A DNA stretch of 64,000 bases, from the NCBI RefSeq assembly GCF_900129505.1, contig NZ_LT670818.1, positions 5,179,001 to 5,243,000 on the forward strand. The letters run 5' to 3'. This document shows positions 1-64,000 of this stretch, piece by piece. The DNA is from Bradyrhizobium erythrophlei. GTDB lineage: Bacteria > Pseudomonadota > Alphaproteobacteria > Rhizobiales > Xanthobacteraceae. The notes below the pieces were generated by a model. That model saw nothing but the letters and a program-made list of their open reading frames with translations. It searched no databases and was not told the origin of the DNA. The position numbers were made by a program, and so were the translations under genes. Every line of letters begins with the position of its first letter. Within the stretch, counting starts at the first letter, position 1.

Positions 1-86
1 TTCTTCTTGATCCGACTTTTCGTCATGTCTCTTCTCTTCGTCTCAGAGTTTGTGCTTTGCAGAACTTCCTCGAGCCGTTTTATCAT
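1..86 (-). CDS. Unidentified small protein, cut by window edge
   Basis: The reading frame begins with ATG at position 86 and runs off the left end (28 codons visible, beginning MIKRLEEVLQ, rich in Lys and Arg). Its start overlaps the stop of the preceding minus-strand frame as ATGA, the usual sign of translational coupling, and this is the main support for it. I do not recognise the product. Confidence 0.4.
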   Translation of the reverse strand, partial: MIKRLEEVLQSTNSETKRRDMTKSRIKK

Positions 87-245
87 AGTTCAATCCGCGC
101 TTCCTGATCGGCAATACGCTGCGCCACCAGATCATCGTCTGCAGCACCGGAGTAGGCGGCCGGCTGCCCGATCAGCTCGACGGTTTTCCCTTGCGACAGC
201 GATCTGGTCGTCGATGTCGGCAGTATCGGCGATGATGTCGGGCAT
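83..245 (-). pseudogene. Small acidic protein, frameshifted in an A-run
   Basis: An ATG at 245 has a strong ribosome binding site (AAAGAGGAG, 5 nt away) and opens a frame beginning MPDIIADTADIDDQIAVARE, which soon runs into arginine-rich nonsense. The neighbouring frame continues smoothly (VELIGQPAAYSG, then DDDLVAQRIADQEARIEL) to a stop that overlaps the next start as ATGA. Joining them needs removal of one A near position 196, in the run GAAAACC. I read this as one protein of about 54 residues broken by a +1 insertion. A homopolymer sequencing error is an equally good explanation. Function unknown; it lies downstream of the redox operon on the same strand. Confidence 0.45.
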
Positions 246-287
246 GAACACTCCTCTTTGAGCTCGACCGGCGGTGCAAAGATAAAT

Positions 288-314
288 GCGGCCGGCCGAA
301 TATCGACCGGCCGC
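288..314. other. GC-rich stem-loop downstream of the redox operon
   Basis: Perfect 8-bp arms GCGGCCGG and CCGGCCGC flank an 11-nt loop, between the DUF6510 gene and the next small frame on the minus strand. No T-run follows on either side, so this could be a processing or attenuation hairpin rather than a simple terminator. Confidence 0.35.
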
Positions 315-505
315 AGCGAACCGGTCTGGGGGCGGGAGGAAACACCGGGCGCCCGTAAAACTACTCGGCGAGCCCGATCGACGCTTTCTCGATATTGCCG
401 CAACTAGAGTTCATTTGCGGCAATTCGGAGAGGTGCATTCGCCCTTGCGCTCTCCATATATGTATACTTGTGCCGGCGGCGACATCAGCCGGTTTTGCAC
501 TACCA

Positions 506-772
506 CTAGAATCGCAGGTATCGCGCGCCGGTCATCTCGAGCCACAGACCGCGCGGCGTATCAACCGCTCTCATCAGGTCGCTCTCGCAGTCTGCACACT
601 TCAAGACCGCACCCATCGGAGATGCATGCAAGGTCAGGGATCCCACGCCGCTCACGCAATCGCATGAATCGCATCGAATCTTCGCGAGTGTGATATCGGG
701 AATGAAGATCCGCTGCAGGAGACTTGCCGCGACATTGCCCTCGAGCAAAAGATCGGAGACGTTATTAGCCAT
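506..772 (-). CDS. DUF6510-type zinc-ribbon protein
   Basis: An 88-residue protein with two Cys pairs, CDSC near residue 35 and CADC near residue 59, spaced like a zinc ribbon. It resembles the DUF6510 family, whose function is unknown. It is the last gene of a three-gene minus-strand operon: its AGGAGG ribosome binding site is formed by the last codons and stop of the reductase gene, only 5 bp upstream. Such proteins commonly sit with sulfite-oxidase-like proteins and ferredoxin-reductase-type proteins, so a role with that redox pair is likely but not shown. Confidence 0.75.
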   Translation of the reverse strand: MANNVSDLLLEGNVAASLLQRIFIPDITLAKIRCDSCDCVSGVGSLTLHASPMGAVLKCADCESDLMRAVDTPRGLWLEMTGARYLRF

Positions 773-777
773 GGTAT

Positions 778-1539
778 CTATCCTCCTGATGGACCGAATC
801 GCTCTGTCTTGATGCTGAGAGGGTCAAATCCTATTTCTACAAGAAGACTGGCAGCGGTCTCGACGAAGGTGGTGGGACCGCAAACATAGATCGTCGGGTT
901 ATCTGCGGGTGGAAACCAGTTTGCTGCAAGCAAGCCTTTATTGATTCTTCCCCGGTGGCCCCTCCAGTCCTTGGGTTGCTGGCGGGTAAGCGCGTAAACA
1001 AGGCGAAAGCTGGAATCACGGCTTATCATCGCCTCGAGCTCGTCTCGGTAGACTATATCTTCCCAACTTCTAGCCGAGTAAATCAGTAAGGCCGGAGGGC
1101 GGCTTGGCAACCTGTCGCGGTGACGAAGCATCGACATCAACGGCGTAATACCCGTTCCACCAGCGAGAAGATAAACCGGCCTCCTTGCGGCGCCGGTCCA
1201 GACGAAATATCCACCGATAGGTCCCCGAAGCTCAAGTTGGTCGCCGACGCGTAGCTCATCAAGAAGATAGGGAGAAACCTCGCCATCTTTCATTCGCTCG
1301 ACGGTCAACGCAAGCAATTCGTCTTCAGGTGGAGAGGCGATGGAATAGCTGCGCTGCGCTTGATAGCCGTCCTCGGCTGTGAGCCTGATGTCGACGTGCT
1401 GGCCCGACAGGTGTCCTGGCCAGTTGGCTGGCTGCAGCATGAGACTCTTTACGCGGCTCGTTTCCGCCACGACGTCGCGCACCTGAGCCAATTGCCACTC
1501 AAGCCGTTTAGGTGGAGAAGCGGGATTAATCTCCGTCAT
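778..1539 (-). CDS. FAD/NAD(P)-binding oxidoreductase (ferredoxin-reductase type)
   Basis: About 253 residues from the ATG at 1539, where the protein begins MTEINPASPP. The frame stays open further upstream but is then antisense to nothing useful and overlaps the preceding gene, so I reject the longer start. The FAD-binding motif RSYSIAS is near residue 70, the nucleotide-binding loop GGTGITPLMSML near residue 128, and YVCGP near residue 220. There is no C-terminal 2Fe-2S domain. It overlaps the end of the sulfite-oxidase-like gene by 14 bp. Expected role: shuttling electrons between NAD(P)H and the molybdenum protein encoded just upstream. Confidence 0.85.
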   Translation of the reverse strand: MTEINPASPPKRLEWQLAQVRDVVAETSRVKSLMLQPANWPGHLSGQHVDIRLTAEDGYQAQRSYSIASPPEDELLALTVERMKDGEVSPYLLDELRVGDQLELRGPIGGYFVWTGAARRPVYLLAGGTGITPLMSMLRHRDRLPSRPPALLIYSARSWEDIVYRDELEAMISRDSSFRLVYALTRQQPKDWRGHRGRINKGLLAANWFPPADNPTIYVCGPTTFVETAASLLVEIGFDPLSIKTERFGPSGG

Positions 1540-2149
1540 ATCTCTGCTCTTTCCAGGGGTCGCCGTAGTTGTGATATCCCAGTGACTCCCAAAAGCCGCG
1601 CTCGTCCTTCGGCATAAATCGGATCCTGCGCACCCATTTCGCGCTCTTCCAGAAGTAAAGATGCGGCACCAACAGGCGAGCTGGCCCGCCGTGAGCGGGC
1701 GGGATCGGTAGGCAGTCATAACGCGTAACGATCATACCCTTGCCCCCGATCAGATCAGCAACAGGGACGTTCGTTGAATAGCCACCGTCGCAATGAGCCA
1801 TGACATAAGGTTCGGGAGGCTCCGAAAGTCCGGCTGCTTTGAACAGATCATCGAAGGTGACGCCCTGCCAAATCGTATCGAGCTTCGACCATTTCGTGAC
1901 GCAATGAATATCAGTCTTGACGGTAGTCTGCGGCAGCGCTTCGAATTCGGCCCAATTCCACACCCGGAGAAGAGAACCGCCAAGTTGAAGAGCCAAATTC
2001 CAGTTTGCCCCTTTGGTTTGTGGCGTTGGGCCCGCCGAAAGAATCGGGAATTCGGGTGTCAGGTACTGCCCGGGCGGCACACGATCCTTCGTCGTTTGCT
2101 CGTTTCGCTTCGACCTAAACCCGCGAGAGATGTGAGCCTCATCGTCCAT
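1526..2149 (-). CDS. Sulfite-oxidase-like molybdopterin protein
   Basis: About 207 residues beginning MDDEAHISRG at 2149, preceded by GAAAGG. The frame is open to 2257 but no better start is visible. The segment DIHCVTKWSK contains the conserved Cys that ligates molybdenum in the sulfite oxidase/YedY fold, and the C-terminal half (KSAKWVRRIRFM, then FWESLGYHNYGDPW) is typical of the family. There is no Tat or Sec signal, so it appears cytoplasmic, unlike MsrP. It is first in an operon with a flavin reductase and a DUF6510 protein. The substrate cannot be told from sequence. Confidence 0.85.
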   Translation of the reverse strand: MDDEAHISRGFRSKRNEQTTKDRVPPGQYLTPEFPILSAGPTPQTKGANWNLALQLGGSLLRVWNWAEFEALPQTTVKTDIHCVTKWSKLDTIWQGVTFDDLFKAAGLSEPPEPYVMAHCDGGYSTNVPVADLIGGKGMIVTRYDCLPIPPAHGGPARLLVPHLYFWKSAKWVRRIRFMPKDERGFWESLGYHNYGDPWKEQRYDGD

Positions 2150-2237
2150 GGAATCATACCTTTCTTCGCCGTGAGTGCGCCGCGCGAGAAGGACTGCGAC
2201 GCATTTATCCGGTCGCCCGCCGATCGGTCGGCCTACA

Positions 2238-2289
2238 CTTGATGCAAAAGCCTTCACCTGTCGATGGGCGCTAAGCCAAATGCATCAAG
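2238..2289. promoter_or_regulatory. Inverted repeat in the divergent intergenic region
   Basis: CTTGATGCA at 2238-2246 is mirrored by TGCATCAAG at 2281-2289, a perfect 9-bp inverted repeat with 34 bp between the arms. It lies between the divergent sulfite-oxidase-like gene and the first cytochrome P460 gene. The half-site TTGAT resembles FNR/FixK half-sites, but the arms are too far apart for one dimer site. Two half-sites bound through a DNA loop is one possibility. Confidence 0.3.
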
Positions 2290-2423
2290 ATTGAAAAAGC
2301 GAGCGCAATCGCCGACGAGCGCGGCACTCACCAGTACGGTATCTCCTGTCTCACTCACGATGGGAAAGCTCATCGGCCGTCGACGCGACCTCGCGTCGGG
2401 CCAAAGTCGCAGGAGAGAAAGAG

Positions 2424-3029
2424 ATGCGTATCGGATTTCGGACAGCCGCCGTCGTCGTTATGAGTAGTGCGGTCGCGACGACCTTGTTCTTTGGATCGCT
2501 CAACAATAGCAATGCGCAGACTGCGCAGACCAGGACTCGTTACTTGCCCGAATACACAGCCGACGGGCAGCTTCTTCTGCCGAAGGACTTCCACGAGTGG
2601 GTCTACGTAGGGTCCCCGCTTACGCCGAATGCGCTGAATGACGGCCATGCTGGTTTCCCGGAATTTCACAACGTCTACATCGAGCCGGGTTCGTATGAGA
2701 TCTACAAGAAGACCGGTCAATTTCCCGAAGGAACGATCCTGTTCAAGGAGCTTCAACTTACACTGCCTGGCGAGAACCCAGACGGATCGCGAACCGAGCC
2801 CTCGGGAAGAGGCTATTTCCCTGGGCCTTTCAACGGCGCCGATGTCACAGTCAAAGATTCCAAGCGTTTTGCCGAAACTAACGGATGGGGATATTTCAAT
2901 TTCAATCATCATGAGCCAAAGGCTCCGATGGCGAAAGTGAAGGCGAAGGGGGAATGCGCGTATTGCCACATCGCAAGCGCGAAAAAGGATGAGGTGTGGA
3001 CCCAGTTCTATCCGCTGTTGGACAAGTGA
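2424..3029 (+). CDS. Cytochrome P460 family protein, copy 1
   Basis: A 201-residue exported cytochrome. The N-terminal 30 residues form a Sec signal (hydrophobic stretch followed by NSNAQT). The C-terminal haem c motif CAYCH lies near residue 178. The body (LPKDFHEWVYVG, FPEGTILFKELQ) fits the cytochrome P460/c'-beta family, periplasmic mono-haem proteins that in some members oxidise hydroxylamine to N2O. A second family member follows 45 bp downstream. The start is supported by AGGAGAGAAAGAG directly before the ATG. Whether this copy is an enzyme or a gas-binding or electron-carrying cytochrome cannot be judged without the Lys-haem crosslink position. Confidence 0.85.
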   Translation: MRIGFRTAAVVVMSSAVATTLFFGSLNNSNAQTAQTRTRYLPEYTADGQLLLPKDFHEWVYVGSPLTPNALNDGHAGFPEFHNVYIEPGSYEIYKKTGQFPEGTILFKELQLTLPGENPDGSRTEPSGRGYFPGPFNGADVTVKDSKRFAETNGWGYFNFNHHEPKAPMAKVKAKGECAYCHIASAKKDEVWTQFYPLLDK

Positions 3030-3074
3030 CGTGCTTCTTCACTCAACTGAGGGTGGCACAGGAAGGACTGAGTC

Positions 3075-3656
3075 ATGAGAGCCATTCGAGTCTTTAGTCT
3101 CGGCATTTCGGGAATTGGAGTGATCATTGCGATCGCGGCGCTCAGTTCAATGCAGGCGACTGCGATTGGCGGCGCCTCGCAAACGGAAGCTGCGGTCGAC
3201 GCGGCGGGTAACCTGCACGTTCCGCGTGACTATCAGACCACCTATCAGCAGCTCGGAAGCTGGGCCATAGCGGCTGATGAAGGCCGAGGCGCGAAGCAGC
3301 TACACGTCGTGCTCGCATCACCGGGATCAATCGAGGCCTATCGCAAGGACGGCCGATTTCCCGACGGAACGGTGCTTGTGAAAGAGGTGTTGGAAGCCGC
3401 TACGAAGGAAATGACGACCGGTACTGTCAGCCACGCCGAGAAGTTGAAAGGCTGGTTCGTCATGGTGAAGGACAGTGCCGGCCGCTATCCCGGCAACGCT
3501 TTGTGGGGCGATGGGTGGGGCTGGTCTTGGTTCGACGCTGCCAACCCCACAAAGACAACATCCACCGACTATAGAGCGAATTGCAAGTCCTGCCACGTGC
3601 CGGCGCAGGCGACGGATTGGATCTACGTCGATGGATACCCTGCATTGAAGCGATAG
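3075..3656 (+). CDS. Cytochrome P460 family protein, copy 2
   Basis: A 193-residue paralogue of the preceding gene with a signal peptide (hydrophobic residues 8-30) and haem c motif CKSCH near residue 174. It shares blocks such as FPDGTVLVKEV and WGWSWFDA with the family. It lies 45 bp after copy 1 and 64 bp before the lactonase-like gene, all on the plus strand, so the three probably form one transcript. The two P460 copies differ along their whole length, so they are not a recent duplication. Confidence 0.85.
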   Translation: MRAIRVFSLGISGIGVIIAIAALSSMQATAIGGASQTEAAVDAAGNLHVPRDYQTTYQQLGSWAIAADEGRGAKQLHVVLASPGSIEAYRKDGRFPDGTVLVKEVLEAATKEMTTGTVSHAEKLKGWFVMVKDSAGRYPGNALWGDGWGWSWFDAANPTKTTSTDYRANCKSCHVPAQATDWIYVDGYPALKR

Positions 3657-3720
3657 AGGGGACGCTTCGTGGAGAGTCTCAGACCTACCCCTTAGTCAAA
3701 CCCAACCAAAGGAGTGCCAG

Positions 3721-4998
3721 ATGGCGAAAGAGGCAATGATGATGAAGGACATGTCCATGGCAAAAGGACACCCCGGACATCTCTACATTCAAACCAACGA
3801 AATCGAGAATGCAATTATCCACTACGAGCGGAGCGCGACTGGTGCGCTTACCGAGGTAGAGCGGATCGGCACGCGTGGTGCAGGCTCAGGCGAGTTCAAG
3901 CCGATCAGCGGCCAAGAAAGCGCACCCAACGCGTTCGAAGGTGCGGGAAGCGTCATCATCACGCCGGATCGGCGCTTCCTGTTTGCGACCAATGGCGGCG
4001 ACAATTCGGTTTCCACCTTCCGTATTGCCGACGACGGCCAGCTTACCCTGGTGGACGTCAAAGCCACCGGCAATCCGGTTGAAGGACGGAGTGGCACCGC
4101 CAAGTCGCTGGCCTTTTCTCCAAAGACCCGCACGCTCTTCGTGCTGCACTCGTTCGGCCCCGACCATCTCCGGCTCATGTCCGTCGACGTCGAAGGCAAG
4201 CTCAAGCTGCGTCCGGAACGGTACACGGTCAACACCTATAGCAAGCGGAACCGCGTGGCCACCATGGTCGTGGTCTCGCCCAATGAGAAGTTCGTCCTTG
4301 TCGGCACCACCTTCGATGAGCCGATCGCTCTCACCGGCTTGTATCCGGACGGCTCGCCCATTCTCTGGGTCCAGCGCGCTGGCGGCGCATTCCACTCAAT
4401 TGCCTCGAATGCGCCAGATCCCGACGGCCTCGCCGTATTCCCTCTGGAAAAGGACGGCTCTCTCGGGACCGCCAGGTTCCTCGACGCGGGAGGAGGCTCT
4501 CCGTTCTACATCGCCTTCCTGCACGGCCGGCCGGATACCTTTGTCGTCGGATATGCCGTCAGTGACGGGTGCGCCATGGCCACCATCGGCGAGGACGGCA
4601 CGGTCAAATTCGGCCCGCTGGTGAAGATCGACACGAGCGCAGGCCTGCCGTCCGAGCTGTGCTGGGCGGTAGTCTCCCCTGATGACCGAACAGTGTACGC
4701 GACGAACTTCGGCTACAGCAACATCAGCAGCTATCACATCAACGGTCGCGGCCTGGAGATCGCTAAGGACCCCGCGTGTCCGAAGGTCCCGGGGGACGGC
4801 ACTGCCAGGGGACTCAACGGAACCGTGACCAGCGGCCCTAGCGACAACTGGCTCACACCGGACGGTGCCTATCTTTACCAGATTTACGGCAACGCCTCGA
4901 AGCTCGTGGGTTACGCCACTCAACCGGATGGTTCGCTCAACGAGATTACCAGCGTCAAGATTCCGTACAACAGTCCGCAGGGGCTTGCGGGATTCTGA
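3721..4998 (+). CDS. Beta-propeller lactonase-family protein
   Basis: A 425-residue protein with repeated blades of the 7-bladed beta-propeller lactonase type (6-phosphogluconolactonase/carboxymuconate-cyclase-like), for example SVIITPDRRFLFATNGGDN near residue 80 and VVSPDDRTVYATNFG near residue 315. There is no signal peptide. The N-terminus is unusually rich in Met (MAKEAMMMKDMSMAKGHPGH), which could bind copper or simply be a linker. A good ribosome binding site (AAAGGAG) precedes the ATG. It closes the P460 gene group; its substrate is unknown and the lactonase name rests on fold only. Confidence 0.75.
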   Translation: MAKEAMMMKDMSMAKGHPGHLYIQTNEIENAIIHYERSATGALTEVERIGTRGAGSGEFKPISGQESAPNAFEGAGSVIITPDRRFLFATNGGDNSVSTFRIADDGQLTLVDVKATGNPVEGRSGTAKSLAFSPKTRTLFVLHSFGPDHLRLMSVDVEGKLKLRPERYTVNTYSKRNRVATMVVVSPNEKFVLVGTTFDEPIALTGLYPDGSPILWVQRAGGAFHSIASNAPDPDGLAVFPLEKDGSLGTARFLDAGGGSPFYIAFLHGRPDTFVVGYAVSDGCAMATIGEDGTVKFGPLVKIDTSAGLPSELCWAVVSPDDRTVYATNFGYSNISSYHINGRGLEIAKDPACPKVPGDGTARGLNGTVTSGPSDNWLTPDGAYLYQIYGNASKLVGYATQPDGSLNEITSVKIPYNSPQGLAGF

Positions 4999-5021
4999 TT
5001 CCACTATCGCAACACGGGCTC

Positions 5022-5053
5022 GGGCGTGACCGGCTTGGCCAATTGTCACGCCC
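5022..5053 (+). terminator. Stem-loop between lactonase-like gene and ureD
   Basis: Perfect 9-bp arms GGGCGTGAC and GTCACGCCC with a 14-nt loop, 23 bp after the stop of the lactonase-like gene. A short TTTT run follows 6 nt after the stem. It plausibly ends the P460-lactonase transcript before the urease operon, although the T-run is weak. Confidence 0.45.
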
Positions 5054-5114
5054 ACCTCGTTTTGCCAGCGTCAACCGCAACCTCAGCTAACGCGCTCAGG
5101 AGTTTATCGACGCG

Positions 5115-6026
5115 ATGTTCGAAGCAACGCACCAGCGTAATCCTGGCGAGGACTCGGGTCATCCTGGAGCCTTCGGCGCGCACGGAGGAAATGTGCGCGA
5201 CGTCGATCTGGAGCGAGCCAACGGAGTTGGCCGGATCGTGCTCGTTGGTTCAGAGAGGGGTACCCGAATCGCCGATGTTTACCAGAAGTTTCCCATAGGC
5301 CTCGTATTTCCAAGGATCGGCGACGATCTGGTGAAAGAGGCCGTCATCATAAACTCGTCAGGCGGCATTGCCGGTGGAGATCGGCTCGAAATTGAAGTGG
5401 TGGCGCTCGACAATGCGTCGGCCGTGGTCACAACGCAGGCTGCGGAAAAGATCTACAGGGCACTGGATCGACCCGCGCTGGTTGCGACAAAGTTGAAAGC
5501 GTGCGGAACGGCAAGGCTGGCTTGGCTCCCGCAAGAAACAATCGTCTTTAATCAGGCGCGCATTCGTCGCCAGACGGAGATCGATCTTTGCTCAGGAGCC
5601 GAGCTGATTGCGCTCGAATGGTTGGTATTCGGTCGTGCTGCGCGCGGAGAGGAAGTCGTTAGTGGCCACATATCGGACAGTTGGCACATCAAAAGGGATG
5701 GCCGCCTCATCTGGGCGGATAGTTTCCGCGTCTCAGATGAGGTGTTCGCGCAGCTGCCCAGAAGGGCACTGCTCTCCAATTGGAAGGCCGTTGGAACGCT
5801 CATCTATTTCGGACCTAGTCTTGATGCACGGCTGAGGATTTTGCGCGAGATAGCGGCTTCGCTCGATTGCCGGTGCGCCGCCACGATCGTCGACGCGATC
5901 ATCATTGTGCGCGTAGCCGCAGCAGCAAGTGCCGATCTGAGGCGTGGGCTGCGTAGCTTGCTGGAGCAATTCAGTCGAGAGCTTGGAGCGGGCCCGTTCG
6001 GGGTGCCGAAGATGTGGTCGTGTTAG
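5115..6026 (+). CDS. ureD: Urease accessory protein UreD
   Basis: A 303-residue protein with the UreD signature: [20 protein letters not shown] near residue 75, followed by [10 protein letters not shown] and [10 protein letters not shown]. UreD (UreH) forms the scaffold that brings UreF and UreG to the urease apoprotein during nickel insertion. It is first in a compact operon with ureA beginning 25 bp downstream. The N-terminal 30 residues are unlike other UreDs, so the true start may lie slightly further in. An AGGAG sits 13 bp before the chosen ATG. Confidence 0.9.
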
Positions 6027-6051
6027 TGGCCGTTACGGGACGGAGAAAGCC

Positions 6052-6354
6052 TTGAATCTTACACCGCGGGAAAAGGACAAGCTAATGATAGCTGTCGCAG
6101 CGATGGTTGCGCGAGGGCGGCTCGCGAGAGGCCTCAAGCTCAATTATCCCGAGAGTATCGCACTGATTGCGGACTTCATCCTGGAGGGAGCGCGCGACGG
6201 GAAATCGGTCGCCGAACTCATGTCCGAGAGCGGCCGAGTACTGTCTCAGGACCAAGTCATGGAGGGCATTCCCGAAATGATCCGCGAGATGCAGGTCGAA
6301 GCCACATTCCCCGACGGAACGAAGCTTGTGCCGGTACACAATCCGATTCGATAG
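6052..6354 (+). CDS. ureA: Urease gamma subunit UreA (TTG start)
   Basis: Exactly 100 residues when started at the TTG at 6052, giving the canonical N-terminus (Met)[19 protein letters not shown] lies just upstream. The frame is open further upstream but that extension belongs to the end of ureD in another frame. The motif [14 protein letters not shown] (residues 20-33) and the C-terminal [13 protein letters not shown] are diagnostic. UreA is not fused to UreB here, as in most bacteria. The non-ATG start may lower expression relative to ureB and ureC. Confidence 0.92.
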
Positions 6355-6363
6355 GAGCTCTCG

Positions 6364-6939
6364 ATGCGATTAGTCCTGATCTGCATTATATTGTCCGAAG
6401 CGTTGATCTTCCCGGCCTGCGCCCATTCCGGTGTAGGGCCTGGCAATTCGTTCAGTTCCGGAGTTGCGCATCCTCTGAACGGGGCAGACCACCTCATCGC
6501 TATGACGATGGTCGGCCTCTGGAGTGTGTTCACCGGTGGCCGTGCCGTTGTGGTATGGCCGGCAACCTTCGTGGCAGCGATGTTGGGCGGCTTTGCAGCG
6601 GCGAGCTCGGGTTTGCAAATGGTTTTCGTCGAGCAGGCCATCTGCTTGTCGGTCGTCTTGCTGGGAGTGTTCGTTGTGTTCGGAGTACGGGCGCCGGTAG
6701 CCCTGGGGGCCGTGATCGTCGGTCTCTTCGCGTTCTTCCATGGGCACGCTCATGGAACGGAGGCGGCCGCAGCCAGCAGGCTTATCCCCTATGCCGCAGG
6801 TTTCGCGCTCGCAACCTCTGCGCTCCATGCTGTCGGCATCGTAGCTGGTTTCTGCTTGCGGAGCACGCTCGGAAGGCTCTTGCTGCGCGCGGCGGGTGGA
6901 TGCGCGGCCGTGGTCGGATTGTCGTTATTGGGAGGCTGA
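6364..6939 (+). CDS. ureJ: HupE/UreJ family membrane protein
   Basis: A 191-residue protein with an N-terminal signal-like segment and about six membrane spans. The HupE/UreJ motif [12 protein letters not shown] lies near residue 37 and a second His cluster, FFHGHAHG, near residue 124. These proteins are thought to bring nickel or cobalt into the cell for urease or hydrogenase. It is inserted between ureA and ureB with gaps of 9 bp and 1 bp, so it is part of the urease operon. It may supply nickel in this operon, which lacks the nickel-binding chaperone UreE. Confidence 0.88.
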
Positions 6940-6940
6940 C

Positions 6941-7282
6941 GTGATCCCTGGCGAGATCTTTCCAGCATCCGAGGAGATTGTCCTGAACAAGGATAGGGCA
7001 GCTATCTCTATTGAGGTTGCCAATACCGGAGATCGACCTATTCAAGTGGGTAGCCACTATCATTTCGCCGAGACAAATGCGGCTCTCGCTTTCGATCGGA
7101 ACGCCGCTGTCGGTTGTCGCCTCGATATCCCGGCCGGGACGGCCGTGCGATTTGAGCCGGGGCAGTCCCGCGAAGTTTCATTGATCCCTTATACCGGTGC
7201 CCGCGTAGTCTATGGCTTTGGCGGCCGGGTGATGGGGCCTCTGCCGCCCGTAGGCGGCACTTCGGCTAATTCTGGCAATTGA
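6941..7282 (+). CDS. ureB: Urease beta subunit UreB (GTG start)
   Basis: 113 residues from the GTG at 6941, one base after the ureJ stop, giving the standard N-terminus (Met)[12 protein letters not shown]. The motif [11 protein letters not shown] (about residue 35) and the C-terminal [14 protein letters not shown] are diagnostic of the beta subunit, a structural part of the urease trimer. The frame is open upstream inside ureJ, but only the GTG start fits the family. A ribosome binding site GGGAGG lies inside the end of ureJ. Confidence 0.92.
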
Positions 7283-7292
7283 GGTAACGAAA

Positions 7293-8996
7293 ATGCCCCA
7301 CATAATGCGCCGCGCCGCCTACGCGCAGATGTTTGGCCCGACGGTCGGGGACAAAGTTCGTCTCGCAGATACTGATCTGCTCATCGAGGTGGAGAAAGAC
7401 TTCACGACCTATGGTGAGGAGGTAAAGTTCGGCGGCGGGAAAGTCATTCGTGACGGCATGGGACAATCGCAACGTACGCGCAGCGAGGGAGCGGTTGATA
7501 CAGTCATCACCAACGCCCTGATTCTTGATCATTGGGGGGTCGTGAAGGCGGACATCGCTATCAAGGATGGGCTCATTTCAAGGATCGGGAAGGCCGGCAA
7601 TCCCGATGTGCAGCCCAACGTCGATATAATCATCGGACCTGGTACCGAGATCATCGCAGGAGAAGGCAAGATCATCACCGCTGGGGGTATCGACACCCAT
7701 ATACACTACATTTGCCCGCAGCAGATCGAGGAGGCGCTCTATTCAGGTCTAACAACTATGATGGGCGGGGGAACCGGACCGGCGGTAGGTACGGCGGCAA
7801 CAACCTGCACGCCAGGCCCTTGGCATATCCAGCGGATGCTCGAGGCGGCCGATGCTTTCCCGATGAACCTCGGTATTTTCGGTAAAGGTAACGCGAGTCT
7901 GGCCGCTGGCCTCGTTGAGCAGATCGAAGCTGGTGCGTGCGGCCTCAAGTTGCACGAAGACTGGGGCGCGACGCCCGCTGTTATCGACTGCTGCCTTTCT
8001 GTCGCGGACGACATGGATGTGCAAGTCCTGATCCATACCGACTCGCTTAATGAGGGCGGTTACGTGGAAAAAACCATCGCCGCATTCAAAGGCAGAACGA
8101 TCCATACGTTTCACACTGAGGGCGCCGGAGGCGGACATGCGCCGGATATCATAAAGGTGTGTGGCGAAGGGAATGTTATCCCGGCTTCGACAAATCCGAC
8201 GCGGCCCTACACGGTGGATACGCTCGATGAAGCGCTCGATATGCTTATGGTTACACATAATCTCGATCGTCGAATTCCGGAGGACGTCGCCTTCGCTGAG
8301 AGCCGCATACGCAAGGAGACGATAGCCGCGGAAGACATTCTGCACGATCTGGGAGCACTCTCAATCGTCTCGTCAGACAGCCAAGCGATGGGGCGCGTCG
8401 GTGAGGTGATTACCCGTACGTGGCAGACAGCCGATAAGATGAAAAAGCAGTTCGGGAGGTTGGCTGAAGAGAATGGTGGTAACGATAATTTCCGAGCGCG
8501 GCGCTACGTTGCGAAATACACGATCAATCCCGCGATAGCCCAGGGCATTTCCACCTACATCGGCTCGATTGAAGTCGGGAAGCTCGCAGACATCGCAATC
8601 TGGGATCCGGCCTTTTTCGGCGTTAAGCCCGACATGGTTCTCAAATCCGGCACGATCGCTGCGGCTATCATGGGCGATCCTAACGCTTCTATTCCCACTC
8701 CCCAACCTCAATACTATCGGCCGATGTTCGGCGCGTTCGGCCGTTCCCTGGGCAAAAGTTCGGTGACCTTTGTCAGCCAGGCTTCGCTGGAAAAGACAAG
8801 GCAGCTCGGGCTTGCGAAGCAACTGCTTCCTGTCTCGAACACGCGCAAGATCGGTAAGCATTCGATGATTATCAACAACGCGGTCCCTCACATGGAGGTC
8901 GATCCGGAAACCTATGAGGTGCGCGCAGATGGCCGGCTGCTGACGTGCGAACCCGCGAAGGTGCTGCCAATGGCTCAACGCTACTTTATGTATTGA
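7293..8996 (+). CDS. ureC: Urease alpha (catalytic) subunit UreC with Thr/Asn flap
   Basis: 567 residues, normal length. All metal-centre residues are present: H136 and H138 (DTHIHY), the carbamylated lysine K219 and H221 (LKLHEDWG), H248, H274 and D362 (SSDSQAMGR). The catalytic flap normally reads CHH; here it is T321-H322-N323 ([13 protein letters not shown]). The general-acid His is kept but the conserved Cys is Thr. A second unusual change is A168 in [11 protein letters not shown], where Klebsiella-type enzymes have His. Thr at the flap position is known from at least one active staphylococcal urease, so the enzyme is probably active and perhaps less sensitive to thiol reagents. The gene hydrolyses urea to ammonia and carbamate. 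Confidence 0.95.
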
Positions 8997-8997
8997 C

Positions 8998-9735
8998 ATG
9001 CCGACACGTACTCACAACGCGCAATGGACGAGCATCATGACGAGCGAGGAGTTCCGGTGTTCGCCTCTATCATTCTTGCGACTGCAAAGCTGGCTTTCGC
9101 CGACCTTCCCGAATGGCGCCTACAGTTACTCGCACGGTCTCGAATGGGCTGCCGAAGCTGGTCACGTCCATGACCGCTCAAGCCTGGTCGATTGGCTCGA
9201 GGCGGATCTTTGTTACGGATCCGGACGCAATGAAGCAATCTTTTTCAGCGAGGCATATCGCAGCGCAATCGACAACGACCGGGTTAAACTGATGCGGGTC
9301 GCGGAGCTGGCGGCGGCCGCCCGCGGGACATCGGAATTCGGGCTTGAATCGTCGCAGCAGGCGACCGCTTGCCTCAACACACTCCGCCAAGTGTGGTTCG
9401 ATCGGATCCTGGATTTCTTCTCGGACATGCAGTTTCAACCGGTCCTGGCCGTTGTCCTCGGCGCTCGCTCGGCAAGGGAGCGGATTCCGGTGCGCCTGGC
9501 GCTTCCGGCTTTTCTGCACAGCTACGTTGCCAATTTGGTAACCGCCGGCGTGCGGCTAATCCCCCTCGGGCAAACCGACGGTCAACTCGCTATCGCGGAG
9601 CTTGAGAACGCCATATTGTTCGCAAGCGCGCAAGGAAGGTGCGCCACGCTCGACGACCTGGGTTCAGCGGGATTCATGGTCGAACTCGCCTCCATTGCGC
9701 ACGAAACCCAGTATACGAGGTTGTTCCGGTCATGA
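8998..9735 (+). CDS. ureF: Urease accessory protein UreF
   Basis: 245 residues if started at the ATG at 8998, directly after the ureC stop; an internal ATG at 9037 ([11 protein letters not shown]) would give about 232 residues and is equally possible. The UreF motif [20 protein letters not shown] lies near residue 32 and is typical, as is the C-terminal [17 protein letters not shown]. UreF works with UreD and UreG in GTP-dependent nickel insertion. Between ureC and ureF there is no room for ureE, which many operons carry at this point. Confidence 0.9.
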
Positions 9736-10403
9736 AGACGGTTGAAAGCGAAAAGCGGCTTCTCCCCAACAGGTCCGCTCCCGCACATCACGGCCCGCTC
9801 CGCGTCGGGATCGGGGGCCCAGTCGGCTCGGGCAAGACCGCGCTTATAGAGGCTTTATGCAAGCATCTCCGGGATTTCTACGACCTCTATGTGATAACCA
9901 ACGACATTTACACCAAGGAAGACCAGCTCATCCTGACCCGCGCGCAAGCGCTACCGGCAGACCGCATCATGGGCGTTGAGACAGGCGGCTGCCCGCATAC
10001 GGCGATACGTGAGGACGCCTCCATGAACCTCGCCGCGATCGAGGATATGAATTTGAAATTCCCGCAAGCAGATCTGTGTTTCGTGGAATCGGGTGGCGAC
10101 AATCTCGCGGCAACCTTTAGTCCCGAGCTCGCGGACTTGACTATCTACGTGATCGACGTCGCCGCAGGTGAAAAGATCCCACGCAAAGGTGGCCCCGGCA
10201 TAACGCGCTCCGATCTGCTCGTGATCAACAAGATCGATCTGGCTCCCTTGGTGGGTGCCAATCTTCAGGTTATGGAATCAGACGCCCGACGAATGCGAAC
10301 TACGCGGCCGTTCATTTTTTCCAATCTGAAGTGCGGACAGGGGGTCGATGAAATCGCCGGCTTCATTCTCGAGAAGGGCGGGTTGGCCGCAACGACCCTC
10401 TAA
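9732..10403 (+). CDS. ureG: Urease accessory GTPase UreG
   Basis: 223 residues beginning at the ATG that overlaps the ureF stop as ATGA. The P-loop [11 protein letters not shown] is near residue 30, the nickel-binding CPH motif [11 protein letters not shown] near residue 87, [18 protein letters not shown] near residue 117 and the guanine-specificity motif NKIDLAP near residue 166. The N-terminus lacks the His-rich stretch some UreGs have, so nickel storage is not compensated there for the missing UreE. Last gene of the operon. Confidence 0.94.
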
Positions 10404-10473
10404 GCTTGAAGCTTGCTTACCCGGCAACTCCACTCCACCAGCGAGTTCGATCTCCTGATGCGGTTTGTCCGGA

Positions 10474-10824
10474 TTATCGACTCGTAGTCCCACCGCTGTC
10501 ACGGGCAAGCTTTGCGGCGTTGAGTGCTTCGGTCGCGCCGACGTAGCAGATGGGTTGCTTGTTAGCATCGTTGATCATGCGCCAGAGAACGCCCTTCGCG
10601 CTCACTTGCCGATACTGCGCGTACCAGGCGTCCCTACCTTCCGGCGTTTTGCCGGGGAAAGCACGGATATCTTCGCTGCCCAAGCAGAGCGTGACGGCGC
10701 CTGGAGGCGGAGCATGGCAGCCGAATTCCCTGCGAGCTTCGCGGAAGTTCAACACCTCGGCACCTTGAGCCTTACGCTCGGCATTCTTTTCGGCCCAGAA
10801 GACACAGAAATAAGCATCAGACAT
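10474..10824 (-). CDS. Hypothetical protein
   Basis: A 116-residue frame from the ATG at 10824 (MSDAYFCVFWAEKN). It has ordinary codon use and balanced composition but no motif I recognise; the segment WRMINDANKQPICYVGATEALNAAKLA near residue 80 looks folded. It is convergent with ureG, 70 bp away. The frame is open upstream to 11112, but that part is antisense to the kinase gene. Confidence 0.5.
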   Translation of the reverse strand: MSDAYFCVFWAEKNAERKAQGAEVLNFREARREFGCHAPPPGAVTLCLGSEDIRAFPGKTPEGRDAWYAQYRQVSAKGVLWRMINDANKQPICYVGATEALNAAKLARDSGGTTSR

Positions 10825-10900
10825 TTGGTTGGCTCGTTGCCGTAGGCTCAAGCAGCGAGGGACCGTCTTTAAGACAACCCGACCGCTCCTCTCGCGGTGC

Positions 10901-11569
10901 CTATGATGGATCGATTTCAACCCGAAGGCGACAAAGAAGGCCGACCGGAGCGAAGTCCATTTCGACCCGTGCACCAGACAGCACTTTTGAGATGAGGCGG
11001 AGGCCAAACCCCTCGTGCCGGGGCTTGTGCACCTCTGGTCCACCGTGCTCGCGCCACTGCACGGCGAGAGCGTGATCCCCACCATCGGAACGAACATCCC
11101 AAAGCACTTCAACCGCTCCGGACGTAGACGCCAGGGCGCCGTGCTTGCTGGCGTTAGTCGCGAGTTCGTGAAAGATCATGTGAAGCGATAAAGCAAGGCG
11201 TGGTTCAAGCACGATGTCGGGTCCGGCGACAAGGATTCGATCGCGCAGAAAGGTGACATGTGGCTTTAGGGTTCGTTCGAGCAATTCCGCTAGAGAGACG
11301 CGATTCTCTCGCGCGCCCTCGATCAGGTTGTAGGCGTCTGATAAATTTACGAGCCTGGCCATGAGAGCGACGCGATAGTCGTCTGCCGTGCTGGCCTCAG
11401 TATTCTTGACGAAACATTGAACTACAGTGACAAGATTGCGAATACGATGCTGAAGTTCTTTGGCCAGCAGTTCAAGTGACGCGTTGCGCTTTGAAAGCGC
11501 AACCTCATAAGCCGGAATTGCCGTCGCGCTTTCAAATGAATCGGAGATGGTCGGTTTCATATGTTTCAC
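10901..11569 (-). CDS. HWE-family histidine kinase without sensor domain
   Basis: 222 residues. The phosphoacceptor block LLAKELQHRIRNLVTVV (His near residue 41), the N-box HELATNASKHGAL near residue 133 and the Trp-x-Glu signature WREHGGP near residue 168 identify the HWE/HisKA_2 type found mostly in alphaproteobacteria. No PAS, GAF or membrane segment precedes the kinase core, so it is a soluble, sensor-less kinase that would need a partner for signal input. No response regulator gene is adjacent. Confidence 0.85.
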   Translation of the reverse strand: MKHMKPTISDSFESATAIPAYEVALSKRNASLELLAKELQHRIRNLVTVVQCFVKNTEASTADDYRVALMARLVNLSDAYNLIEGARENRVSLAELLERTLKPHVTFLRDRILVAGPDIVLEPRLALSLHMIFHELATNASKHGALASTSGAVEVLWDVRSDGGDHALAVQWREHGGPEVHKPRHEGFGLRLISKVLSGARVEMDFAPVGLLCRLRVEIDPS

Positions 11570-11598
11570 TTGTTGCGGGGGGAATTAACACAATGTTG

Positions 11599-11862
11599 CT
11601 AACAACCGCGACAGATGGTCAGCTTTCTATCGAACCAAGCGTCCAGAAGCCTCTGCCTCGCGTTAAAAATCGTGGCGCGCTCTTGTACGGCCTCTTCTCC
11701 GGCGGAGTTCGGAGCAAAGGTGCTCCCGCGTGGCTGTACGCGAACGTTCTCAGCCAGGCCTACGCCCGCCCCTGGTGGCGTAACCGAGGCTGGTTCGGCC
11801 ATTGCAGCTAGAGGTGTGACAGTGAAGGCCAGGAGAACCGTAACTCGTGAAAGTAAATGCAT
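11599..11862 (-). CDS. Small exported protein of unknown function
   Basis: 87 residues with a clear Sec signal peptide (VTVLLAFTVTPLAAMAEP, cleavage predicted after AMA). The mature part is about 65 residues with two Cys at the C-terminus (LTICRGC). I do not recognise the family. It precedes the kinase gene on the same strand by 29 bp, so the two may share a transcript. Confidence 0.5.
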   Translation of the reverse strand: MHLLSRVTVLLAFTVTPLAAMAEPASVTPPGAGVGLAENVRVQPRGSTFAPNSAGEEAVQERATIFNARQRLLDAWFDRKLTICRGC

Positions 11863-12675
11863 GATCGCACCTTGGAAGATAGACGACCCATTCTCATCGC
11901 ACTGAAGTCACTCTCTAAGTGGACGAGACCGGCTGAATGGGCTTGGGTTCGCGCGCGCAACGAGTGACCTGCGGGTGCTTATTCCGCGCCATTTTTTGGA
12001 TGTGTCCACTATGAATCGACTTGCTGCGACACTGCCGCATTGGCGTCAGAGGGACGCCATTGCGAAATTGCCTGCCTATGATGATTGTTTATGCGCGTGG
12101 TGCAGTGCGGCTGTCGCTGATTGCATGGTCAAGACAAAACCTAGCGCCGCACAGGTGGCTTGTGGTGCTGCTGATCTCTCAAACATTTCCAAACCTCACT
12201 TTAGTGGGGACGAAAGTCCCGCGTATTATGGGCGGACTCGATCCTGCCTGCTATTTCAGGATTGTTGCGGTTGAAGAGATCTTGTCAGATTAACGCGCGC
12301 TGCGAACATACTCCCGCTGCTAGGTAGGATCGGCTCCGTGCCGCTGCCATCGAAAATTTCTCCCAGGTTCCAGTCACTTCGCGCTGAAATTCAATTTGAG
12401 TAGCGGCTGTAGCGTTTCCTGGCGACATAGTGGCAGTGTCGCGGATTGATAAATTGCCGAGCCCAGCGATCGAGGTGGCGTAGCCAGCAACTGACAATGC
12501 AATTGCCTCTCGACGGCTATAGCCGGGGAAGGGCCAAGAATGGACGTTGGTTTGTGTGACTAAAACCAAAAGGGAACTGGGAGTAACCTAGGTCGGAATA
12601 GGGCGGTGCGGAGCTCGGGGTTATAATCTCGGATAGGTAGCATGTCGCATAAGAAGCAGTCAGTAGGTGAAATCG
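11863..12675. other. Intergenic stretch with no convincing gene
   Basis: About 800 bp. Both strands contain open frames but none has family features, apart from the weak minus-strand frame at 12285-12569 listed separately. The part before 12676 probably holds the promoter of the AraC-type gene. Confidence 0.4.
12285..12569 (-). CDS. Possible remnant with Tat-like N-terminus
   Basis: A 94-residue frame with SRREAIALSVAGYATSIAGL near residue 18, which resembles the twin-arginine signal of an exported redox protein, but the rest has no recognisable domain and the frame ends early. It may be the 5' remnant of a Tat-exported protein, or chance. Confidence 0.2.
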   Translation of the reverse strand: MVLVTQTNVHSWPFPGYSRREAIALSVAGYATSIAGLGNLSIRDTATMSPGNATAATQIEFQREVTGTWEKFSMAAARSRSYLAAGVCSQRALI

Positions 12676-13677
12676 ATGATGACGAGCACGCCGAGCGTAA
12701 GCCCCGGAAGAGTAAACTCGCCAGATGGTGGTACAGATCGAGCTGAAGTTGACTTTCGAGATTTGGAGCAGATCAGACCGCCGGTCGGTATCAAATCCTG
12801 GCAGTCAAGTGACGATAGGTTTCTTCATCCCACTGTCCAAATTGCGCCGGTCGATTCCGTAAAGCGTCTCGGTACTGGTCGTCCCGGTTGGTTCGTGGAG
12901 AACGTACATGCGCCGATTGGAAGGAGGGTCGAACTTCAATTTCAAGGTCCTGTTCACCTCTTGGCAATGTACAATGAGGGAGGCCGCCGGGACGGGGAAA
13001 CTTCAATTGACGGATTTGCGCCGTCCAAGATTCGGAATGTTGCGAAGAAGCTTACGTTCGTCCCGGCCGGTTGCGGCTATCGAGAGTGGCTTGAAACCGC
13101 CGCGTCCACCCGCTTGACGTTTCTGTATTTGGATCCAACCGTCCTCCGAAACGATGGAGGAGACGACTATGCGGCGAGAATACATTTCGAGGACTCCGGT
13201 GTTTGGGAAACCGCAACCAAGTTGAAAAGCGCGATCGAGAATGGGCAAGCAAAGAGAACGCTCTACCTGTCCGCTCTCTCTAGCGTGCTCGCAATTGAGC
13301 TGTCCCGCTGTTACGATAACGCTGCTCGTGATACGGCCCTGAATCGTGGAGGCCTGGCTTGTTGGCAAAAGCGAGCTGTCGTGGGCTATATTGAAGAACA
13401 TCTAGGCGAACAGATTTGTCTCAGTACGCTTGCGCAACTCGCCCGTCTAAGCCAGCACCATTTTTGTCGGGCCTTCAAACAATCTTTCGGGGTTCCGCCG
13501 CATCATTACCACGTACAAAGGCGCATTGAACAAGCCAAACTGCTCTTGGCAGATCGATCAATCTCGATCACGGACATCGGGTTTACGCTTGGCTATTCTC
13601 AAACGAGCTCGTTCAGCGTGGCCTTTCGCAAAAATACAGGCTGGACACCGAGCGAATATCGCAGGGAGTTCAAATAG
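12676..13677 (+). CDS. AraC-family transcriptional regulator
   Basis: 333 residues from the ATG at 12676 (a GTG three codons upstream is possible; AGGTGA precedes). The C-terminal 100 residues carry two helix-turn-helix units: LSTLAQLARLSQHHFCRAFK and ISITDIGFTLGYSQTSSFSV, ending in the family signature FRKNTGWTPSEYRREF. The N-terminal 220 residues are an AraC-type sensing domain of unknown ligand. The glutathione transferase gene follows 224 bp downstream and is a plausible target. Confidence 0.88.
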   Translation: MMTSTPSVSPGRVNSPDGGTDRAEVDFRDLEQIRPPVGIKSWQSSDDRFLHPTVQIAPVDSVKRLGTGRPGWFVENVHAPIGRRVELQFQGPVHLLAMYNEGGRRDGETSIDGFAPSKIRNVAKKLTFVPAGCGYREWLETAASTRLTFLYLDPTVLRNDGGDDYAARIHFEDSGVWETATKLKSAIENGQAKRTLYLSALSSVLAIELSRCYDNAARDTALNRGGLACWQKRAVVGYIEEHLGEQICLSTLAQLARLSQHHFCRAFKQSFGVPPHHYHVQRRIEQAKLLLADRSISITDIGFTLGYSQTSSFSVAFRKNTGWTPSEYRREFK

Positions 13678-13901
13678 AGCGACAACACGCGTCACCTCTC
13701 GCGGGAGCTGCTTAAGCCCGACCTAAGTTGGGCCAAATGTTCATTCCCGGGCGGAATAAAGCCTAATCCACCGACCTCACTACCGATCGCCAAAGTCTCC
13801 TTTAGGTTCTTCGCACGAATTCGACGAACGCAGGCCGCCTTTTGGCCCCCGGGGGCGGCGTTTGCAGCTTCGCATTTGGCGAACAAGCCAAGGAGACCAA
13901 A

Positions 13902-14666
13902 ATGATCGACCTCTACTACTGGCCCACGCCGAACGGTCACAAGATCACGATGTTCCTGGAGGAAGTGGGAGCCGACTACACGATCCATCCGGTCGATATC
14001 AGCGCCGGCGACCAGTTCAAGCCCAACTTCCTCGCCATCTCGCCGAACAACCGCATGCCGGCGATTATCGATACCGCGCCGGCCGACGGCGGCGAGCCGA
14101 TCGGGGTGTTCGAGTCAGGCGCCATCCTGTTGTACCTGGCCGAGAAGATCGGCCGCTTCCTGCCGAAGGACGTCCGCGGCCGGAACACCGCGACGGAGTG
14201 GCTGTTCTGGCAGGTGGGCGGACTGGGACCGATGGCCGGACAGAACCACCATTTCGGCATTTACGCGCCGAAAAGGATTCCTTACGCGATCGACCGCTAC
14301 GTGAACGAGACGAGCCGTCTGTACGGCGTTCTCGACCGCCATCTCGAAAACCGCGCGTTTATCGCCGGCGACGACTACGGCATCGCCGACATGGCTTCCT
14401 ATCCGTGGATCGTTTCCTGGAAGCGCCAGCAGCAGAATCTGGACGACTTCCCGAACCTGCGGCGCTGGTTCGACACGGTGCGCGCGCGCCCCGGGACGCA
14501 GCGGGCCTACGCGAAAGGCGAGCCGTACTCGAGCCGCCCCACAGTCACCGAGGAAGGCAAGAAGCTCCTGTTCGGCCAGACCGCCAGTAGAGCGCCGGCA
14601 GAGGAGAGGCGTATGAGCCCAGCCCGACCGGCCCTATTTTGTCTCCCGCCCGGCTTCCCGGCGTAG
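13902..14666 (+). CDS. Glutathione S-transferase, YfcG/YghU-like
   Basis: 254 residues from the ATG at 13902, preceded by AGGAGACCAAA. The thioredoxin-fold N-terminus (MIDLYYWPTPNGHKITMFLE) and FESGAILLYLAEK near residue 70 are typical of the Nu-class transferases with disulfide-bond reductase activity, and the C-terminal helical domain (YGIADMASYPWIVSW) is complete. The last 25 residues read into the end of the convergent ATPase gene (33-bp overlap), so the natural stop may have been lost or moved. Confidence 0.88.
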   Translation: MIDLYYWPTPNGHKITMFLEEVGADYTIHPVDISAGDQFKPNFLAISPNNRMPAIIDTAPADGGEPIGVFESGAILLYLAEKIGRFLPKDVRGRNTATEWLFWQVGGLGPMAGQNHHFGIYAPKRIPYAIDRYVNETSRLYGVLDRHLENRAFIAGDDYGIADMASYPWIVSWKRQQQNLDDFPNLRRWFDTVRARPGTQRAYAKGEPYSSRPTVTEEGKKLLFGQTASRAPAEERRMSPARPALFCLPPGFPA

Positions 14667-16700
14667 TTCAAGCAAGCTTGCATTAATGGCCACGATGATC
14701 GTGCTCAGCGACATCAGAGCTGCGCCGATGGCCGGGCTGAGGAGGATGCCCCAGGGATAGGCGACACCGGCGGCCAGCGGAATGGCGATGACGTTATAGC
14801 CCGTCGCCCAGAGAAGATTCTGGACTATCTTCCTGTACGTTGCCTGCGAAAGCTCCAGGATTGCAAGTACGTCCCGGGGGTCGCTGCGCACGAGGACTAC
14901 GTCCGCCGACTCGATCGCTACGTCCGTCCCCGCGCCAATCGCGATGCCAAGGTCGGACTCGACCAGCGCCGGCGCGTCATTGACGCCATCACCGACCATG
15001 GCCACAGCGAGACCGTTCGCTTTAGTCTCCCGTATTCTTTGCACTTTCTGATGCGGCAAAGTTTCGGCAAAATACTCGTCGAGTCCAAGTCGCGCGGCGA
15101 CGGACCTGGCGACCTCTTTCGTGTCGCCAGTGACCATCATGCACCGTATACCCGCCTCCTTTAAACGTGAGACCGCATGGAAGGACTCTTGTCGGATTAC
15201 ATCGGCTAGAGCGATGGCACCCACTAGCCTGTCGTCGATGAGTACGTAAACCACCGTATTTCCGTCATGGCCGAGTTGCTCAATCCGCTCGCTTCGGACA
15301 GCAAGCCCATGCTCTCGAATACAGCCGGGGCTCACAACCTTGACGGTACGCCCGTCGACCGAGCCTTGGGCACCGCGTCCCGGCAGACTCATGAACGCCT
15401 GGCCGGATTTCGGCTCGATGCGGCGTTCCTCGGCAGCGCGCACCACGGCTCGGGCGATCGGATGTTCCGATTGAGTTTAGACACCGATGGCCCAAGCAAG
15501 GACTTCATCTTCGCGCAGGTCAGCCAATGCAACCACCTCCGACACGCCGAAGCGACCCTCGGTTAAGGTTCCGGTCTTATCGAACAACACAGCGCCCAGG
15601 GTACGCGCGCGCTCGAAGGCGGCGCGATCGCGGATGAGAAGGCCGCTCTCCACCGAGAGTCGCGTGCTGACTGCCACGACTAGCGGCACAGCGAGACCGA
15701 GCGCATGGGGACAAGTGATGACCATCACCGTAACCATTCGTTCGAGCGCAAAGTCGAAGGCTTGACCAAACCAAAGCCACAGAATGAGCGTTGCGGCACC
15801 TAGCAAGAGGGCAATGCAGGTCAACCAAAGCGCCGCGCGATCAGCCAAGTCCTGTGTGCGAGACCGCGTTTCCTGGGCCTGCCTGACGAGACTGATGATC
15901 TGATGCAGATAGGTTTCATCGCCGGTCTTGTGTACCTCAAGGATGACGGCGCCCTCGCCATTGATCGCTCCGCCAACTGCGTCCTGCCCCTCGATTTTCT
16001 CGACGGGGCGTGACTCCCCCGTCAGCAGCGCTTCATTGAAACTTGATCGGCCCGTGAGGATGATACCGTCCGTCGGGACGCGTTCGCCCGGCCTTACCAG
16101 GATGCGATCTCCGGGGCGTAGCGTCGCAACAGGAATGTCTTCCGCGTGGTCATCCGCCCCCAAGCGGTGCGCTGTCGCGGGCAGGAGCTGCACCAGCTTT
16201 TCCAGGGCTCGCGACGCTCCAATGACTGACCTCATCTCGATCCAATGCCCGAGAAGCATCACGTCGAGAAGACTTACCAATTCCCAGAAGAACACCTTGC
16301 CAGGGAGGCCAAATATGACCGCGCTCGAATAGGTGAACGCCACGGTGATCGCGACGCTAATCAGCGTCATCATTCCGGGCTGCATGTTCGACAGTTCGCT
16401 GACAAGTCCTGAAAGGAACGGCCAGCCGCCGTACCAGAAAACGACGGCAGAGAGGCCAAAGAGTAGGTAAGAGTCGCCAGGGAAGGCGATCCAGTGCAAG
16501 CCGAGAAGGTTTTGGATCCCAGGTGAAAGCGCGAGGACCGGAAATGTCAGTACGAGCGAGACCCAAAACCGATGCTGAAAATCGGTGACCATCGCCGCAT
16601 GGTTATGTCCAGCATGGACGTGATCTATAAGAGCATGCTGCATGGATCCGTAAGTCGTCGGCTCGCGATCGCTTCGTTGCCTAGGTACGACCGTGTTCAT
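14634..16700 (-). pseudogene. CopB-type heavy-metal P-type ATPase, in-frame stop
   Basis: A P1B ATPase of about 688 codons interrupted once, by TAA at 15477-15479; both halves are in the same frame. The first half has a His-rich N-terminus (DHVHAGHNHAAM), TGES, the membrane metal site CPH (TCPHALGLAVP) that marks CopB/P1B-3 pumps, and the phosphorylation site DKTGTLTEG. The second half has SEHPIARAVV, MVTGDT and GDGVNDAPAL. By comparison with relatives the stop replaces a residue just before SEHP, most simply Glu GAA to TAA. The nucleotide-binding domain is thus split, and neither half should pump. Readthrough, a sequencing error, or restart at the GTG at 15446 would change this view. Confidence 0.85.
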
Positions 16701-17362
16701 TGGGCAGCCCGTCGCTCATGAGTGGACGATGCGTTAATAGGGATCGCATGGTGACGTCGTTCGTTTTGTTGGTTGCCGGGCCTTTTACAGGAACCCGCGC
16801 GAACCCGCTGTAGGTTGGTTGCTACGATTGTTTCAGCGTTGCTAAAGAAGCCGCGTACCTACCGCAGCGCCTTGGATTTAGCGCCATTGGAGCCGTATCG
16901 CTGCTCGCGATGTGTTGATCGATCAGGCCGGTTTTCCCTCGCGCTGACGCCGCTTCCTGTCAACGTGGTTCGACCAGTTTGCGGCCGGCACGCCCTGCTA
17001 ATCAAGTCCAGCCGCACCTTGCTTTCCGGCGTGCCTGCTTGCGCAGCCCTGCCGTTTCCGCCGGTTGGACATGGAGAGAGTCCCGCTCGCGACCTGCATC
17101 GGTGCTGGCAGCATACGGGGAGCTCCTGCCGTTGGCTGCTGTGACAATCGGGACAAGACTGCGTCGAGGGAAGCAAGATGGCAAAAGCGGTGGCGTTCAG
17201 ATGCGCCTACGATCAGGCACAAGATTGCCATTCGCGCCGCCGCTCATATTCCGACGATGTGGAATGATGGGACCGGGGTCGGCAGCGATTTGGAAGGCGA
17301 GTAGTGGTCGTGACTGGCGAATCGACGGGCATCGACGGGGCGATACGATAGAGGTGAAGATC
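16701..17362. other. Intergenic stretch before amt
   Basis: About 660 bp with overlapping open frames on both strands, none with recognisable features. I looked for a P-II (glnK) gene, the usual partner of amt, and do not see one. The base composition drops towards AT from about 17360 on. Confidence 0.4.
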
Positions 17363-18607
17363 ATGCTTGCCGACTCGCCTGAACTCAATATCGGAAACAC
17401 GACGTTCATGCTTGTATGTTCAGCATTAGTGATGCTGATGACACCCGGCGTTGCATTTTTTTACGGAGGTCTAGTCACAAAGAAGAACGTACTGACTGTT
17501 ATGATCCAAAGTTTCGCGTCTTTGTGTTGGACAACAATACTTTGGTTCTGCATTGGTTATTCGATGTGCTTCGGACCGACTTGGCACGGCGTGACTGGTG
17601 ATCCAACATATTTTGCCTTTTTGAGAGGCGTTAGCTTGAATACAATTTACACCGGAAATAACTCTGGCATTCCTCTCGGGTTGCATTTTGTATATCAACT
17701 GATGTTCGCAATTATTACGCCTGCTCTAATTACTGGTGCGTTTGCTAATCGGGTAACTTTCAGTGCGTACTTGCTCTTCCTCACTGCCTGGCTGATTTTC
17801 GTGTATTTCCCGTTCGTTCACATGATCTGGAGTCCGGACGGTTTGTTTTCAAGAATGGGCGTGTTGGATTTTGCTGGCGGGATTGTTGTACACACCACAG
17901 CTGGGTTTGCAGCTTTAGCCTCAGTGATATTCGTAGGGCGTAGATGCGATAGCACTGATGCACCCCACAATGTTCCATTAATGGCACTAGGTGCGGGGTT
18001 GTTGTGGTTTGGCTGGTTTGGCTTCAATGCTGGATCAGAAGTCGGCGTAGATTGGGTAACCGTTTCATCCTTTGTCAACACGCAATTGGGAGCGGCTTTC
18101 GCTGGATTCGCTTGGCTTGTTTTGGAATGGGCCAACGTTCGGCGGCCCAATTTTGTCGGCCTCATGACTGGTGCGGTTGCTGGTCTTGCGGCCATTACCC
18201 CAGCTGCCGGTTATGTGTCCTTCGCTATCGCATCGGTAATCGGCTTTTCGGCCGGACTGGGCTGCTATTACGCCGTTGCGATAAAAAAGGTCTTTGGGTG
18301 GGATGACGCGCTAGACGTGTGGGGAGTGCATGGTGTCGGCGGGGTTCTCGGCGCCATCCTGCTCGGAGTATTCGCTGCGAAAAGCTGGAATCTACACGGT
18401 GCGGCAGGTTTATTGTCCGGTGGCACTCGGTTCTTTCTTTGGCAGTGCATTGCCGTCGTTGTATCGGCGGCCTGGGCGTTTGCCTTTAGCTACGCGGCGC
18501 TATGGCTGATTAACTGCGTCACTTCGGTTCGCGTGGATGAGGAAACAGAGAAGCTGGGGCTAGACGCTGGTCTCCTTGGAGAAGCGGCCTATTCGGAGGA
18601 CCGATGA
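17363..18607 (+). CDS. amt: Ammonium transporter, Amt/MEP/Rh family
   Basis: 414 residues from the ATG at 17363 with GAGGTGA upstream. About eleven membrane helices; both pore histidines are in place, in FAGGIVVHTTAG and DVWGVHGVGG, as are WFGWFGFNAGS and the N-terminal MTPGVAFFYGGLV. It conducts ammonium across the inner membrane. It lacks the glnK neighbour usual for amt genes and is visibly lower in GC, with codons such as ATT, TTT and GTT, than genes around it, which suggests horizontal acquisition. Functionally it could serve with the urease 7 kb away. Confidence 0.92.
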   Translation: MLADSPELNIGNTTFMLVCSALVMLMTPGVAFFYGGLVTKKNVLTVMIQSFASLCWTTILWFCIGYSMCFGPTWHGVTGDPTYFAFLRGVSLNTIYTGNNSGIPLGLHFVYQLMFAIITPALITGAFANRVTFSAYLLFLTAWLIFVYFPFVHMIWSPDGLFSRMGVLDFAGGIVVHTTAGFAALASVIFVGRRCDSTDAPHNVPLMALGAGLLWFGWFGFNAGSEVGVDWVTVSSFVNTQLGAAFAGFAWLVLEWANVRRPNFVGLMTGAVAGLAAITPAAGYVSFAIASVIGFSAGLGCYYAVAIKKVFGWDDALDVWGVHGVGGVLGAILLGVFAAKSWNLHGAAGLLSGGTRFFLWQCIAVVVSAAWAFAFSYAALWLINCVTSVRVDEETEKLGLDAGLLGEAAYSEDR

Positions 18608-19076
18608 CCGTCTGTTCGGCATTGTAGCCCTGGATGCGCGAGAAATAGATCGGCAGTCTCTATCCTGCACCGCCCCCGATTCAGACGAACAGGACGCGCA
18701 TCCCGCGCATACCGAGCATGATCACCGTCGCAACGATCCCAGCGACGACCGCACCGCCGATCACGAATAGATCGGCGAACGCTTTGCTCATGCCATGCGC
18801 CGTAATGACCGCACGCCCCCAGCCGCGAAAGGCGGTTCCGACTTGATGGGTGCGTCACTCCAGTTTGCGTACCTTTCTGATCGCGACCAGGCCCAGGGTG
18901 GCCGATCTTAAACCTAGGTATGCTCTTCTCAACCCAATGTTACGTGTTGGATCAACCTCCGTGCAATGGTCCAGTCCATCTCTCTATGATTACACTTTAA
19001 TTTAGGTGACCGAACGACAGTTGAGGCGTCTGGCACCGTCCTACGGGAAAACACCAAAAAAGGCGAGGAGCGAGTC
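18608..19076. other. Intergenic region with possible membrane-protein remnant
   Basis: On the minus strand, 18681-18791 encodes a 36-residue hydrophobic peptide beginning MSKAFADLFVIGGAVVAGIV, continuous upstream with WGRAVITAHG, which looks like the C-terminal end of a multidrug-type transporter whose front is missing. The AT-rich stretch near 18990-19010 may be the promoter of the hydrolase gene at 19077. Confidence 0.3.
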
Positions 19077-19877
19077 ATGGGCCGGATGTTCGACCTTGTC
19101 GGACGTTTGATTGCCGGGTTACAGAAGCCGGCCAACTGCGAGCCGTTCACTCCGAACGATTTGACGGGCTTACGCGACACCCTTCGACCCGGTGATGTTT
19201 TGCTGGTTGAGGGCAAAGGTCGTATTTCTGGCAGCATCAAATATCTCACTCAATCGACCTGGTCGCATTCAGCATTGTATGTCGGGCCGATGGCCGGCGT
19301 CGCAACCGACGGCGAGCCCCATGTCCTGATAGAAGCCAATATCGACGAAGGTGTCGTGTCGGCGCCGCTATCGAAATATCTGCATTGTCAAACCCGCATC
19401 TGCCGGCCGGTGGGCCTGAGCGAAGCGGACTGCGAAAAAGTCTGCCGCTACGCCTCCGAACGCATTGGTCTCGGCTACGATTTCAAAAACGTCGTCGACC
19501 TGATGCGCTACCTGTTCCCATGGCCAGTGGCGCCGCGTTGGCGCCGTCGAACGATTGCGCTCGGGTCCGGCGATGCTGGCCGCATCATCTGTTCTTCGCT
19601 AATTGCGCAAGCATTCGATGTCGTGCGTTACCCGATCTTGCCCAAGATCACGCACGTCGAAAGCCAGACGTCGTGGCGCGAAACCGCCGAGATCCGCCAC
19701 TCGTCACTTTACGCGCCGCGCGACTTCGATATTTCGCCCTACTTCATGGTGGTGAAGCCCACGCTCGCGCGCGGATTCAACTATAAAGATATGCATTGGG
19801 CCGATCTTCCCGAGGTTCACACCGGACAGGTCACGCTCGCTCCAGAGATCGAAGACGCAATCGCGGAAGTAGCCTAA
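19077..19877 (+). CDS. YiiX-like permuted NlpC/P60 hydrolase
   Basis: 266 residues, start supported by GGCGAGGAGCGAGTC. The His of the catalytic pair is in STWSHSALYVG (about residue 63) and the Cys in IICSSLIAQAF (about residue 175); this order, His before Cys, marks the circularly permuted papain-like YiiX/YebB group. Such enzymes are thought to cleave amide or thioester bonds, often on lipids or cell wall. There is no signal peptide. The gene stands alone. Confidence 0.75.
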   Translation: MGRMFDLVGRLIAGLQKPANCEPFTPNDLTGLRDTLRPGDVLLVEGKGRISGSIKYLTQSTWSHSALYVGPMAGVATDGEPHVLIEANIDEGVVSAPLSKYLHCQTRICRPVGLSEADCEKVCRYASERIGLGYDFKNVVDLMRYLFPWPVAPRWRRRTIALGSGDAGRIICSSLIAQAFDVVRYPILPKITHVESQTSWRETAEIRHSSLYAPRDFDISPYFMVVKPTLARGFNYKDMHWADLPEVHTGQVTLAPEIEDAIAEVA

Positions 19878-20755
19878 ACCCGAATTGCCCGGATGAGGCA
19901 CTGAGTTGCAGGGCGCTCACGTCGTTTCAAACATGGGGCTCAGTTCTTTGTTCTGGACCGAGCGAGGCGGCGATGGCGAACCCGGCAGCCTAAGCGCACT
20001 GCCGTTGTCAGTCGCCCCACGAATTGGCGGCTGGTGCGATCGCCGTCTCGTCGACCACAAATCAATCTGGAGATTGATATGTTAAAGCCACGCCTACAAT
20101 TGATCCATTGCTCGAACGGCATCCGACCGGAAGCAAAGTACCGGCAGCGTGGCCGTAGCTTTCGACCTTTGGTCATTCATGGCGGCGCGAGAGCGAGATC
20201 CGCGCCGAGAGAGAACTCATGGGAAGCTGCGCTTGAACTGATCAATCTTGGTTTTTTGATCTCCCAAGTCAATTGCCTTGCCTTCTTGCGAGCGAGTCTA
20301 ACAGTTCTTGAGGCCTACAATCGGACTGATCCTGAAATGACCAGGTAGAATCGCATTGTGCCTCCCCCCGATGTGTTGCGGCCCGGTGGGTGGCGGACAC
20401 AACCGCGCTCTCGCGGATCGTTCGCATCGACCGTGCTGCTCGATCCGTCCGCACCCTTCCGCGCAGAAGTCAACTCGCTAAAGAGCCCTCGGCGCCACCG
20501 TCGTATTCCTTCCCCGATTGCTCTCAACACGGGCCGCGGGACAGTGCCGGCGAGGGTCATGTCCGTTCGGGTAATAGGCGCGGGGTCCGACTACCTAGTA
20601 GGACATCAAGCAGCAAAGCCCTTATGAATTGCCCTGCTTTGGTACCGTCCCTCAAGGGGCTGCGGGCTATTTGCCCAAAGGGAATACTCTGCAGTGTCTG
20701 GCGAAGCCTCATGCTCCCCATGGAAGGTCGAGCCGATCTCGGAGGAAGTTATTCC
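19878..20755. other. Mostly noncoding stretch
   Basis: About 880 bp. Apart from the weak frame at 20079-20348 I see no coding signal. The end of the stretch carries the GGAGG ribosome binding site for the metallophosphoesterase pseudogene. Confidence 0.4.
20079..20348 (+). CDS. Possible small protein
   Basis: An 89-residue frame beginning MLKPRLQLIHCSNG with a well-placed GGAG 6 nt before the ATG. Composition is basic at the front and hydrophobic near residue 60 (LINLGFLISQVNCLAFL). No family recognised; it could be chance. Confidence 0.25.
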   Translation: MLKPRLQLIHCSNGIRPEAKYRQRGRSFRPLVIHGGARARSAPRENSWEAALELINLGFLISQVNCLAFLRASLTVLEAYNRTDPEMTR

Positions 20756-21693
20756 ATGGACGAAGATATCTTGCGCAAATTGGAGGAACGTCTCGGACCG
20801 CTCCGTGCGAGACAGCGATTGGGTATCGAGACGGACCATGAGGCGAAAATCTTCGGCAAAGGTCTGCTCTCCTTTCACGCAAAGAATTGGTATCCGGTCC
20901 ATTCTGTCATTCGAAACGCACTGAAGCTGACCGGTCTCGATTGGCGCGGATGCCGGAATACAGGACGCATTCTCGTCAAGCGCAATGACATCTTGTTCAA
21001 GGAGTTGCCGGCGCTTTTTGACGGCTTCACCATACTCCACCTTAACGACATGCATGTGGACTGAACAAAGCTGCCATGCAGCGCCTGATCGAACTCGTCG
21101 GCGACATGCGTTACGATTTATGTGTTCTAACCGGCTACTATCGAGGGAAGAATTGTGGACCGTTCGAGGCAACCTTGGACGGCGTCGGACGAGCGCGGGC
21201 TCATCTAAAGGAGCCCGTTTATGGAGTGCTGGGCGATCACGATACCATCCAAATGGTTCCGGGGCTGGAAGCCATCGGAATACGGATGCTGCTCAATGAG
21301 AGCGAGGTGATCGTGCGCGGTGATCACCAGATCTATCTAGCGGGAATCGATGACGCGCACTGCTTCAAGGTCGACAATATCGAAAAGGCTGCATCGCAGA
21401 TACCGTCTGGCAAGTTCTCCATCTTATTGTCGCACACACCGGAAATCTATCGCCAGGCGGCTCATGCCGATTTCAATTTGTTGCTGAGCGGACACACGCA
21501 CGGTGGCCAGATCTGTCTGCCAGGATCTATTCCGATTATACTTGACGCAGTATTGCCTCGACAGATGGGGGCGGGAGCTTGGCAGTATCATAACATGACT
21601 GGTTACACCTCTGTGGGTGCTGGATCGAGCGTCGTTCCTGTTCGTTTCAACTGTCCGCCGGAAATCACCCTGCATTGCCTTCATTCGGGCTAA
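20756..21693 (+). pseudogene. Metallophosphoesterase, frameshifted and active-site mutated
   Basis: The first part (ATG 20756, GGAGG 6-10 nt upstream) runs to FTILHLNDMHVD and stops at 21062-21064; the second part continues one frame over from MQRLIELVGDMRYDLCVLTG to the end. Restoring one base (GACTGAAC to GACATGAAC) near 21061 gives one continuous protein of about 312 residues. The family's DxH motif (DMH), GDHD, LSHTP and GHTHGGQ are present, but the second metal-ligand motif reads LTGYYRG where relatives have LTGDYRG: the bridging Asp is Tyr. Two independent lesions make real inactivation more likely than a sequencing error. Confidence 0.85.
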
Positions 21694-21969
21694 CGTCGCG
21701 CTAATATGGTTCGTCGCGCAGGTGGGCCGGGCACCTGCTCGAGGTTTTCGACGGCTCCCACGAAGTCGCTCTTCGCCTCACCGTCACGCCCGAAAAACGT
21801 TCGAAAAACGGGGGCAAGCCGTTTTCAAACTGACACGGCTGCGTCATAAATCGTTCAGCCCGTCGTAATCAGACGCATAACAATCGACTGGCAAGGCCCG
21901 GCGCGTGACCGACGGGGGCACGCAGCCGGGCCGCCATAGTTGGCGGCATTCAGCGCGGGTCCGGCCGGT

Positions 21970-22209
21970 ATGGTGAAATACCAGACAGTCGGCCTAGACT
22001 ACGTGGCTCTCCGGAAGGAGTGCCTCCACGCTGTTCGGCAATGGCCCGGTTGCGAGTCCATCGGCGGCATTCAAATCCTTCGAGGTTGGCGGCCTGCGAC
22101 CTTCTCCGTCAAGATAACGCTGTACGGAACCGCTGACGTGAGGACGGCCGATCGCGCGATCGCTTGCGTCCAGCGCGAGAAGCGGCGGCAATTTCATCTG
22201 ATCGAGTAG
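21970..22209 (+). CDS. Small conserved-type hypothetical protein
   Basis: 79 residues from the ATG at 21970 (MVKYQTVGLDYVALRKECLH). Even composition and a compact alternation of polar and hydrophobic residues suggest a folded protein; no motif recognised. It overlaps a weak minus-strand frame at its 3' end. Confidence 0.45.
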   Translation: MVKYQTVGLDYVALRKECLHAVRQWPGCESIGGIQILRGWRPATFSVKITLYGTADVRTADRAIACVQREKRRQFHLIE

Positions 22210-22385
22210 TGCTGCCCAGCTATCCTGCTGTCGCCCACAGCGTTACACCGATCAGCAGCACCGTCAGAATCCCTGGCATCGCAATTCGCGTCTGGAACTT
22301 CTTGCCGGATTAGAAGCTGTTTCCGCATTTCGGTGAGGCGCGCTCGGCAATATTCCTTGTAAAGCACGTCAAATAGCGCGGGCAT
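22194..22385 (-). CDS. Possible small protein
   Basis: A 63-residue frame from the ATG at 22385 with GGGGG upstream. The first 27 residues (MPALFDVLYKEYCRARLTEM) look like a helical protein; the rest is of doubtful quality, and a different frame begins MPGILTVLLIGVTLW just there. This could be two tiny genes or one frameshifted one. Confidence 0.3.
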   Translation of the reverse strand: MPALFDVLYKEYCRARLTEMRKQLLIRQEVPDANCDARDSDGAADRCNAVGDSRIAGQHYSIR

Positions 22386-22747
22386 GATCGAACCCCCGTC
22401 GTTTGAAACACTGCCGCAGGATCTAACCGAGCATCGTTTCAAACCGACGTCGCCGCTCCACCAGAAATGGCTTCGTCGCCAACAGATTGGTTTCGTCGGA
22501 ACCGCTCCCACGAAATGATCCGCTGAAGGGGCCGTCTAACGCGGCAGGCGCCGCGGGGGACGCGCTAAGATCACGTTGGGGGTTCTCTCTACCGCCGCCC
22601 GGCCAAACCGCTCCCCCGTGCCCCCCCTGCCGCGATCGTAGCTTTCCGCAGCCGGCGGCCAACGGAAAATGCAGTTCGCTCCGCCGTCATCAATATGCCG
22701 TGGAGCCCAAGGCAGGTTGGTGGATCCACAACGTCGCGAGACCGTCC

Positions 22748-23077
22748 ATGCAGATGCCGCCGCTTGATCCAGATATCGCCGATACTGCGCCCTCCGATTC
22801 CGTTTTGACCGTTTATGACGAGCAACACATTGTCACCTATCTGCGCCTGCTCGACGCGGACGCGGAGGGTGCCGACTGGCGTGACGTCGCACGAATAGTG
22901 CTGCATCGTGATCCGGAATCCGATCGCACCAGGAGGGCTTTCGAGAGCCACTTGGCCCGCGCAAAATGGATGGCGGAGTTCGGTACCGCGGATTGCTCCG
23001 CGGTACCGATCGGCGGACCTGACGACTCGCCGGCTGCGATGCAACGCTCGATCTTGGCCTGCACCTCCGGCGTTTAA
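22748..23077 (+). CDS. DUF2285-type protein
   Basis: 109 residues. The block VYDEQHIVTYLRLLDADAEG followed by ADWRDVARIVL and RRAFESHLARAKWM is typical of the DUF2285 domain found in Bradyrhizobium and relatives, often near mobile regions and thought to be DNA-binding. After WMAE the usual C-terminus (GYRHLL-like) is replaced by an unrelated tail encoded by a perfect palindrome at 22981-23008, so the 3' end of the gene has probably been rewritten by insertion of that palindrome. Confidence 0.7.
   Translation: MQMPPLDPDIADTAPSDSVLTVYDEQHIVTYLRLLDADAEGADWRDVARIVLHRDPESDRTRRAFESHLARAKWMAEFGTADCSAVPIGGPDDSPAAMQRSILACTSGV
22981..23008. repeat. Perfect 12-bp inverted repeat with 4-nt loop
   Basis: CGGTACCGCGGA, loop TTGC, TCCGCGGTACCG. 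The arms are perfect and form a very stable hairpin. It lies inside the 3' end of the DUF2285 gene, not between genes, and no T-run follows. Confidence 0.8.
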
Positions 23078-23144
23078 TCACCGCGCGGCGCTCGTCCTCT
23101 GCGGTGCGCTGGATGCCGTGCTTGGCGTTTGCCCACGCGCCGCG

Positions 23145-23354
23145 TCAGCGACCGCAGGCGGGCCTATCAGCGCGAAGAGGCACAACGTTTGTGAGCGCTG
23201 TCCCGGAGGCGGGGTCCGGACCGGCTTGGACCATTCCGTCGTCTCTTACGAGGAATACGGGGCGTGGATCGATGGCAAGGCGATCGAATAATGCCTGAAG
23301 TTCGGGCCGGAGTCCGTCGCCGCGCAGAGTAGCGATAGAGTGGAATTTCCGCAT
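23145..23354 (-). CDS. Small hypothetical protein
   Basis: 69 residues from the ATG at 23354, preceded by GGGAGCACATC. Begins MRKFHSIATLRGDGLRPELQ; the core DPRPVFLVRDDGMVQAGPDP looks like a beta-rich domain. It follows the Cys-containing small gene at 23378 on the same strand by 23 bp, so the two may be co-transcribed. Function unknown. Confidence 0.5.
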   Translation of the reverse strand: MRKFHSIATLRGDGLRPELQALFDRLAIDPRPVFLVRDDGMVQAGPDPASGTALTNVVPLRADRPACGR

Positions 23355-23377
23355 GATGTGCTCCCAGGGCGCTGGTA

Positions 23378-23605
23378 TTAGGCCGCCCCCTTGAGGACGT
23401 AGTCGCCTGGCACGCACTTGATGCGGGCAACGTTCCACTGGTCACCGCTGAACATCGAGCGGCGCTTCCAGTCTGCGATCGCAGGCTGCGATAGCATGCA
23501 AGCCTGCATGGGCATCTCGTCCTTGACAACGATTTCCTCACGGCAGACCGGCTGCGGGATGCTGGCCAGCGTGTGGCACATTAGGGCGACGACGGTGATT
23601 TGCAT
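23378..23605 (-). CDS. Small Cys-containing, probably exported protein
   Basis: 75 residues. The N-terminus (MQITVVALMCHTLASIPQP) is a short hydrophobic signal-like segment; the mature part contains CREEIVVKDEMPMQACMLSQ and RIKCVPGDYVLK, with three further Cys. I associate this pattern with a Bradyrhizobium-type family of hypothetical proteins. Function unknown. Confidence 0.6.
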   Translation of the reverse strand: MQITVVALMCHTLASIPQPVCREEIVVKDEMPMQACMLSQPAIADWKRRSMFSGDQWNVARIKCVPGDYVLKGAA

Positions 23606-24546
23606 GTTGGTCTCTACTGTGCCGGGCCGAAAATGAAGATGCCCGATTCTGTATCCACAAGCGTAATCACAGAGAGATAGAAGGGGAATTGTGCGGAGGT
23701 TTGATCCGTACCGTTACTTGGTTGAGAAGAGCATACCTAGGTTTAGGATCTGCCACCTGTACGAGGTCTTTGCGGTGCCGATGCCTCGACCTCGCGCGGC
23801 AGCGACGCATAGTTTTCGCTGACTGTTGCCTTCGCACAACGTTTTCAGCTCGAGTTCGCAAGGAAGTCGTTTCGTTGCGTCCTCGACCAACGCCATCGTG
23901 CCCTCGTTACGGATCGTGCCGCGGGGATGTCAATCGGCTTATTTTGAGCGAGGCCTCGCAATGAGTAGGGGGCTACGAGGCCTCGCCGGCCGCGCGCGCC
24001 AGGGATTGAGCCGCGCACAGCCTGATCAAAGCAATCCCGCCGGCGGAGTACCGTTCCAAGGAACGGATGCAGCTTTCCGGAGTTGGCTCATCACTATCGG
24101 ATCACCTTCCCCCAAGGCCCGATAGCAGAACGGCTCCGGCTTGCCCCCATCGCTGGAGCCGTTCGCTTGTCGGCCGCCATGTGAGACGGGCACGACACGC
24201 CCAAGAACGCGGCCGGCCGCCTCGCATGAGGGGATCACGGCCGGCCGCGCGGGCCAGGCGCACTGGGGACGCTAGAGTCTGGCCCATCGTGAAACTAGGC
24301 CGTCGGGGCGCCGGCGGCATGGGGTGTCGAGCGCGAGGCTGTGGCGAGATATCGAGAGCGGCCGCCGGGGGGCTTATTGGAGGAGGGTGTTCGCGGCCGC
24401 TCCGACTGTGCGCACGGGGCGACCGAAGCACGCAGCCTTCAGACAAATGATGATGGAACCGGCGAAGTCATCGGCCACACGCGGATGTGATGGCGTGGTC
24501 GTAAGGATTTTATTCCCATTCATGTTTGTGTGTGGTCCCCGTTCTC
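23606..24546. other. Long stretch without convincing genes
   Basis: About 940 bp. Open frames occur on both strands because of the high GC, but none has sensible composition. It contains the stem-loop at 24128-24164 and two copies of the palindromic octamer GGCCGGCC near 24213 and 24242. Confidence 0.4.
24128..24164. other. Stem-loop
   Basis: GAACGGCTCC and GGAGCCGTTC form a perfect 10-bp stem, extendable to 13 bp with one G-T pair, around an 11-17-nt loop. There is no gene on either side within 300 bp, so it may belong to an unannotated small RNA or be a repeat remnant. Confidence 0.4.
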
Positions 24547-24720
24547 TCAGGGCCCAGCGGGTATCTCGATCGCGCCGGCCCTCGACACCGCTGCGGCGGT
24601 AATCATCCCGCTGCGATTTGGGCGATTACCTGGGCCGAAGTCGCCGAAGAGTATAATGCCCTGACCCACAATGGCGACGATCAAGGCCACGATCACGGGT
24701 AAAACTGTGCTGTTCTGCAT
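24547..24720 (-). CDS. 57-residue single-span membrane protein
   Basis: A short frame from the ATG at 24720. It begins MQNSTVLPVIVALIVAIVGQ, one membrane helix, then GIILFGDFGPGNRPNRSG and a small polar tail ending AGAIEIPAGP. I recognise the layout (a helix, then FNDFGPGN-like, then MITAAAVSRAGA) as a small protein common in Bradyrhizobium. Too short for many gene finders. Function unknown. Confidence 0.55.
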   Translation of the reverse strand: MQNSTVLPVIVALIVAIVGQGIILFGDFGPGNRPNRSGMITAAAVSRAGAIEIPAGP

Positions 24721-24873
24721 TGTGGAGTCGCTTCAATTACCTGACTCCGCAGGTAGTGTGCATTGCGGTATTCGACGATCAACCGGCGTTCACAATTTCG
24801 GGGGGAACACCGACGTTTCCGACGCATTCCCCGAAATCCTTACCCGACGCGCCGCAAATGGTGTTTGTCTGAG

Positions 24874-25050
24874 CTAGAAGCGCGTCACCTTGCTATCGAT
24901 CAGCGCCTGGATCTGAGCCTGTGTTGGCGCCGCCGGCCTGAGGGTCACCACCTTGCCGCTGCGCTCGGGCCTGACGACACCTTCGTCACACCCAGATCGC
25001 ACATAGACCCAGCGGCGGAAGGCACCACTGCCACGCTGCCGCCGTGCCAG
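24874..25050 (-). CDS. Possible small basic protein without clear start
   Basis: The minus-strand frame ending at 24874 reads LARRQRGSGAFRRWVYVRSG, then CDEGVVRPERSGKVVTLRPA and a tail ending LIDSKVTRF, which looks like real coding sequence (an OB- or SH3-like small beta protein). No ATG or well-placed GTG is visible at its front, so it may be 5'-truncated. Confidence 0.3.
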   Translation of the reverse strand: MARRQRGSGAFRRWVYVRSGCDEGVVRPERSGKVVTLRPAAPTQAQIQALIDSKVTRF

Positions 25051-25230
25051 TCCTAGCGATACCAGGGACCCGTGCGACTCGAGTCTTCTCCAGCTGCCCG
25101 CAGTGCTTCAGCTCGAGAGACAGGACATCCCGCAGAACGCGATCCACTGAGACCTCGGCGACGCTCGCCGGCGTGGCTGCTAATCATGCTTTCCGCGTTT
25201 GCTTGTCCCTTTGTAAGTTCCACCATACCC

Positions 25231-25485
25231 CTACGGATTGGAAAAGTTGCAAGGAGTCGGGCTGTACATAGGGCCGCGATCAAACCCGTAGCAGCCGACT
25301 ATCGGACCAGTAATCGAACCGAATGCCACGAACGGCGGTGGCAAATAGGTAGCTGTTGTTTGCTGTAGGGGCGATTTGCGACAGCCGCGCTGCGCGTCGC
25401 AGTCAATCGCCGAAGCGTTCTGCGGCGACAAAACGGCAAGCGCGAAAACCGGTATGATCCAACGCAATGCGGCAACGTACTCCAT
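25231..25485 (-). CDS. Small exported protein
   Basis: 84 residues from the ATG at 25485, with GGGAG 8 nt upstream; a longer start seven codons earlier is possible. The signal peptide (LRWIIPVFALAVLSPQNASA) is clear, with cleavage before IDCDAQRGC. The mature part is about 60 residues, proline-rich, with four Cys. Function unknown. Confidence 0.6.
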   Translation of the reverse strand: MEYVAALRWIIPVFALAVLSPQNASAIDCDAQRGCRKSPLQQTTATYLPPPFVAFGSITGPIVGCYGFDRGPMYSPTPCNFSNP

Positions 25486-25839
25486 CAAACTGGCTCCCAT
25501 CGTCACGCCCCGCTTCCTAGTCCCCCCGTCTTCTTAACTCTGTCAATCAGCCGTGCTCTTGTACTTCGATGTTGATTGGCCTGCTGGGCAAAATCGGGTT
25601 TTCGCCCAATGAACGCGGCAGCTCAATTTACCAACCCGACCGGATGCGCTGCAAACGACAAACACGGCGAGTTAGACACGCGTGCGCCAAACGCCGCCGC
25701 GAATACCAACCAGTGCGGCCAGCCCGCGTTGGCCGCGTAACAGTTTTATCGGCAAGCCGAACACGGCCCGACGTTACCGACATAGCGTTGGGCCACGCTG
25801 CATCACGAACGGCGCGAGCGTCGTGAATTTGCTTGCGGG
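25486..25839. other. Intergenic, nothing recognised
   Basis: About 350 bp. Frames on both strands are arginine-rich and look like chance. Confidence 0.4.
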
Positions 25840-26058
25840 TTAGTCTGACTTCGGCGATGAGACCGGGCATTCGAAGACTGTATTGCCATGCTCATCAACA
25901 ACGCGCACTAGACTTGATCCGCAAAAATCGCCGCCCTTTCTTAATTCTTCAGCAAGGACCTTAGCGTGACGTCTCGCGGATTCAAGAGTCGGCAGACTAC
26001 GTCCCAGTTCGTCGGGAAACAGTTCTGAACCACCAACGATGTGAAAGAAATAACGCAT
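25840..26058 (-). CDS. DUF6894-type small protein
   Basis: 72 residues from the ATG at 26058, giving the family start MRYFFHIVGGSELFPDELGR, followed by a helix (ESARRHAKVLAEEL) and a C-terminal hairpin VRVVDEHGNTVFECPV. This is the layout of the small DUF6894 proteins abundant in Bradyrhizobium and Methylobacterium. Function unknown. Confidence 0.7.
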   Translation of the reverse strand: MRYFFHIVGGSELFPDELGRSLPTLESARRHAKVLAEELRKGGDFCGSSLVRVVDEHGNTVFECPVSSPKSD

Positions 26059-26154
26059 CGCGCCGCAATAATGCGAGCGATGGTTGGCATCTAGTGACAA
26101 ATGAGTCAGTTAGTAACAGATAAGTCAGGTTTGGGCTGGATTAAAATGTGTCCA

Positions 26155-26334
26155 TTATCCCCGCGTACTCAACGATATCTCGTGCTTCGCCGCCATTACC
26201 GTGGTTGCACCAACGGTTCGCCTCAATGCCTTGGCGATTCTCGCAGCTCCCCGTTTTTCTTTGGCCATGGCCTTCAACGTGCGTAGATCGTCCTTGGTCC
26301 ATGCGCGACGAACTACTTCTTTCTTTTTTGGCAT
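26155..26334 (-). CDS. 59-residue basic SANT/Myb-like protein
   Basis: From the ATG at 26334, with an excellent AAGGAG 8 nt upstream. The protein begins MPKKKEVVRRAWTKDDLRTL, continues KAMAKEKRGAARIAKALRRT and ends AAKHEISLSTRG. The Trp-Thr-x-x-Asp start, the helix and the KIAKALKRT-like stretch are those of small one-domain SANT/Myb or GcrA-like DNA-binding proteins common in Bradyrhizobiaceae. It is likely to bind DNA. The larger frame that overlaps it on the same strand (26141-26461) has no such features and I reject it. Confidence 0.7.
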   Translation of the reverse strand: MPKKKEVVRRAWTKDDLRTLKAMAKEKRGAARIAKALRRTVGATTVMAAKHEISLSTRG

Positions 26335-26408
26335 TCACCGGCTCCTTGAGAACCGGAGTTCTATTACTGCAAAGTTTGTTCGAAATGTGCCATTGTTGGT
26401 CGGCTAGT

Positions 26409-26708
26409 TCAACCCTTCGGTGGATTTCGTTTATGAAACTCCACTTGGGGAGCGGACTCAACTAACAGGCAGCGTAGCTCATCGATCTGGCAAGCGAAAT
26501 CCATCGCTTTTGCCTTCAACACTTCCATCGCATGACCCCGATGACCTTCCAACTCTGCAATGCGTTCGTTGAAGGCGTCCAATTCATCTTCTAATTTCTG
26601 AATTTCGTGCTGGATCGGAAACTGCCGAGCTGTAACTCTACCAACGGCTGGTGGCTGCTTTGGACGCGTAGCTAGCCGGTTGCCGGTTCTTTGCCGCTGT
26701 GTGCTCAT
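26409..26708 (-). CDS. Small coiled-coil protein
   Basis: 99 residues from the ATG at 26708 (GGGGGGACC upstream). The centre, QHEIQKLEDELDAFNERIAE followed by LEGHRGHAMEVLKAKAMDF, forms a coiled coil of about 50 residues; the N-terminus is basic and the C-terminus polar. No family name known to me. Confidence 0.55.
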   Translation of the reverse strand: MSTQRQRTGNRLATRPKQPPAVGRVTARQFPIQHEIQKLEDELDAFNERIAELEGHRGHAMEVLKAKAMDFACQIDELRCLLVESAPQVEFHKRNPPKG

Positions 26709-26734
26709 GGTCCCCCCGAATCGCAAGCAGGTAA

Positions 26735-26923
26735 CTACTTTATCACTCGCAGCCCAACCCTGTGCTCGACCCGGTTCATTGCTGCGGCCAGTTCTTCCGT
26801 GTCCAGAACTGCGATGAGTTGGGTGATTATTTCGTCCGCATCACTCGTCGACGACTCAAGATGTTCGGCGACAATCAGACCGACCTGACGCAACGCGAAG
26901 AAAATTAGCTCTTGATCGGTCAT
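26735..26923 (-). CDS. Small acidic helical protein
   Basis: 62 residues (MTDQELIFFALRQVGLIVAE; ends NRVEHRVGLRVIK). All-helical in appearance, no motif. I associate this pattern with a Bradyrhizobium hypothetical family. The ribosome binding site is weak. Confidence 0.5.
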   Translation of the reverse strand: MTDQELIFFALRQVGLIVAEHLESSTSDADEIITQLIAVLDTEELAAAMNRVEHRVGLRVIK

Positions 26924-26940
26924 GAAAGATCACGGCTTTA

Positions 26941-26982
26941 TAAAAATGACGGGGCCGCCGGGGCGGGGACACCGACGGCCCC
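26941..26982 (-). terminator. Rho-independent-like terminator on the minus strand
   Basis: GGGGCCG (26951-26957) pairs with CGGCCCC (26976-26982); read on the minus strand the stem is followed by GTCATTTTTA. It sits after the gene at 27125-27373 and would end its transcript. Confidence 0.5.
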
Positions 26983-27124
26983 TATCGCGTGAGTTAGAAA
27001 TGTGGCCGGTGACTTGGGGGGCAGTCGGTCAACTCTGCGCGACGGTTGATGATAGCTCGGGAATGTCAAGCATCAACGAAACTCGCTGCTTAACCTAACT
27101 AGTAAAGCTTACTGGCGGTGCACG

Positions 27125-27373
27125 TCACAACGCACTCAAATCATCTGGCACATCACCGAACTTTCGCAACACAGTTGCATCGCGAAAATCGCCGGTCGCC
27201 GGATCGCCAGTGCGACTGAAAGCGACCGCACCGGTACGACCGAATACGTTCCAAAGACCCTGCGCACTTTCTATCGCGGCTGCAGGATTTGGACATTCAA
27301 CGGGTTCACCGACAACGACGTTGCCGTCAGTAACATCGAACGGCAACGCCACGAAATATGTAATTCCGGCCAT
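27125..27373 (-). CDS. Small hypothetical protein
   Basis: 82 residues with AGGAG 9 nt before the ATG. Begins MAGITYFVALPFDVTDGNVV; the block GAVAFSRTGDPATGDFRDAT near residue 48 and the ending FGDVPDDLSAL match a pattern I know from Bradyrhizobium hypotheticals. Function unknown. Confidence 0.65.
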   Translation of the reverse strand: MAGITYFVALPFDVTDGNVVVGEPVECPNPAAAIESAQGLWNVFGRTGAVAFSRTGDPATGDFRDATVLRKFGDVPDDLSAL

Positions 27374-27611
27374 GGCCTGACTCCTGCCGGCTCACGCAGC
27401 CGCAGGGCGGTTATATGCTTTGGATCGAAATGTCAAAGTCGATTGATGCATTGCGGTTGCATCAGCTTGCCTTGGCGGCATTTCGGTGCGCGATGAGAAC
27501 GGAAATGAGTTCTTCGTAGCACCGATCAAGTCGACTGTTCGAGAGGGTCGACTGCACCCGGAAAGGCATGGATCAGCTAACCGCGTCTAAGGGTGCCGCT
27601 CAGCGTAAACC

Positions 27612-27821
27612 TTAACTGAGTTGGCGCTGTTGCGTTGTCATCGGGCCTGCGTGCATCGACTGCTGAAGTGGTCTCTTCTGCTTGCGCCACGAGAGCTGCG
27701 CTCGCTCAAGCTCGTGCCAACGCTCGGCCTGTGCAATCCATTTGCCCCGATTGTGAGGCTCTAACCTCGCCCGCTCCAAGCAATACAATTCCATTATCGT
27801 GCAATCATTATCACTCATCAT
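27612..27821 (-). CDS. Small hypothetical protein
   Basis: 69 residues with a near-consensus AAGGGAGG just before two possible ATGs. The core IMELYCLERARLEPHNRGKW followed by IAQAERWHELERAQLSWR is helical and charged. No function known. Confidence 0.6.
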   Translation of the reverse strand: MMSDNDCTIMELYCLERARLEPHNRGKWIAQAERWHELERAQLSWRKQKRPLQQSMHAGPMTTQQRQLS

Positions 27822-28284
27822 CGGCCTCCCTTATCCACAACCTTATTTCTTTTTGTTGCGTCAGAGTCATTACGATTATGAGTCAGAACTATTTTCCGAT
27901 TCGTCCACCAGCCGGCACGTAGCGCCGCCCGATGCCAGGCTCCGCACGCAGGCCCGCAATCCTTCGGGCGGGTACGCTGATCGAGGCTATAGATCAGGCT
28001 GAGCGCAACGACGCTCGCGCCCCGAAGGTGATTTTCCCTCTCCTGTTTGCTTTTGCGGAGACCTACAAACCGGCCTAAGATTAGTTTTTAGGCTGGTCAA
28101 AGTGACCACTCGAGCCTTCTCAGGAGTTCGAAGAAGACCTCGATCGCATCGAGCAGCACCTTGATGAGGCGCGCAGAGAACGTGGCGAGCTTTAGAGCAA
28201 GCGCCCCCGAAGGCACTGAAAATTGGGCGGGCATCGGTTTATCGAGCGGTACTATCTGTGCCGTGAGGCAGTGGGAGCGAAACC
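27822..28284. other. Intergenic, nothing recognised
   Basis: About 460 bp. AT-rich near 27830-27900 (possible minus-strand promoter for the gene at 27821), otherwise featureless. Confidence 0.4.
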
Positions 28285-28740
28285 GTGTTTGGCTGGTTTA
28301 AATCCGAGAAGCGGGAGCGGCGGAGGAAAATTAAACTTGATCGCAAACACCTTGAAGCAAGGTCGCGGCGCTTTCTGAAAAGCTACCTAAACGCAGATGA
28401 AACGCGAAAGGCTCAATTCTATCGGGCTGTCGAAGAGGCGTCTAAGCAATGTCAGCCAGTGAAACCAGGTTTACCGCCCCCCGAATTAGAAGATGCCCAA
28501 ATCGCCGAAGCCACTTCCGGTGCAGCGATGAAAATGGTCTTGGGGCGTGAAGAGCGGGGTGCGCTGAAGAAAGATGAACGCATTTCCGACTTCGTCACCG
28601 ACGCTTACGCTACCGTAGGCATTGCATACCATCGCGCAGCAGGTGTCTACACGATGGACAAAGAGATGCAGGAATTAGGAACTGCTGCTGTTCACCTTCT
28701 CACCATGGCGACCTCATACATGAGGGCGCAAAACGACTGA
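28285..28740 (+). CDS. Hypothetical protein (GTG start)
   Basis: 151 residues starting with GTG at 28285 (GGGAG upstream). The N-terminus is strongly basic (FKSEKRERRRKIKLDRKHLE), followed by helical segments; no membrane span or motif. I do not recognise the family, but composition and codon use are those of a real gene. Confidence 0.6.
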   Translation: MFGWFKSEKRERRRKIKLDRKHLEARSRRFLKSYLNADETRKAQFYRAVEEASKQCQPVKPGLPPPELEDAQIAEATSGAAMKMVLGREERGALKKDERISDFVTDAYATVGIAYHRAAGVYTMDKEMQELGTAAVHLLTMATSYMRAQND

Positions 28741-29026
28741 CGGGCGAGTTCGGTTCCGAGGCCGTTCAGCGGAATCGTTGTTGATGTGCTCTAATTCCGG
28801 GTCTGGGTGTCAAGCTCCCCAATGATCGTCCTTGCCGGGCCCACTGTTCTCTCCGCGATAGGGGTGGACCCTCCGCATGATGGCGCAAGGTGACGCTGGC
28901 GGTTCAATGTTGCAATCGCGGTCGCCCTTTCAGGCGCTCGCAAAGAATCGGTCGAACTCACCATCGCCATCGTCCCGGCAGGGACGTCTTTCCCCGCCTG
29001 TTTGGCAGATCTCGCTAATGTCCTCG

Positions 29027-30040
29027 CTAGGCAGCAATTTCCTTCTTCGACCAGTTGAACTCGGTTCCATCGATCCACATGCGATGCAGAATGACCGCGA
29101 GCTTGCGCGCGACCGCAACCTCGGCCTTGCGGAGCCCGTTGCGCTTGGCGAGCCTTACACTCGAAGCCTTAACGGCGGACCATTTTGGGACGCGCGTCAG
29201 CAGAACCCCAGCTGCTTCAAACAGGTAACTTCGTAGCATCGCGTCGCCGCACTTAGAGATGCGACCTGTCCAATCGACCTCTCCGGACGCATGGCGTCTA
29301 CTGGTTAGCCCGACGTAAGCACCTACGCTTCTCGACCGCGCAAGCCGTGCCTTGAAGGCGAGCGCAGTGATCGGACCGACCCCAGGCACGGTTATAAACC
29401 GACGGACCTGCGCATCATGGCGAGCCAGTTTCATAACCTTGCGGTCAAGCTCACTGACCTGCTGCCCGACGGCATCGCGCGCTTCGAGCCGCGGTCTGAC
29501 CGCAGCTATCAGCTCAGGACGGCCCTCGATCAACTCCTCGGCTCGCACGGCGAAGACATTGAACTTGGCACGGCCGATGACAAGGCCGAGATTCTTGAGA
29601 AGGCCGCGGACATGGTTCTCGAGATCGGGCTTGATCTTGACCAGAAGAGCCCGGCTGGCCAGCAGCGCCCTGACCGAGTGGCAGTCGATATCCTTGACAT
29701 GCACCTCCTTGAACCAGCCGGTCTGCATGATGCGGGCGATCCCGATAGCATCGTTGCGGTCGCTCTTGTTGATCTGCATCTTGAGCACGGCCTTGGCATG
29801 GCGCGCGTCGATGCAGATCACCGGTAGGCCAAGTTGCTTAAGCTCTGTCCATAACCAGGTGGACGTCGGTCCGGTCTCGAGGCCGATGCGTACCGCGCCC
29901 GGCGCCTTCGACTTCACGTAAACCGAGATCGTCTCAGGATCTGAATCGACCACACCCTCTCGCACGACCGACCCCGTCTGGTCCACCACGCAGATCGATG
30001 TCTGCTTCAACGACACGTCCAGTCCGACATAGTATTCCAT
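29027..30040 (-). CDS. IS110-family transposase, probably internally shortened
   Basis: 337 residues from the ATG at 30040. The DEDD catalytic set is visible: YYVGLDVSLKQT (Asp), IGLETGPTS (Glu) and KSDRNDAIGIARI (Asp pair). The C-terminal Transposase_20 part has the serine region YVGLTSRRHASGEVDWTGRI. Between ALAFKA and RSRSVGAY, relatives carry about nine extra residues (TIDDPARF-like) that are missing here, so an in-frame deletion is likely. IS110 elements lack inverted repeats and use a bridge RNA from a noncoding flank; that RNA would be sought in the 250 bp upstream of the start. Confidence 0.88.
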   Translation of the reverse strand: MEYYVGLDVSLKQTSICVVDQTGSVVREGVVDSDPETISVYVKSKAPGAVRIGLETGPTSTWLWTELKQLGLPVICIDARHAKAVLKMQINKSDRNDAIGIARIMQTGWFKEVHVKDIDCHSVRALLASRALLVKIKPDLENHVRGLLKNLGLVIGRAKFNVFAVRAEELIEGRPELIAAVRPRLEARDAVGQQVSELDRKVMKLARHDAQVRRFITVPGVGPITALAFKARLARSRSVGAYVGLTSRRHASGEVDWTGRISKCGDAMLRSYLFEAAGVLLTRVPKWSAVKASSVRLAKRNGLRKAEVAVARKLAVILHRMWIDGTEFNWSKKEIAA

Positions 30041-30393
30041 TGCCGCTCTCCATCGTTGCGAGGCCACATGAGGCTGGCCTCATACGTTTCTGGAGAACTG
30101 ATTCCCTTGCCTTTGTCTGGCTCGATCCCGGAATTACCCCATGTTGCAAAAGTCCAAAATCGAACAACCCAAAAAATCTCACGAAAGTCACGTCGCCTCG
30201 CACAAAACGCATCAGCGGCTCTGAGAATTCTCGTTCGTCACTCAAAAAAGACGTTTCAACAATATCGGCGCAATGCGGGCATCAGGTAGACGCCGGGTCC
30301 GCCGTTAATCACCTTTTCGCTTTGGTTTTTTGGGTTAACACATTAGTTATTTTTTTGCGGGCATTTTGCGCTTCCATTTATCAGGGAGGCACT
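30041..30393. other. IS110 noncoding flank and promoter of the GapR-like gene
   Basis: About 350 bp. The part next to the transposase start is where an IS110 bridge RNA would be encoded; I cannot fold it reliably by eye. The AT-rich part at 30320-30360 looks like the promoter of the DUF2312 gene. Confidence 0.35.
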
Positions 30394-30663
30394 ATGTCTG
30401 ACGTCACCATTCCCGGCGGCAAAATTCGCGCGTTCGTTGAACGGATCGAAAATCTGGACACCGAATTGTTGGAGTTGAACGAACAAAAGAAGGAAGTGTT
30501 TGCGGAGGCTAAAGGGGAGGGGTTTGACGTGAAGATCCTCAAAGAGATCATCAAACTTCGAAAGCAGGACCAGGAAGAGCGCGACGAGCGCGAGGGTCTG
30601 CTCGATCTCTATATGCGCGCCATGGAGCAGGCCGGGCCGGAGAAGGTCGCCAAGGCTGCATGA
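30394..30663 (+). CDS. DUF2312 (GapR-like) nucleoid protein
   Basis: 89 residues from the ATG at 30394, with CAGGGAGG upstream. The core EVFAEAKGEGFDVKILKEII and LRKQDQEERDER matches GapR of Caulobacter, a coiled-coil dimer that wraps overtwisted AT-rich DNA during replication. Accessory copies of DUF2312 genes are common on mobile DNA, and this one stands alone beside an insertion sequence. A strong terminator follows at 30789. Confidence 0.85.
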   Translation: MSDVTIPGGKIRAFVERIENLDTELLELNEQKKEVFAEAKGEGFDVKILKEIIKLRKQDQEERDEREGLLDLYMRAMEQAGPEKVAKAA

Positions 30664-30788
30664 TGAAGTAGGGCTGGTTCGTTCGCCGCAACTGTGGGTA
30701 ATTCCATCACACCCTAGACAGGCGCCTCCACCCGCACACTATGCGCCCCGAGACGGAATCTCTGGAGGGCCTAGGGGGACAGTCTCGC

Positions 30789-30829
30789 AAAGGCCATGCG
30801 GTGTAATGCCCGCGTGGCCTTTGTTTTTT
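30789..30829 (+). terminator. Rho-independent terminator
   Basis: AAAGGCCA (30789-30796) pairs with TGGCCTTT (30815-30822), with further GC pairs inside, followed by GTTTTTT. It ends the transcript of the DUF2312 gene 126 bp upstream. Confidence 0.75.
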
Positions 30830-31000
30830 ATCGTCTGGCGTAGGGACTCTGGGTAAAGGGCCGCTTCTGGCGCAAAGCGGTCATTGGCCAAAGCCCTAAC
30901 GTCAGCCAAGTGCAACAAGAGAGACGCGCACCCGGCGATCGATCGGCTCGCACATGAACCAATCCGTACCAGAGAATTGGTAGAATCGTTGGAGGTCTGC

Positions 31001-31090
31001 TCGCTTGAGCAGATGTCCGTTCTACCCTCGACAGCAGACATCGCCAGGCCGCTCCGGCATGTCCGTTTCGTGCCAGTTTCGGACTCACGC
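31001..31090. repeat. Intergenic repeat family, copy A
   Basis: Contains GAGCAGATGT at 31007 and, 54 bp later, GTCCGTTTCGTGCC at 31061. The same two anchors recur at the same spacing (54-57 bp) in copies B (32992) and C (35802). This is the most diverged copy. Confidence 0.55.
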
Positions 31091-31260
31091 ACCGCAACAA
31101 AGGAGCGCCCTCTGCGTGAGGGCTGGTTTGAAACGCTGGCGACGCGCGCCGCCATCTCCGTCACGGCCCGAGAACCTGCAGTATATCCTCGGCGAAATTC
31201 TCTGCTGAGTCGACGTCGAGCACATCTCCGCCGTTCGGCTGGAACCCCACACTACCATGG

Positions 31261-31290
31261 CCCGCCCGGTGCAAAGGCCGGGCGGGTTTT
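31261..31290 (+). terminator. Strong hairpin with T-run
   Basis: CCCGCCCGG and CCGGGCGGG form a perfect 9-bp stem around 8 nt, followed by TTTTCTGTTTT. It would end a plus-strand transcript, yet I find no gene on the plus strand in the 430 bp before it, which hints at an unannotated short RNA or a lost gene. Confidence 0.65.
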
Positions 31291-31343
31291 CTGTTTTCAT
31301 TCTCATCACATTGTCGCTTGATCGGGTGACAGCCTGCTTACGA

Positions 31344-31664
31344 TTAGTCGTCGTCATCCTCGCGGTCGCGGCGCCAACCGCCGTAACCGCCCCAATAATG
31401 TGGATGTGGACCATAGTAGCCGTATCGATAGCGATAACGGCGACGCCAATCATCATCGTCGTCATATCGATAGCGATAGTCCCCTTAGGGACGATAGTAG
31501 TTCGGTTGCCACCAGCATCGTCCCCATTCGTTACAGACCCAGCCGACCTGTTCCACGCTCGACGTCGGCACCAAGGGTAGCGCGATCGGCATGGCGCTGG
31601 CGCTGGTTGCAGCAAATGAGGTGAACGCTGCGGCAGAGAGAATGCGAATAATGGGCTTTCCCAT
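31344..31664 (-). pseudogene. Exported Tyr/Arg/Gly-rich small protein with internal stop
   Basis: From the ATG at 31664 (GGAGG upstream): a signal peptide ending TSASAMPIA, then VEQVGWVCNEWGRCWWQPNY, then a TAA at 31485-31487. The same frame continues after the stop for 46 codons with exactly the Tyr/Arg/Asp/Gly-rich tail this family has (GDYRYRYDDD, later YYGPHPHYWGGYGGWRR). I therefore read the TAA as an internal stop in a protein of about 106 residues. The truncated form of 59 residues could still be exported. Confidence 0.65.
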
Positions 31665-32017
31665 CAAAGCCTCCGGTGAGTTGATTGGTGACACAGTGTG
31701 GCGATGCCAACATAACCGTGGTTGAACAGTTGGCTCTGAAAACACGCCGACAGGGCCTGACCTTCAACAGGATATTGGCGTAGACGCCGCAACGGCAAAA
31801 CATATCTGGAAGGTCCGGTCCGTAGGAGATGAGACCTCCCGCGTCCACGTGCGCAAGACAAGAGCTTTCGAACGCGGCGCGAGGCCACATTGGTTCACCA
31901 GTGACATCCTGGTCAGACAAGTCTCAGCGGTGTTCCTTTGCGAGCCGCGCGGATAATTCGCGACTCGCAAAGCAGATCGGGCCGACGCTTGATCGCTGGC
32001 CCGATCGCTCCCCCAGC

Positions 32018-32437
32018 CTAAGGTACATACTCGACCCAAGACGAATCTACGATCACGTAGTCGACCGGGAACCAAATGTAGGTATCGGTAAGATCGTCAT
32101 AGACCCAATAGCCGTAGTAGTAGACGTCGGCCTGTGCGAGCTGCATGCTGGCAAGCGTTATCCCAGGTGTCGCCTCAGCCAGCTTCTGACGAGACTTCAC
32201 TTTCTTCACCTGCATTCCGACGGCGGTAACAGCGGTTACCTTGCCGTTGTTCACTTCAGCGAACACATCGACTTTTTTTCCAGTCGTATGGATCTTGTGC
32301 TTGCCATTCTTTTTGATGTTTTCGCCAAGCAGGTCTTTTCCATTGAGATGGTGCTTCTCCTTCGCGAACGCGATGCGAGACGCGTCGATCGTGGTAGCTG
32401 CCGCGATCATTCCGAGTACGAGACGCCGATTAATCAT
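32018..32437 (-). CDS. Exported hypothetical protein
   Basis: 139 residues from the ATG at 32437 (AAAGGAAAC upstream). A signal peptide (RRLVLGMIAAATTIDASRIAFA) is followed by a basic part (KEKHHLNGKDLLGENIKKNG), a beta-rich middle with VDVFAEVNNGKVTAVTAVGM, and an aromatic end (DVYYYGYWVYDDLTDTYIWF). No family name known; the layout suggests a small periplasmic or surface protein. The frame is open 40 codons further upstream. Confidence 0.65.
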   Translation of the reverse strand: MINRRLVLGMIAAATTIDASRIAFAKEKHHLNGKDLLGENIKKNGKHKIHTTGKKVDVFAEVNNGKVTAVTAVGMQVKKVKSRQKLAEATPGITLASMQLAQADVYYYGYWVYDDLTDTYIWFPVDYVIVDSSWVEYVP

Positions 32438-33095
32438 GAACTTGTTTCCTTTGGAAAGTGGCTCTGCGCCTGACAACGTCGGCAGGATTTCCTGCAGGCG
32501 TTGCGACCAGGTGAGTTTTGTCATTTGCACTGAACCCATGATGAACGGGACGACCACAGATAAGTCCCAAAGATTTCCAACTAAGTGCGAGTGCCGAGGT
32601 CACCTTCAATCACCTTGACGAAGGCGACATTCCAATACGGCAATAAGCATGAATTTTTGCGTGAGAACCTCCCTTGCGCCGCTGATCAGAGTAATGAACT
32701 CGCGCCCCTGCATGTCCGTCCCCATGCTCTGGACACAGCATTGTATTGGCTTAAACGACTTTTTGATGGGGGTGATATCGGCATCAGAACCGTTGCCGCA
32801 GTGCACCGCGAATGTCGCAGTTGGGTCAAGCTTGGATTCTTGCTGGTCTGCAGCTCGGACTTCCCGTTCGCCGAGGGTCTTGGCCCCGACACAAAGCTCA
32901 CACGCACACAAACCATCATGCAGGGCGCGAGCCACTGCGATTTTCGCTACGGGCGGCAGAAAGACTGATGGTCGCATTCGGGTCAAACTGAGAAATACTC
33001 GCACCGAGCAGATGTTGTCCGCTGTTCATCCAATAGCGGACTCACGTCGGACATCGTCCCACGTCCGTTTGGTGCCAAAAGCGCCATACGTTTGA
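32438..33095. other. Intergenic, contains repeat copy B
   Basis: About 660 bp with overlapping open frames on both strands (32606-33004 minus, 32649-33095 plus) that show no domain. The region nearest 33095 is repeat copy B. Confidence 0.4.
32992..33085. repeat. Intergenic repeat family, copy B
   Basis: Begins with GAAATACTCGCACCGAGCAG then ATGTT, 24 of 25 positions identical to copy C, and ends with GTCCGTTTGGTGCC 57 bp after the GAGCAGATGT anchor. Confidence 0.65.
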
Positions 33096-34034
33096 TTAAG
33101 GCGCGCGGACAAGCGATTTCGCGACTTCCCGCGTACAGTCGATGAACGCTTCAACCGCGGGGCTGAGTGTTCGATTTTTCAGGAACACGATCTCTGCCGA
33201 AATTCGCGGGCCCGGGGATTTCAGCGGCAAAGCCCGCAAAGAGGCCTGATGCGCGCTTAATGCCGCGACCGACATCGGAAGAATTCCGACAAATTCCCCG
33301 CTCGCAATGAGCGAGACCGTGAGCTGGATAGCTATGGTTTTGACCAGCGGCCTCGGTGGTGAAAAGCCGTTGGCCCGAAATACCTCAGCAACCAATGTGC
33401 CCGGCGCGCTGTCATATGGCGGCAAGACCCAATTGCCCTTGATGATTTCCGCGAGGGCAATTCGGCGCTTTCGCGCCAATTCGCCGTGCGCTCCAACAAC
33501 GAACACAAACGGCTCATCGAACAGAACTTCGGAATGAAAGTCCTCCTGCTGTCCTGTGGCCCTCGTAATCAGCAGATCGATCTTGCGCTCAAGCAGTTCC
33601 TGGACCTGATGTTCACCAGGATTGGTCAATCTTACGTCCAGCTGCACGCCGGGATATTTCGCTGAAAATTTTCGCACGGTAGGCGGCACCAGACTGTGAA
33701 GAATGATGTCGGTGCATCCAAGCCTCACCTCGCCGGAGTTTGGATCGGATAGATGTTCGAGCGAGCGAATGCCTTGCTGCATCTCGTCGAAGACATTGAT
33801 GCCGCAACGAAGTAGTACTTCGCTATGGGCGGTGAGCTCGGCGCCCTGCGAGTTACGATCGAATAGTCGCACGCCGAGCGTGCCTTCGATTTCGGAGATC
33901 GCCTTAGAGACGGCGGGATGTGAAATCCTCAGCCTGGCGGCCGCCTTCGCCATGCTGCCGGTATCGGCAACCGCCATCAGAACATGAAGGTCGCGCAACT
34001 TGACGCGGCGGCCAATTCGATCCGACCAGTCCAT
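33096..34034 (-). CDS. LysR-family regulator
   Basis: 312 residues. The N-terminal winged helix-turn-helix (MAKAAARLRISHPAVSKAIS) and the two-lobed ligand-binding domain are complete. It is divergent from the solute-binding-protein pseudogene and the intradiol dioxygenase gene, with 124 bp between, so it probably controls those two genes in response to an aromatic or carboxylic compound. Confidence 0.9.
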   Translation of the reverse strand: MDWSDRIGRRVKLRDLHVLMAVADTGSMAKAAARLRISHPAVSKAISEIEGTLGVRLFDRNSQGAELTAHSEVLLRCGINVFDEMQQGIRSLEHLSDPNSGEVRLGCTDIILHSLVPPTVRKFSAKYPGVQLDVRLTNPGEHQVQELLERKIDLLITRATGQQEDFHSEVLFDEPFVFVVGAHGELARKRRIALAEIIKGNWVLPPYDSAPGTLVAEVFRANGFSPPRPLVKTIAIQLTVSLIASGEFVGILPMSVAALSAHQASLRALPLKSPGPRISAEIVFLKNRTLSPAVEAFIDCTREVAKSLVRAP

Positions 34035-34158
34035 TGCGAGCCTTAACCTAGGGGTTACAGGGATGCCGCAATTTTCGGTCTACCAGATAATGCTCCGGCC
34101 GGCCAGAGTGACGGCGGTTCGGTGATCGCCGGACCGAGCCCAACATCAGGACGATCCT

Positions 34159-35116
34159 ATGATCACGAAACGAGGGCTTGTATCGCTGGCGTGCACCGGT
34201 GGCCTCGCTGCCATTTTTCCCGACGCGATACGCACCGCTGCCGCCGAGACCGCTTCGCGCATGCTGGTGGGCTTCGGCGTCGGCGGCTCCATCGATCGCC
34301 CGGATGCTGGTCGAAGGAATGAAGGATTACGCCCCTTCGTTCATCGTCGACAATCGTCCCGGCGCCGGCGGTCGTCTCGCGCTCGGGGTGCTGAAAAGCA
34401 GCCCGGCCGACGGCACCGCCATGATCCTCGCGCCGGCCTCGAACTTCGCCGTGTACCCGCATGTCTACAAGACGCTGGGTTATGACGCGTTCGGGGATTT
34501 CGTTCCGGTCACGACCGTCTGTTCTTTTCCGTTCCTGATCACGGTGGGTCCGATGGTGCCAGCCGACGTCAGGACGCTTGCCGACTTCGTGAAATGGTGC
34601 GCGGCCTATCCCAAGCAGGCGAGCTATGGCACAGCGGCGGCGGGATCGATGCTGCATTTCACCGGTGTGACCCTGGCCAGGATCGGCGGGTTCGAATTCG
34701 TGCATCTGCCCTATGGCGGCCCGGGCGGCATCCAAGACCTGATCGGCGGTCGCATTGCCGCAACGATCTATCCGATCGGCACGGCACTTCCGCATGTGCA
34801 ATCCGGCGCCATCCGGGCGCAACGATCCCCACGGCTAATCGATGTGCCGACCGTTCGGGAGGCCGGATATCCGGCGCTGGAGGCTAATGAATGGTTTGGC
34901 GTCTTCGTTCCGGCAAACACGCCTGCCGCAACGGTGAGCCGCCTCAATGTGGCAATCCTCGCGGTGGTGAATACCGACGGCTTCAAAACCGCCTTGGCCC
35001 AGCTTGCGATAGACCCCGTCGGCGAAACGCCACAGGAATTCGTGCAAATGGTCAAATCCGATTTCGATCGCTGGGGGCCGATCGTGCACGCCTCCGGCTT
35101 TACGCCGGAAGACTGA
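34159..35116 (+). pseudogene. Tripartite tricarboxylate (Bug-type) solute-binding protein, frameshifted
   Basis: The first 50 codons (ATG 34159) give a signal peptide and RMLVGFGVGGSID; then the frame turns to nonsense. From about 34293 the next frame continues as IARMLVEGMKDYAPSFIVDN through the whole Bug/TctC protein to 35116 (DNRPGAGGRLALG, VHLPYGGPGGIQDLIGG, PTVREAGYPAL). A +1 or -2 change at about 34291-34298 joins them into about 318 residues. Without a matching membrane part nearby it would be an orphan binding protein even if intact. Confidence 0.8.
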
Positions 35117-35124
35117 GGCGCGTC

Positions 35125-35724
35125 ATGGTCAGCACAACGGAAACGGACGGAATGCACGCGAGCGAGAACCGGCACCGGACACCGGACCAGATTCTCGGTC
35201 CGTACTTCCCGATGGGACATACGCCGGTCACGCAAGCCGACCTGACCTGCGTCAACGGGGTCGATGGGTTTGCGCAGGGAGAAATCATCGAAGTCACGGG
35301 GAGGATACTAAATCTCGCTGGCGAGCCTGTCCGCAGCGTACCTGTGACGATATGGCAGGCCAATACTTTCGGCCGCTACGACCACGGCAATGATCCCAAT
35401 CCCGCGCCGCTGGACCCCAACTTCGTCGGTTGCGTCGGGGTTCAATCCGATGAGGACGGCATCTATCGGATTAAGACGGTAAAGCCGGGCGCCTATCCGG
35501 CAGGGCCCGACTGGGTGCGGCCGCCGCATATTCACATCGAGGTCCACGGCCGGTTCGAACGGCTGATCACGCAGATGTATTTTCCTGACGAACCGCTAAA
35601 TGCTTCGGACCGGCTGCTCAATACCGCGCTGCGTCCGGATTTGCTGATCGCAAAGCCGGTTTCATCGGAGGATGGATGCGGTCACCGCGTGCTGAATTTC
35701 GATATTGTCCTGTCAAGGGGCTAG
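35125..35724 (+). CDS. Intradiol ring-cleavage dioxygenase
   Basis: 199 residues from the ATG at 35125, 8 bp after the preceding frame. All four non-haem iron ligands of the protocatechuate 3,4-dioxygenase type are present: Tyr in FGRYDH, Tyr in KPGAYPAG, and both His of RPPHIHIEVHG. It resembles the beta (PcaH-like) subunit but no alpha-subunit gene is adjacent, so it may be a homomeric enzyme for a substituted catechol or hydroxyquinol. Likely under the divergent LysR regulator. Confidence 0.85.
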   Translation: MVSTTETDGMHASENRHRTPDQILGPYFPMGHTPVTQADLTCVNGVDGFAQGEIIEVTGRILNLAGEPVRSVPVTIWQANTFGRYDHGNDPNPAPLDPNFVGCVGVQSDEDGIYRIKTVKPGAYPAGPDWVRPPHIHIEVHGRFERLITQMYFPDEPLNASDRLLNTALRPDLLIAKPVSSEDGCGHRVLNFDIVLSRG

Positions 35725-36178
35725 AGGCTGTTTAATAGTCATACTTCGATAAGCCACACGAGTTCAGGCGAAGGTCGAATGTCCGCATCGCGTCAAAAGG
35801 CGAAATACTCGCGCCGAGCAGATGTTTTCAGCTTTACCTCCGAGAACGGACATCCGGCGGCGGCACCGCAATGACCGTTTCGTGCCAGAACCAGACGTCG
35901 CGATGTGAGCTTATTCACATTCCCGATCGACTGAGTGTTTTAGTCTTTGGCTTACGTCCGGTCTCTTGCGGGAGCAGATGGCGACTTACTCGATCGAGCG
36001 ACACAATTTCATCTGTCTTGTCAGCTGATGGCTCGCTTGCCCCTCGCTCGCAGCAACCAAATCATACTTTGGCAAAATGACCGATGCCGTACCTCTTCGA
36101 CTGTCGTCTATTGCGGCAGCGAGGAGGACGTAATTTCGACGCTGCGGTTCGATTTCCGCTTTTCCGCACAAGGAGGAT
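35725..36178. other. Intergenic, contains repeat copy C and remnant upstream of MBL fragment
   Basis: About 450 bp. 35802-35900 is repeat copy C. From about 36134 the frame of the following fragment is open (RCGSISAFPHKED), showing that the coding homology begins before its ATG. Confidence 0.4.
35802..35900. repeat. Intergenic repeat family, copy C
   Basis: Begins GAAATACTCGCGCCGAGCAG then ATGTT and has GACCGTTTCGTGCC at 35872, 56 bp after the GAGCAGATGT anchor, as in copies A and B. Confidence 0.65.
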
Positions 36179-36568
36179 ATGGATTCGTCAAACAACGCCT
36201 CATTGGTTTGTAAGATCACGGAGAAATCAACCGGCGCAACATACCTAGTGACCGGCGATAAAGAAAATGAGCGATGGAAGCGTATCGCGGCAATCTTCGG
36301 CAGCCTCATCAAATGCGATGTCTTGGATGCCCCGCATCATGGCTCAAAGAACGGCATAACCAGCGAAGCATTTAAGCTCATGAAGCCCAACGTCGTTCTA
36401 ATTAGCGCTGGTGTTGGCAATAAGTTTGGCCATCCAGACGCAGAAGCGGTCAAAATATTCGGCTCGCTGGGAGCAAAGGTACATTCCACAAACGACGGCA
36501 ATGGGCAGTCAATACGGACAGAAATCACAAAGAACGGAGCACAATCTTTTTTGTATACGGTGAAATAA
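36179..36568 (+). pseudogene. C-terminal fragment of a metallo-beta-lactamase-fold (ComEC-like) hydrolase
   Basis: 129 codons that match only the last third of ComEC/Rec2-type MBL hydrolases: TYLVTGDKENERW, then DVLDAPHHGSKNG (the PHHGS motif) and ISAGVGNKFGHPDAEAV. The N-terminal HxHxDH metal site is missing. In-frame coding resemblance extends upstream of the ATG until a TAA at 36131, so the front has been lost. An AGGAGG lies only 2 nt before the ATG, too close to be useful. GC is lower than in flanking genes. Confidence 0.7.
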
Positions 36569-36594
36569 CGGCTGACGCTTCGCGGATTGAATAT

Positions 36595-36834
36595 TCAATC
36601 ATACCAATCCTTTCGATCACGTGGCAGCGTCCTGGCCTCCTCGAACAGCTTCCTACGTGCGTACCCCGTCGAGACCGCAGCCTTTAGTTTCGCCAGACCA
36701 GTTTCGAGAAAATGGTTGGCGACGATCAGCGCCTTGACGGCCTCGCGGGCATCGCCGCCACACGCCGCGATGGCCTGATCGGCAGCGGCCTCCAGCTGGT
36801 CCGCGTCCGATTGGGGGTTGGGTGCTGAAGACAT
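36595..36834 (-). CDS. Small hypothetical protein
   Basis: 79 residues: DQLEAAADQAIAACGGDARE followed by AVKALIVANHFLETGLAKLK and a tail ending LPRDRKDWYD. A helical protein pattern I know from Bradyrhizobium hypotheticals. Function unknown. Confidence 0.65.
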   Translation of the reverse strand: MSSAPNPQSDADQLEAAADQAIAACGGDAREAVKALIVANHFLETGLAKLKAAVSTGYARRKLFEEARTLPRDRKDWYD

Positions 36835-37125
36835 TTGGAAAACCTTGGCAGATGGGAGGCCTGAGAATGTTCACGTTTTGTTGCCATCTCAATTCGGTAC
36901 TGGTCGGATAAGTGACTGGTCTGTTTTGATTTTTGTGGTGGTCCCTTTTGGTTGATGAGGCTCCGTATAACTCCGGAATGTCGTCTTAACGACATCGGAA
37001 CGTTTCGGGATCGGGTGCGTATGTGTTGCCCTAAATCCGCTATGATCACTTTTATACATTCCGCCCGGAACGATCTCCCCCATTCAGCGTCAAGCGTTCG
37101 CGCTGAGCAACCACGGGGAAAGTCA

Positions 37126-37311
37126 GTGATCGGCAAACCGTACTTCGTGCGTCAAGCCGCGATCCTGTTTGGGATCGCCAAGGCAACCAAGGACCCCAAG
37201 ATTTCCGCCGCTCTAATGGACAAGGCGGCTGATCTTAAATCGAAAGTTGATGAACCGGCCGCGACGCTCGATATAACGCCGCTGGACATTGAGCCGCCAC
37301 CCGCGACATGA
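37126..37311 (+). CDS. Small hypothetical protein (GTG start)
   Basis: 61 residues from the GTG at 37126 with GGGGAAAG upstream: (Met)IGKPYFVRQAAILFGIAKAT, then LMDKAADLKSKVDEPAA and an acidic proline-rich tail. The frame is open further upstream but without coding character. A pattern I associate with Bradyrhizobium hypotheticals. Confidence 0.55.
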   Translation: MIGKPYFVRQAAILFGIAKATKDPKISAALMDKAADLKSKVDEPAATLDITPLDIEPPPAT

Positions 37312-37352
37312 CGCAAGTCTGATTGTACGGTCGCAGCGCTTGGCGTCGGCAA

Positions 37353-37643
37353 ATGATTGAGAAGTTCACTTCCCCGCAGGTATTCATCCGACGCCATAAA
37401 GCGTCCAAGATTTGCGACGTCGTGGTTTCAGTTCGGGGCCAGGAGATCATCCTCCGCTGTCCGGACTATTCTCAGGCACTCAAATGGGCTCGTTTGGAAT
37501 GCAAGTCTTACAAAATTTCGAAGCCACTCATTTCAGACTCTGAGATTGAGCCACATATTCCAGAGCCCGAGATTGAACCAATTGGCGGGCTGGACGATGA
37601 CGAGGAGCTGCCGTTATTTTTGCGCTCTCCCCGAAACAATTGA
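37353..37643 (+). CDS. Small hypothetical protein
   Basis: 96 residues from the ATG at 37353 (MIEKFTSPQVFIRRHKASKI). The first 60 residues look like a small alpha/beta domain (VVVSVRGQEIILRCPDYSQA); the end is acidic (GGLDDDEELPLFL). No family known. It follows the previous small gene by 41 bp. Confidence 0.5.
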   Translation: MIEKFTSPQVFIRRHKASKICDVVVSVRGQEIILRCPDYSQALKWARLECKSYKISKPLISDSEIEPHIPEPEIEPIGGLDDDEELPLFLRSPRNN

Positions 37644-37719
37644 GTGACGCCTGCTCACGACGTTTCAGCCATTCGATAAGAGCCGACGACGCCTCTTAGG
37701 AGCGCGACGATCTCATTTT

Positions 37720-38148
37720 CTATTCCTGTCTACAGGCTTCCGTGAATTCCCTGAGTTGGTCGTATTCCTCACTGCGCGCTTGCACGCGCCGCCTCAACTC
37801 ATCGAATGTTCTGTTGGGCTCTGCATAGGCTGCGATGATCCCGCGCATTACTTCCTCGGCGCATTTCACTACCCTGCTCGACGATACCAGTCGCATGCGC
37901 TCAACCACAGAGTAAAGATTGCTGATAACCTCTGGTCCCTCGGCTTGGTGACTCCATGCTTCCGCTAAGCATCTCGACGCTTCAATAATGAATTCGGAAT
38001 AGAGCTTTTGGCGCTGTCCGACATGGTGCATACGTGTCTGAGTACCGAGCAGTTTGTGCTGTGTGACCCAGGAAGCGGCAAATGTCGACAATCCGCCGAT
38101 CAGTGAGCCGATTAATCCGGCGCTTGCGGAAAGGATTGCAGTATCCAT
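37720..38148 (-). CDS. Membrane-anchored helical protein
   Basis: 142 residues from the ATG at 38148, with AGGAG upstream. One N-terminal membrane segment (AILSASAGLIGSLIGGLSTF) and a long charged helical cytoplasmic part (RMHHVGQRQKLYSEFIIEAS and onwards). The frame is open for another 110 codons upstream but that part is antisense to the chemoreceptor remnant. Function unknown. Confidence 0.6.
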   Translation of the reverse strand: MDTAILSASAGLIGSLIGGLSTFAASWVTQHKLLGTQTRMHHVGQRQKLYSEFIIEASRCLAEAWSHQAEGPEVISNLYSVVERMRLVSSSRVVKCAEEVMRGIIAAYAEPNRTFDELRRRVQARSEEYDQLREFTEACRQE

Positions 38149-38236
38149 TTCTAATCTCCTGGGCTGGATGCTTGACTGGTGAGCACACATTACTCTGGCA
38201 GACTTCCGGCGATCGCTTGCGCATCCGGCTGAATTC

Positions 38237-38500
38237 TTGCGGGCTGCTCGCGAAGTTCTAGAAGCCAAGGCGCGTTTGTGGTCGGCGAAGCGTCGTCCGA
38301 GTCCAGAAGATCGGGAGCATGATATCGCCAGCCCGACCGACCGACTGGCGCTCAACGCGACGATCGAGGCAGCTCGGATCGGTGAGGCGAGCAAAGGATT
38401 CGCCTTCGTGGGGTCAAATCGCTCGCCAGGCATAATGCGAGCGCGGCCGAAAAAGATCTTAGGCGTTATCCAAAACATCCGGGCAGCGGCGCAGCTTTAG
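38237..38500 (+). pseudogene. Methyl-accepting chemotaxis protein remnant
   Basis: LALNATIEAARIGEASKGFA (38345-38410) is the invariant tip of the chemoreceptor signalling domain. The next frame then carries VKSLARHNASAAEK and the first frame resumes with ILGVIQNIRAAAQ, so two compensating frameshifts are present. Both ends of the receptor are missing. Confidence 0.75.
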
Positions 38501-38661
38501 TCGAAACCTTCAACTGCAACGCGCTGAGCGCCTTCGCGGCCGGGCATGGGCCGGAGAGTAGAGCGCGAAGACCACGAGAGCAGCACAAAACACCTGGCGC
38601 ATGTCAGGCCCCCATCACGCCGCGTCGCCGACGATTTCCGCGACCAACCCGTTCGTTGTTG

Positions 38662-39126
38662 TCATGAAAGGCCACGCTCCTCCAGCCAGTCGACATAGAG
38701 CCGACGTTCAGCAAACAACCACACGCCGTCCATCTTCACGAACCTGTCGAGATAGCGGAGCGAGGCGACCATCAGGCGGCGGCTTCCACCATCCGCCGTC
38801 ACGTGATGCGCCAGGCAGTAAGTTTCGCCAGTTCCTCTGTCGCCCGTCAGCGTGAAGATGGTGCTCTGCCCGAGGAAGTGTGTGGTCGCGTCATACTTGT
38901 TCAACTCAGCGAACACGGGCGCGAGCGCCTCGCGCGAGTGCAGCTCCTGCGAGGGCGTCGGGTCTTTGGCGTTCATGTACACCACGAAGTGGGTATCGGC
39001 AGTGAAGAGGGACATCTGACCTTTCGCATCGCGGCGATCGGCGCAGTGCGCGTAGCCCTCGATGAGCTCCCGGATCGCAAGACGGTCCGCGGCTTCCTCG
39101 GGTGAGATGGCGACGTGTTTGCTCAT
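38662..39126 (-). CDS. SnoaL-like (NTF2-fold) protein
   Basis: 154 residues with the SnoaL_4-type start (AADRLAIRELIEGYAHCADR) and the ending WLFAERRLYVDWLEERGL. Such proteins are small ring hydroxylase-associated or isomerase-like enzymes. It follows the aldehyde dehydrogenase gene by 11 bp and is probably translated from the same messenger. Substrate unknown. Confidence 0.8.
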   Translation of the reverse strand: MSKHVAISPEEAADRLAIRELIEGYAHCADRRDAKGQMSLFTADTHFVVYMNAKDPTPSQELHSREALAPVFAELNKYDATTHFLGQSTIFTLTGDRGTGETYCLAHHVTADGGSRRLMVASLRYLDRFVKMDGVWLFAERRLYVDWLEERGLS

Positions 39127-39137
39127 CCGTGTTCTGC

Positions 39138-40556
39138 TCAGGTTTCAAGAATGGCGCGGGTTTCGAGAAACGCCTCGATCCCGTACCGGCCATATTCCCG
39201 GCCGATGCCGGAGTATTTGAATCCACCCCAGGGCGCCTGAGGATCATCAGTCATGCCGTTGATCACGACTCGGCCGGCCCGCAACTGAGAGGCCACGCGG
39301 CGCGCGCGTTTGATGTCGGTCCCGAGGACGGCGGCGTGAAGACCGTATTTGGAGTCGTTGGCGATCGAGACCGCTTCGTCCTCGGAGTCGTAGGCGATGA
39401 CGCTGAGTACAGGGCCGAAGATCTCTTCCCTCGCTATCGTCATGTCGTTATTCACGTTGACGAACACCGTGGGCTTCACGAAGAACCCCGCTTTGAGCCC
39501 TTCCGGACGGCCCTCGCCCCCCACCAGCACCTCGGCGCCTTCTTCGATGCCCTTACGGATGTAGGATTGCACGCGCTTGTATTGTTTCTGCGATGCCATG
39601 GGTCCAACAGCAATCTTCGGATCGGCCGGATCGCCGACGGTGAAGGCGCGCATGGCGTCTGCGATGGCTTGCTTGACGTCCTCGAATCGCGTCCTTGGCA
39701 CAAGCAAACGCGTTCCCGCGGCACAAGCTTGGCCACTGTTCAAAAAGGCCAGGGTGAGGGCGGCCGGGATCGCCTGAGCGACATCGGCATCATCGAGCAA
39801 GATGGTGGGCGATTTTCCGCCCAGCTCGAGCGTGATGCGCTTCATCGTCGCTGCGCCATCCCGCATGATGGTTTCGCCCACAGCAACCGAGCCGGTGAAC
39901 GAGATCTTGTCGACGTTCGGATTGCGGACGAGCTCCGCCCCAACGACATCCCCTCGGCCCGTGACGACGTTCAGAAGACCCTTCGGCAGGTTGGCCTCAT
40001 GGAGGGCCTCGATCAACACCTGCGTCTGCAACGAGCTTAACTCGCTGGGCTTGATGACCACCGTACAGCCTGCGGCAACCGCCGAAGCCAGTTTCAGGCA
40101 AATAAACAGCGCGTTTGCATTCCATGCGGTAATCAGGCCGGCCACGCCGACCGGCTCCAAGGTCACCGTCGTCTTGTCCCAGCTACGGGTCAGTGGCATC
40201 TCCTCAAGCGCTTTTTCGGCTGCCAGAAACGCGTTGATGCCGGACTGCACGATCAATCCGGCGAACTGTACGACGCCGCCGTATTCTTCCACCATTGCGG
40301 CTGTCAGGTCATCGAGACGCGCCGAGGCGGCCGCATGCAGGCGGCGCAAGATCTTCGCGCGCTCTTCCTTCGTCGAGCGGCCGTAGGTCGCGAAAGCGCG
40401 CTTGGCCGCGGCGATTGCGCGCTGCGTATCCTGCTCGTCCGCCAGCGTGACGCGCGCGATGACTTGACTATCGGTTGGCCTGACAATGTCCATTAGCTCC
40501 CGACCGTGGGATTCAACAAACGCCCCATCAATGTAGTGGGTGATGATTGTTTTCAC
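39138..40556 (-). CDS. NAD(P)-dependent aldehyde dehydrogenase
   Basis: 472 residues from the GTG at 40556, chosen because AAGGAG lies 6 nt before it; the frame is open 7 codons further. Catalytic Cys in NSGQACAAGTRL and general-base Glu in ITLELGGKSPT are present, as are the cofactor motif SFTGSVAVGE and the C-terminal PWGGFKYSGIGREYG. Full length. Together with the SnoaL gene it probably forms a small catabolic operon for an aldehyde from an aromatic or terpenoid compound. Confidence 0.92.
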   Translation of the reverse strand: MKTIITHYIDGAFVESHGRELMDIVRPTDSQVIARVTLADEQDTQRAIAAAKRAFATYGRSTKEERAKILRRLHAAASARLDDLTAAMVEEYGGVVQFAGLIVQSGINAFLAAEKALEEMPLTRSWDKTTVTLEPVGVAGLITAWNANALFICLKLASAVAAGCTVVIKPSELSSLQTQVLIEALHEANLPKGLLNVVTGRGDVVGAELVRNPNVDKISFTGSVAVGETIMRDGAATMKRITLELGGKSPTILLDDADVAQAIPAALTLAFLNSGQACAAGTRLLVPRTRFEDVKQAIADAMRAFTVGDPADPKIAVGPMASQKQYKRVQSYIRKGIEEGAEVLVGGEGRPEGLKAGFFVKPTVFVNVNNDMTIAREEIFGPVLSVIAYDSEDEAVSIANDSKYGLHAAVLGTDIKRARRVASQLRAGRVVINGMTDDPQAPWGGFKYSGIGREYGRYGIEAFLETRAILET

Positions 40557-40914
40557 GCGGCTCTCCTTGGCTACCATTGCGGGAATGAAGTCGTGACAAC
40601 ACGCTTGGGCTAGGCGTCCCGCAGAAGGGCGCAGATGCCCACCTCGTTCACTGGCAACGCCAGGCAGCGCGTCGGCTGTCGCTCCCTGCGTCCTGTGCCA
40701 GCGGCCGCTCCGCGGCCGGTTGAAGTTAGGGGCAACAAGCTGCGCAAATCTTTTGAAAATCTGCTGCGAATTTAGTGATTCGGTCGCAAATCGGATTGCT
40801 CCCAGAACGACGGGAGAGTCGCTCTTGCCAATTCAGTTCGACGAAGCGAACTCTAGGGCTGGACTATCGGGTCAAAGTCCAAAATTGTGGCGTTGGAGTC
40901 GCGAAGGGGGGCAG
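40557..40914. other. Divergent intergenic region
   Basis: About 360 bp between the aldehyde dehydrogenase operon and the cyclase gene. The AT-richer part (40735-40800) probably contains the cyclase promoter. No repeat or clear operator seen. Confidence 0.4.
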
Positions 40915-42684
40915 ATGGTGACTGAGCGCGTAGAGCGCCGGCTGGCGGCGATATTGGCTGTCGATGTCGCGGGCTATTCGCGCCTGATGGGTTCTGATGA
41001 ACTTGGAACCCTTGCCGCCCTGAAGGCCGCTCGGCGTGACATCGTCGATCCCGCCATTGCCGCGCATAGTGGCCGGATCATTAAGACAACAGGGGATGGA
41101 ATGCTGGTCGTATTCGCCAGCGTGGTCGATGCCGTCACCTGCGCGATGTTCGCGCAATCTCAGATGGCACAACTAAAGGGCGTGCCGCAGAGTATCGCAT
41201 TTCGGATCGGCATCAACGTGGGTGATATCATTATTGAGAGCGACGATATCTTTGGTGACGGCGTCAATATCGCGGCAAGGGTCGAGAATGAGTGCGAGCC
41301 AGGGGGTGTTTGGCTATCCGACGACGCCTATCGGCAGGTGCGGGGGAAGACAACATTTGCGTTTGACGATCTCGGTGAGCGCTCGCTGAAGAACATCGAG
41401 CGGCCCGTTCGGATCTATTCCGTGCGTTCGGCCGGGCATTCCCCGGCCATGAGGGTCGCGTCGCCATCAGAATCCAAGAAGCCCCCGTTGCCTCCCGACA
41501 GGCCCTCGATCGCGGTGCTGCCGTTCTCCAACATGAGCGGAGACCCCGAGCAGGAGTATTTCGCCGACGGCATGGTGGAGGACATCATAACCGCGTTGTC
41601 GCATTTCAAGTCGCTATTTGTAATCGCTCGCAATTCGAGTTTCACTTATAAAGGCAGGGCGGTGGACATAAAGCAGGTGGGGCGCGAACTTGGCGTTCGT
41701 TATGTGCTGGAAGGTAGCGTGCGCAAGGCGGGCGGGCGGATGCGTATCACCGGCCAGCTCATCGAGGCGGTTACCGGTGCACATCTTTGGGCGGACAAGA
41801 TCGACGGCGCCTTGGAAGATATATTCGATCTCCAGGATGAAGTCACAACTAGAGTAGTGGGAGCGATTGAGCCTTCCATTACGCGGGCAGAAATCACTCG
41901 GGCGCATGTGAAATCGACTTTCAGCGTCGATGCCTATGACCTCTATCTGAAAGCCCTTGCAGCCCACTATTCGCAAACTCGTTCCGACATCGACAGGGCG
42001 CTGCAATTGTTGGAGGAGGCGCTCCGCCTCGACGCGTCTTACGCCTGGATCAAAGCATTTGCTGCCTACATACTTTGCATCAAGATAGGTCAGGGCTGGG
42101 GTACCCCCGAGGATCGAGAGAAAGCGACGCGCTTTGCTCGTGAGGCCCTGCTGTCCGGGAGTGATGAACCGAAGACGAATGCATTTGCCGCTCACGCGCT
42201 CGGATGGCTTGCGGGAGAGCATGACGTCGCATTGGCTGCCATCGGAAGAGCGCTGCATTCAAACCCGAATTGTTTCGACGTTCTGATCCGAAGCGGTTGG
42301 GTGCACGCATGGACCGCCGACTTCGATCCTGCCGTCGAGCATTTCTTGCGCTGCGTTCGATTGAATCCGGTTGATCCCCTGCTGGGACATGCGTATTGCG
42401 GGCTCGCCTTCGTCCACAATCTGAAAGGGGAATACGAAGAGGGGACCGAGTATGCCAAGCTTACGGCCCACAATATGCCAGGATGGATTTTTGGTTGGGT
42501 TCACTTGGCCATTTCGTCGGCTTACATCGGCAATTTTCAGGAGGCGAGAGCAGCCGTCGGCCGCATTCTGGAGCTCAACCCGTCGTTCTCTGTGAAGCAG
42601 TACTGCGTCATTTCGTCGTCCAAGCATGATTGGATGTTGGAGAAGGCCGCCGAGGGTCTACGTCTGGCCGGGATTCCCGAATAA
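40915..42684 (+). CDS. Class III adenylate/guanylate cyclase with TolB-like and TPR region
   Basis: 589 residues from the ATG at 40915. Residues 5-175 form a class III cyclase domain with the metal-binding Asp residues in VDVAGYSRLM and TTGDGMLVVF and the transition-state residues in GDGVNIAARVE. Residues 190-330 are the conserved extension (PSIAVLPFSNMSGDPEQEYF) found in many rhizobial cyclases, followed by TPR-like repeats. No membrane segment. It would make cAMP (or cGMP); the Crp-type regulator 3.7 kb downstream is a possible receiver, though there is no direct evidence. Confidence 0.9.
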   Translation: MVTERVERRLAAILAVDVAGYSRLMGSDELGTLAALKAARRDIVDPAIAAHSGRIIKTTGDGMLVVFASVVDAVTCAMFAQSQMAQLKGVPQSIAFRIGINVGDIIIESDDIFGDGVNIAARVENECEPGGVWLSDDAYRQVRGKTTFAFDDLGERSLKNIERPVRIYSVRSAGHSPAMRVASPSESKKPPLPPDRPSIAVLPFSNMSGDPEQEYFADGMVEDIITALSHFKSLFVIARNSSFTYKGRAVDIKQVGRELGVRYVLEGSVRKAGGRMRITGQLIEAVTGAHLWADKIDGALEDIFDLQDEVTTRVVGAIEPSITRAEITRAHVKSTFSVDAYDLYLKALAAHYSQTRSDIDRALQLLEEALRLDASYAWIKAFAAYILCIKIGQGWGTPEDREKATRFAREALLSGSDEPKTNAFAAHALGWLAGEHDVALAAIGRALHSNPNCFDVLIRSGWVHAWTADFDPAVEHFLRCVRLNPVDPLLGHAYCGLAFVHNLKGEYEEGTEYAKLTAHNMPGWIFGWVHLAISSAYIGNFQEARAAVGRILELNPSFSVKQYCVISSSKHDWMLEKAAEGLRLAGIPE

Positions 42685-42805
42685 ATACTTGTAACTATTG
42701 GTGGATCGGGAGCCCGCGTTAGGGTAGCCTCTTGCGATCGGGCAATTGCGTCTTGATACGATTGAGTGTACCGACACCGACAAGCCTCAACTCGGGAGGT
42801 CTGCT

Positions 42806-43714
42806 ATGGCGTCGATTGAAGGTTACGGGCAAGGACTTGCCGAGCGGCTTCATATGGAGCGAGCGCCAGCGATCCTTTCGCGAGTATTGCGCACGGCCGA
42901 CATGGCCGTCACGGAGACGCGATGCGATGTCCCGGTGCAAGAACTGAGCGCTTCCTTTCAACCCGAAGATGCTTTTCTGATCACTTTGACGCTTCGTGAC
43001 TTTCCCAATCGAGAATATTGGGAGGAAGGGCGTCTAGTATCCGTATCCGACGTACGTGTCGGTCAAACTTGTATCCATGATCTGAAGCGCAACCCCACAG
43101 CCCGTCTCGACAAGCCTCACCACGTTGTGTTTTTTTATCTACCTCGCGGCGCGCTGGACGCGATCGCTGAGGACGCGGACGCGCGACGAATTGGCGATCT
43201 GTACTACAAGCCAGTGGCGATCGATGATGCCACGATTTCCGGTCTCGGCACGGCAATGCTGCCGGCGCTAAGCCATCCCGATCGAGCGAACCAGATGTTC
43301 ATCGACCACGTCCTCTTGGGGCTCGGGATACATGTTGCTCAGACTTATGGGGGCATGCGACCGCTGTCACCGCCGATCCGGGGTGGGCTCGCGGCCTGGC
43401 AGGTGAGGCGCGCCAAGGAAATTCTCACTGCCAACCTTGATGGTCGTGTGCCACTCAATGAGGTGGCTCGGGCGTGCGGCCTGTCGGCGAGCTATTTCGC
43501 GCGTGCGTTTCGCCGTTCCGTAGGAGTCGCACCGCACAACTGGCTTCTGACGTTTCGCGTCGAGGTCGCCAAGCAGAAGCTGCGCGATGGCCGGTTGTCC
43601 TTGCGGGATGTAGCCTTGGCCTGCGGCTTTGCAGATCAAAGTCACCTGACGCAGGTCTTCACCCGCTCAGTTGGCGTGAGCCCTGGCGCGTGGCGTCGAG
43701 CGGTCGACGAATAG
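42806..43714 (+). CDS. AraC-family transcriptional regulator
   Basis: 302 residues from the ATG at 42806 (GGGAGG upstream). C-terminal DNA-binding domain with VPLNEVARACGLSASYFARA and LSLRDVALACGFADQSHLTQ, ending FTRSVGVSPGAWRR. The N-terminal part is of unknown ligand. It precedes the cupin and dehydrogenase genes and may control them. Confidence 0.88.
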   Translation: MASIEGYGQGLAERLHMERAPAILSRVLRTADMAVTETRCDVPVQELSASFQPEDAFLITLTLRDFPNREYWEEGRLVSVSDVRVGQTCIHDLKRNPTARLDKPHHVVFFYLPRGALDAIAEDADARRIGDLYYKPVAIDDATISGLGTAMLPALSHPDRANQMFIDHVLLGLGIHVAQTYGGMRPLSPPIRGGLAAWQVRRAKEILTANLDGRVPLNEVARACGLSASYFARAFRRSVGVAPHNWLLTFRVEVAKQKLRDGRLSLRDVALACGFADQSHLTQVFTRSVGVSPGAWRRAVDE

Positions 43715-43790
43715 AGGTGGATGCCCGTACAATTCACCGGAGAATGCGACAACCAACGGAATTTGGCCGTTTTTCCGCAACCGATATCCT

Positions 43791-44105
43791 GTGTTAGCCG
43801 GTGCCGATGACCTTGCGGCTGCCTTCGTGCGACTCGGGCCGCGCAGGATTGCTGAACAGCCGTTTCAAGGCGCAATTTGCAGGACAGACGCCGCTCCGAT
43901 CCAGGTATCGCTGGTCACGGCCACCCGGCACACCGTGCCTCGTCTTGCTTCGCACATTGCCACGAGCACGGACGATCTTTGCTTTGTCAATCTCCAGCTC
44001 GAAGGGGTGGGGCGTACCGCGCAGCGCGGTCAAGAACAGATCAGTGCGATCGGCGACGCAGGCTTTGTCGCAGTTGCGACAATCGCACGCATAACAGTCG
44101 CGTAA
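43791..44105 (+). pseudogene. 5' half of an AraC-type regulator
   Basis: About 104 codons that match the N-terminal AraC-binding domain of a family in which DDLCFVNLQLEGVGRTAQRG and the preceding ATRHTVPRLASHIA are typical. The sequence stops at 44105 without any helix-turn-helix, and no continuing frame follows. Confidence 0.55.
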
Positions 44106-44154
44106 CGTCGTAGCGCCCGTCGCTCGGGCCGAAATCAGGAAAACGGAGAAAGCA

Positions 44155-44625
44155 ATGTTCTTTGAACATGTCGAGGCGAGCTGCATTTCCGACGAATCGA
44201 TGCCTTGGATACCGCTTGGCATCGCGCCGGGCGTCGAGGTCAAATTCTTCAAGGCCGACCCGATCCGAGGCGAGGTCATCGCCCTGCTGAAGGCGCCGGC
44301 GGATGCCAAATTGCCTCGCCATCACCACAGCGGAACTGTCGTTGTCTACACCTTGAAGGGTAAGTGGAAATACAAGGAGCACGATTGGGTCGCGGGCCCC
44401 GGCAGCATCGTCTACGAAATCGCCGCGTCGACTCACGCGCCGGAAGCCGTGCCGGACGGCGGGCCTGAAGTGGTTGTCCTTAACATCGTCAGCGGAGATC
44501 TCGTGTATCTTAACGACGACGACAGTGTGATGGCCACGGCGAATTGGCGCAGCGCCGCCAAGCAATATTTTGGCTACTGCAAGAAAAACGGCATTGAGCC
44601 CCGCGACATCACGGCGTTCGGCTAA
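44155..44625 (+). CDS. Cupin, 2,4'-dihydroxyacetophenone dioxygenase-like
   Basis: 156 residues with a cupin barrel; LPRHHHSGTVVVYTLKGKW near residue 54 carries the metal-binding His cluster. It resembles the 2,4'-dihydroxyacetophenone dioxygenase family, iron enzymes that cleave a carbon-carbon bond in aromatic ketones. The next gene is a hydroxyacyl-CoA dehydrogenase 64 bp on, which fits a small catabolic operon. The exact substrate is not known. Confidence 0.75.
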   Translation: MFFEHVEASCISDESMPWIPLGIAPGVEVKFFKADPIRGEVIALLKAPADAKLPRHHHSGTVVVYTLKGKWKYKEHDWVAGPGSIVYEIAASTHAPEAVPDGGPEVVVLNIVSGDLVYLNDDDSVMATANWRSAAKQYFGYCKKNGIEPRDITAFG

Positions 44626-44689
44626 AGTCGCGCGGCATCCGACTCGACGCCTGCAGTCACCCCTCGGTAACCGATGAGGAGCAGCGAAC

Positions 44690-45595
44690 ATGGATCAGGT
44701 CACCGTCGCCGGATCAGGCGTCCTGGGCTCTCAAATTGCGTTCCAATGCGCATACAAAGGCTGCGACGTGCGCATCTACGACATCGATCCTGCAGCCATC
44801 GCGCGGCTCTCGCAGAAATGGCGCGAGCTGAGCACCGTCTATCGGAAGGATCTGAAAGCCGACGATGCTGCGATCGACGCGACCGTCGGTCGTCTCCGGG
44901 CGGGATCGGATCTTGCGGAAGCGGTCCAAGGGGCGGATCTGGTGATTGAGGCCGTACCCGAGAGCGTGGCGGTGAAACGCCGCTTCTATGAGGCGCTTTC
45001 TGTTGTCGCGCCCAAGACGACGATATTCGCAACCAATTCGTCTACGCTTCTTCCGAGCCTGCTTGCGCAATTCACGGATCGGTCCGAACGGTTTCTTGCG
45101 CTCCACTTCGCCAGTCGCGTCTGGAGAAACAACATTGCCGAGGTCATGCGACACTCGGGAACCGATGACAAGACGTTTGACAGCGTGATCGCCTTTGCCG
45201 AACGGATCGGCATGGTTCCAATCGCCCTACACAAGGAGCAGCCCGGCTACGTCATCAATACACTTCTGATCCCTTGGGTGCGCGCCGGAATGAGCCTTGT
45301 CGTGAAAGGCGTCGCTAGTCCGCATGACGTTGATCGGACTTGGATGATCGCCGGTGGTGGCGATGCGGGCCCCTTCGCCGTGCTGGACCTCGTCGGACTG
45401 CGGACGCCCCTGCAAATCCTCACGGCCGCGGCCGAAGCGGGCGACGCTGCCGCTGCAGAGGAAGCGACATGGTTGAGGCGCGAATACATCGACAGGAACA
45501 AGTTGGGAATCGAAACAGGCGAGGGATTCTATAAATATCCCCATCCCGCCTATCGCCGCGCCGACTTCGTCCGACCGCGCGCAATGAAAGCCTGA
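44690..45595 (+). CDS. 3-hydroxyacyl-CoA dehydrogenase
   Basis: 301 residues, start after GAGGAGCAGCGAAC. N-terminal NAD-binding fold (VTVAGSGVLGSQIAF), catalytic Ser region ATNSSTLLPS and His in LALHFASRVW, then a C-terminal helical domain (KEQPGYVINTLLIPW). It oxidises 3-hydroxyacyl-CoA with NAD. No fused hydratase. Likely co-transcribed with the cupin gene. Confidence 0.9.
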   Translation: MDQVTVAGSGVLGSQIAFQCAYKGCDVRIYDIDPAAIARLSQKWRELSTVYRKDLKADDAAIDATVGRLRAGSDLAEAVQGADLVIEAVPESVAVKRRFYEALSVVAPKTTIFATNSSTLLPSLLAQFTDRSERFLALHFASRVWRNNIAEVMRHSGTDDKTFDSVIAFAERIGMVPIALHKEQPGYVINTLLIPWVRAGMSLVVKGVASPHDVDRTWMIAGGGDAGPFAVLDLVGLRTPLQILTAAAEAGDAAAAEEATWLRREYIDRNKLGIETGEGFYKYPHPAYRRADFVRPRAMKA

Positions 45596-45628
45596 AACGG
45601 GCGTCAGACCTAACCGAAGGAAGCTTTG

Positions 45629-45706
45629 ATGGGTCTGACTCAGTCCAAACTTGCGGTCGGCGATCTCATTTTCGACGCGCGCTTGTGCGGTGACGGTCCA
45701 CCTTAA
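45629..45706 (+). pseudogene. 5' stub of an alpha/beta hydrolase
   Basis: 25 codons after a GAAGGA ribosome binding site: MGLTQSKLAVGDLIFDARLC then GDGPP and a stop. This is the usual beginning of an alpha/beta hydrolase just before its LLLHGFP motif; the rest is missing and the convergent Crp gene begins 3 bp later, which suggests a deletion joined the two. Confidence 0.5.
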
Positions 45707-45708
45707 AG

Positions 45709-46416
45709 TCACACTTCGCCCGGATCCTCGCTCGCCCTGAGCCGCTCAAGGGCCTCTACATTCTGGATCGTGAGAGAGGTGTAGCTCGTGGTGACGATAC
45801 CGTCCTGCTCCAAGCTTTTCAGCAAGCGATTGATCGTTTGACGACCAACGCCGATCATCACTGCGAGATCCTCTTGCGATAGCCGCATTTCGATGACGAC
45901 TCCGTTTTTTGTCCTCTTGCCATGGCGGTCAGCCAACCTCAAAAGTTCATGCGCCAACAAATAAAGAGGCCGATGGTTGCGGTGAATGATCAGGTACTGG
46001 GTCGTGATCCGAAAATGATCGCATAGAAGCCTGACAAACGCCGAGTAATGCTCGACACTCGCGCCTGCCAGCGAATTAAAGCGCTCCTGACTGAGTTGAA
46101 AAAGAACGGTCTCGCCGATCGCGAACGCGTCGTAACCATGCGGCCTTCCGTCCAGCGCCGACGTGGTACCGATCCACGAACCCGGCGAAGTCAGTACCAG
46201 AAACGAGGGCTGACCCGACATGGAAAAGCTCGTCAGCCGAATCTGCCCCGAGATGAGCGCAATCATGCCGTCGGCGCAGTCGCTCGCCGAATAGATCAAG
46301 GTATCGTTCAGTCTGCGCACACGACCGAGCCGGAGGATGCTGTCCGCCAGTTCGGGCGGCAATCCAGCAAACCACTTGTTCCTCCCCAGAACAGTCTTCA
46401 GGACTGTCTTGTTCAT
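45709..46416 (-). CDS. Crp/Fnr-family transcriptional regulator
   Basis: 235 residues. N-terminal cyclic-nucleotide-binding-type beta roll (ADGMIALISGQIRLTSF, then SPGSWIGTTSALDG), dimer helix, and a C-terminal helix-turn-helix with MRLSQEDLAVMIGVGRQTIN. There are no Cys clusters for iron-sulfur, so it is not a classical Fnr. Its start codon is 32 bp from the palindrome TTGTCG-N6-CGACAA (46450-46467), and the same box precedes a lipid gene 1.9 kb away. I infer that this protein binds the box, regulating itself and the lipid genes. Confidence 0.88.
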   Translation of the reverse strand: MNKTVLKTVLGRNKWFAGLPPELADSILRLGRVRRLNDTLIYSASDCADGMIALISGQIRLTSFSMSGQPSFLVLTSPGSWIGTTSALDGRPHGYDAFAIGETVLFQLSQERFNSLAGASVEHYSAFVRLLCDHFRITTQYLIIHRNHRPLYLLAHELLRLADRHGKRTKNGVVIEMRLSQEDLAVMIGVGRQTINRLLKSLEQDGIVTTSYTSLTIQNVEALERLRASEDPGEV

Positions 46417-46440
46417 CCGTCGTTCTTACCAAGAAAAAAC

Positions 46441-46491
46441 CGGAAAAGATTGTCGTTTCAGCGACAATTTGGGTCTCTGAGGCGAACTAGC
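46441..46491. promoter_or_regulatory. Crp-type operator box 1
   Basis: A 51-bp block that begins CGGAAAAG and contains ATTGTCG-N6-CGACAAT (46449-46468). It matches box 2 (48342-48392) at 45 of 51 positions by hand alignment, including GCGAACTAGC at the same offset at the right end. It lies between the divergent Crp-type gene and the first acyltransferase gene. Confidence 0.75.
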
Positions 46492-46664
46492 CATTGATCT
46501 CCGGCCGGCGAATGGCCGGGTTACTTTCGCTGACGATCGGCTCGCGATGCTGGAAGGCGAGCTCTGGCCGTTCCGCGACCATGGGCCGTTCGGAATGGCC
46601 TATGCGTCTCCCGAGGGAAAGTTGAGAAACCGGCCCAAATTTCAGCAGTTGGGAGTCGTCGGAA

Positions 46665-48194
46665 ATGGCCCGAACCATCCGAAAGCTCACGGCAATCGAC
46701 GCATCCTACCTCTATATGGAAACACCGGAGGTCCCCATGCACATCGGTAGCATGGCGATATTCCAGTTACCCGACAACCATCGAGAGGATTTCTTCGAGG
46801 GCTTAAAGGCGATGCTCGGACGCCGTCTGCACCTCGCGCCGATGCTGACATGGAAGCTGGCCCACACCCCGTTGGACATCGATCATCCGAGGTGGACCGA
46901 AGACGAACAGTTCGATATCGACCGCCACATATTCCGTGGCGCGCTCCCGGCGCCATCGGATCACGCGACGCTTCAACGCATCGTCGGCTGGCTGCACGCG
47001 AAGTTGCTCAATCGCGCTCGGCCGCTATGGGAGGTCTACGTCTTCGATTGCCTGCCCGACGGCCAGGTCGCAATCTACTCCAAAATGCATCACGCATGCA
47101 TCGACGGCGGCGCAGGTGCTGCCATGGCGCAGCTAATCTACGACGCCTCGCCCTCGCCCAGGGAAGTTGACGCTCCGCCGCCCCGCAAGCCGTCAAAGGA
47201 CGACGAGCGCGACTTTGTGTCGGCGCTAGTGGCTTCGTCGCTCGAATTTTGGACATCAGGAGAAAGAGACAAGTTGAGCGCGTCGGTCGAAGTCCCGCGG
47301 ACCGGAAAGACCGATCTTGCGTCGGTGCTCGTCGACTCGGCGATTCAGGAACTTCACCAGCGAAGCAAGTTTCTCGCTAGACTTCCCCAAGTCCTGAAAA
47401 TGGCGAATGAGCTTGGCAACAAGCTGATCGGTGCGCCAAGTCTCGACGATTTGAAGAAACTGGTCGCGCCGCCGACAATTATCAACGGCTCCATCTCCTC
47501 CGAGCGCAGCTATGCGGCCGTTACCCTGCCGATGTCGCGCATGAAAGCGATCGCCGCGAAATCGGGGACAAAACTGAATGACGTTGTGCTCGCCGTTTCG
47601 AGCGGCGTGCTTCGCGAGCACCTTCTCGGGCAAGACGCGCTCCCTCAAAAGTCGCTTACGGCGTTCGTGCCGGTATCTATCCGAGAAGCAGGCGACACGT
47701 CCGCGAGCAACAAGGTCATGGGCATGATCTGCAGGCTCAACACCGAGATCGAGGATCCGAAACTGAGACTTGAGGCAATCGTCGCCGATTCGGCGAAGTC
47801 GAAGGAACTAACCAGTCCCTTCAGACAGCTTACCCCTCTGGTCGAGGATTCGATCGCATTGGGCTCGCCCCTGGGAATCCAATTGATCTCGCTCGCATAC
47901 AGTCGCTCGAATCTGCCGGACTTACTTCCTCCGGCCGTCAATGTCGCCATCTCGAACGTGCCCGGGCCGAAGGTGGCCCTATACGCCAATGGAGCCGAAC
48001 TTTTGCACTCCTACCCTGTATCGATCGTGACGCACGGGATTGGATTGAATATTACGTTGCAAAGCTATCGGGACCATTTGGATTTCGGATTCACCGGGGC
48101 AGCGAACATTCTTCCGAACGTTAAGGCTCTTGCCGACTCCATGCCGACCGAGTTGGATCGACTGGAACGAGCGTGTGGGCTTGCTGCGTTCTGA
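46665..48194 (+). CDS. Wax ester synthase/diacylglycerol acyltransferase, copy 1
   Basis: 509 residues. Start region LTAIDASYLYMETPEVPMHI and the catalytic HHxxxDG motif as HHACIDGGAG near residue 145 identify the WS/DGAT family; the C-terminal NVAISNVPGPK is also typical. It transfers fatty acyl-CoA to a long-chain alcohol or diacylglycerol at the membrane, forming storage lipid. It is preceded by operator box 1 and starts a run of lipid genes. Confidence 0.92.
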   Translation: MARTIRKLTAIDASYLYMETPEVPMHIGSMAIFQLPDNHREDFFEGLKAMLGRRLHLAPMLTWKLAHTPLDIDHPRWTEDEQFDIDRHIFRGALPAPSDHATLQRIVGWLHAKLLNRARPLWEVYVFDCLPDGQVAIYSKMHHACIDGGAGAAMAQLIYDASPSPREVDAPPPRKPSKDDERDFVSALVASSLEFWTSGERDKLSASVEVPRTGKTDLASVLVDSAIQELHQRSKFLARLPQVLKMANELGNKLIGAPSLDDLKKLVAPPTIINGSISSERSYAAVTLPMSRMKAIAAKSGTKLNDVVLAVSSGVLREHLLGQDALPQKSLTAFVPVSIREAGDTSASNKVMGMICRLNTEIEDPKLRLEAIVADSAKSKELTSPFRQLTPLVEDSIALGSPLGIQLISLAYSRSNLPDLLPPAVNVAISNVPGPKVALYANGAELLHSYPVSIVTHGIGLNITLQSYRDHLDFGFTGAANILPNVKALADSMPTELDRLERACGLAAF

Positions 48195-48341
48195 AGGGGG
48201 ACGGCTCGCGGCGGTTTTGCGGAGCGCGCGCGTGGCGCCTGCGGGTGACGAGCGGGTCCTACGCGCGCTTGGCGCTGGGAGTGTCGGCGATCGCGGTTGG
48301 CAAAGAGCATCCTGACGATTGAGGATGCGATCTCCAAAAAA

Positions 48342-48392
48342 CGGAAAAGATTGTCGTCTCAGCGACAATTGGGGACGCCGAAGCGAACTAGC
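48342..48392 (+). promoter_or_regulatory. Crp-type operator box 2
   Basis: Second copy of the 51-bp block, with ATTGTCG-N6-CGACAAT at 48350-48369 and GCGAACTAGC at 48383. It lies 148 bp after the first acyltransferase gene and 80 bp before the alpha/beta hydrolase start. Confidence 0.75.
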
Positions 48393-48472
48393 TTTGCCGA
48401 TAAAAGCACCACGAGTTGATGCTGAAAAAATGCGGGACATTGCCGCAACAATCGGGAGGGAAACGCTCTGAC

Positions 48473-49312
48473 ATGGACGAGGCTGTTGACCGTTCTAAAC
48501 CGTCGTCGCGGCTGCTGCTCGCGCTCGAAGTGCGCGGGATTTGGGAATTCCAGGCCTTCCTTGCTGCCTATCCGCTGCTGCGGGGCGCGCCCCGGGGCGA
48601 TGGGCATCCAGTGCTCGTGCTGCCCGGTCTTGCCGCCAGTGACGTTTCGACCAAACCGCTGCGAACATACCTGAGCGCGCAGGGCTATGCCGCCCATGGT
48701 TGGAAGCAGGGTCCGAACCATGGCCCGCACTCCGGCGTCGAGGCACGAATAGACGCCAGGCTCGCCGAGCTCGCTCAGCGCTACAACCGTAAGGTCAGCT
48801 TGATCGGATGGAGCCTCGGCGGCGTCTTTGCGCGCGAGGCGGCGCGGCGATCGGCGGACCTGGTACGTCAGGTGATAACCCTCGGCAGCCCCTTCGCCAA
48901 TGAGCCAAAGGCGAGCAATGCCTGGCGACTCTACGAAGTCTTAAGCGGACGCCGAGTCGATGACTGGCATGGCCGCGAAGCCATGAAGCTTCCCCCGCCG
49001 GTGCCGAGCACGGCAATCTATAGCCGGAGCGATGGCATTGTCGCGTGGCAGGGCTGTTGCGAACAGGAGAGCGCGACGACGGAGAATATCGAGGTCGAGG
49101 GCAGCCATTCGGGGCTCGGATACAACCCCATGGCCTTGTACGCGATTGCCGACCGGCTTGCACTGCCGGAAGGCGATTGGCGGCCATTCGATCGCAGCGG
49201 GCTCCGCGGCCTCTTGTACTCCGATCCGCATCGCCGCGATGGCGATGGCGATAGCGAGACCACGCCGCGACCCGATCCAACCGTTGAGCAGTTTGCTCGA
49301 CACAGCGCCTGA
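48473..49312 (+). CDS. Alpha/beta hydrolase (lipase-like)
   Basis: 279 residues from the ATG at 48473, with GGGAGGG 12 nt upstream; an ATG at 48419 is also possible. The nucleophile elbow is LIGWSLGGVFAREAAR (Ser near residue 118), with VLVLPGLAASD as the oxyanion-hole region and GSHSGLGYNP as the probable catalytic His. Part of the lipid run; it might hydrolyse storage esters or activated acyl groups. Confidence 0.85.
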   Translation: MDEAVDRSKPSSRLLLALEVRGIWEFQAFLAAYPLLRGAPRGDGHPVLVLPGLAASDVSTKPLRTYLSAQGYAAHGWKQGPNHGPHSGVEARIDARLAELAQRYNRKVSLIGWSLGGVFAREAARRSADLVRQVITLGSPFANEPKASNAWRLYEVLSGRRVDDWHGREAMKLPPPVPSTAIYSRSDGIVAWQGCCEQESATTENIEVEGSHSGLGYNPMALYAIADRLALPEGDWRPFDRSGLRGLLYSDPHRRDGDGDSETTPRPDPTVEQFARHSA

Positions 49313-49350
49313 TCACTCATCGCAACCTCCAACCCAGAAGGACGAAATCC

Positions 49351-49791
49351 ATGGAGACGGACAGCAGGCAATCCACCAGCCCGGATGCGAGCGTGTTTCC
49401 CGGGATTGAGGATCTCAAGAAGCTGATCGAGAAATTCCAGTTGCCGAGCGTTGATATCGACGCGCTTATCGACTGGCAGCGCAGGGACATGGAAGCTCTG
49501 ACAGAGGCGAATCGCCAAGCTTCCGAAGGTCTCAAGGCGCTTGTGGAACGACGCAACGAGATCCTCGGCGAAACGCTGGCGGAATGGCAAGCGGCAGTCA
49601 AAGACGCCACAAGCGCCGAGGCGATCACGAAGCGGGCCGAGGCCGCAAAGCAGGGCGTGCAGAAAGCCATCGCGAATTTCCGTGAGCTTTCCGAGATGGA
49701 AGCGCAATCGCGCAACAATGCTTGGAAGATCGTGCAGGAGCGCATGCAGGAGAATATGGCAACCCTGCAGAAGCTGCTGCAACCAAAGTAA
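49351..49791 (+). CDS. Phasin-family protein
   Basis: 146 residues, start after AGAAGGACGAAATCC. Long amphipathic helices (DALIDWQRRDMEALTEANRQ, then GETLAEWQAAVKDA) match the phasin family. Phasins coat polyhydroxyalkanoate granules; next to acyltransferases this one may coat wax ester or triacylglycerol bodies. Confidence 0.82.
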   Translation: METDSRQSTSPDASVFPGIEDLKKLIEKFQLPSVDIDALIDWQRRDMEALTEANRQASEGLKALVERRNEILGETLAEWQAAVKDATSAEAITKRAEAAKQGVQKAIANFRELSEMEAQSRNNAWKIVQERMQENMATLQKLLQPK

Positions 49792-49969
49792 GAGTCGTAG
49801 TCGCATCAGACCGCTCACCTGAGGGCCGCCGGGCTGTCTGCGCCTCGACCGGTACGCGGCGGCACCCGTCGCTTCCGTCGACTGCATCATTACAGTCAGC
49901 TAGACGCTGCCGCGCGACGGTGAGCTTACGCGGTCTGAAACCCGATCACCAAGGAGGGAGGGAAACGTC

Positions 49970-51676
49970 ATGAACGACAAGCCCTGGATCAACTCCTATC
50001 CCCCGGGCGTCCGCTGGGATGCCGAGATCGTGCCTGGACCGGTGCAGGGCATTCTGGATGATGCGGTGGCCAAATGGCCGGATCGCCCGGCGATCGACTT
50101 CATGGGCAAGCGGATTGCCTACCGCGATCTTGGCGACCTTGTGAACCGCGCGGCCAAGGGCTTGCAGCAGCTTGGGGTGAAGCCGGGTGTCCATGTCGGC
50201 CTGTATCTGCCGAACTCCCCGCACTATGCCATTGCGTTTTTCGGGGTCCTGAAGGCCGGCGGCACGGTGGTCAATTACTCGCCGCTCGACGCTGCTCAGG
50301 TGCTTGAGCACAAGATCGAGGACAGCCGCACCGACTTCCTCATCACGCTCGATATGACATCGCTCTATCCGCAGATGGCGGCCATGCTCGGCAAGACGCG
50401 ATTGAAGAAGCTGGTGGTTGGCACTCTCGCCGAACTAACCGGCAATCCCGACGCTGTGATGACCGAGCTGAAGGCCAGCCGGCAACTGAGTGATATCGCG
50501 TGGGGCGATCGCCAGATCAGGTTCGCCCAACTGCTCGACAATGATGGAGCTTTCCAAGCCTATCCTGTCGCCGATCCCGCCGAGACGATCGCAGTGCTGC
50601 AGTACACCGGCGGGACGACGGGTCAGCCCAAGGGCGCGATGCTGACGCACGCCAATCTCACAAGCACGTGCCAGCAGTACAGGGCAACCACCGCCGGAAC
50701 TCCTCCGATCCTTGTCGAAGGTCAGGAGCGCTTTCTTGCGGTGCTTCCGCCGTTCCACATCTATGCGCTCGCGGTGAATGTGCTGTTCGCTATTCTCCAG
50801 GGAGCGGAGATCATTCAGCACGCGCGCTTTGATCCGAAGGCCGCGCTCGAGGATATCTCAGCGAAACGGGTAAGCGTCTTCTGCGGTGTGCCCACGATGT
50901 TCACCGCGTTGATAAGCCATCCCGAAACTCCCAGGCACAGCTTGCGTACGCTCAAATATTGTGGCTCAGGCGGGGCTCCTTTGCCGCTTGAGGTCGCGCA
51001 GCAATTCGCCGCGATCACCGGCTGCAGTCTGAGCGAAGGCTGGGGTATGACGGAGACCTCGCCGGCAGGCACTTTCACGCCGGCCCAGAAGGATGGCACG
51101 CGAAAGGCTGGATCTTGCGGAATGCCGATGCCCGGAATCGTCATCAAGTTCCTGAGCCTTGACGATCCAAAGCAGTACGTCCCGCGCGGCGAACGCGGCG
51201 AAATCTGCATCGAGGGCCCGAACGTGATGAAGGGCTATTGGAACAACACGGATGCGACGGCCGAGGTGACGACGTTCGACGGCTTTTTGCGCACCGGCGA
51301 TGTCGGTTACATGGATGAGGACGGCTTCGTCTTCATCGTCGACCGCACCAAGGACATGCTGCTGTGCAGCGGCTTCAATGTCTATCCGCGCGTGCTCGAG
51401 GAGGCCATCTACAAGCACCCTTCGGTCGGGGAGGTCGCGGTGATCGGAGTCCAAGACCAATATCGCGGACAGTCGCCGAAGGCCTTCGTTAAGCTGAAGC
51501 AGGGCGCGGCGACGCTTACGCTCGACGAGCTGCAAAAGTTCCTGAAGGACAAGCTCGGCAAACACGAAATGGTGCAGGCGCTCGAAATCCGCGATGACCT
51601 GCCGAGAACGCCGGTCGGCAAGATCTCAAAGAAGGATCTGTACGACCAGGAGGAACGGAAGACCACGGCGGCCTAG
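49970..51676 (+). CDS. Long-chain acyl-CoA ligase
   Basis: 568 residues, start after AAGGAGGGAGGG. AMP-binding motif LQYTGGTTGQPKGAMLTH near residue 210, GWGMTETSP near residue 360, RTGDVGYMDEDGF near residue 443 and the C-terminal lysine region RTPVGKISKKDL. It activates fatty acids with ATP and CoA, supplying acyl-CoA to the two acyltransferases on either side. Confidence 0.92.
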   Translation: MNDKPWINSYPPGVRWDAEIVPGPVQGILDDAVAKWPDRPAIDFMGKRIAYRDLGDLVNRAAKGLQQLGVKPGVHVGLYLPNSPHYAIAFFGVLKAGGTVVNYSPLDAAQVLEHKIEDSRTDFLITLDMTSLYPQMAAMLGKTRLKKLVVGTLAELTGNPDAVMTELKASRQLSDIAWGDRQIRFAQLLDNDGAFQAYPVADPAETIAVLQYTGGTTGQPKGAMLTHANLTSTCQQYRATTAGTPPILVEGQERFLAVLPPFHIYALAVNVLFAILQGAEIIQHARFDPKAALEDISAKRVSVFCGVPTMFTALISHPETPRHSLRTLKYCGSGGAPLPLEVAQQFAAITGCSLSEGWGMTETSPAGTFTPAQKDGTRKAGSCGMPMPGIVIKFLSLDDPKQYVPRGERGEICIEGPNVMKGYWNNTDATAEVTTFDGFLRTGDVGYMDEDGFVFIVDRTKDMLLCSGFNVYPRVLEEAIYKHPSVGEVAVIGVQDQYRGQSPKAFVKLKQGAATLTLDELQKFLKDKLGKHEMVQALEIRDDLPRTPVGKISKKDLYDQEERKTTAA

Positions 51677-51803
51677 TCGGACTTTCGAAAGCCGGCGAAT
51701 GCCGATCCTCCGCAACGCCGCGAGGCGCATTCGACGCAATGGCGGATCGGCTCAGCCTCGCTGCCGCGGGGAAGCAGGTCTGAAACTCGAGGGAGGCAAG
51801 AAG

Positions 51804-53390
51804 ATGGACCAACTGAGCGGCATGGACGCCTCATTCCTGCATCTCGAAACGCCTGAGACGCCGATGCATGTCGGCAGCCTCATGCTCTTTGAGCTGCCTG
51901 AGGGTTACACGGGCGATTACTACGAGGCCGTCAAGGCGCTGCTTGGCAAGCGCCTCCACCTGTCGGCGTTTCTGAACCGCAAGCTGGCGCAGATGCCGTT
52001 CCAGCTGGCCGAGCCGGTCTGGATCGAGGACGACGACATCGACCTCGACTATCACGTTCGCACCGTCACGCTGCGCCGGCCAGGCACCATGGCCCAGCTC
52101 GAACAGCTCGTCGCGCGCCTGCACGCCTCGCTGCTCGACCGCAGTCGTCCGTTGTGGGAGATGTACGTCATCGATGGCCTGGAAGGCGGACTGGTCGCCT
52201 TTTATACCAAGGCTCATCACAGCGGGGTCGACGGTAAGGCCGGCGTCGAACTCGCGAAGGTGCTCTATGACACCTCGCCACAGATACGCGAGGTCCCGCC
52301 GCCGCGGCGCAAGCGCGCGAGCGGCCAATATCAACTCGGCGTCACCGAATTGCTGCAGGCGGCTGCCACCAATGCGGCCCAGCAATATCGCAAGCTTGCC
52401 GAGTTGTTGCCGGCAGCAGCCAAAGCGTTGGATACGGCGGCCAGAGTCGTTGCCAGCCAGCGGACGGAGAAAGGCGAGCGCTCGTTGAATCTCGGTCTCG
52501 CGCCGAGCACGATATTCAACGACTCGATCACCAATCAGCGCTCATACAGCACGATGTCGCTGTCTCTGGCCGACATCAAGGATCTGGGCAGGCGCGTTGG
52601 CGGCACCGTCAACACAATCGTGATGGCAATGTGCAGCATCGCGCTGCACCATTTCCTGAAGGAGCGGGATTTGCTGCCGAAGGAGCCGCTGATCGCGATG
52701 GTGCCCGTCAGCCTGCGCGTTGAGGGTGACGCGGCGATGAACAACCAGGTCGCCGCGGTTCGCGTGGATCTGGCGACCGACATCGAGGACTTGCCCGCCC
52801 GCTTCAGGGCGATCCACGCGTCGTCTGAAGCGGCCAAGGCCGTTGTGAGGGAGTTGAAGCCAGTGCTCGGGGTGGACATCCCGATCACAGGATCGCCCTG
52901 GCTTATGACCGGCTTGGCCTCGCTGCTCGGCCGTTCCAATCTCGTGAGCCGCTTTCCGCAGGTTGGCAACGTCGCAATCTCCAACGTCCCCGGACCACCG
53001 ATGACGCTCTACATGGCCGGGGCGAAAATGGCGCACTATTTCCCGGTTTCGATCGCCTATCACGGCAGCGCCTTGAATATCACGGTGCAGAGTTACGCCG
53101 GATTGCTCGAATTCGGCCTTACGGCTTGCCGTCGCATTCTCTCGCAGGACGAGTCCTATGAGTTGATCGACCACCTGCGCGCGGCGCTGCGGGAGATTCA
53201 GGCGCTGCCATCCGTCGCTGCGAGCGCTACGCCGCCAACAATACCGTCGAACGAGCCGGCCGCGGTTTCCACGAAGGGGGCATCGATAACGCCGGCGCCT
53301 CCCGTAGCCGCGCGTCAGGAGCTGCCAGCGGCAAAGGAAGCCGCAAGCGTCCAGTCGAGCAGCGAGGTAACGACGCCGCGACAGGATTGA
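51804..53390 (+). CDS. Wax ester synthase/diacylglycerol acyltransferase, copy 2
   Basis: 528 residues from the ATG at 51804 (GGGAGG upstream); the frame is open 70 codons further but without family features. MDQLSGMDASFLHLETPETP at the start, HHSGVDGKAG near residue 138 and NVAISNVPGPPMTLYMAGAK near the end mark the WS/DGAT family. The last 60 residues are an added Pro/Ala/Ser-rich tail of low complexity that copy 1 lacks. The two copies are clearly diverged. Confidence 0.92.
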   Translation: MDQLSGMDASFLHLETPETPMHVGSLMLFELPEGYTGDYYEAVKALLGKRLHLSAFLNRKLAQMPFQLAEPVWIEDDDIDLDYHVRTVTLRRPGTMAQLEQLVARLHASLLDRSRPLWEMYVIDGLEGGLVAFYTKAHHSGVDGKAGVELAKVLYDTSPQIREVPPPRRKRASGQYQLGVTELLQAAATNAAQQYRKLAELLPAAAKALDTAARVVASQRTEKGERSLNLGLAPSTIFNDSITNQRSYSTMSLSLADIKDLGRRVGGTVNTIVMAMCSIALHHFLKERDLLPKEPLIAMVPVSLRVEGDAAMNNQVAAVRVDLATDIEDLPARFRAIHASSEAAKAVVRELKPVLGVDIPITGSPWLMTGLASLLGRSNLVSRFPQVGNVAISNVPGPPMTLYMAGAKMAHYFPVSIAYHGSALNITVQSYAGLLEFGLTACRRILSQDESYELIDHLRAALREIQALPSVAASATPPTIPSNEPAAVSTKGASITPAPPVAARQELPAAKEAASVQSSSEVTTPRQD

Positions 53391-53470
53391 CCCAAATATA
53401 TCTCGCCGCGGCGGGCGGGCGAATGCCGCGCGCGGGTGATTAGAGTCTAAAGAATATTAGGGAGAAGAAT

Positions 53471-54820
53471 ATGCATCCGCAGCCTGCACATAATGTATTG
53501 TCGTCGGCGCTGGAAAACCCGTCTGTCAAGGCCGTATTCTTGAAGATCGACTGGCGTCTCCTGCCGCTGCTGCTCGTTGCGTACATGGTCGCCTATCTGG
53601 ACCGTATCAACATCGGATATGCGCAGCTGCAGATGAAGCAGACCTTGCCGTTTGACGACGCGGTCTACGGCCTCGGCGCGGGCATGTTCTTCATCGGATA
53701 TTTCCTCTTCGAAGTGCCCAGCAATCTTCTTCTGGACAGAATCGGCGCGCGCAAGACGTTGTTACGCATCATGGTGCTCTGGGGCCTGGCCGCGTCCGCC
53801 ATGATGTTCGTATCAACGCCTCTCCAGTTTTACGTCGTGCGATTTCTGCTCGGCGTCTTTGAGGCGGGCTTCTTTCCGGGCGTCATTCTGTATTTCACTT
53901 ACTGGTATCCGTCAGCGCGGCGCGGGCAAGTGATTGCGATCTTCATGTCGGCGACCACGATAGGATCGCTTGTGGCGGGACCGCTGTGCGGATTCATTCT
54001 GAAATACTTCGATGGTTTCGCCGGTCTTCATGGCTGGCAATGGCTGTTCCTGGCGCAGGGATTACCCGCGATTTTTATCGGCTTTTTGGTTTACCTTCTG
54101 CTGAAGGACAAACCTGACCAAGCCCCCTGGCTCTCGACTGAGGAAAAGGCGGTGGTCGAGAATGCCTTCCGGCATGACATTAAGGAGGTCGCGGGTAAGG
54201 CTGACGGGACATTCTTGCAGATGCTGCAGGATCCGAAGGCCTATTTGCTGGCACTAGTCTATTTCTTTCTGCTGGGCGCCACTTACACAATGGTGTTTTG
54301 GGTACCGACCCTGATCCAGAGCTGGGGCGTCAAGGATCTGTTCCTCATCGGAATCTACGCGAGCATCCCAAATGCCGCCGGCATCATCGGTATGATCCTG
54401 ATTGGCCGCCATTCGGATAAGTGGCATGAGCGCCGATGGCACTTCGCCGTCTGCGTCGTCATTGCGGCGGTCGGTCTTTTCACAACCACCCTGTTCCAAG
54501 GGAATTTGGTCGGATCGATCCTGGCGCTCGCCGTCGCTGTCATCGGGATCGCCTCGGCGACTCCGCTCTTTTTTGCGCTGACGAGCGAGTATCTGTCGGC
54601 CGGGGCCGCCGCCGGCGGTCTTGCTCTCATCAGCAGCCTCGGAAACCTCGGTCCGGCGGTCAGCCCGTCAATCAACGGGTTAATCCTGAGAAGCACCGGC
54701 GACAATATATACAGCACTTACTTCGTGATGGCTTTGTACCTGCTGTCCGGAACGCTTCTATTGCTGGCGATGCGTCCAGCCTCGGTCAGAGGTCTACCGG
54801 CGGCCGCGTCCGCGCATTGA
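53471..54820 (+). CDS. MFS transporter, anion:cation symporter type
   Basis: 449 residues with twelve predicted membrane helices. VAYLDRINIGYAQLQM in helix 1 and LLLDRIGARKTLLRIMVLWG after helix 2 are typical of the ACS family (tartrate, phthalate, 4-hydroxyphenylacetate carriers). Likely imports an organic acid. Separated from the lipid genes by 80 bp. Confidence 0.9.
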   Translation: MHPQPAHNVLSSALENPSVKAVFLKIDWRLLPLLLVAYMVAYLDRINIGYAQLQMKQTLPFDDAVYGLGAGMFFIGYFLFEVPSNLLLDRIGARKTLLRIMVLWGLAASAMMFVSTPLQFYVVRFLLGVFEAGFFPGVILYFTYWYPSARRGQVIAIFMSATTIGSLVAGPLCGFILKYFDGFAGLHGWQWLFLAQGLPAIFIGFLVYLLLKDKPDQAPWLSTEEKAVVENAFRHDIKEVAGKADGTFLQMLQDPKAYLLALVYFFLLGATYTMVFWVPTLIQSWGVKDLFLIGIYASIPNAAGIIGMILIGRHSDKWHERRWHFAVCVVIAAVGLFTTTLFQGNLVGSILALAVAVIGIASATPLFFALTSEYLSAGAAAGGLALISSLGNLGPAVSPSINGLILRSTGDNIYSTYFVMALYLLSGTLLLLAMRPASVRGLPAAASAH

Positions 54821-54866
54821 GCGGCACGTGGTGCACGAACACTGCGAATGATCCAAGGACTTGTCT

Positions 54867-55430
54867 ATGGGACTGAGCGCACCGACGCGTGAGCTACACG
54901 CGAACGAACGACCACAATTGCTCACCCATTTGCTGGCCCTTGACGCGGAAGATCGCCGCCTCAGGTTCGCGCATATGCTGTCAGATGATGGTATACGCCA
55001 CTACGTCGAAGGTATCGACTTGACGCGTGGCGCCGTCTTTGTCGTCACCGGCATCGATCTCGAAATCATTGGCGCGGCCCACCTCGCGCGCGAGGACGGA
55101 CATGCCCAATTGGGTATTTCCGTTTTGCCGCGGAGCCGAGGCCAAGGTATCGGCGGCGCTCTGCTCGAACGTTGCGCGGCACGTGCCCGCAACTGGGGTA
55201 TGCGCGTGATGTTCATGAACTGCCTGGTCGAGAATGCCGCCATGATGCATTTGGCGCGCAAGCAAGGTCTGAAGATTGCCGTGTCCGGCGCCGACGCCGA
55301 AGCATACGTGCGCTTGCCGCGCGCCGACCTGACCAGTCTGGCCGCGGAGGCAGTCGCCGAGCAGCTCGGGTTATTCGACCACGCCCAGAAAGCCTATTGG
55401 GTGGCGCTGCAGGCCCGACTTCCGCAATGA
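54867..55430 (+). CDS. GNAT-family acetyltransferase
   Basis: 187 residues from the ATG at 54867 (a TTG two codons earlier is less likely). Acetyl-CoA-binding loop RSRGQGIGGALLERCA and preceding strand AQLGISVLP are clear. Substrate unknown. Confidence 0.82.
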   Translation: MGLSAPTRELHANERPQLLTHLLALDAEDRRLRFAHMLSDDGIRHYVEGIDLTRGAVFVVTGIDLEIIGAAHLAREDGHAQLGISVLPRSRGQGIGGALLERCAARARNWGMRVMFMNCLVENAAMMHLARKQGLKIAVSGADAEAYVRLPRADLTSLAAEAVAEQLGLFDHAQKAYWVALQARLPQ

Positions 55431-55810
55431 AAGATTTTCGCGGAAGAACTTCAAAACAAAACCGCGGACTACAAGAGGCCGATGTCTGCTTGTCTCCATG
55501 CCGGCGGTCTTAGCGGTGGTCGTCCGGGGCGGTGGGGTTCACGGCCGCGAGGGTTCCTCGACGGCATCGAGACCAAGCAAGGTGCCTGCGCGTAAGCAAT
55601 CTGGAGAAAATCGTCGCCGCGCCATGCACCCGAGGAACCTAGGCGGCCAAGTGGCTTGGATGAGCCACGATGGATTCCGTGAAAAGATTGGAGGCGAAAC
55701 GCCAGCTTTCGGCCGTAGCCCAAACGGTGGGTTTTGGTCTAGGAAGGTCGAAAATGCTTGATCTTTCAATGGCAATTGACTGACACTCTCTCCGCCACGA
55801 ATGCGTGATA
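55431..55810. other. Intergenic boundary region, nothing recognised
   Basis: About 380 bp between the intact part of the window and the degraded region. A minus-strand frame at 55539-55814 has no recognisable features. No attachment-site repeat is evident by eye. Confidence 0.35.
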
Positions 55811-56097
55811 TCATTTTGTTTTGGTTGATGTATTCTCTCCTAATAGCCGACCGGCCCCCAAATTGGACCCCAAATTGTCACCCAATATAGCGTTCCGATA
55901 CGCTGAATAGCTCGTCGGAAACGGACCGATCGCTGGGCCTTCGGGCGCGAAACCGCGCCGCCGAGGCCACCAGAACCAGAAAGCGCCGCCCCGCCAAACG
56001 TGGTGAGCGCGGTGTCAGCGTAGAATACCTCAATGCCGACGCCCGTCACCGGGTGGATGTCGAAAATGGGCTCATGTCGATTGCTGGATACTGTCAT
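55811..56097 (-). pseudogene. Small protein downstream of ardC, frameshifted
   Basis: From the ATG at 56097, which overlaps the ardC stop as ATGA. The start HEPIFDIHPVTGVGIEVFYA is sound, then near 55982-55992 the frame should change to give FWFWWPRRRGFAPEGPAIGP and FPTSYSAYRNAI, the usual continuation of this ArdC-linked protein, ending at 55811. One base is missing in the G-rich run. Function unknown. Confidence 0.65.
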
Positions 56098-56963
56098 GCC
56101 GCAATCTCCGCCGGCTCCGCGAGAGCCAAGCCGCGCAGGTAGTCGGCGGCCTTTGACGCCTGGCTGCAGGCTGTAAAGAATGCCCGTTTGTCAACCTTCA
56201 GAAGCTCAATCCATGAGGCGATATAGCCCGCGCTCCGCACGTCACCATCAAAGCCAAATTCCGCACATAGGAACGCGGCGCCCAACTCAGCAATCAGTTC
56301 CTCGGCTGCGTAATTGCGTGAGCCAAACCGGTTCTTCAAATCTCGATCGAGGCGCGACTTATGGCCCGACCAATGCGTCAACTCGTGGAATGCAACATTG
56401 TAGAAGTGATCCGCGCCCTTGAACCTAGCGAAGGCGGGCATCGAGATAAAATCTCGGCTTGGGATGTAGCAGGCTTCGCGGATGTCGGCGCCGGTTGAGT
56501 GTAGGAATGCGTCGGCAAGCTCGTCGCGCGTGTCAGGATTGCGAACGCGCATCGGCCTCCCGGTGCTGATGCCATCGGGAAGGTTCTCGCACTGGTCGAC
56601 ATTGAAGACGGTATACTCGCGCATCATTGGGATCAGGCGCGTTGCGGAGTTATCGTCCGCGCCTTGGTCCCGGACCTGCAATTGCTTCACGAAATAAACC
56701 TTGGTGCCGCGCTCGCCCTTGCGCACGTTGCCGCCCAACTCCAAGGCCTGCTTGAATGTGAGAAAACGCGGCTTGCGATAACCGGCCGCCTTCGCCATCC
56801 ACAACAGAACGACGTTGCATCCGGAGTAGGGGCGGTTGCTCACGGCATTGCATGGCGTATTCGCGCCGGGAGTTGCTGACCAAGGCTTGATCCAGGGCGC
56901 CGCGCCTGCTTCTAGCTCGGCAATGATGCGCGCAGAAACCTGCGAATACAGATCGCGTTTCAT
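56094..56963 (-). CDS. ArdC-like antirestriction protein
   Basis: 289 residues. N-terminal ArdC single-strand DNA-binding domain (MKRDLYSQVSARIIAELEAG, then WIKPWSATPGANTPCNAVSN) and C-terminal zincin-type metallopeptidase with HELTHWSGH and AAEELIAELGAAFL. ArdC proteins protect incoming plasmid or integrative DNA against host restriction. It is the best sign that this end of the window descends from a conjugative element; no transfer genes are seen. Confidence 0.9.
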   Translation of the reverse strand: MKRDLYSQVSARIIAELEAGAAPWIKPWSATPGANTPCNAVSNRPYSGCNVVLLWMAKAAGYRKPRFLTFKQALELGGNVRKGERGTKVYFVKQLQVRDQGADDNSATRLIPMMREYTVFNVDQCENLPDGISTGRPMRVRNPDTRDELADAFLHSTGADIREACYIPSRDFISMPAFARFKGADHFYNVAFHELTHWSGHKSRLDRDLKNRFGSRNYAAEELIAELGAAFLCAEFGFDGDVRSAGYIASWIELLKVDKRAFFTACSQASKAADYLRGLALAEPAEIAA

Positions 56964-57053
56964 GAGAACTCGCTGGCTGTGGCTGATGCGACCAAGCGAG
57001 GTCGCGTTGCCATAGCCGCGTCGGGTCCTCAGGGCGCGGGCATCGAAATTTCA

Positions 57054-57072
57054 CCCCCCCCCCCCCCGGGGG
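57054..57072. repeat. C14G5 homopolymer tract
   Basis: Fourteen C followed by five G, 90 bp upstream of the ardC start. Such tracts slip easily during replication and also during sequencing. Confidence 0.85.
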
Positions 57073-57237
57073 TACATGGACAGGCCCCCCGTCTCGCGCG
57101 CGCGAAGACGGAGCTGAGAAATATCCCCGGGTCAAAAAGCAATGTTAAGAAAGTATTAAGGTTTGACGGAAGCGCAGTATCGTCATTTGATCTCAGAATG
57201 AACCCACGATCGGACTGTACCGCGGCGAGACAGGACG

Positions 57238-57455
57238 ATGAAAAAGCCAAGCAAAACAGTTGCCGAACTTGAAGCCTCTATCAAGGTAGAAATGGAGGAT
57301 ATCTGCGATTGGCCTACCGACATGGCGATTTACGTTCAGGCGACAGTTGGAAGGTGGCGGATATGCAGGAAGGATCGGAAGACGATGCCGATCGTCGCGA
57401 AATGGTGGAGCAAATCGCTGAGCGGCTCAGAACCGAATATGACTTGAAGGGCTGA
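57238..57455 (+). pseudogene. Small hypothetical protein, frameshifted
   Basis: The first 35 codons (MKKPSKTVAELEASIKVEME, DICDWPTDMAIYVQ) are sound; the next frame then continues GDSWKVADMQEGSEDDADRR and EMVEQIAERLRTEYDLKG to a stop at 57455. One G is missing near 57340 (CAGGCGAC for CAGGGCGAC). Joined, it is a 72-residue Bradyrhizobium-type hypothetical. Confidence 0.65.
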
Positions 57456-57540
57456 CCTCGCCGTGCCGGCTCATGTCGCCAACGCTCCATTGGGACGGTG
57501 ACACCGTTCAATCTGCCGACCAAATCGAGAGGTGTTTGCA

Positions 57541-57820
57541 ATGCAGCTTGTCCCACTCACATTCAAATCCATCACGGCGAGAGCAGTTGTGCTCAAGCTG
57601 AAGCGTCCGGTTGTCGCCCGGATTGCAACCATCACCGACTGGCCGCTGATCCTAATCGACCTTTTCACTGAAGAAGGCGTCGTCGGGCGGAGCTATCTTG
57701 AGCCTTACACCATCAAGACGATGAGATATCTGATCCCGGCCCTTCAAGATTTCGGCGCTATGCTCAAGGGGCGCCGCGTCGCACCGGTCGAACTCTACGA
57801 TCTCGCGCGCAAGGAGCACC
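57541..57820 (+). pseudogene. N-terminal fragment of an enolase-superfamily (mandelate racemase-like) enzyme
   Basis: About 90 codons from the ATG at 57541, with GAGAGG upstream: LTFKSITARAVVLKLKRPVV, then FTEEGVVGRSYLEPYTIKTM and VAPVELYDLARK. This is the lid domain of muconate-lactonising/mandelate-racemase enzymes. The resemblance ends near 57815 and the catalytic barrel is missing. Confidence 0.65.
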
Positions 57821-57854
57821 GCATCGGCGATCTGCGCATTATCCGCCTGTCTGA

Positions 57855-58283
57855 TTCGCCGGCAACCATTCGGACGTCGGCGGAAGCTACCTGGAAAACG
57901 AGTCCCGGCTCTCCGATATTTCGCTGAAATGGATGGTGCACGCGGCGACCGCGCTTCCGGACGAGACCGGACCGAACGGCGCCGGCATCAAGGTCAACCC
58001 GCTCCTGTTGCAGCTTCGGCCGGATCCCCTGGGACCTCAGCACGACGAGCGCGAACCCGGCTTCTGGGGCATCCGATGGCCGAAGGGGCTCAGGCACGTC
58101 GATCCGGAGGCCATCTTGCATTCATCCGTCTACGCGAGGGCAGCCGCGGAGCGAGTCCCGCATTTCTACGCCGCCGAGGAATACTCGCCCGACAACTTGG
58201 CGGACCACATCAAGTTTCAGAGGGAAAAAGCCGACCGAAACGCGCCGCCGCCGCAGGCTGCCGCAGATCACGCATCAAAGTAG
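57855..58283 (+). pseudogene. C-terminal fragment of a DUF2235 alpha/beta-hydrolase protein
   Basis: The frame reads FAGNHSDVGGSYLENESRLS, DISLKWMVHAAT and on to 58283. WFAGxHSDVGGGY followed by LSDISLKWM is the hallmark of DUF2235 (Tle1-like) proteins. The Trp before FAG is a TGA at 57852-57854. The front two thirds are missing and the fragment is directly fused to the enolase-type remnant. Confidence 0.55.
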
Positions 58284-58284
58284 C

Positions 58285-58815
58285 TCAATCTGTTGTCCCG
58301 TTGTTGGCGGTTCGAAATCGAATCCAGAAATCGAAACGCCGAGCAATCTGACGGCCTTTTGCATCGGGAAGAGCGGTTTTTAACAGGTCGGCCGACACGT
58401 TCTCAAATTCACTGCGGCTGTCGATCGCGCGGGCCACCGTCCGGCTCCGCGAGATCAATTCGAAGTCGGCGAATTTCACCTTGAGCGTCACGATCCGGCC
58501 CCGCGTGCCCTTGTCCTCACAATGCCGCCACACCTTGTCGATCAGCGGCTGCAGTTCTGACACCATCGCCTCCAACTCGGTGAGATCGGTGAAGAAGGTG
58601 TTTTCGGCACCGACGGATTTTCGGACACGGTCGGGCCGAACTTCGCGGTTATCCACGCCGCGCGAGATCTAGTAGTAGCTGCCGGCCTTGCCGAAATTGG
58701 CCTGCATGAATTCAAGTGACCGGTTGCGCACGTCCAGGCCGGTGTAGAGGCCGAGGGCATTCATCTTGGCGCTGGTAGCCGGCCCGATTGCAGTCAGGCT
58801 GTTATTCGGCGTGGG
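58285..58815 (-). pseudogene. dinB: DinB (DNA polymerase IV) C-terminal remnant with internal stop
   Basis: Minus-strand frame reading TAIGPATSAKMNALGLYTGL, then FGKAGSYY, a TAG at 58669-58671, and ISRGVDNREVRPDRVRKSVG through the little-finger domain to 58285. Relatives have Trp at the TAG (TGG to TAG). The palm and fingers with the catalytic acids are missing upstream of about 58815. Confidence 0.75.
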
Positions 58816-59042
58816 GTCTGACGCTCGATCGGCGTCCAAGTCGGACCCCAGTCCACGCATAGCAACGCATGGTATCACGAATTAATTGTGCGGCCGACCA
58901 GGGTCACGGTTGGGAGCCGATTAGGGGTCAAATCGCAAGCCGTTTCACAGTCGAAGGCGAAGCGTAAGCCCGCTCCAATTGCCGTCACCGTGCCTGACTG
59001 CAACATCGACCTCCTCCCGAACGAAGTCGATATGATGGCTCA

Positions 59043-59222
59043 ATGCTGATAGGCGTCGATCTCGGCCCAAACCTGTCTGTTACGGGCTCGCTCGCGACCA
59101 TCCTGTGGCTCGTCGCGCTGCGCAGGGAGAAGATCGAGATCAGCGCCTGGCGCTTCCTGTGGCTCGGTTTCCTGGTGATGCCGCTCGCACTGTGTGCTGC
59201 CTTGGCCGCAGCGATCAGGTGA
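59043..59222 (+). pseudogene. arsB: ArsB-type arsenite pump, C-terminal remnant
   Basis: 59 codons: MLIGVDLGPNLSVTGSLATI, then LWLVALRREKIEISAW and a final membrane helix FLVMPLALCAALAA. The DLGPNLSVTGSLAT block is the conserved C-terminal signature of ArsB. The first 85 per cent of the pump is absent. Confidence 0.65.
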
Positions 59223-59242
59223 CGGTTATCCGCGCTATCCAG

Positions 59243-59377
59243 TCAGCCCGTCGTGCCGCCGATATTGAGAAGCTGCGAGACCGCGGTCACGAGCTGGGCC
59301 GGCGCGAACGGACCGGACCGATTGAACGAGCTCTGATCGAGATGTGGAATCGGCGGATGTGCTGCGGTCTTGCTCAT
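59243..59377 (-). pseudogene. 5' stub of a gene coupled to the HxlR regulator
   Basis: 44 codons from an ATG that overlaps the HxlR stop as ATGA (MSKTAAHPPIPHLDQSSFNR, ending NIGGTTG). The tight coupling suggests this was the next gene of the operon, now cut short. Product not recognised. Confidence 0.35.
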
Positions 59378-59826
59378 CCGTTGACCTGAGGAAATATACA
59401 CCCGCCGTCGCGGACCAGCTCTTTCACCTCTCCGCTCACCTTTTGGACGCTTCGATTCAGGCGAGCAACGAACTCCTTGCGTCGTCGCGTGTACGACTTC
59501 GGATCGTGCTTCGCGCTCCAAAGGACAATGTTGAGGAGAATGGGAATGAGGTCCAGACCCTTCTCAGTCAGAGCATAGAAGTCCTTCCGTCTGTCGGCGG
59601 AACTAGGTGTCTTGGAGAGAATTCCTTGCTCCTCGAGAAAGGCGAGGCGGGAAGCCAGGACATTTGTTGCGAATCCTTCTTCCGATTTCAGAAACTCGCC
59701 GTAGGTCTTCTTGCCAGCGAAAACGATATCGCGAACGATCAAGAGCGACCACTTGTCGCCGAAGATCTCCAGGCCGTAGTTCACCGAGCAATGGGACCGA
59801 ACGTCTTCTTTGCACGTCGTCTTCAT
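59374..59826 (-). CDS. HxlR-family transcriptional regulator
   Basis: 150 residues. Winged helix with CSVNYGLEIFGDKWSLLIVR at the start, FATNVLASRLAFLEEQGIL in the recognition region and YALTEKGLDLIPILL. Cys5 and Cys13 near the N-terminus could be redox-sensing, as in other HxlR members. It is divergent from the RND pump genes and may control them. Confidence 0.88.
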   Translation of the reverse strand: MKTTCKEDVRSHCSVNYGLEIFGDKWSLLIVRDIVFAGKKTYGEFLKSEEGFATNVLASRLAFLEEQGILSKTPSSADRRKDFYALTEKGLDLIPILLNIVLWSAKHDPKSYTRRRKEFVARLNRSVQKVSGEVKELVRDGGCIFPQVNG

Positions 59827-59950
59827 GGCGGCGTTTTACCTCACTGGTTTGTTACAAGTAAATATCCATAACTAACTTGTGTTTTACAAGTGAACTGGTA
59901 GCTCTAGCTAGGAACGGCGAGCTAGTACCTATCGAGGCGGAATCTCAGCC

Positions 59951-60166
59951 GGACGAGAGGCAATCGAAGTCAGTAGGAAGCCAGTACCTGAAGGAATTGA
60001 GATCGAAGAGAAGAGGGAGCTGGTCAAGGACATCTATGAAGCCATGCTCGAAGCCTATCCATTCCCGCCCGATCATCGGATCTATATGCGTGAGTGGACC
60101 TTGAGCAGCGTGAGCCAAGACAGCCAATTGGGGCTTTTGTCATGGGAATTGTTCGCTTCGCACTGA
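59951..60166 (+). pseudogene. Unidentified C-terminal fragment overlapping the RND start
   Basis: An open frame without a start codon: EAIEVSRKPVPEGIEIEEKR, ELVKDIYEAMLEAYPFPPDH, RIYMREW. The mix of a beta strand and a helix with EKRELVKDIYEAM resembles tautomerase-like proteins, but I cannot name it. Its stop lies inside the beginning of the pump gene. Confidence 0.25.
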
Positions 60167-63100
60167 GATTTCCGTACACCTTTTACGTGCTGGCGGTGCT
60201 GGTGCTGTTCCTCGGCTCGACCTCGATTGTGTCGATGCCGACGGACATCTTTCCCGAGATCAACATCCCCGTCGTGACCATCGTCTGGCAGTACACCGGG
60301 CTGTCGACGCCCGAGATGGAGCAGCGCGTCACGACCTACAGCCAGTTCGCGCTGTCCTCCAGCGTCAACGGCATCCAGGACATCGAGGCGCAGACGTTGA
60401 ACGGCATCTCGGTGCAGAAGGTGTTCTTCCAGCCGGACGTCAACCTCGACCTCGCGATTTCGCAGATCGTCTCGGCCACCAACTTCATCCGCGTGCTGAT
60501 GCCGCCGGGCATCCAGGCGCCGGTGGTGGTGCAGTACAATGCATCCAGCGTGCCCGTGCTGCAGATCGGGCTTTCGTCCGACACGCTGAACGAGCAGCAG
60601 CTCTACGACTACGGCATCTACCGCCTGCGCCAGCAGCTCGCCCCGATCCACGGCGTGACGCTGCCGACGCCAGCCGGCGGCAAGTACCGCCAGATCATGG
60701 TCGACATCGACCCGCTCAAGCTGCAGGCCAAGGGGCTGACCCCGCTCGACGTCGTCAACGCCGTCAACGCCCAGAACCTGACGCTGCCGTCGGGCTTCGC
60801 CAAGATCGGCGACACCCAGTTCACCGTGCGCACCAACGCAGTTCCGACCTCCATCGACGACCTCAACAACATCCCGATCAAGTACGCGGGCGGTGCCACC
60901 GTGTTCGTCAAGGACATCGGCCAGGTGCATGACGGCAACGCCGTGCAGCAGAACGTGGTGCGCACCGACGGCCACCGCTCGGTGCTGCTCTCCATCATCA
61001 AGAACGGCAACGCCTCCACGCTCGCCGTCGTCAATGCGGTGAAGGACGCGCTCGTCACCTCGCGTGCCGCCGCGCCCCCGGGCATGACGATCAAGGAGCT
61101 GTTCGACCAGTCCATCTTCGTCAAGGCATCGATCGTCGCGCTCTTGAAGGAAGGCGCAATCGCCGGTGTGCTCACCGCGATGATGATCATCCTGTTCCTC
61201 GGCTCCTGGCGCTCGACCTTGGTGGTGATGATCTCGATCCCGTTGTCGATCCTCACCTCGCTGGTCATTCTCTATTTCATGGGCGAGACCATCAACACCA
61301 TGACGCTCGGCGGGCTCGCGCTGGCGATCGGCATCCTGGTCGACGACTCCACCGTGACGATCGAGAACACGCACCGGCTGCTCACCGAGGAGCACATGCC
61401 ACTGCCCTCGGCGACGCTGCACGGCGCCGCCGAAATCGCGGTGCCGACGCTGGTCTCCACGCTCGCGATCAGCTGCGTGTTCACCTCGGTGGTGTTCCTG
61501 CACGGGCCGGCGAAGTACCTGTTCACGCCGCTCGGGCTCGCGGTCGTGTTCGCGATGCTCGCGTCCTACGCGTTCTCGCGGACGCTGACGCCGATCACCA
61601 TCGGGCTGCTGCTGAAGAGCGAGAAGCACGGCGCCGCGGAGGCCGGAAACGGCTTCCTTGCGCGGGCGTTTGCGAAGTTCGAGCACGGCTTCGAGAACAT
61701 GCGCACGGCCTACACCGAGATCCTCACCGGCGTGCTGAAGTACCGCTTCATCATCCCTTGCATCGCGGTGCTGATCCTGGCGCTCGGCGGCACGCTGTTC
61801 TTCTTCGTCGGCCGCGACTTCTTCCCGCTGATCGACGGCGGCCAGATCCAGCTCCATGTGCGGGTGCCGGCCGGCACGCGCATCGACAAGACGGAAGCGA
61901 TCTTCCAGCAGGTGGAAGACAAGATCCGCGAGGTCATCCCGGAAAACGAGCGCGACCTGATCGTCGACAACATCGGCCTTCCGGCGCGCTCCTACAACTA
62001 CGCCTTCGGCGACGGCACCGCGATGGGCGTCAACGACGGCGTGATCCTGGTGGCGCTGAAGGAGGACCACAAGCCGACCGCGACTTACATCAAGAAGCTG
62101 CGACAGGTGTTGCCGACGGAATTCCCGGAAAACATCTTCTATTTCCAGGCCGCCGACATGGTGACGCAAATCCTCAATTTCGGCATCCCGGCGCAGATCA
62201 ATGTGCGCACGGTGGGCTACAACCGCGCCAACAACCTGCGCATCGCGAACGAACTGCAGCAGAAGATCGCAGCCATCCCCGGCCTTGCCGACGTGCACCT
62301 GCAGCAGGAGATCAACGGGCCGGAATTCTTCGCCCAGATCGACCGCGCCCGAGCCGGCCAGTTCGGACTGACGGTGAACGACATCGCGCTGAACCTGAAT
62401 ACCTCGCTGGCGTCATCGGAGCAGGTGTCTCCTAACTTCTGGACCGATCCGGCCAACGGGACGCCCTACTATCTCGCCGTGCAGACGCCGGAATACCGCA
62501 CCGACACCTTTAACGACCTGAAGAACACGCCGGTGACCAAGTTCACGGTCGGCAACAACGGCAACCCGGTGCCGGGGCTGCTCAGCAACGTCGCCACGCT
62601 GAAGCGCGACTCGATCGCCACCAACACCAACCAGGCCAACGTGCAGCCGCTGTACGAGATCTACGCCAATGCCGACGGCCGCGACCTCGGCTCGCTTCAG
62701 ACCGGGATCCAAGAGGTGATCGACCAGTACAGGCCGCAGCTGACACCCGGGAACCGGATCGAGGTGGTGGGCCAGATCGGCAGCATGAACTCGGCGTTCC
62801 GCGACCTCGGCATCGGTATCCTGTTCGCAGCGGTGTTTGTCTACCTGCTGATGGTGGTGAACTACCAGACTTGGGGTGACCCGTTCGTGGTGATCCTGGC
62901 GCTGCCGGCGACCTTCTGCGGCATCGTCACCATGCTCTACATCACCAACACCACACTGAGCGTGCCCTCGCTGATGGGCGCGATCATGGCGATCGGCGTC
63001 GCCTCGGCGAACTCGATCCTGCTGGTGACCTTCGCCCGCGAGCAGCAGCTCGCCGGCCACACCGCGTTCGAGGCGGCGATCGCCTCGGGCCGCACCCGCA

Positions 63101-63327
63101 TCCGCCCGGTACTCATGACGGCGACCGCGATGATCGTCGGCATGATCCCGATGGCGATCGGCGGCCCGGGCGAGGAACAGAACGCGGCCCTGGCCCGCGC
63201 TGTGATCGGCGGGCTGCTGTTCGCCACCCCGGCCACCCTTTTCGTGGTACCTTACCTTTTCGCGCTGCTGCGCAAGGGCAATGACGGCAAGCTGGCGCAG
63301 GGCGTCTTCGCAGAGGACCCGGTATGA
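60142..63327 (+). CDS. RND-family multidrug efflux pump, inner-membrane subunit
   Basis: 1061 residues from the ATG at 60142 (MGIVRFALRFPYTFYVLAVL); the frame is open 16 codons further but overlaps the preceding remnant. Full-length RND layout: twelve membrane helices in two halves, with the proton-relay Asp pair in ALAIGILVDDSTVTIEN and the second-half motif ALPATFCGIVTMLY. It is a proton-driven pump working with the adaptor encoded next; no outer-membrane gene is in the window. Confidence 0.93.
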   Translation: MGIVRFALRFPYTFYVLAVLVLFLGSTSIVSMPTDIFPEINIPVVTIVWQYTGLSTPEMEQRVTTYSQFALSSSVNGIQDIEAQTLNGISVQKVFFQPDVNLDLAISQIVSATNFIRVLMPPGIQAPVVVQYNASSVPVLQIGLSSDTLNEQQLYDYGIYRLRQQLAPIHGVTLPTPAGGKYRQIMVDIDPLKLQAKGLTPLDVVNAVNAQNLTLPSGFAKIGDTQFTVRTNAVPTSIDDLNNIPIKYAGGATVFVKDIGQVHDGNAVQQNVVRTDGHRSVLLSIIKNGNASTLAVVNAVKDALVTSRAAAPPGMTIKELFDQSIFVKASIVALLKEGAIAGVLTAMMIILFLGSWRSTLVVMISIPLSILTSLVILYFMGETINTMTLGGLALAIGILVDDSTVTIENTHRLLTEEHMPLPSATLHGAAEIAVPTLVSTLAISCVFTSVVFLHGPAKYLFTPLGLAVVFAMLASYAFSRTLTPITIGLLLKSEKHGAAEAGNGFLARAFAKFEHGFENMRTAYTEILTGVLKYRFIIPCIAVLILALGGTLFFFVGRDFFPLIDGGQIQLHVRVPAGTRIDKTEAIFQQVEDKIREVIPENERDLIVDNIGLPARSYNYAFGDGTAMGVNDGVILVALKEDHKPTATYIKKLRQVLPTEFPENIFYFQAADMVTQILNFGIPAQINVRTVGYNRANNLRIANELQQKIAAIPGLADVHLQQEINGPEFFAQIDRARAGQFGLTVNDIALNLNTSLASSEQVSPNFWTDPANGTPYYLAVQTPEYRTDTFNDLKNTPVTKFTVGNNGNPVPGLLSNVATLKRDSIATNTNQANVQPLYEIYANADGRDLGSLQTGIQEVIDQYRPQLTPGNRIEVVGQIGSMNSAFRDLGIGILFAAVFVYLLMVVNYQTWGDPFVVILALPATFCGIVTMLYITNTTLSVPSLMGAIMAIGVASANSILLVTFAREQQLAGHTAFEAAIASGRTRIRPVLMTATAMIVGMIPMAIGGPGEEQNAALARAVIGGLLFATPATLFVVPYLFALLRKGNDGKLAQGVFAEDPV

Positions 63328-64000
63328 ACGAGCTCGCCCCGCCCCCGGACAACGGCGTCCCGGTGCACGAACACCCGGTTGATCACCGGTCCGTGCAGAC
63401 GTCCACGCAATCGAAGGGCAAGGCCGGCCGCATCATCCTGGCCTTCCTGGTCATTGCGCTTCTCGCCGGCGCGCTCGGTTATGGCTTCTGGAAGCACTAC
63501 ACGCTGCACGCCGAGGTGATGGCGACCGCAGAGGCGCGGCGCGACTTCGTGCCGTCGGTGCGCAGCGCGTCGGTGCGCGCCAGCGATCCGTTCCGCATCG
63601 CGAGCTGGCCCGGCACCACCGAAGCCTTCGAGCAGGCCAATATCTATGCCCGCGCCAGCGGCTACATCTCCAAGCGCAATGTCGACATCGGCAGCCGGGT
63701 GAGAGCCGGCGATCTTCTCGTCGAGATCACTGCGCCTGAGATCGAGCACCAGATCGCGCAGGCGGAAGGCACACTGACGCAGGTACGCGCCAACCTTGAG
63801 CAGGCAAAGGCCAACCGCGACCTCGCCCAGGTGACCTGGGACCGCGACCGCAAGCTGGTGCAGCAGGGCTGGACGACCCAGCAGCAGGGCGACACCGACC
63901 GCCTGACCCTGCAGTCGCGCGAAGCTGCGGTGGGGGTCGCGACCGCCAACATCGTCGCCCAGGAGGCGCAGCTGCGGGTGCTGAACCAGCAAAGGGTGTA
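63324..64000 (+). CDS. RND periplasmic adaptor (HlyD-like), cut by window edge
   Basis: Starts at the ATG overlapping the pump stop as ATGA and runs off the right end with about 225 codons visible. An N-terminal cytoplasmic tail is followed by one membrane anchor (RIILAFLVIALLAGALGYGF), then the barrel-lipoyl part (ARASGYISKRNVDIGSRVRA) and a coiled-coil hairpin (EGTLTQVRANLEQAKANRDL). It links the pump to an outer-membrane channel. Confidence 0.9.
   Translation, partial: MNELAPPPDNGVPVHEHPVDHRSVQTSTQSKGKAGRIILAFLVIALLAGALGYGFWKHYTLHAEVMATAEARRDFVPSVRSASVRASDPFRIASWPGTTEAFEQANIYARASGYISKRNVDIGSRVRAGDLLVEITAPEIEHQIAQAEGTLTQVRANLEQAKANRDLAQVTWDRDRKLVQQGWTTQQQGDTDRLTLQSREAAVGVATANIVAQEAQLRVLNQQRV

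Follow-up and report, generated by a model that had tools for sequence, protein, structure and literature searches.

The stretch of DNA that was analysed (the window) comprises 64,000 nucleotides of the genome of Bradyrhizobium erythrophlei, positions 5,179,001 to 5,243,000 of contig NZ_LT670818.1. It carries a cluster of genes around a Crp/Fnr-type regulator, P0001, and the genes and features of this cluster are listed below in their order along the window.

40720-42684: class III cyclase ORF, 3.7 kb from repeat copy 1 to its end
44065..44082, no strand assigned: predicted operator, exact, TTGTCGCAGTTGCGACAA (the third palindrome discussed below)
44103..44108, plus strand: TAACGT, in what would be the class II -10 register of the third operator
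44155..44625, plus strand: Cupin_7 protein, probable regulon gene, a weak sequence relative of 2,4'-dihydroxyacetophenone dioxygenase
44690..45595, plus strand: 3-hydroxyacyl-CoA dehydrogenase (PRK08293 model above its cut-off), probably in the operon of the cupin
45709..46416, minus strand: Crp/Fnr-type regulator P0001, with cNMP_binding fold and HTH_Crp_2 domain, recognition helix GRQTINR and replaced cAMP-contact Glu and Arg
46435..46491, plus strand: 57-bp repeat, copy 1, containing the 46441-46491 box (repeat finder, alignment)
46450..46467, no strand assigned: predicted operator, exact, TTGTCGTTTCAGCGACAA, between the regulator and WS/DGAT-1 (pattern search)
46487..46491, plus strand: CTAGC, predicted -10 of a putative class II promoter toward WS/DGAT-1
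46665..48194, plus strand: WS/DGAT-1, of the wax ester synthase/diacylglycerol acyltransferase family (family match)
48336..48392, plus strand: 57-bp repeat, copy 2, containing the 48342-48392 box (repeat finder, alignment)
48351..48368, no strand assigned: predicted operator, exact, TTGTCGTCTCAGCGACAA, before the hydrolase operon (pattern search)
48388..48392, plus strand: CTAGC, predicted -10 of the putative hydrolase operon promoter
48473..49312, plus strand: alpha/beta hydrolase
49351..49791, plus strand: phasin (Phasin_2; domain match)
49970..51676, plus strand: AMP-binding acyl-CoA ligase (domain match and solved relatives)
51594..53390, plus strand: WS/DGAT-2, with a listed ORF start that overlaps the ligase gene
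53471..54820, plus strand: MFS transporter, with homologues in the cluster of the regulator in 8 of 11 genomes

The sequence relatives of the proteins encoded in the cluster point to the uptake of an acid and its activation with CoA. The ligase scores against solved feruloyl-CoA and fatty-acyl-CoA synthetases and against 4-coumarate ligases, and the MFS protein matches best the models of the D-galactonate and 4-hydroxyphenylacetate transporters, both below cut-off. The best scores of the cupin were obtained with an uncharacterised cupin, those with 2,4'-dihydroxyacetophenone dioxygenase being weak. For the hydrolase, the start at 48473 is preferred over the TTG at 48416, as the protein match in L021 and L034, the syntenic loci of two related genomes, begins there and GGGAGGG is located upstream of it. 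The WS/DGAT-2 ORF overlaps the ligase gene by 83 bases (51594-51676) and about 70 residues precede its catalytic domain; its true start probably lies further in than the listed one. Just downstream of the cluster an ArdC-type anti-restriction protein (ArdcN plus a zincin-like metallopeptidase; 56094-56963) is encoded, which is perhaps a sign of mobile DNA nearby.

An earlier inspection of the letters alone (the sequence-only reading) had drawn attention to two blocks, at 46441-46491 and 48342-48392, that match at 45 of 51 positions. Alignment confirmed this figure, and a repeat finder extended the blocks to 46435-46491 and 48336-48392, where 50 of 57 positions are identical (88 %). Apart from the second block, the window contains nothing that matches the first at more than 30 of 57 positions, and 200 single-base shuffles of a 16-kb stretch gave 32 at best. 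Each block contains ATTGTCG-N6-CGACAAT together with GCGAACTAGC at an identical offset, as had been reported. The distances given at the time, 25 bp from the first box to the start codon of the Crp/Fnr-type gene (46416, minus strand) and 3.7 kb to the cyclase, measured to the end of its ORF at 42684, also proved correct. Both boxes are real, but a third exact palindrome had been missed: it is located at 44065-44082, and the cupin start at 44155 follows 72 bp later. The genome-wide search for TTGTCG-N6-CGACAA that had been proposed as a check yielded 3 exact sites in the 9.18 Mb genome, all of them within 4.3 kb, while a control with the reversed pattern gave 0 exact sites in the same genome. 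Allowing one mismatch added 18 further sites over the whole genome, against 12 for the reversed control; as this is near background, the search gives no sign of a wider regulon.

Matches to the regulator at 1e-40 were obtained in 11 of 265 Bradyrhizobium genomes, that of the window included, one of which (G247) contains an N-terminal fragment. Together with G691, a member of another genus of the family (391 family genomes were searched), this gives 11 full-length regulator genes. A search at 1e-20 revealed an isolated HTH fragment of the regulator in G145, and an order-wide profile search at 1e-50 in 397 sampled genomes, with at most seven candidates scored per listed genome, returned only the regulator of the window itself. 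An exact site is present within 5 kb of the regulator gene in 9 of the 11 genomes (G000, G161, G162, G007, G018, G046, G164, G206, and G691); near the regulator in G252 and G200, the sites are imperfect only. The box thus occurs at orthologous loci, and the proposal of a dedicated operator paired with the adjacent Crp/Fnr-type gene is supported. A simple binomial calculation, in which an average genome of 8 Mb is assumed, gives ~1e-28 for this pairing, a number that is no true p-value because the genomes are related and not independent. When the ten full-length-regulator genomes other than G691 were scanned whole, 14 of their 19 exact sites were located in the cluster or at a second cupin operon; the remaining five lie elsewhere, three in G252, one in G018, and one in G164. 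In 8 of the 11 genomes, the start of the regulator gene itself is preceded at 25-33 bp by a site with 0-2 mismatches, and the scan used found no near-site at this place in G164, G206, and G691. In G145 and G247, which have only a fragment of the regulator, the exact operator was not found nearby. These remnants (an HTH or N-terminal fragment) are located at L025:10077-10289 and L039:9910-10209, with no exact operator near either.

The genes at these loci differ between two clades. In clade A (the window, G161, and G162), the regulator, WS/DGAT-1, hydrolase, phasin, acyl-CoA ligase, MFS, cupin, and dehydrogenase genes are present in all three genomes; WS/DGAT-2 is found in two of them and is absent in G162. 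In clade B (G007, G018, G046, G164, G206, G252, and G691), an SDR-SDR-SnoaL operon is flanked by sites in 7/7 genomes. An MFS gene is present in five of the seven, a relative of the hydrolase in two (in pieces in G007), and a ligase in one (G046), and no WS/DGAT match was obtained within the 16-20 kb examined per locus. In the more distant G200, a DLH-type hydrolase and an MFS protein, the latter assigned by Pfam only, are encoded beside the regulator. An MFS homologue is thereby found at 8 of the 11 regulator loci, or at 9 with G200. The name of a storage-lipid regulon, which the sequence-only reading had given to the system, holds locally, but not across the orthologous loci: a WS/DGAT gene lies beside the sites in 3 of the 11 genomes with a full-length regulator, and in seven others the sites flank the SDR-SDR-SnoaL operon. 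Relatives of WS/DGAT are present at 1e-120 in 243 of the 265 Bradyrhizobium genomes, and neither an exact nor a one-mismatch site was found near the second WS/DGAT relative of this genome (4695166), so that the regulator seems not to govern the acyltransferase that is common in the genus. Storage lipid would be a clade-specific part of the regulon and not its definition.

The explanation that we favour, with a probability of about 0.7, is that P0001 is a dedicated, probably cAMP-independent Crp/Fnr activator of a cluster for uptake and CoA activation to which lipid-storage genes have been added. As a dimer, P0001 (45709-46416) would bind to the 18-bp palindrome TTGTCG-N6-CGACAA and would activate transcription in a class II manner, from a site centred near -41 that is followed by a weak CTAGC -10. 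The predicted targets are the WS/DGAT-1 gene, the hydrolase-phasin-ligase-WS/DGAT-2-MFS operon, and probably the cupin-dehydrogenase operon; with a site beside its own start codon, P0001 would also control itself. P0001 would respond to a ligand different from cAMP; the likeliest candidates are an organic or fatty acid, a CoA ester thereof, or a product of the cluster. The genes for uptake and CoA activation would be the ancestral targets, the acyltransferases and the phasin having been added later in one clade, where they would store or buffer incoming acyl groups. Judged from the sequences, the regulon appears to be real and dedicated and of a kind that is already known, with a CooA-type operator and probably a non-cAMP ligand. 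A literature search at the level of titles and abstract starts, with subscription papers mostly outside its scope, returned no description of this regulon.

At class II Crp-dependent promoters, the centre of the site is located about 41.5 bp upstream of the transcription start and the -10 element lies at a fixed distance from it. At the promoters of both DGAT-1 and the hydrolase, all three clade-A genomes have a CTAGC that starts 19 bases behind the palindrome (6/6). CTAGC starts 18 or 19 bases beyond the palindrome at five of the seven MFS-side sites of clade B, and the others have CTACC or GTAAG; two of these loci (G018 and G252) are now without a recognisable MFS gene. At the hydrolase promoters of clade B, CTAGC is present in one of two (G046), and CTAGG is found in G007. 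The background of CTAGC in these loci is 2.1e-4 per base per strand. CTAGC was not found behind the cupin sites, which are followed by TAACGT, nor on the side of the regulator, nor on the SDR side in the relatives. The offset of CTAGC would put the centre of the palindrome at about -41, which is the class II place, and several members of the Crp/Fnr family appear to activate in class II mode (PMC12531629, in excerpt). That P0001 is instead a repressor, its palindromes blocking transcription until a ligand releases the protein, is considered unlikely. A site 25-33 bp from the start of the regulator could indeed block the regulator's own promoter, and regulators of this family can repress (PMC545781, in excerpt), but the palindrome is found at a nearly fixed distance upstream of CTAGC, in the place of a class II activator, at several unrelated promoters, whereas the site of a repressor would be expected to overlap or follow the start more often. 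Activation by P0001 is retained as the preferred mode of action.

P0001 has both domains of the Crp/Fnr superfamily above cut-off (PF00027, 44.3 bits; PF13545, 67.3 bits). The canonical phosphate-binding cassette of the superfamily and the Arg that is key to it have been described, as have the non-canonical versions in CooA and CprK (excerpts of PMC2246266). A cassette with Glu and Arg was not found in P0001 (WIGTTSALDGRPHGYDA). In the alignment to solved relatives, the best of which by sequence is 7pza, a putative cAMP-binding activator, the columns of the cassette Glu and Arg correspond to Thr84 and His93 of P0001. A wider alignment of 53 sequences was made of P0001 and those relatives with at least 200 residues among the 62 found. 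Position 93 is Tyr in 26 of these sequences, His in 24, Phe in 2, a gap in 1, and Arg in 0. At position 84, Val, Ile, Leu, or Thr predominate, and Glu is seen in the distant member P0061. Position 91, two residues ahead of the place where the cassette Arg is missing, carries a basic residue (Arg in 37 and Lys in 14 of the 53 sequences), where the solved relatives have Gln or Gly; this Arg/Lys may be a ligand contact. The place of the heme histidine of CooA, as located in the excerpted text of PMC2246266, holds His in 24, Tyr in 26, and Phe in 2 of the 53 sequences, and as His93 is not conserved, a conserved heme ligand is not supported.

These residues bear directly on the idea that P0001 controls neutral-lipid storage in dependence on cAMP from the class III cyclase nearby, as the sequence-only reading had suggested. 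The cNMP_binding Pfam match above cut-off, the proximity of the cyclase ORF (40720-42684), the presence of two WS/DGAT genes and a phasin gene in the cluster, and the conserved Arg/Lys two residues before the usual Arg would all fit such a role. The cassette Glu and Arg are replaced, though, with Tyr, His, or Phe at the Arg position in 52 of 53 sequences and a gap in one, and no counterpart of the cyclase ORF was found at the two syntenic loci examined, L021 and L034. Taken together, these two observations make cAMP control unlikely, and as the acyltransferases are moreover site-linked in only 3 of the 11 genomes, the cAMP-driven storage regulator as a whole is regarded as quite improbable. 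A Crp/Fnr activator with another ligand remains preferred. A precedent for a member of the family that senses a substrate in the cNMP pocket is CprK (excerpts of PMC2610375 and PMC2246266). CprK is a chlorophenol-sensing activator, the site of which has a four-base spacer (PMC2610375, likewise in excerpt) instead of the six bases found here, and its targets are different.

The recognition helix of P0001, GRQTINR, has Arg-Gln-Thr in common with that of the solved CooA chain 1ft9, SRQTTST, and R192, Q193, and R197 are invariant in 53/53 aligned sequences. The consensus site of CooA is TGTCGGCnnGCCGACA (PMC545781, in excerpt), with half-sites and spacing identical to TGTCG-N6-CGACA here. CooA is a CO-sensing Crp/Fnr activator (Rhodospirillum rubrum, Desulfovibrio), and no coo (CO dehydrogenase) genes were found among the neighbouring genes checked by Pfam in the window and the relatives. 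The operator of Crp is TGTGA-N6-TCACA, that of FNR/FixK is TTGAT-N4-ATCAA, and the Crp recognition helix has, at the place of Gln193, a Glu that contacts a base pair differing here. With cAMP-CRP, P0001 and its palindrome share the fold and the six-base spacer, but the half-site is TGTGA there and TGTCG here, and the Glu of the Crp helix is Gln in P0001. FNR/FixK belongs to the same superfamily as P0001, while both its operator and its spacer differ from those of the palindrome. The view that the box is neither a FixK/FNR nor a Crp site is upheld by this comparison.

As the genome contains 19 HTH_Crp_2 hits over cut-off, the protein that recognises the palindrome might be some other one, either a second Crp/Fnr member or a factor of unrelated type, and the P0001 gene might lie nearby by coincidence. 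Exact palindromes are also found in genomes without an orthologue of P0001. In 146 genomes, 67 exact sites were counted, 7 in four genomes with a full-length regulator and 60 in the other 142, which have no close full-length orthologue (0.42 per genome). The reversed control gave 31 sites in the same 146 genomes, the palindrome being about twice as common even without the regulator. An identical exact 18-mer with the inner sequence CCGCGG was observed in seven genomes without a close full-length regulator (G019, G023, G053, G102, G109, G117, and G144). The excess of palindromes where the regulator is lacking and the recurrence of this 18-mer indicate that some sites have another reason. For the sites of the cluster, a different reader is nevertheless very improbable, since an exact site is present near the P0001 orthologue in 9 of 11 genomes and R-Q-x-x-x-R is found in P0001 only among the 19 HTH_Crp_2 hits. 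One other hit, L073, has the R-Q and lacks the second R, and three hits carry an E-T-V-S-R helix, which we take to be associated with FNR/FixK. P0001 is kept as the candidate reader of the palindrome.

In B. erythrophlei GAS478 (L021; G161, contig C4), all three sites are present in the same intergenic places, that of the cupin at 13033. About 440 kb away from the cluster, this strain has the cupin-dehydrogenase operon a second time, with a fourth exact site in front of it. The proteins of this second copy (L042:6865-8395) are 94-95 % identical to those of the window, and it has kept its own exact operator (L042 at 8378). G162 (L034) has kept two of the three sites and has lost the one before the cupin. 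On comparison of the genome of the window with GAS478, similarity in the hydrolase and cupin intergenic regions begins at the box, the DNA upstream of it being unlike, while the intergenic region between the regulator and WS/DGAT-1 is conserved throughout and is, for that reason, less telling for the box. That the 57-bp blocks represent a recent duplication or the scar of a mobile element without regulatory meaning, as two boxes in one locus with 88 % identity over 57 bp might suggest, can practically be dismissed, because both copies have retained the palindrome and CTAGC in three genomes amid variation of the neighbouring bases, the DNA upstream of the hydrolase box is unrelated between genomes, and the palindrome occurs with another inner hexamer at the cupin operon and in relatives.

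The dedicated activator that is preferred here would form with its operator a clean and testable pair with a very small regulon. It ties a CooA-type half-site to an Arg-Gln-Thr recognition helix outside the CO sensors. The regulator seems to keep its DNA code while its targets differ, a catabolic-type operon on the one hand and lipid-storage genes on the other. A more specific version, which is offered tentatively and with the odds somewhat against it, is that a clade of Crp/Fnr proteins with the CooA code responds, through a changed pocket, to an acyl or aromatic acid or to the CoA ester of such an acid and that one lineage has been rewired to wax ester/triacylglycerol synthesis, linking uptake to storage. 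Knowledge of the ligand would reveal how the decision to store acyl groups in the form of neutral lipid is made in some soil Bradyrhizobium.

Two further stretches of conserved DNA were observed. Where the shared site faces the SDR/ligase genes, another conserved block, GAACTGCG and then TTG, lies 19 bases from the palindrome and occurs with variants (L022, L023, L024, L035, L036, L037, and L041). When the SDR side was read as a class I promoter, with TTG 19 bases behind the palindrome, no -10 was visible by eye. The leader from the box to WS/DGAT-1 (46492-46664) is well conserved in three genomes, and the indels in it argue against a single continuous reading frame.
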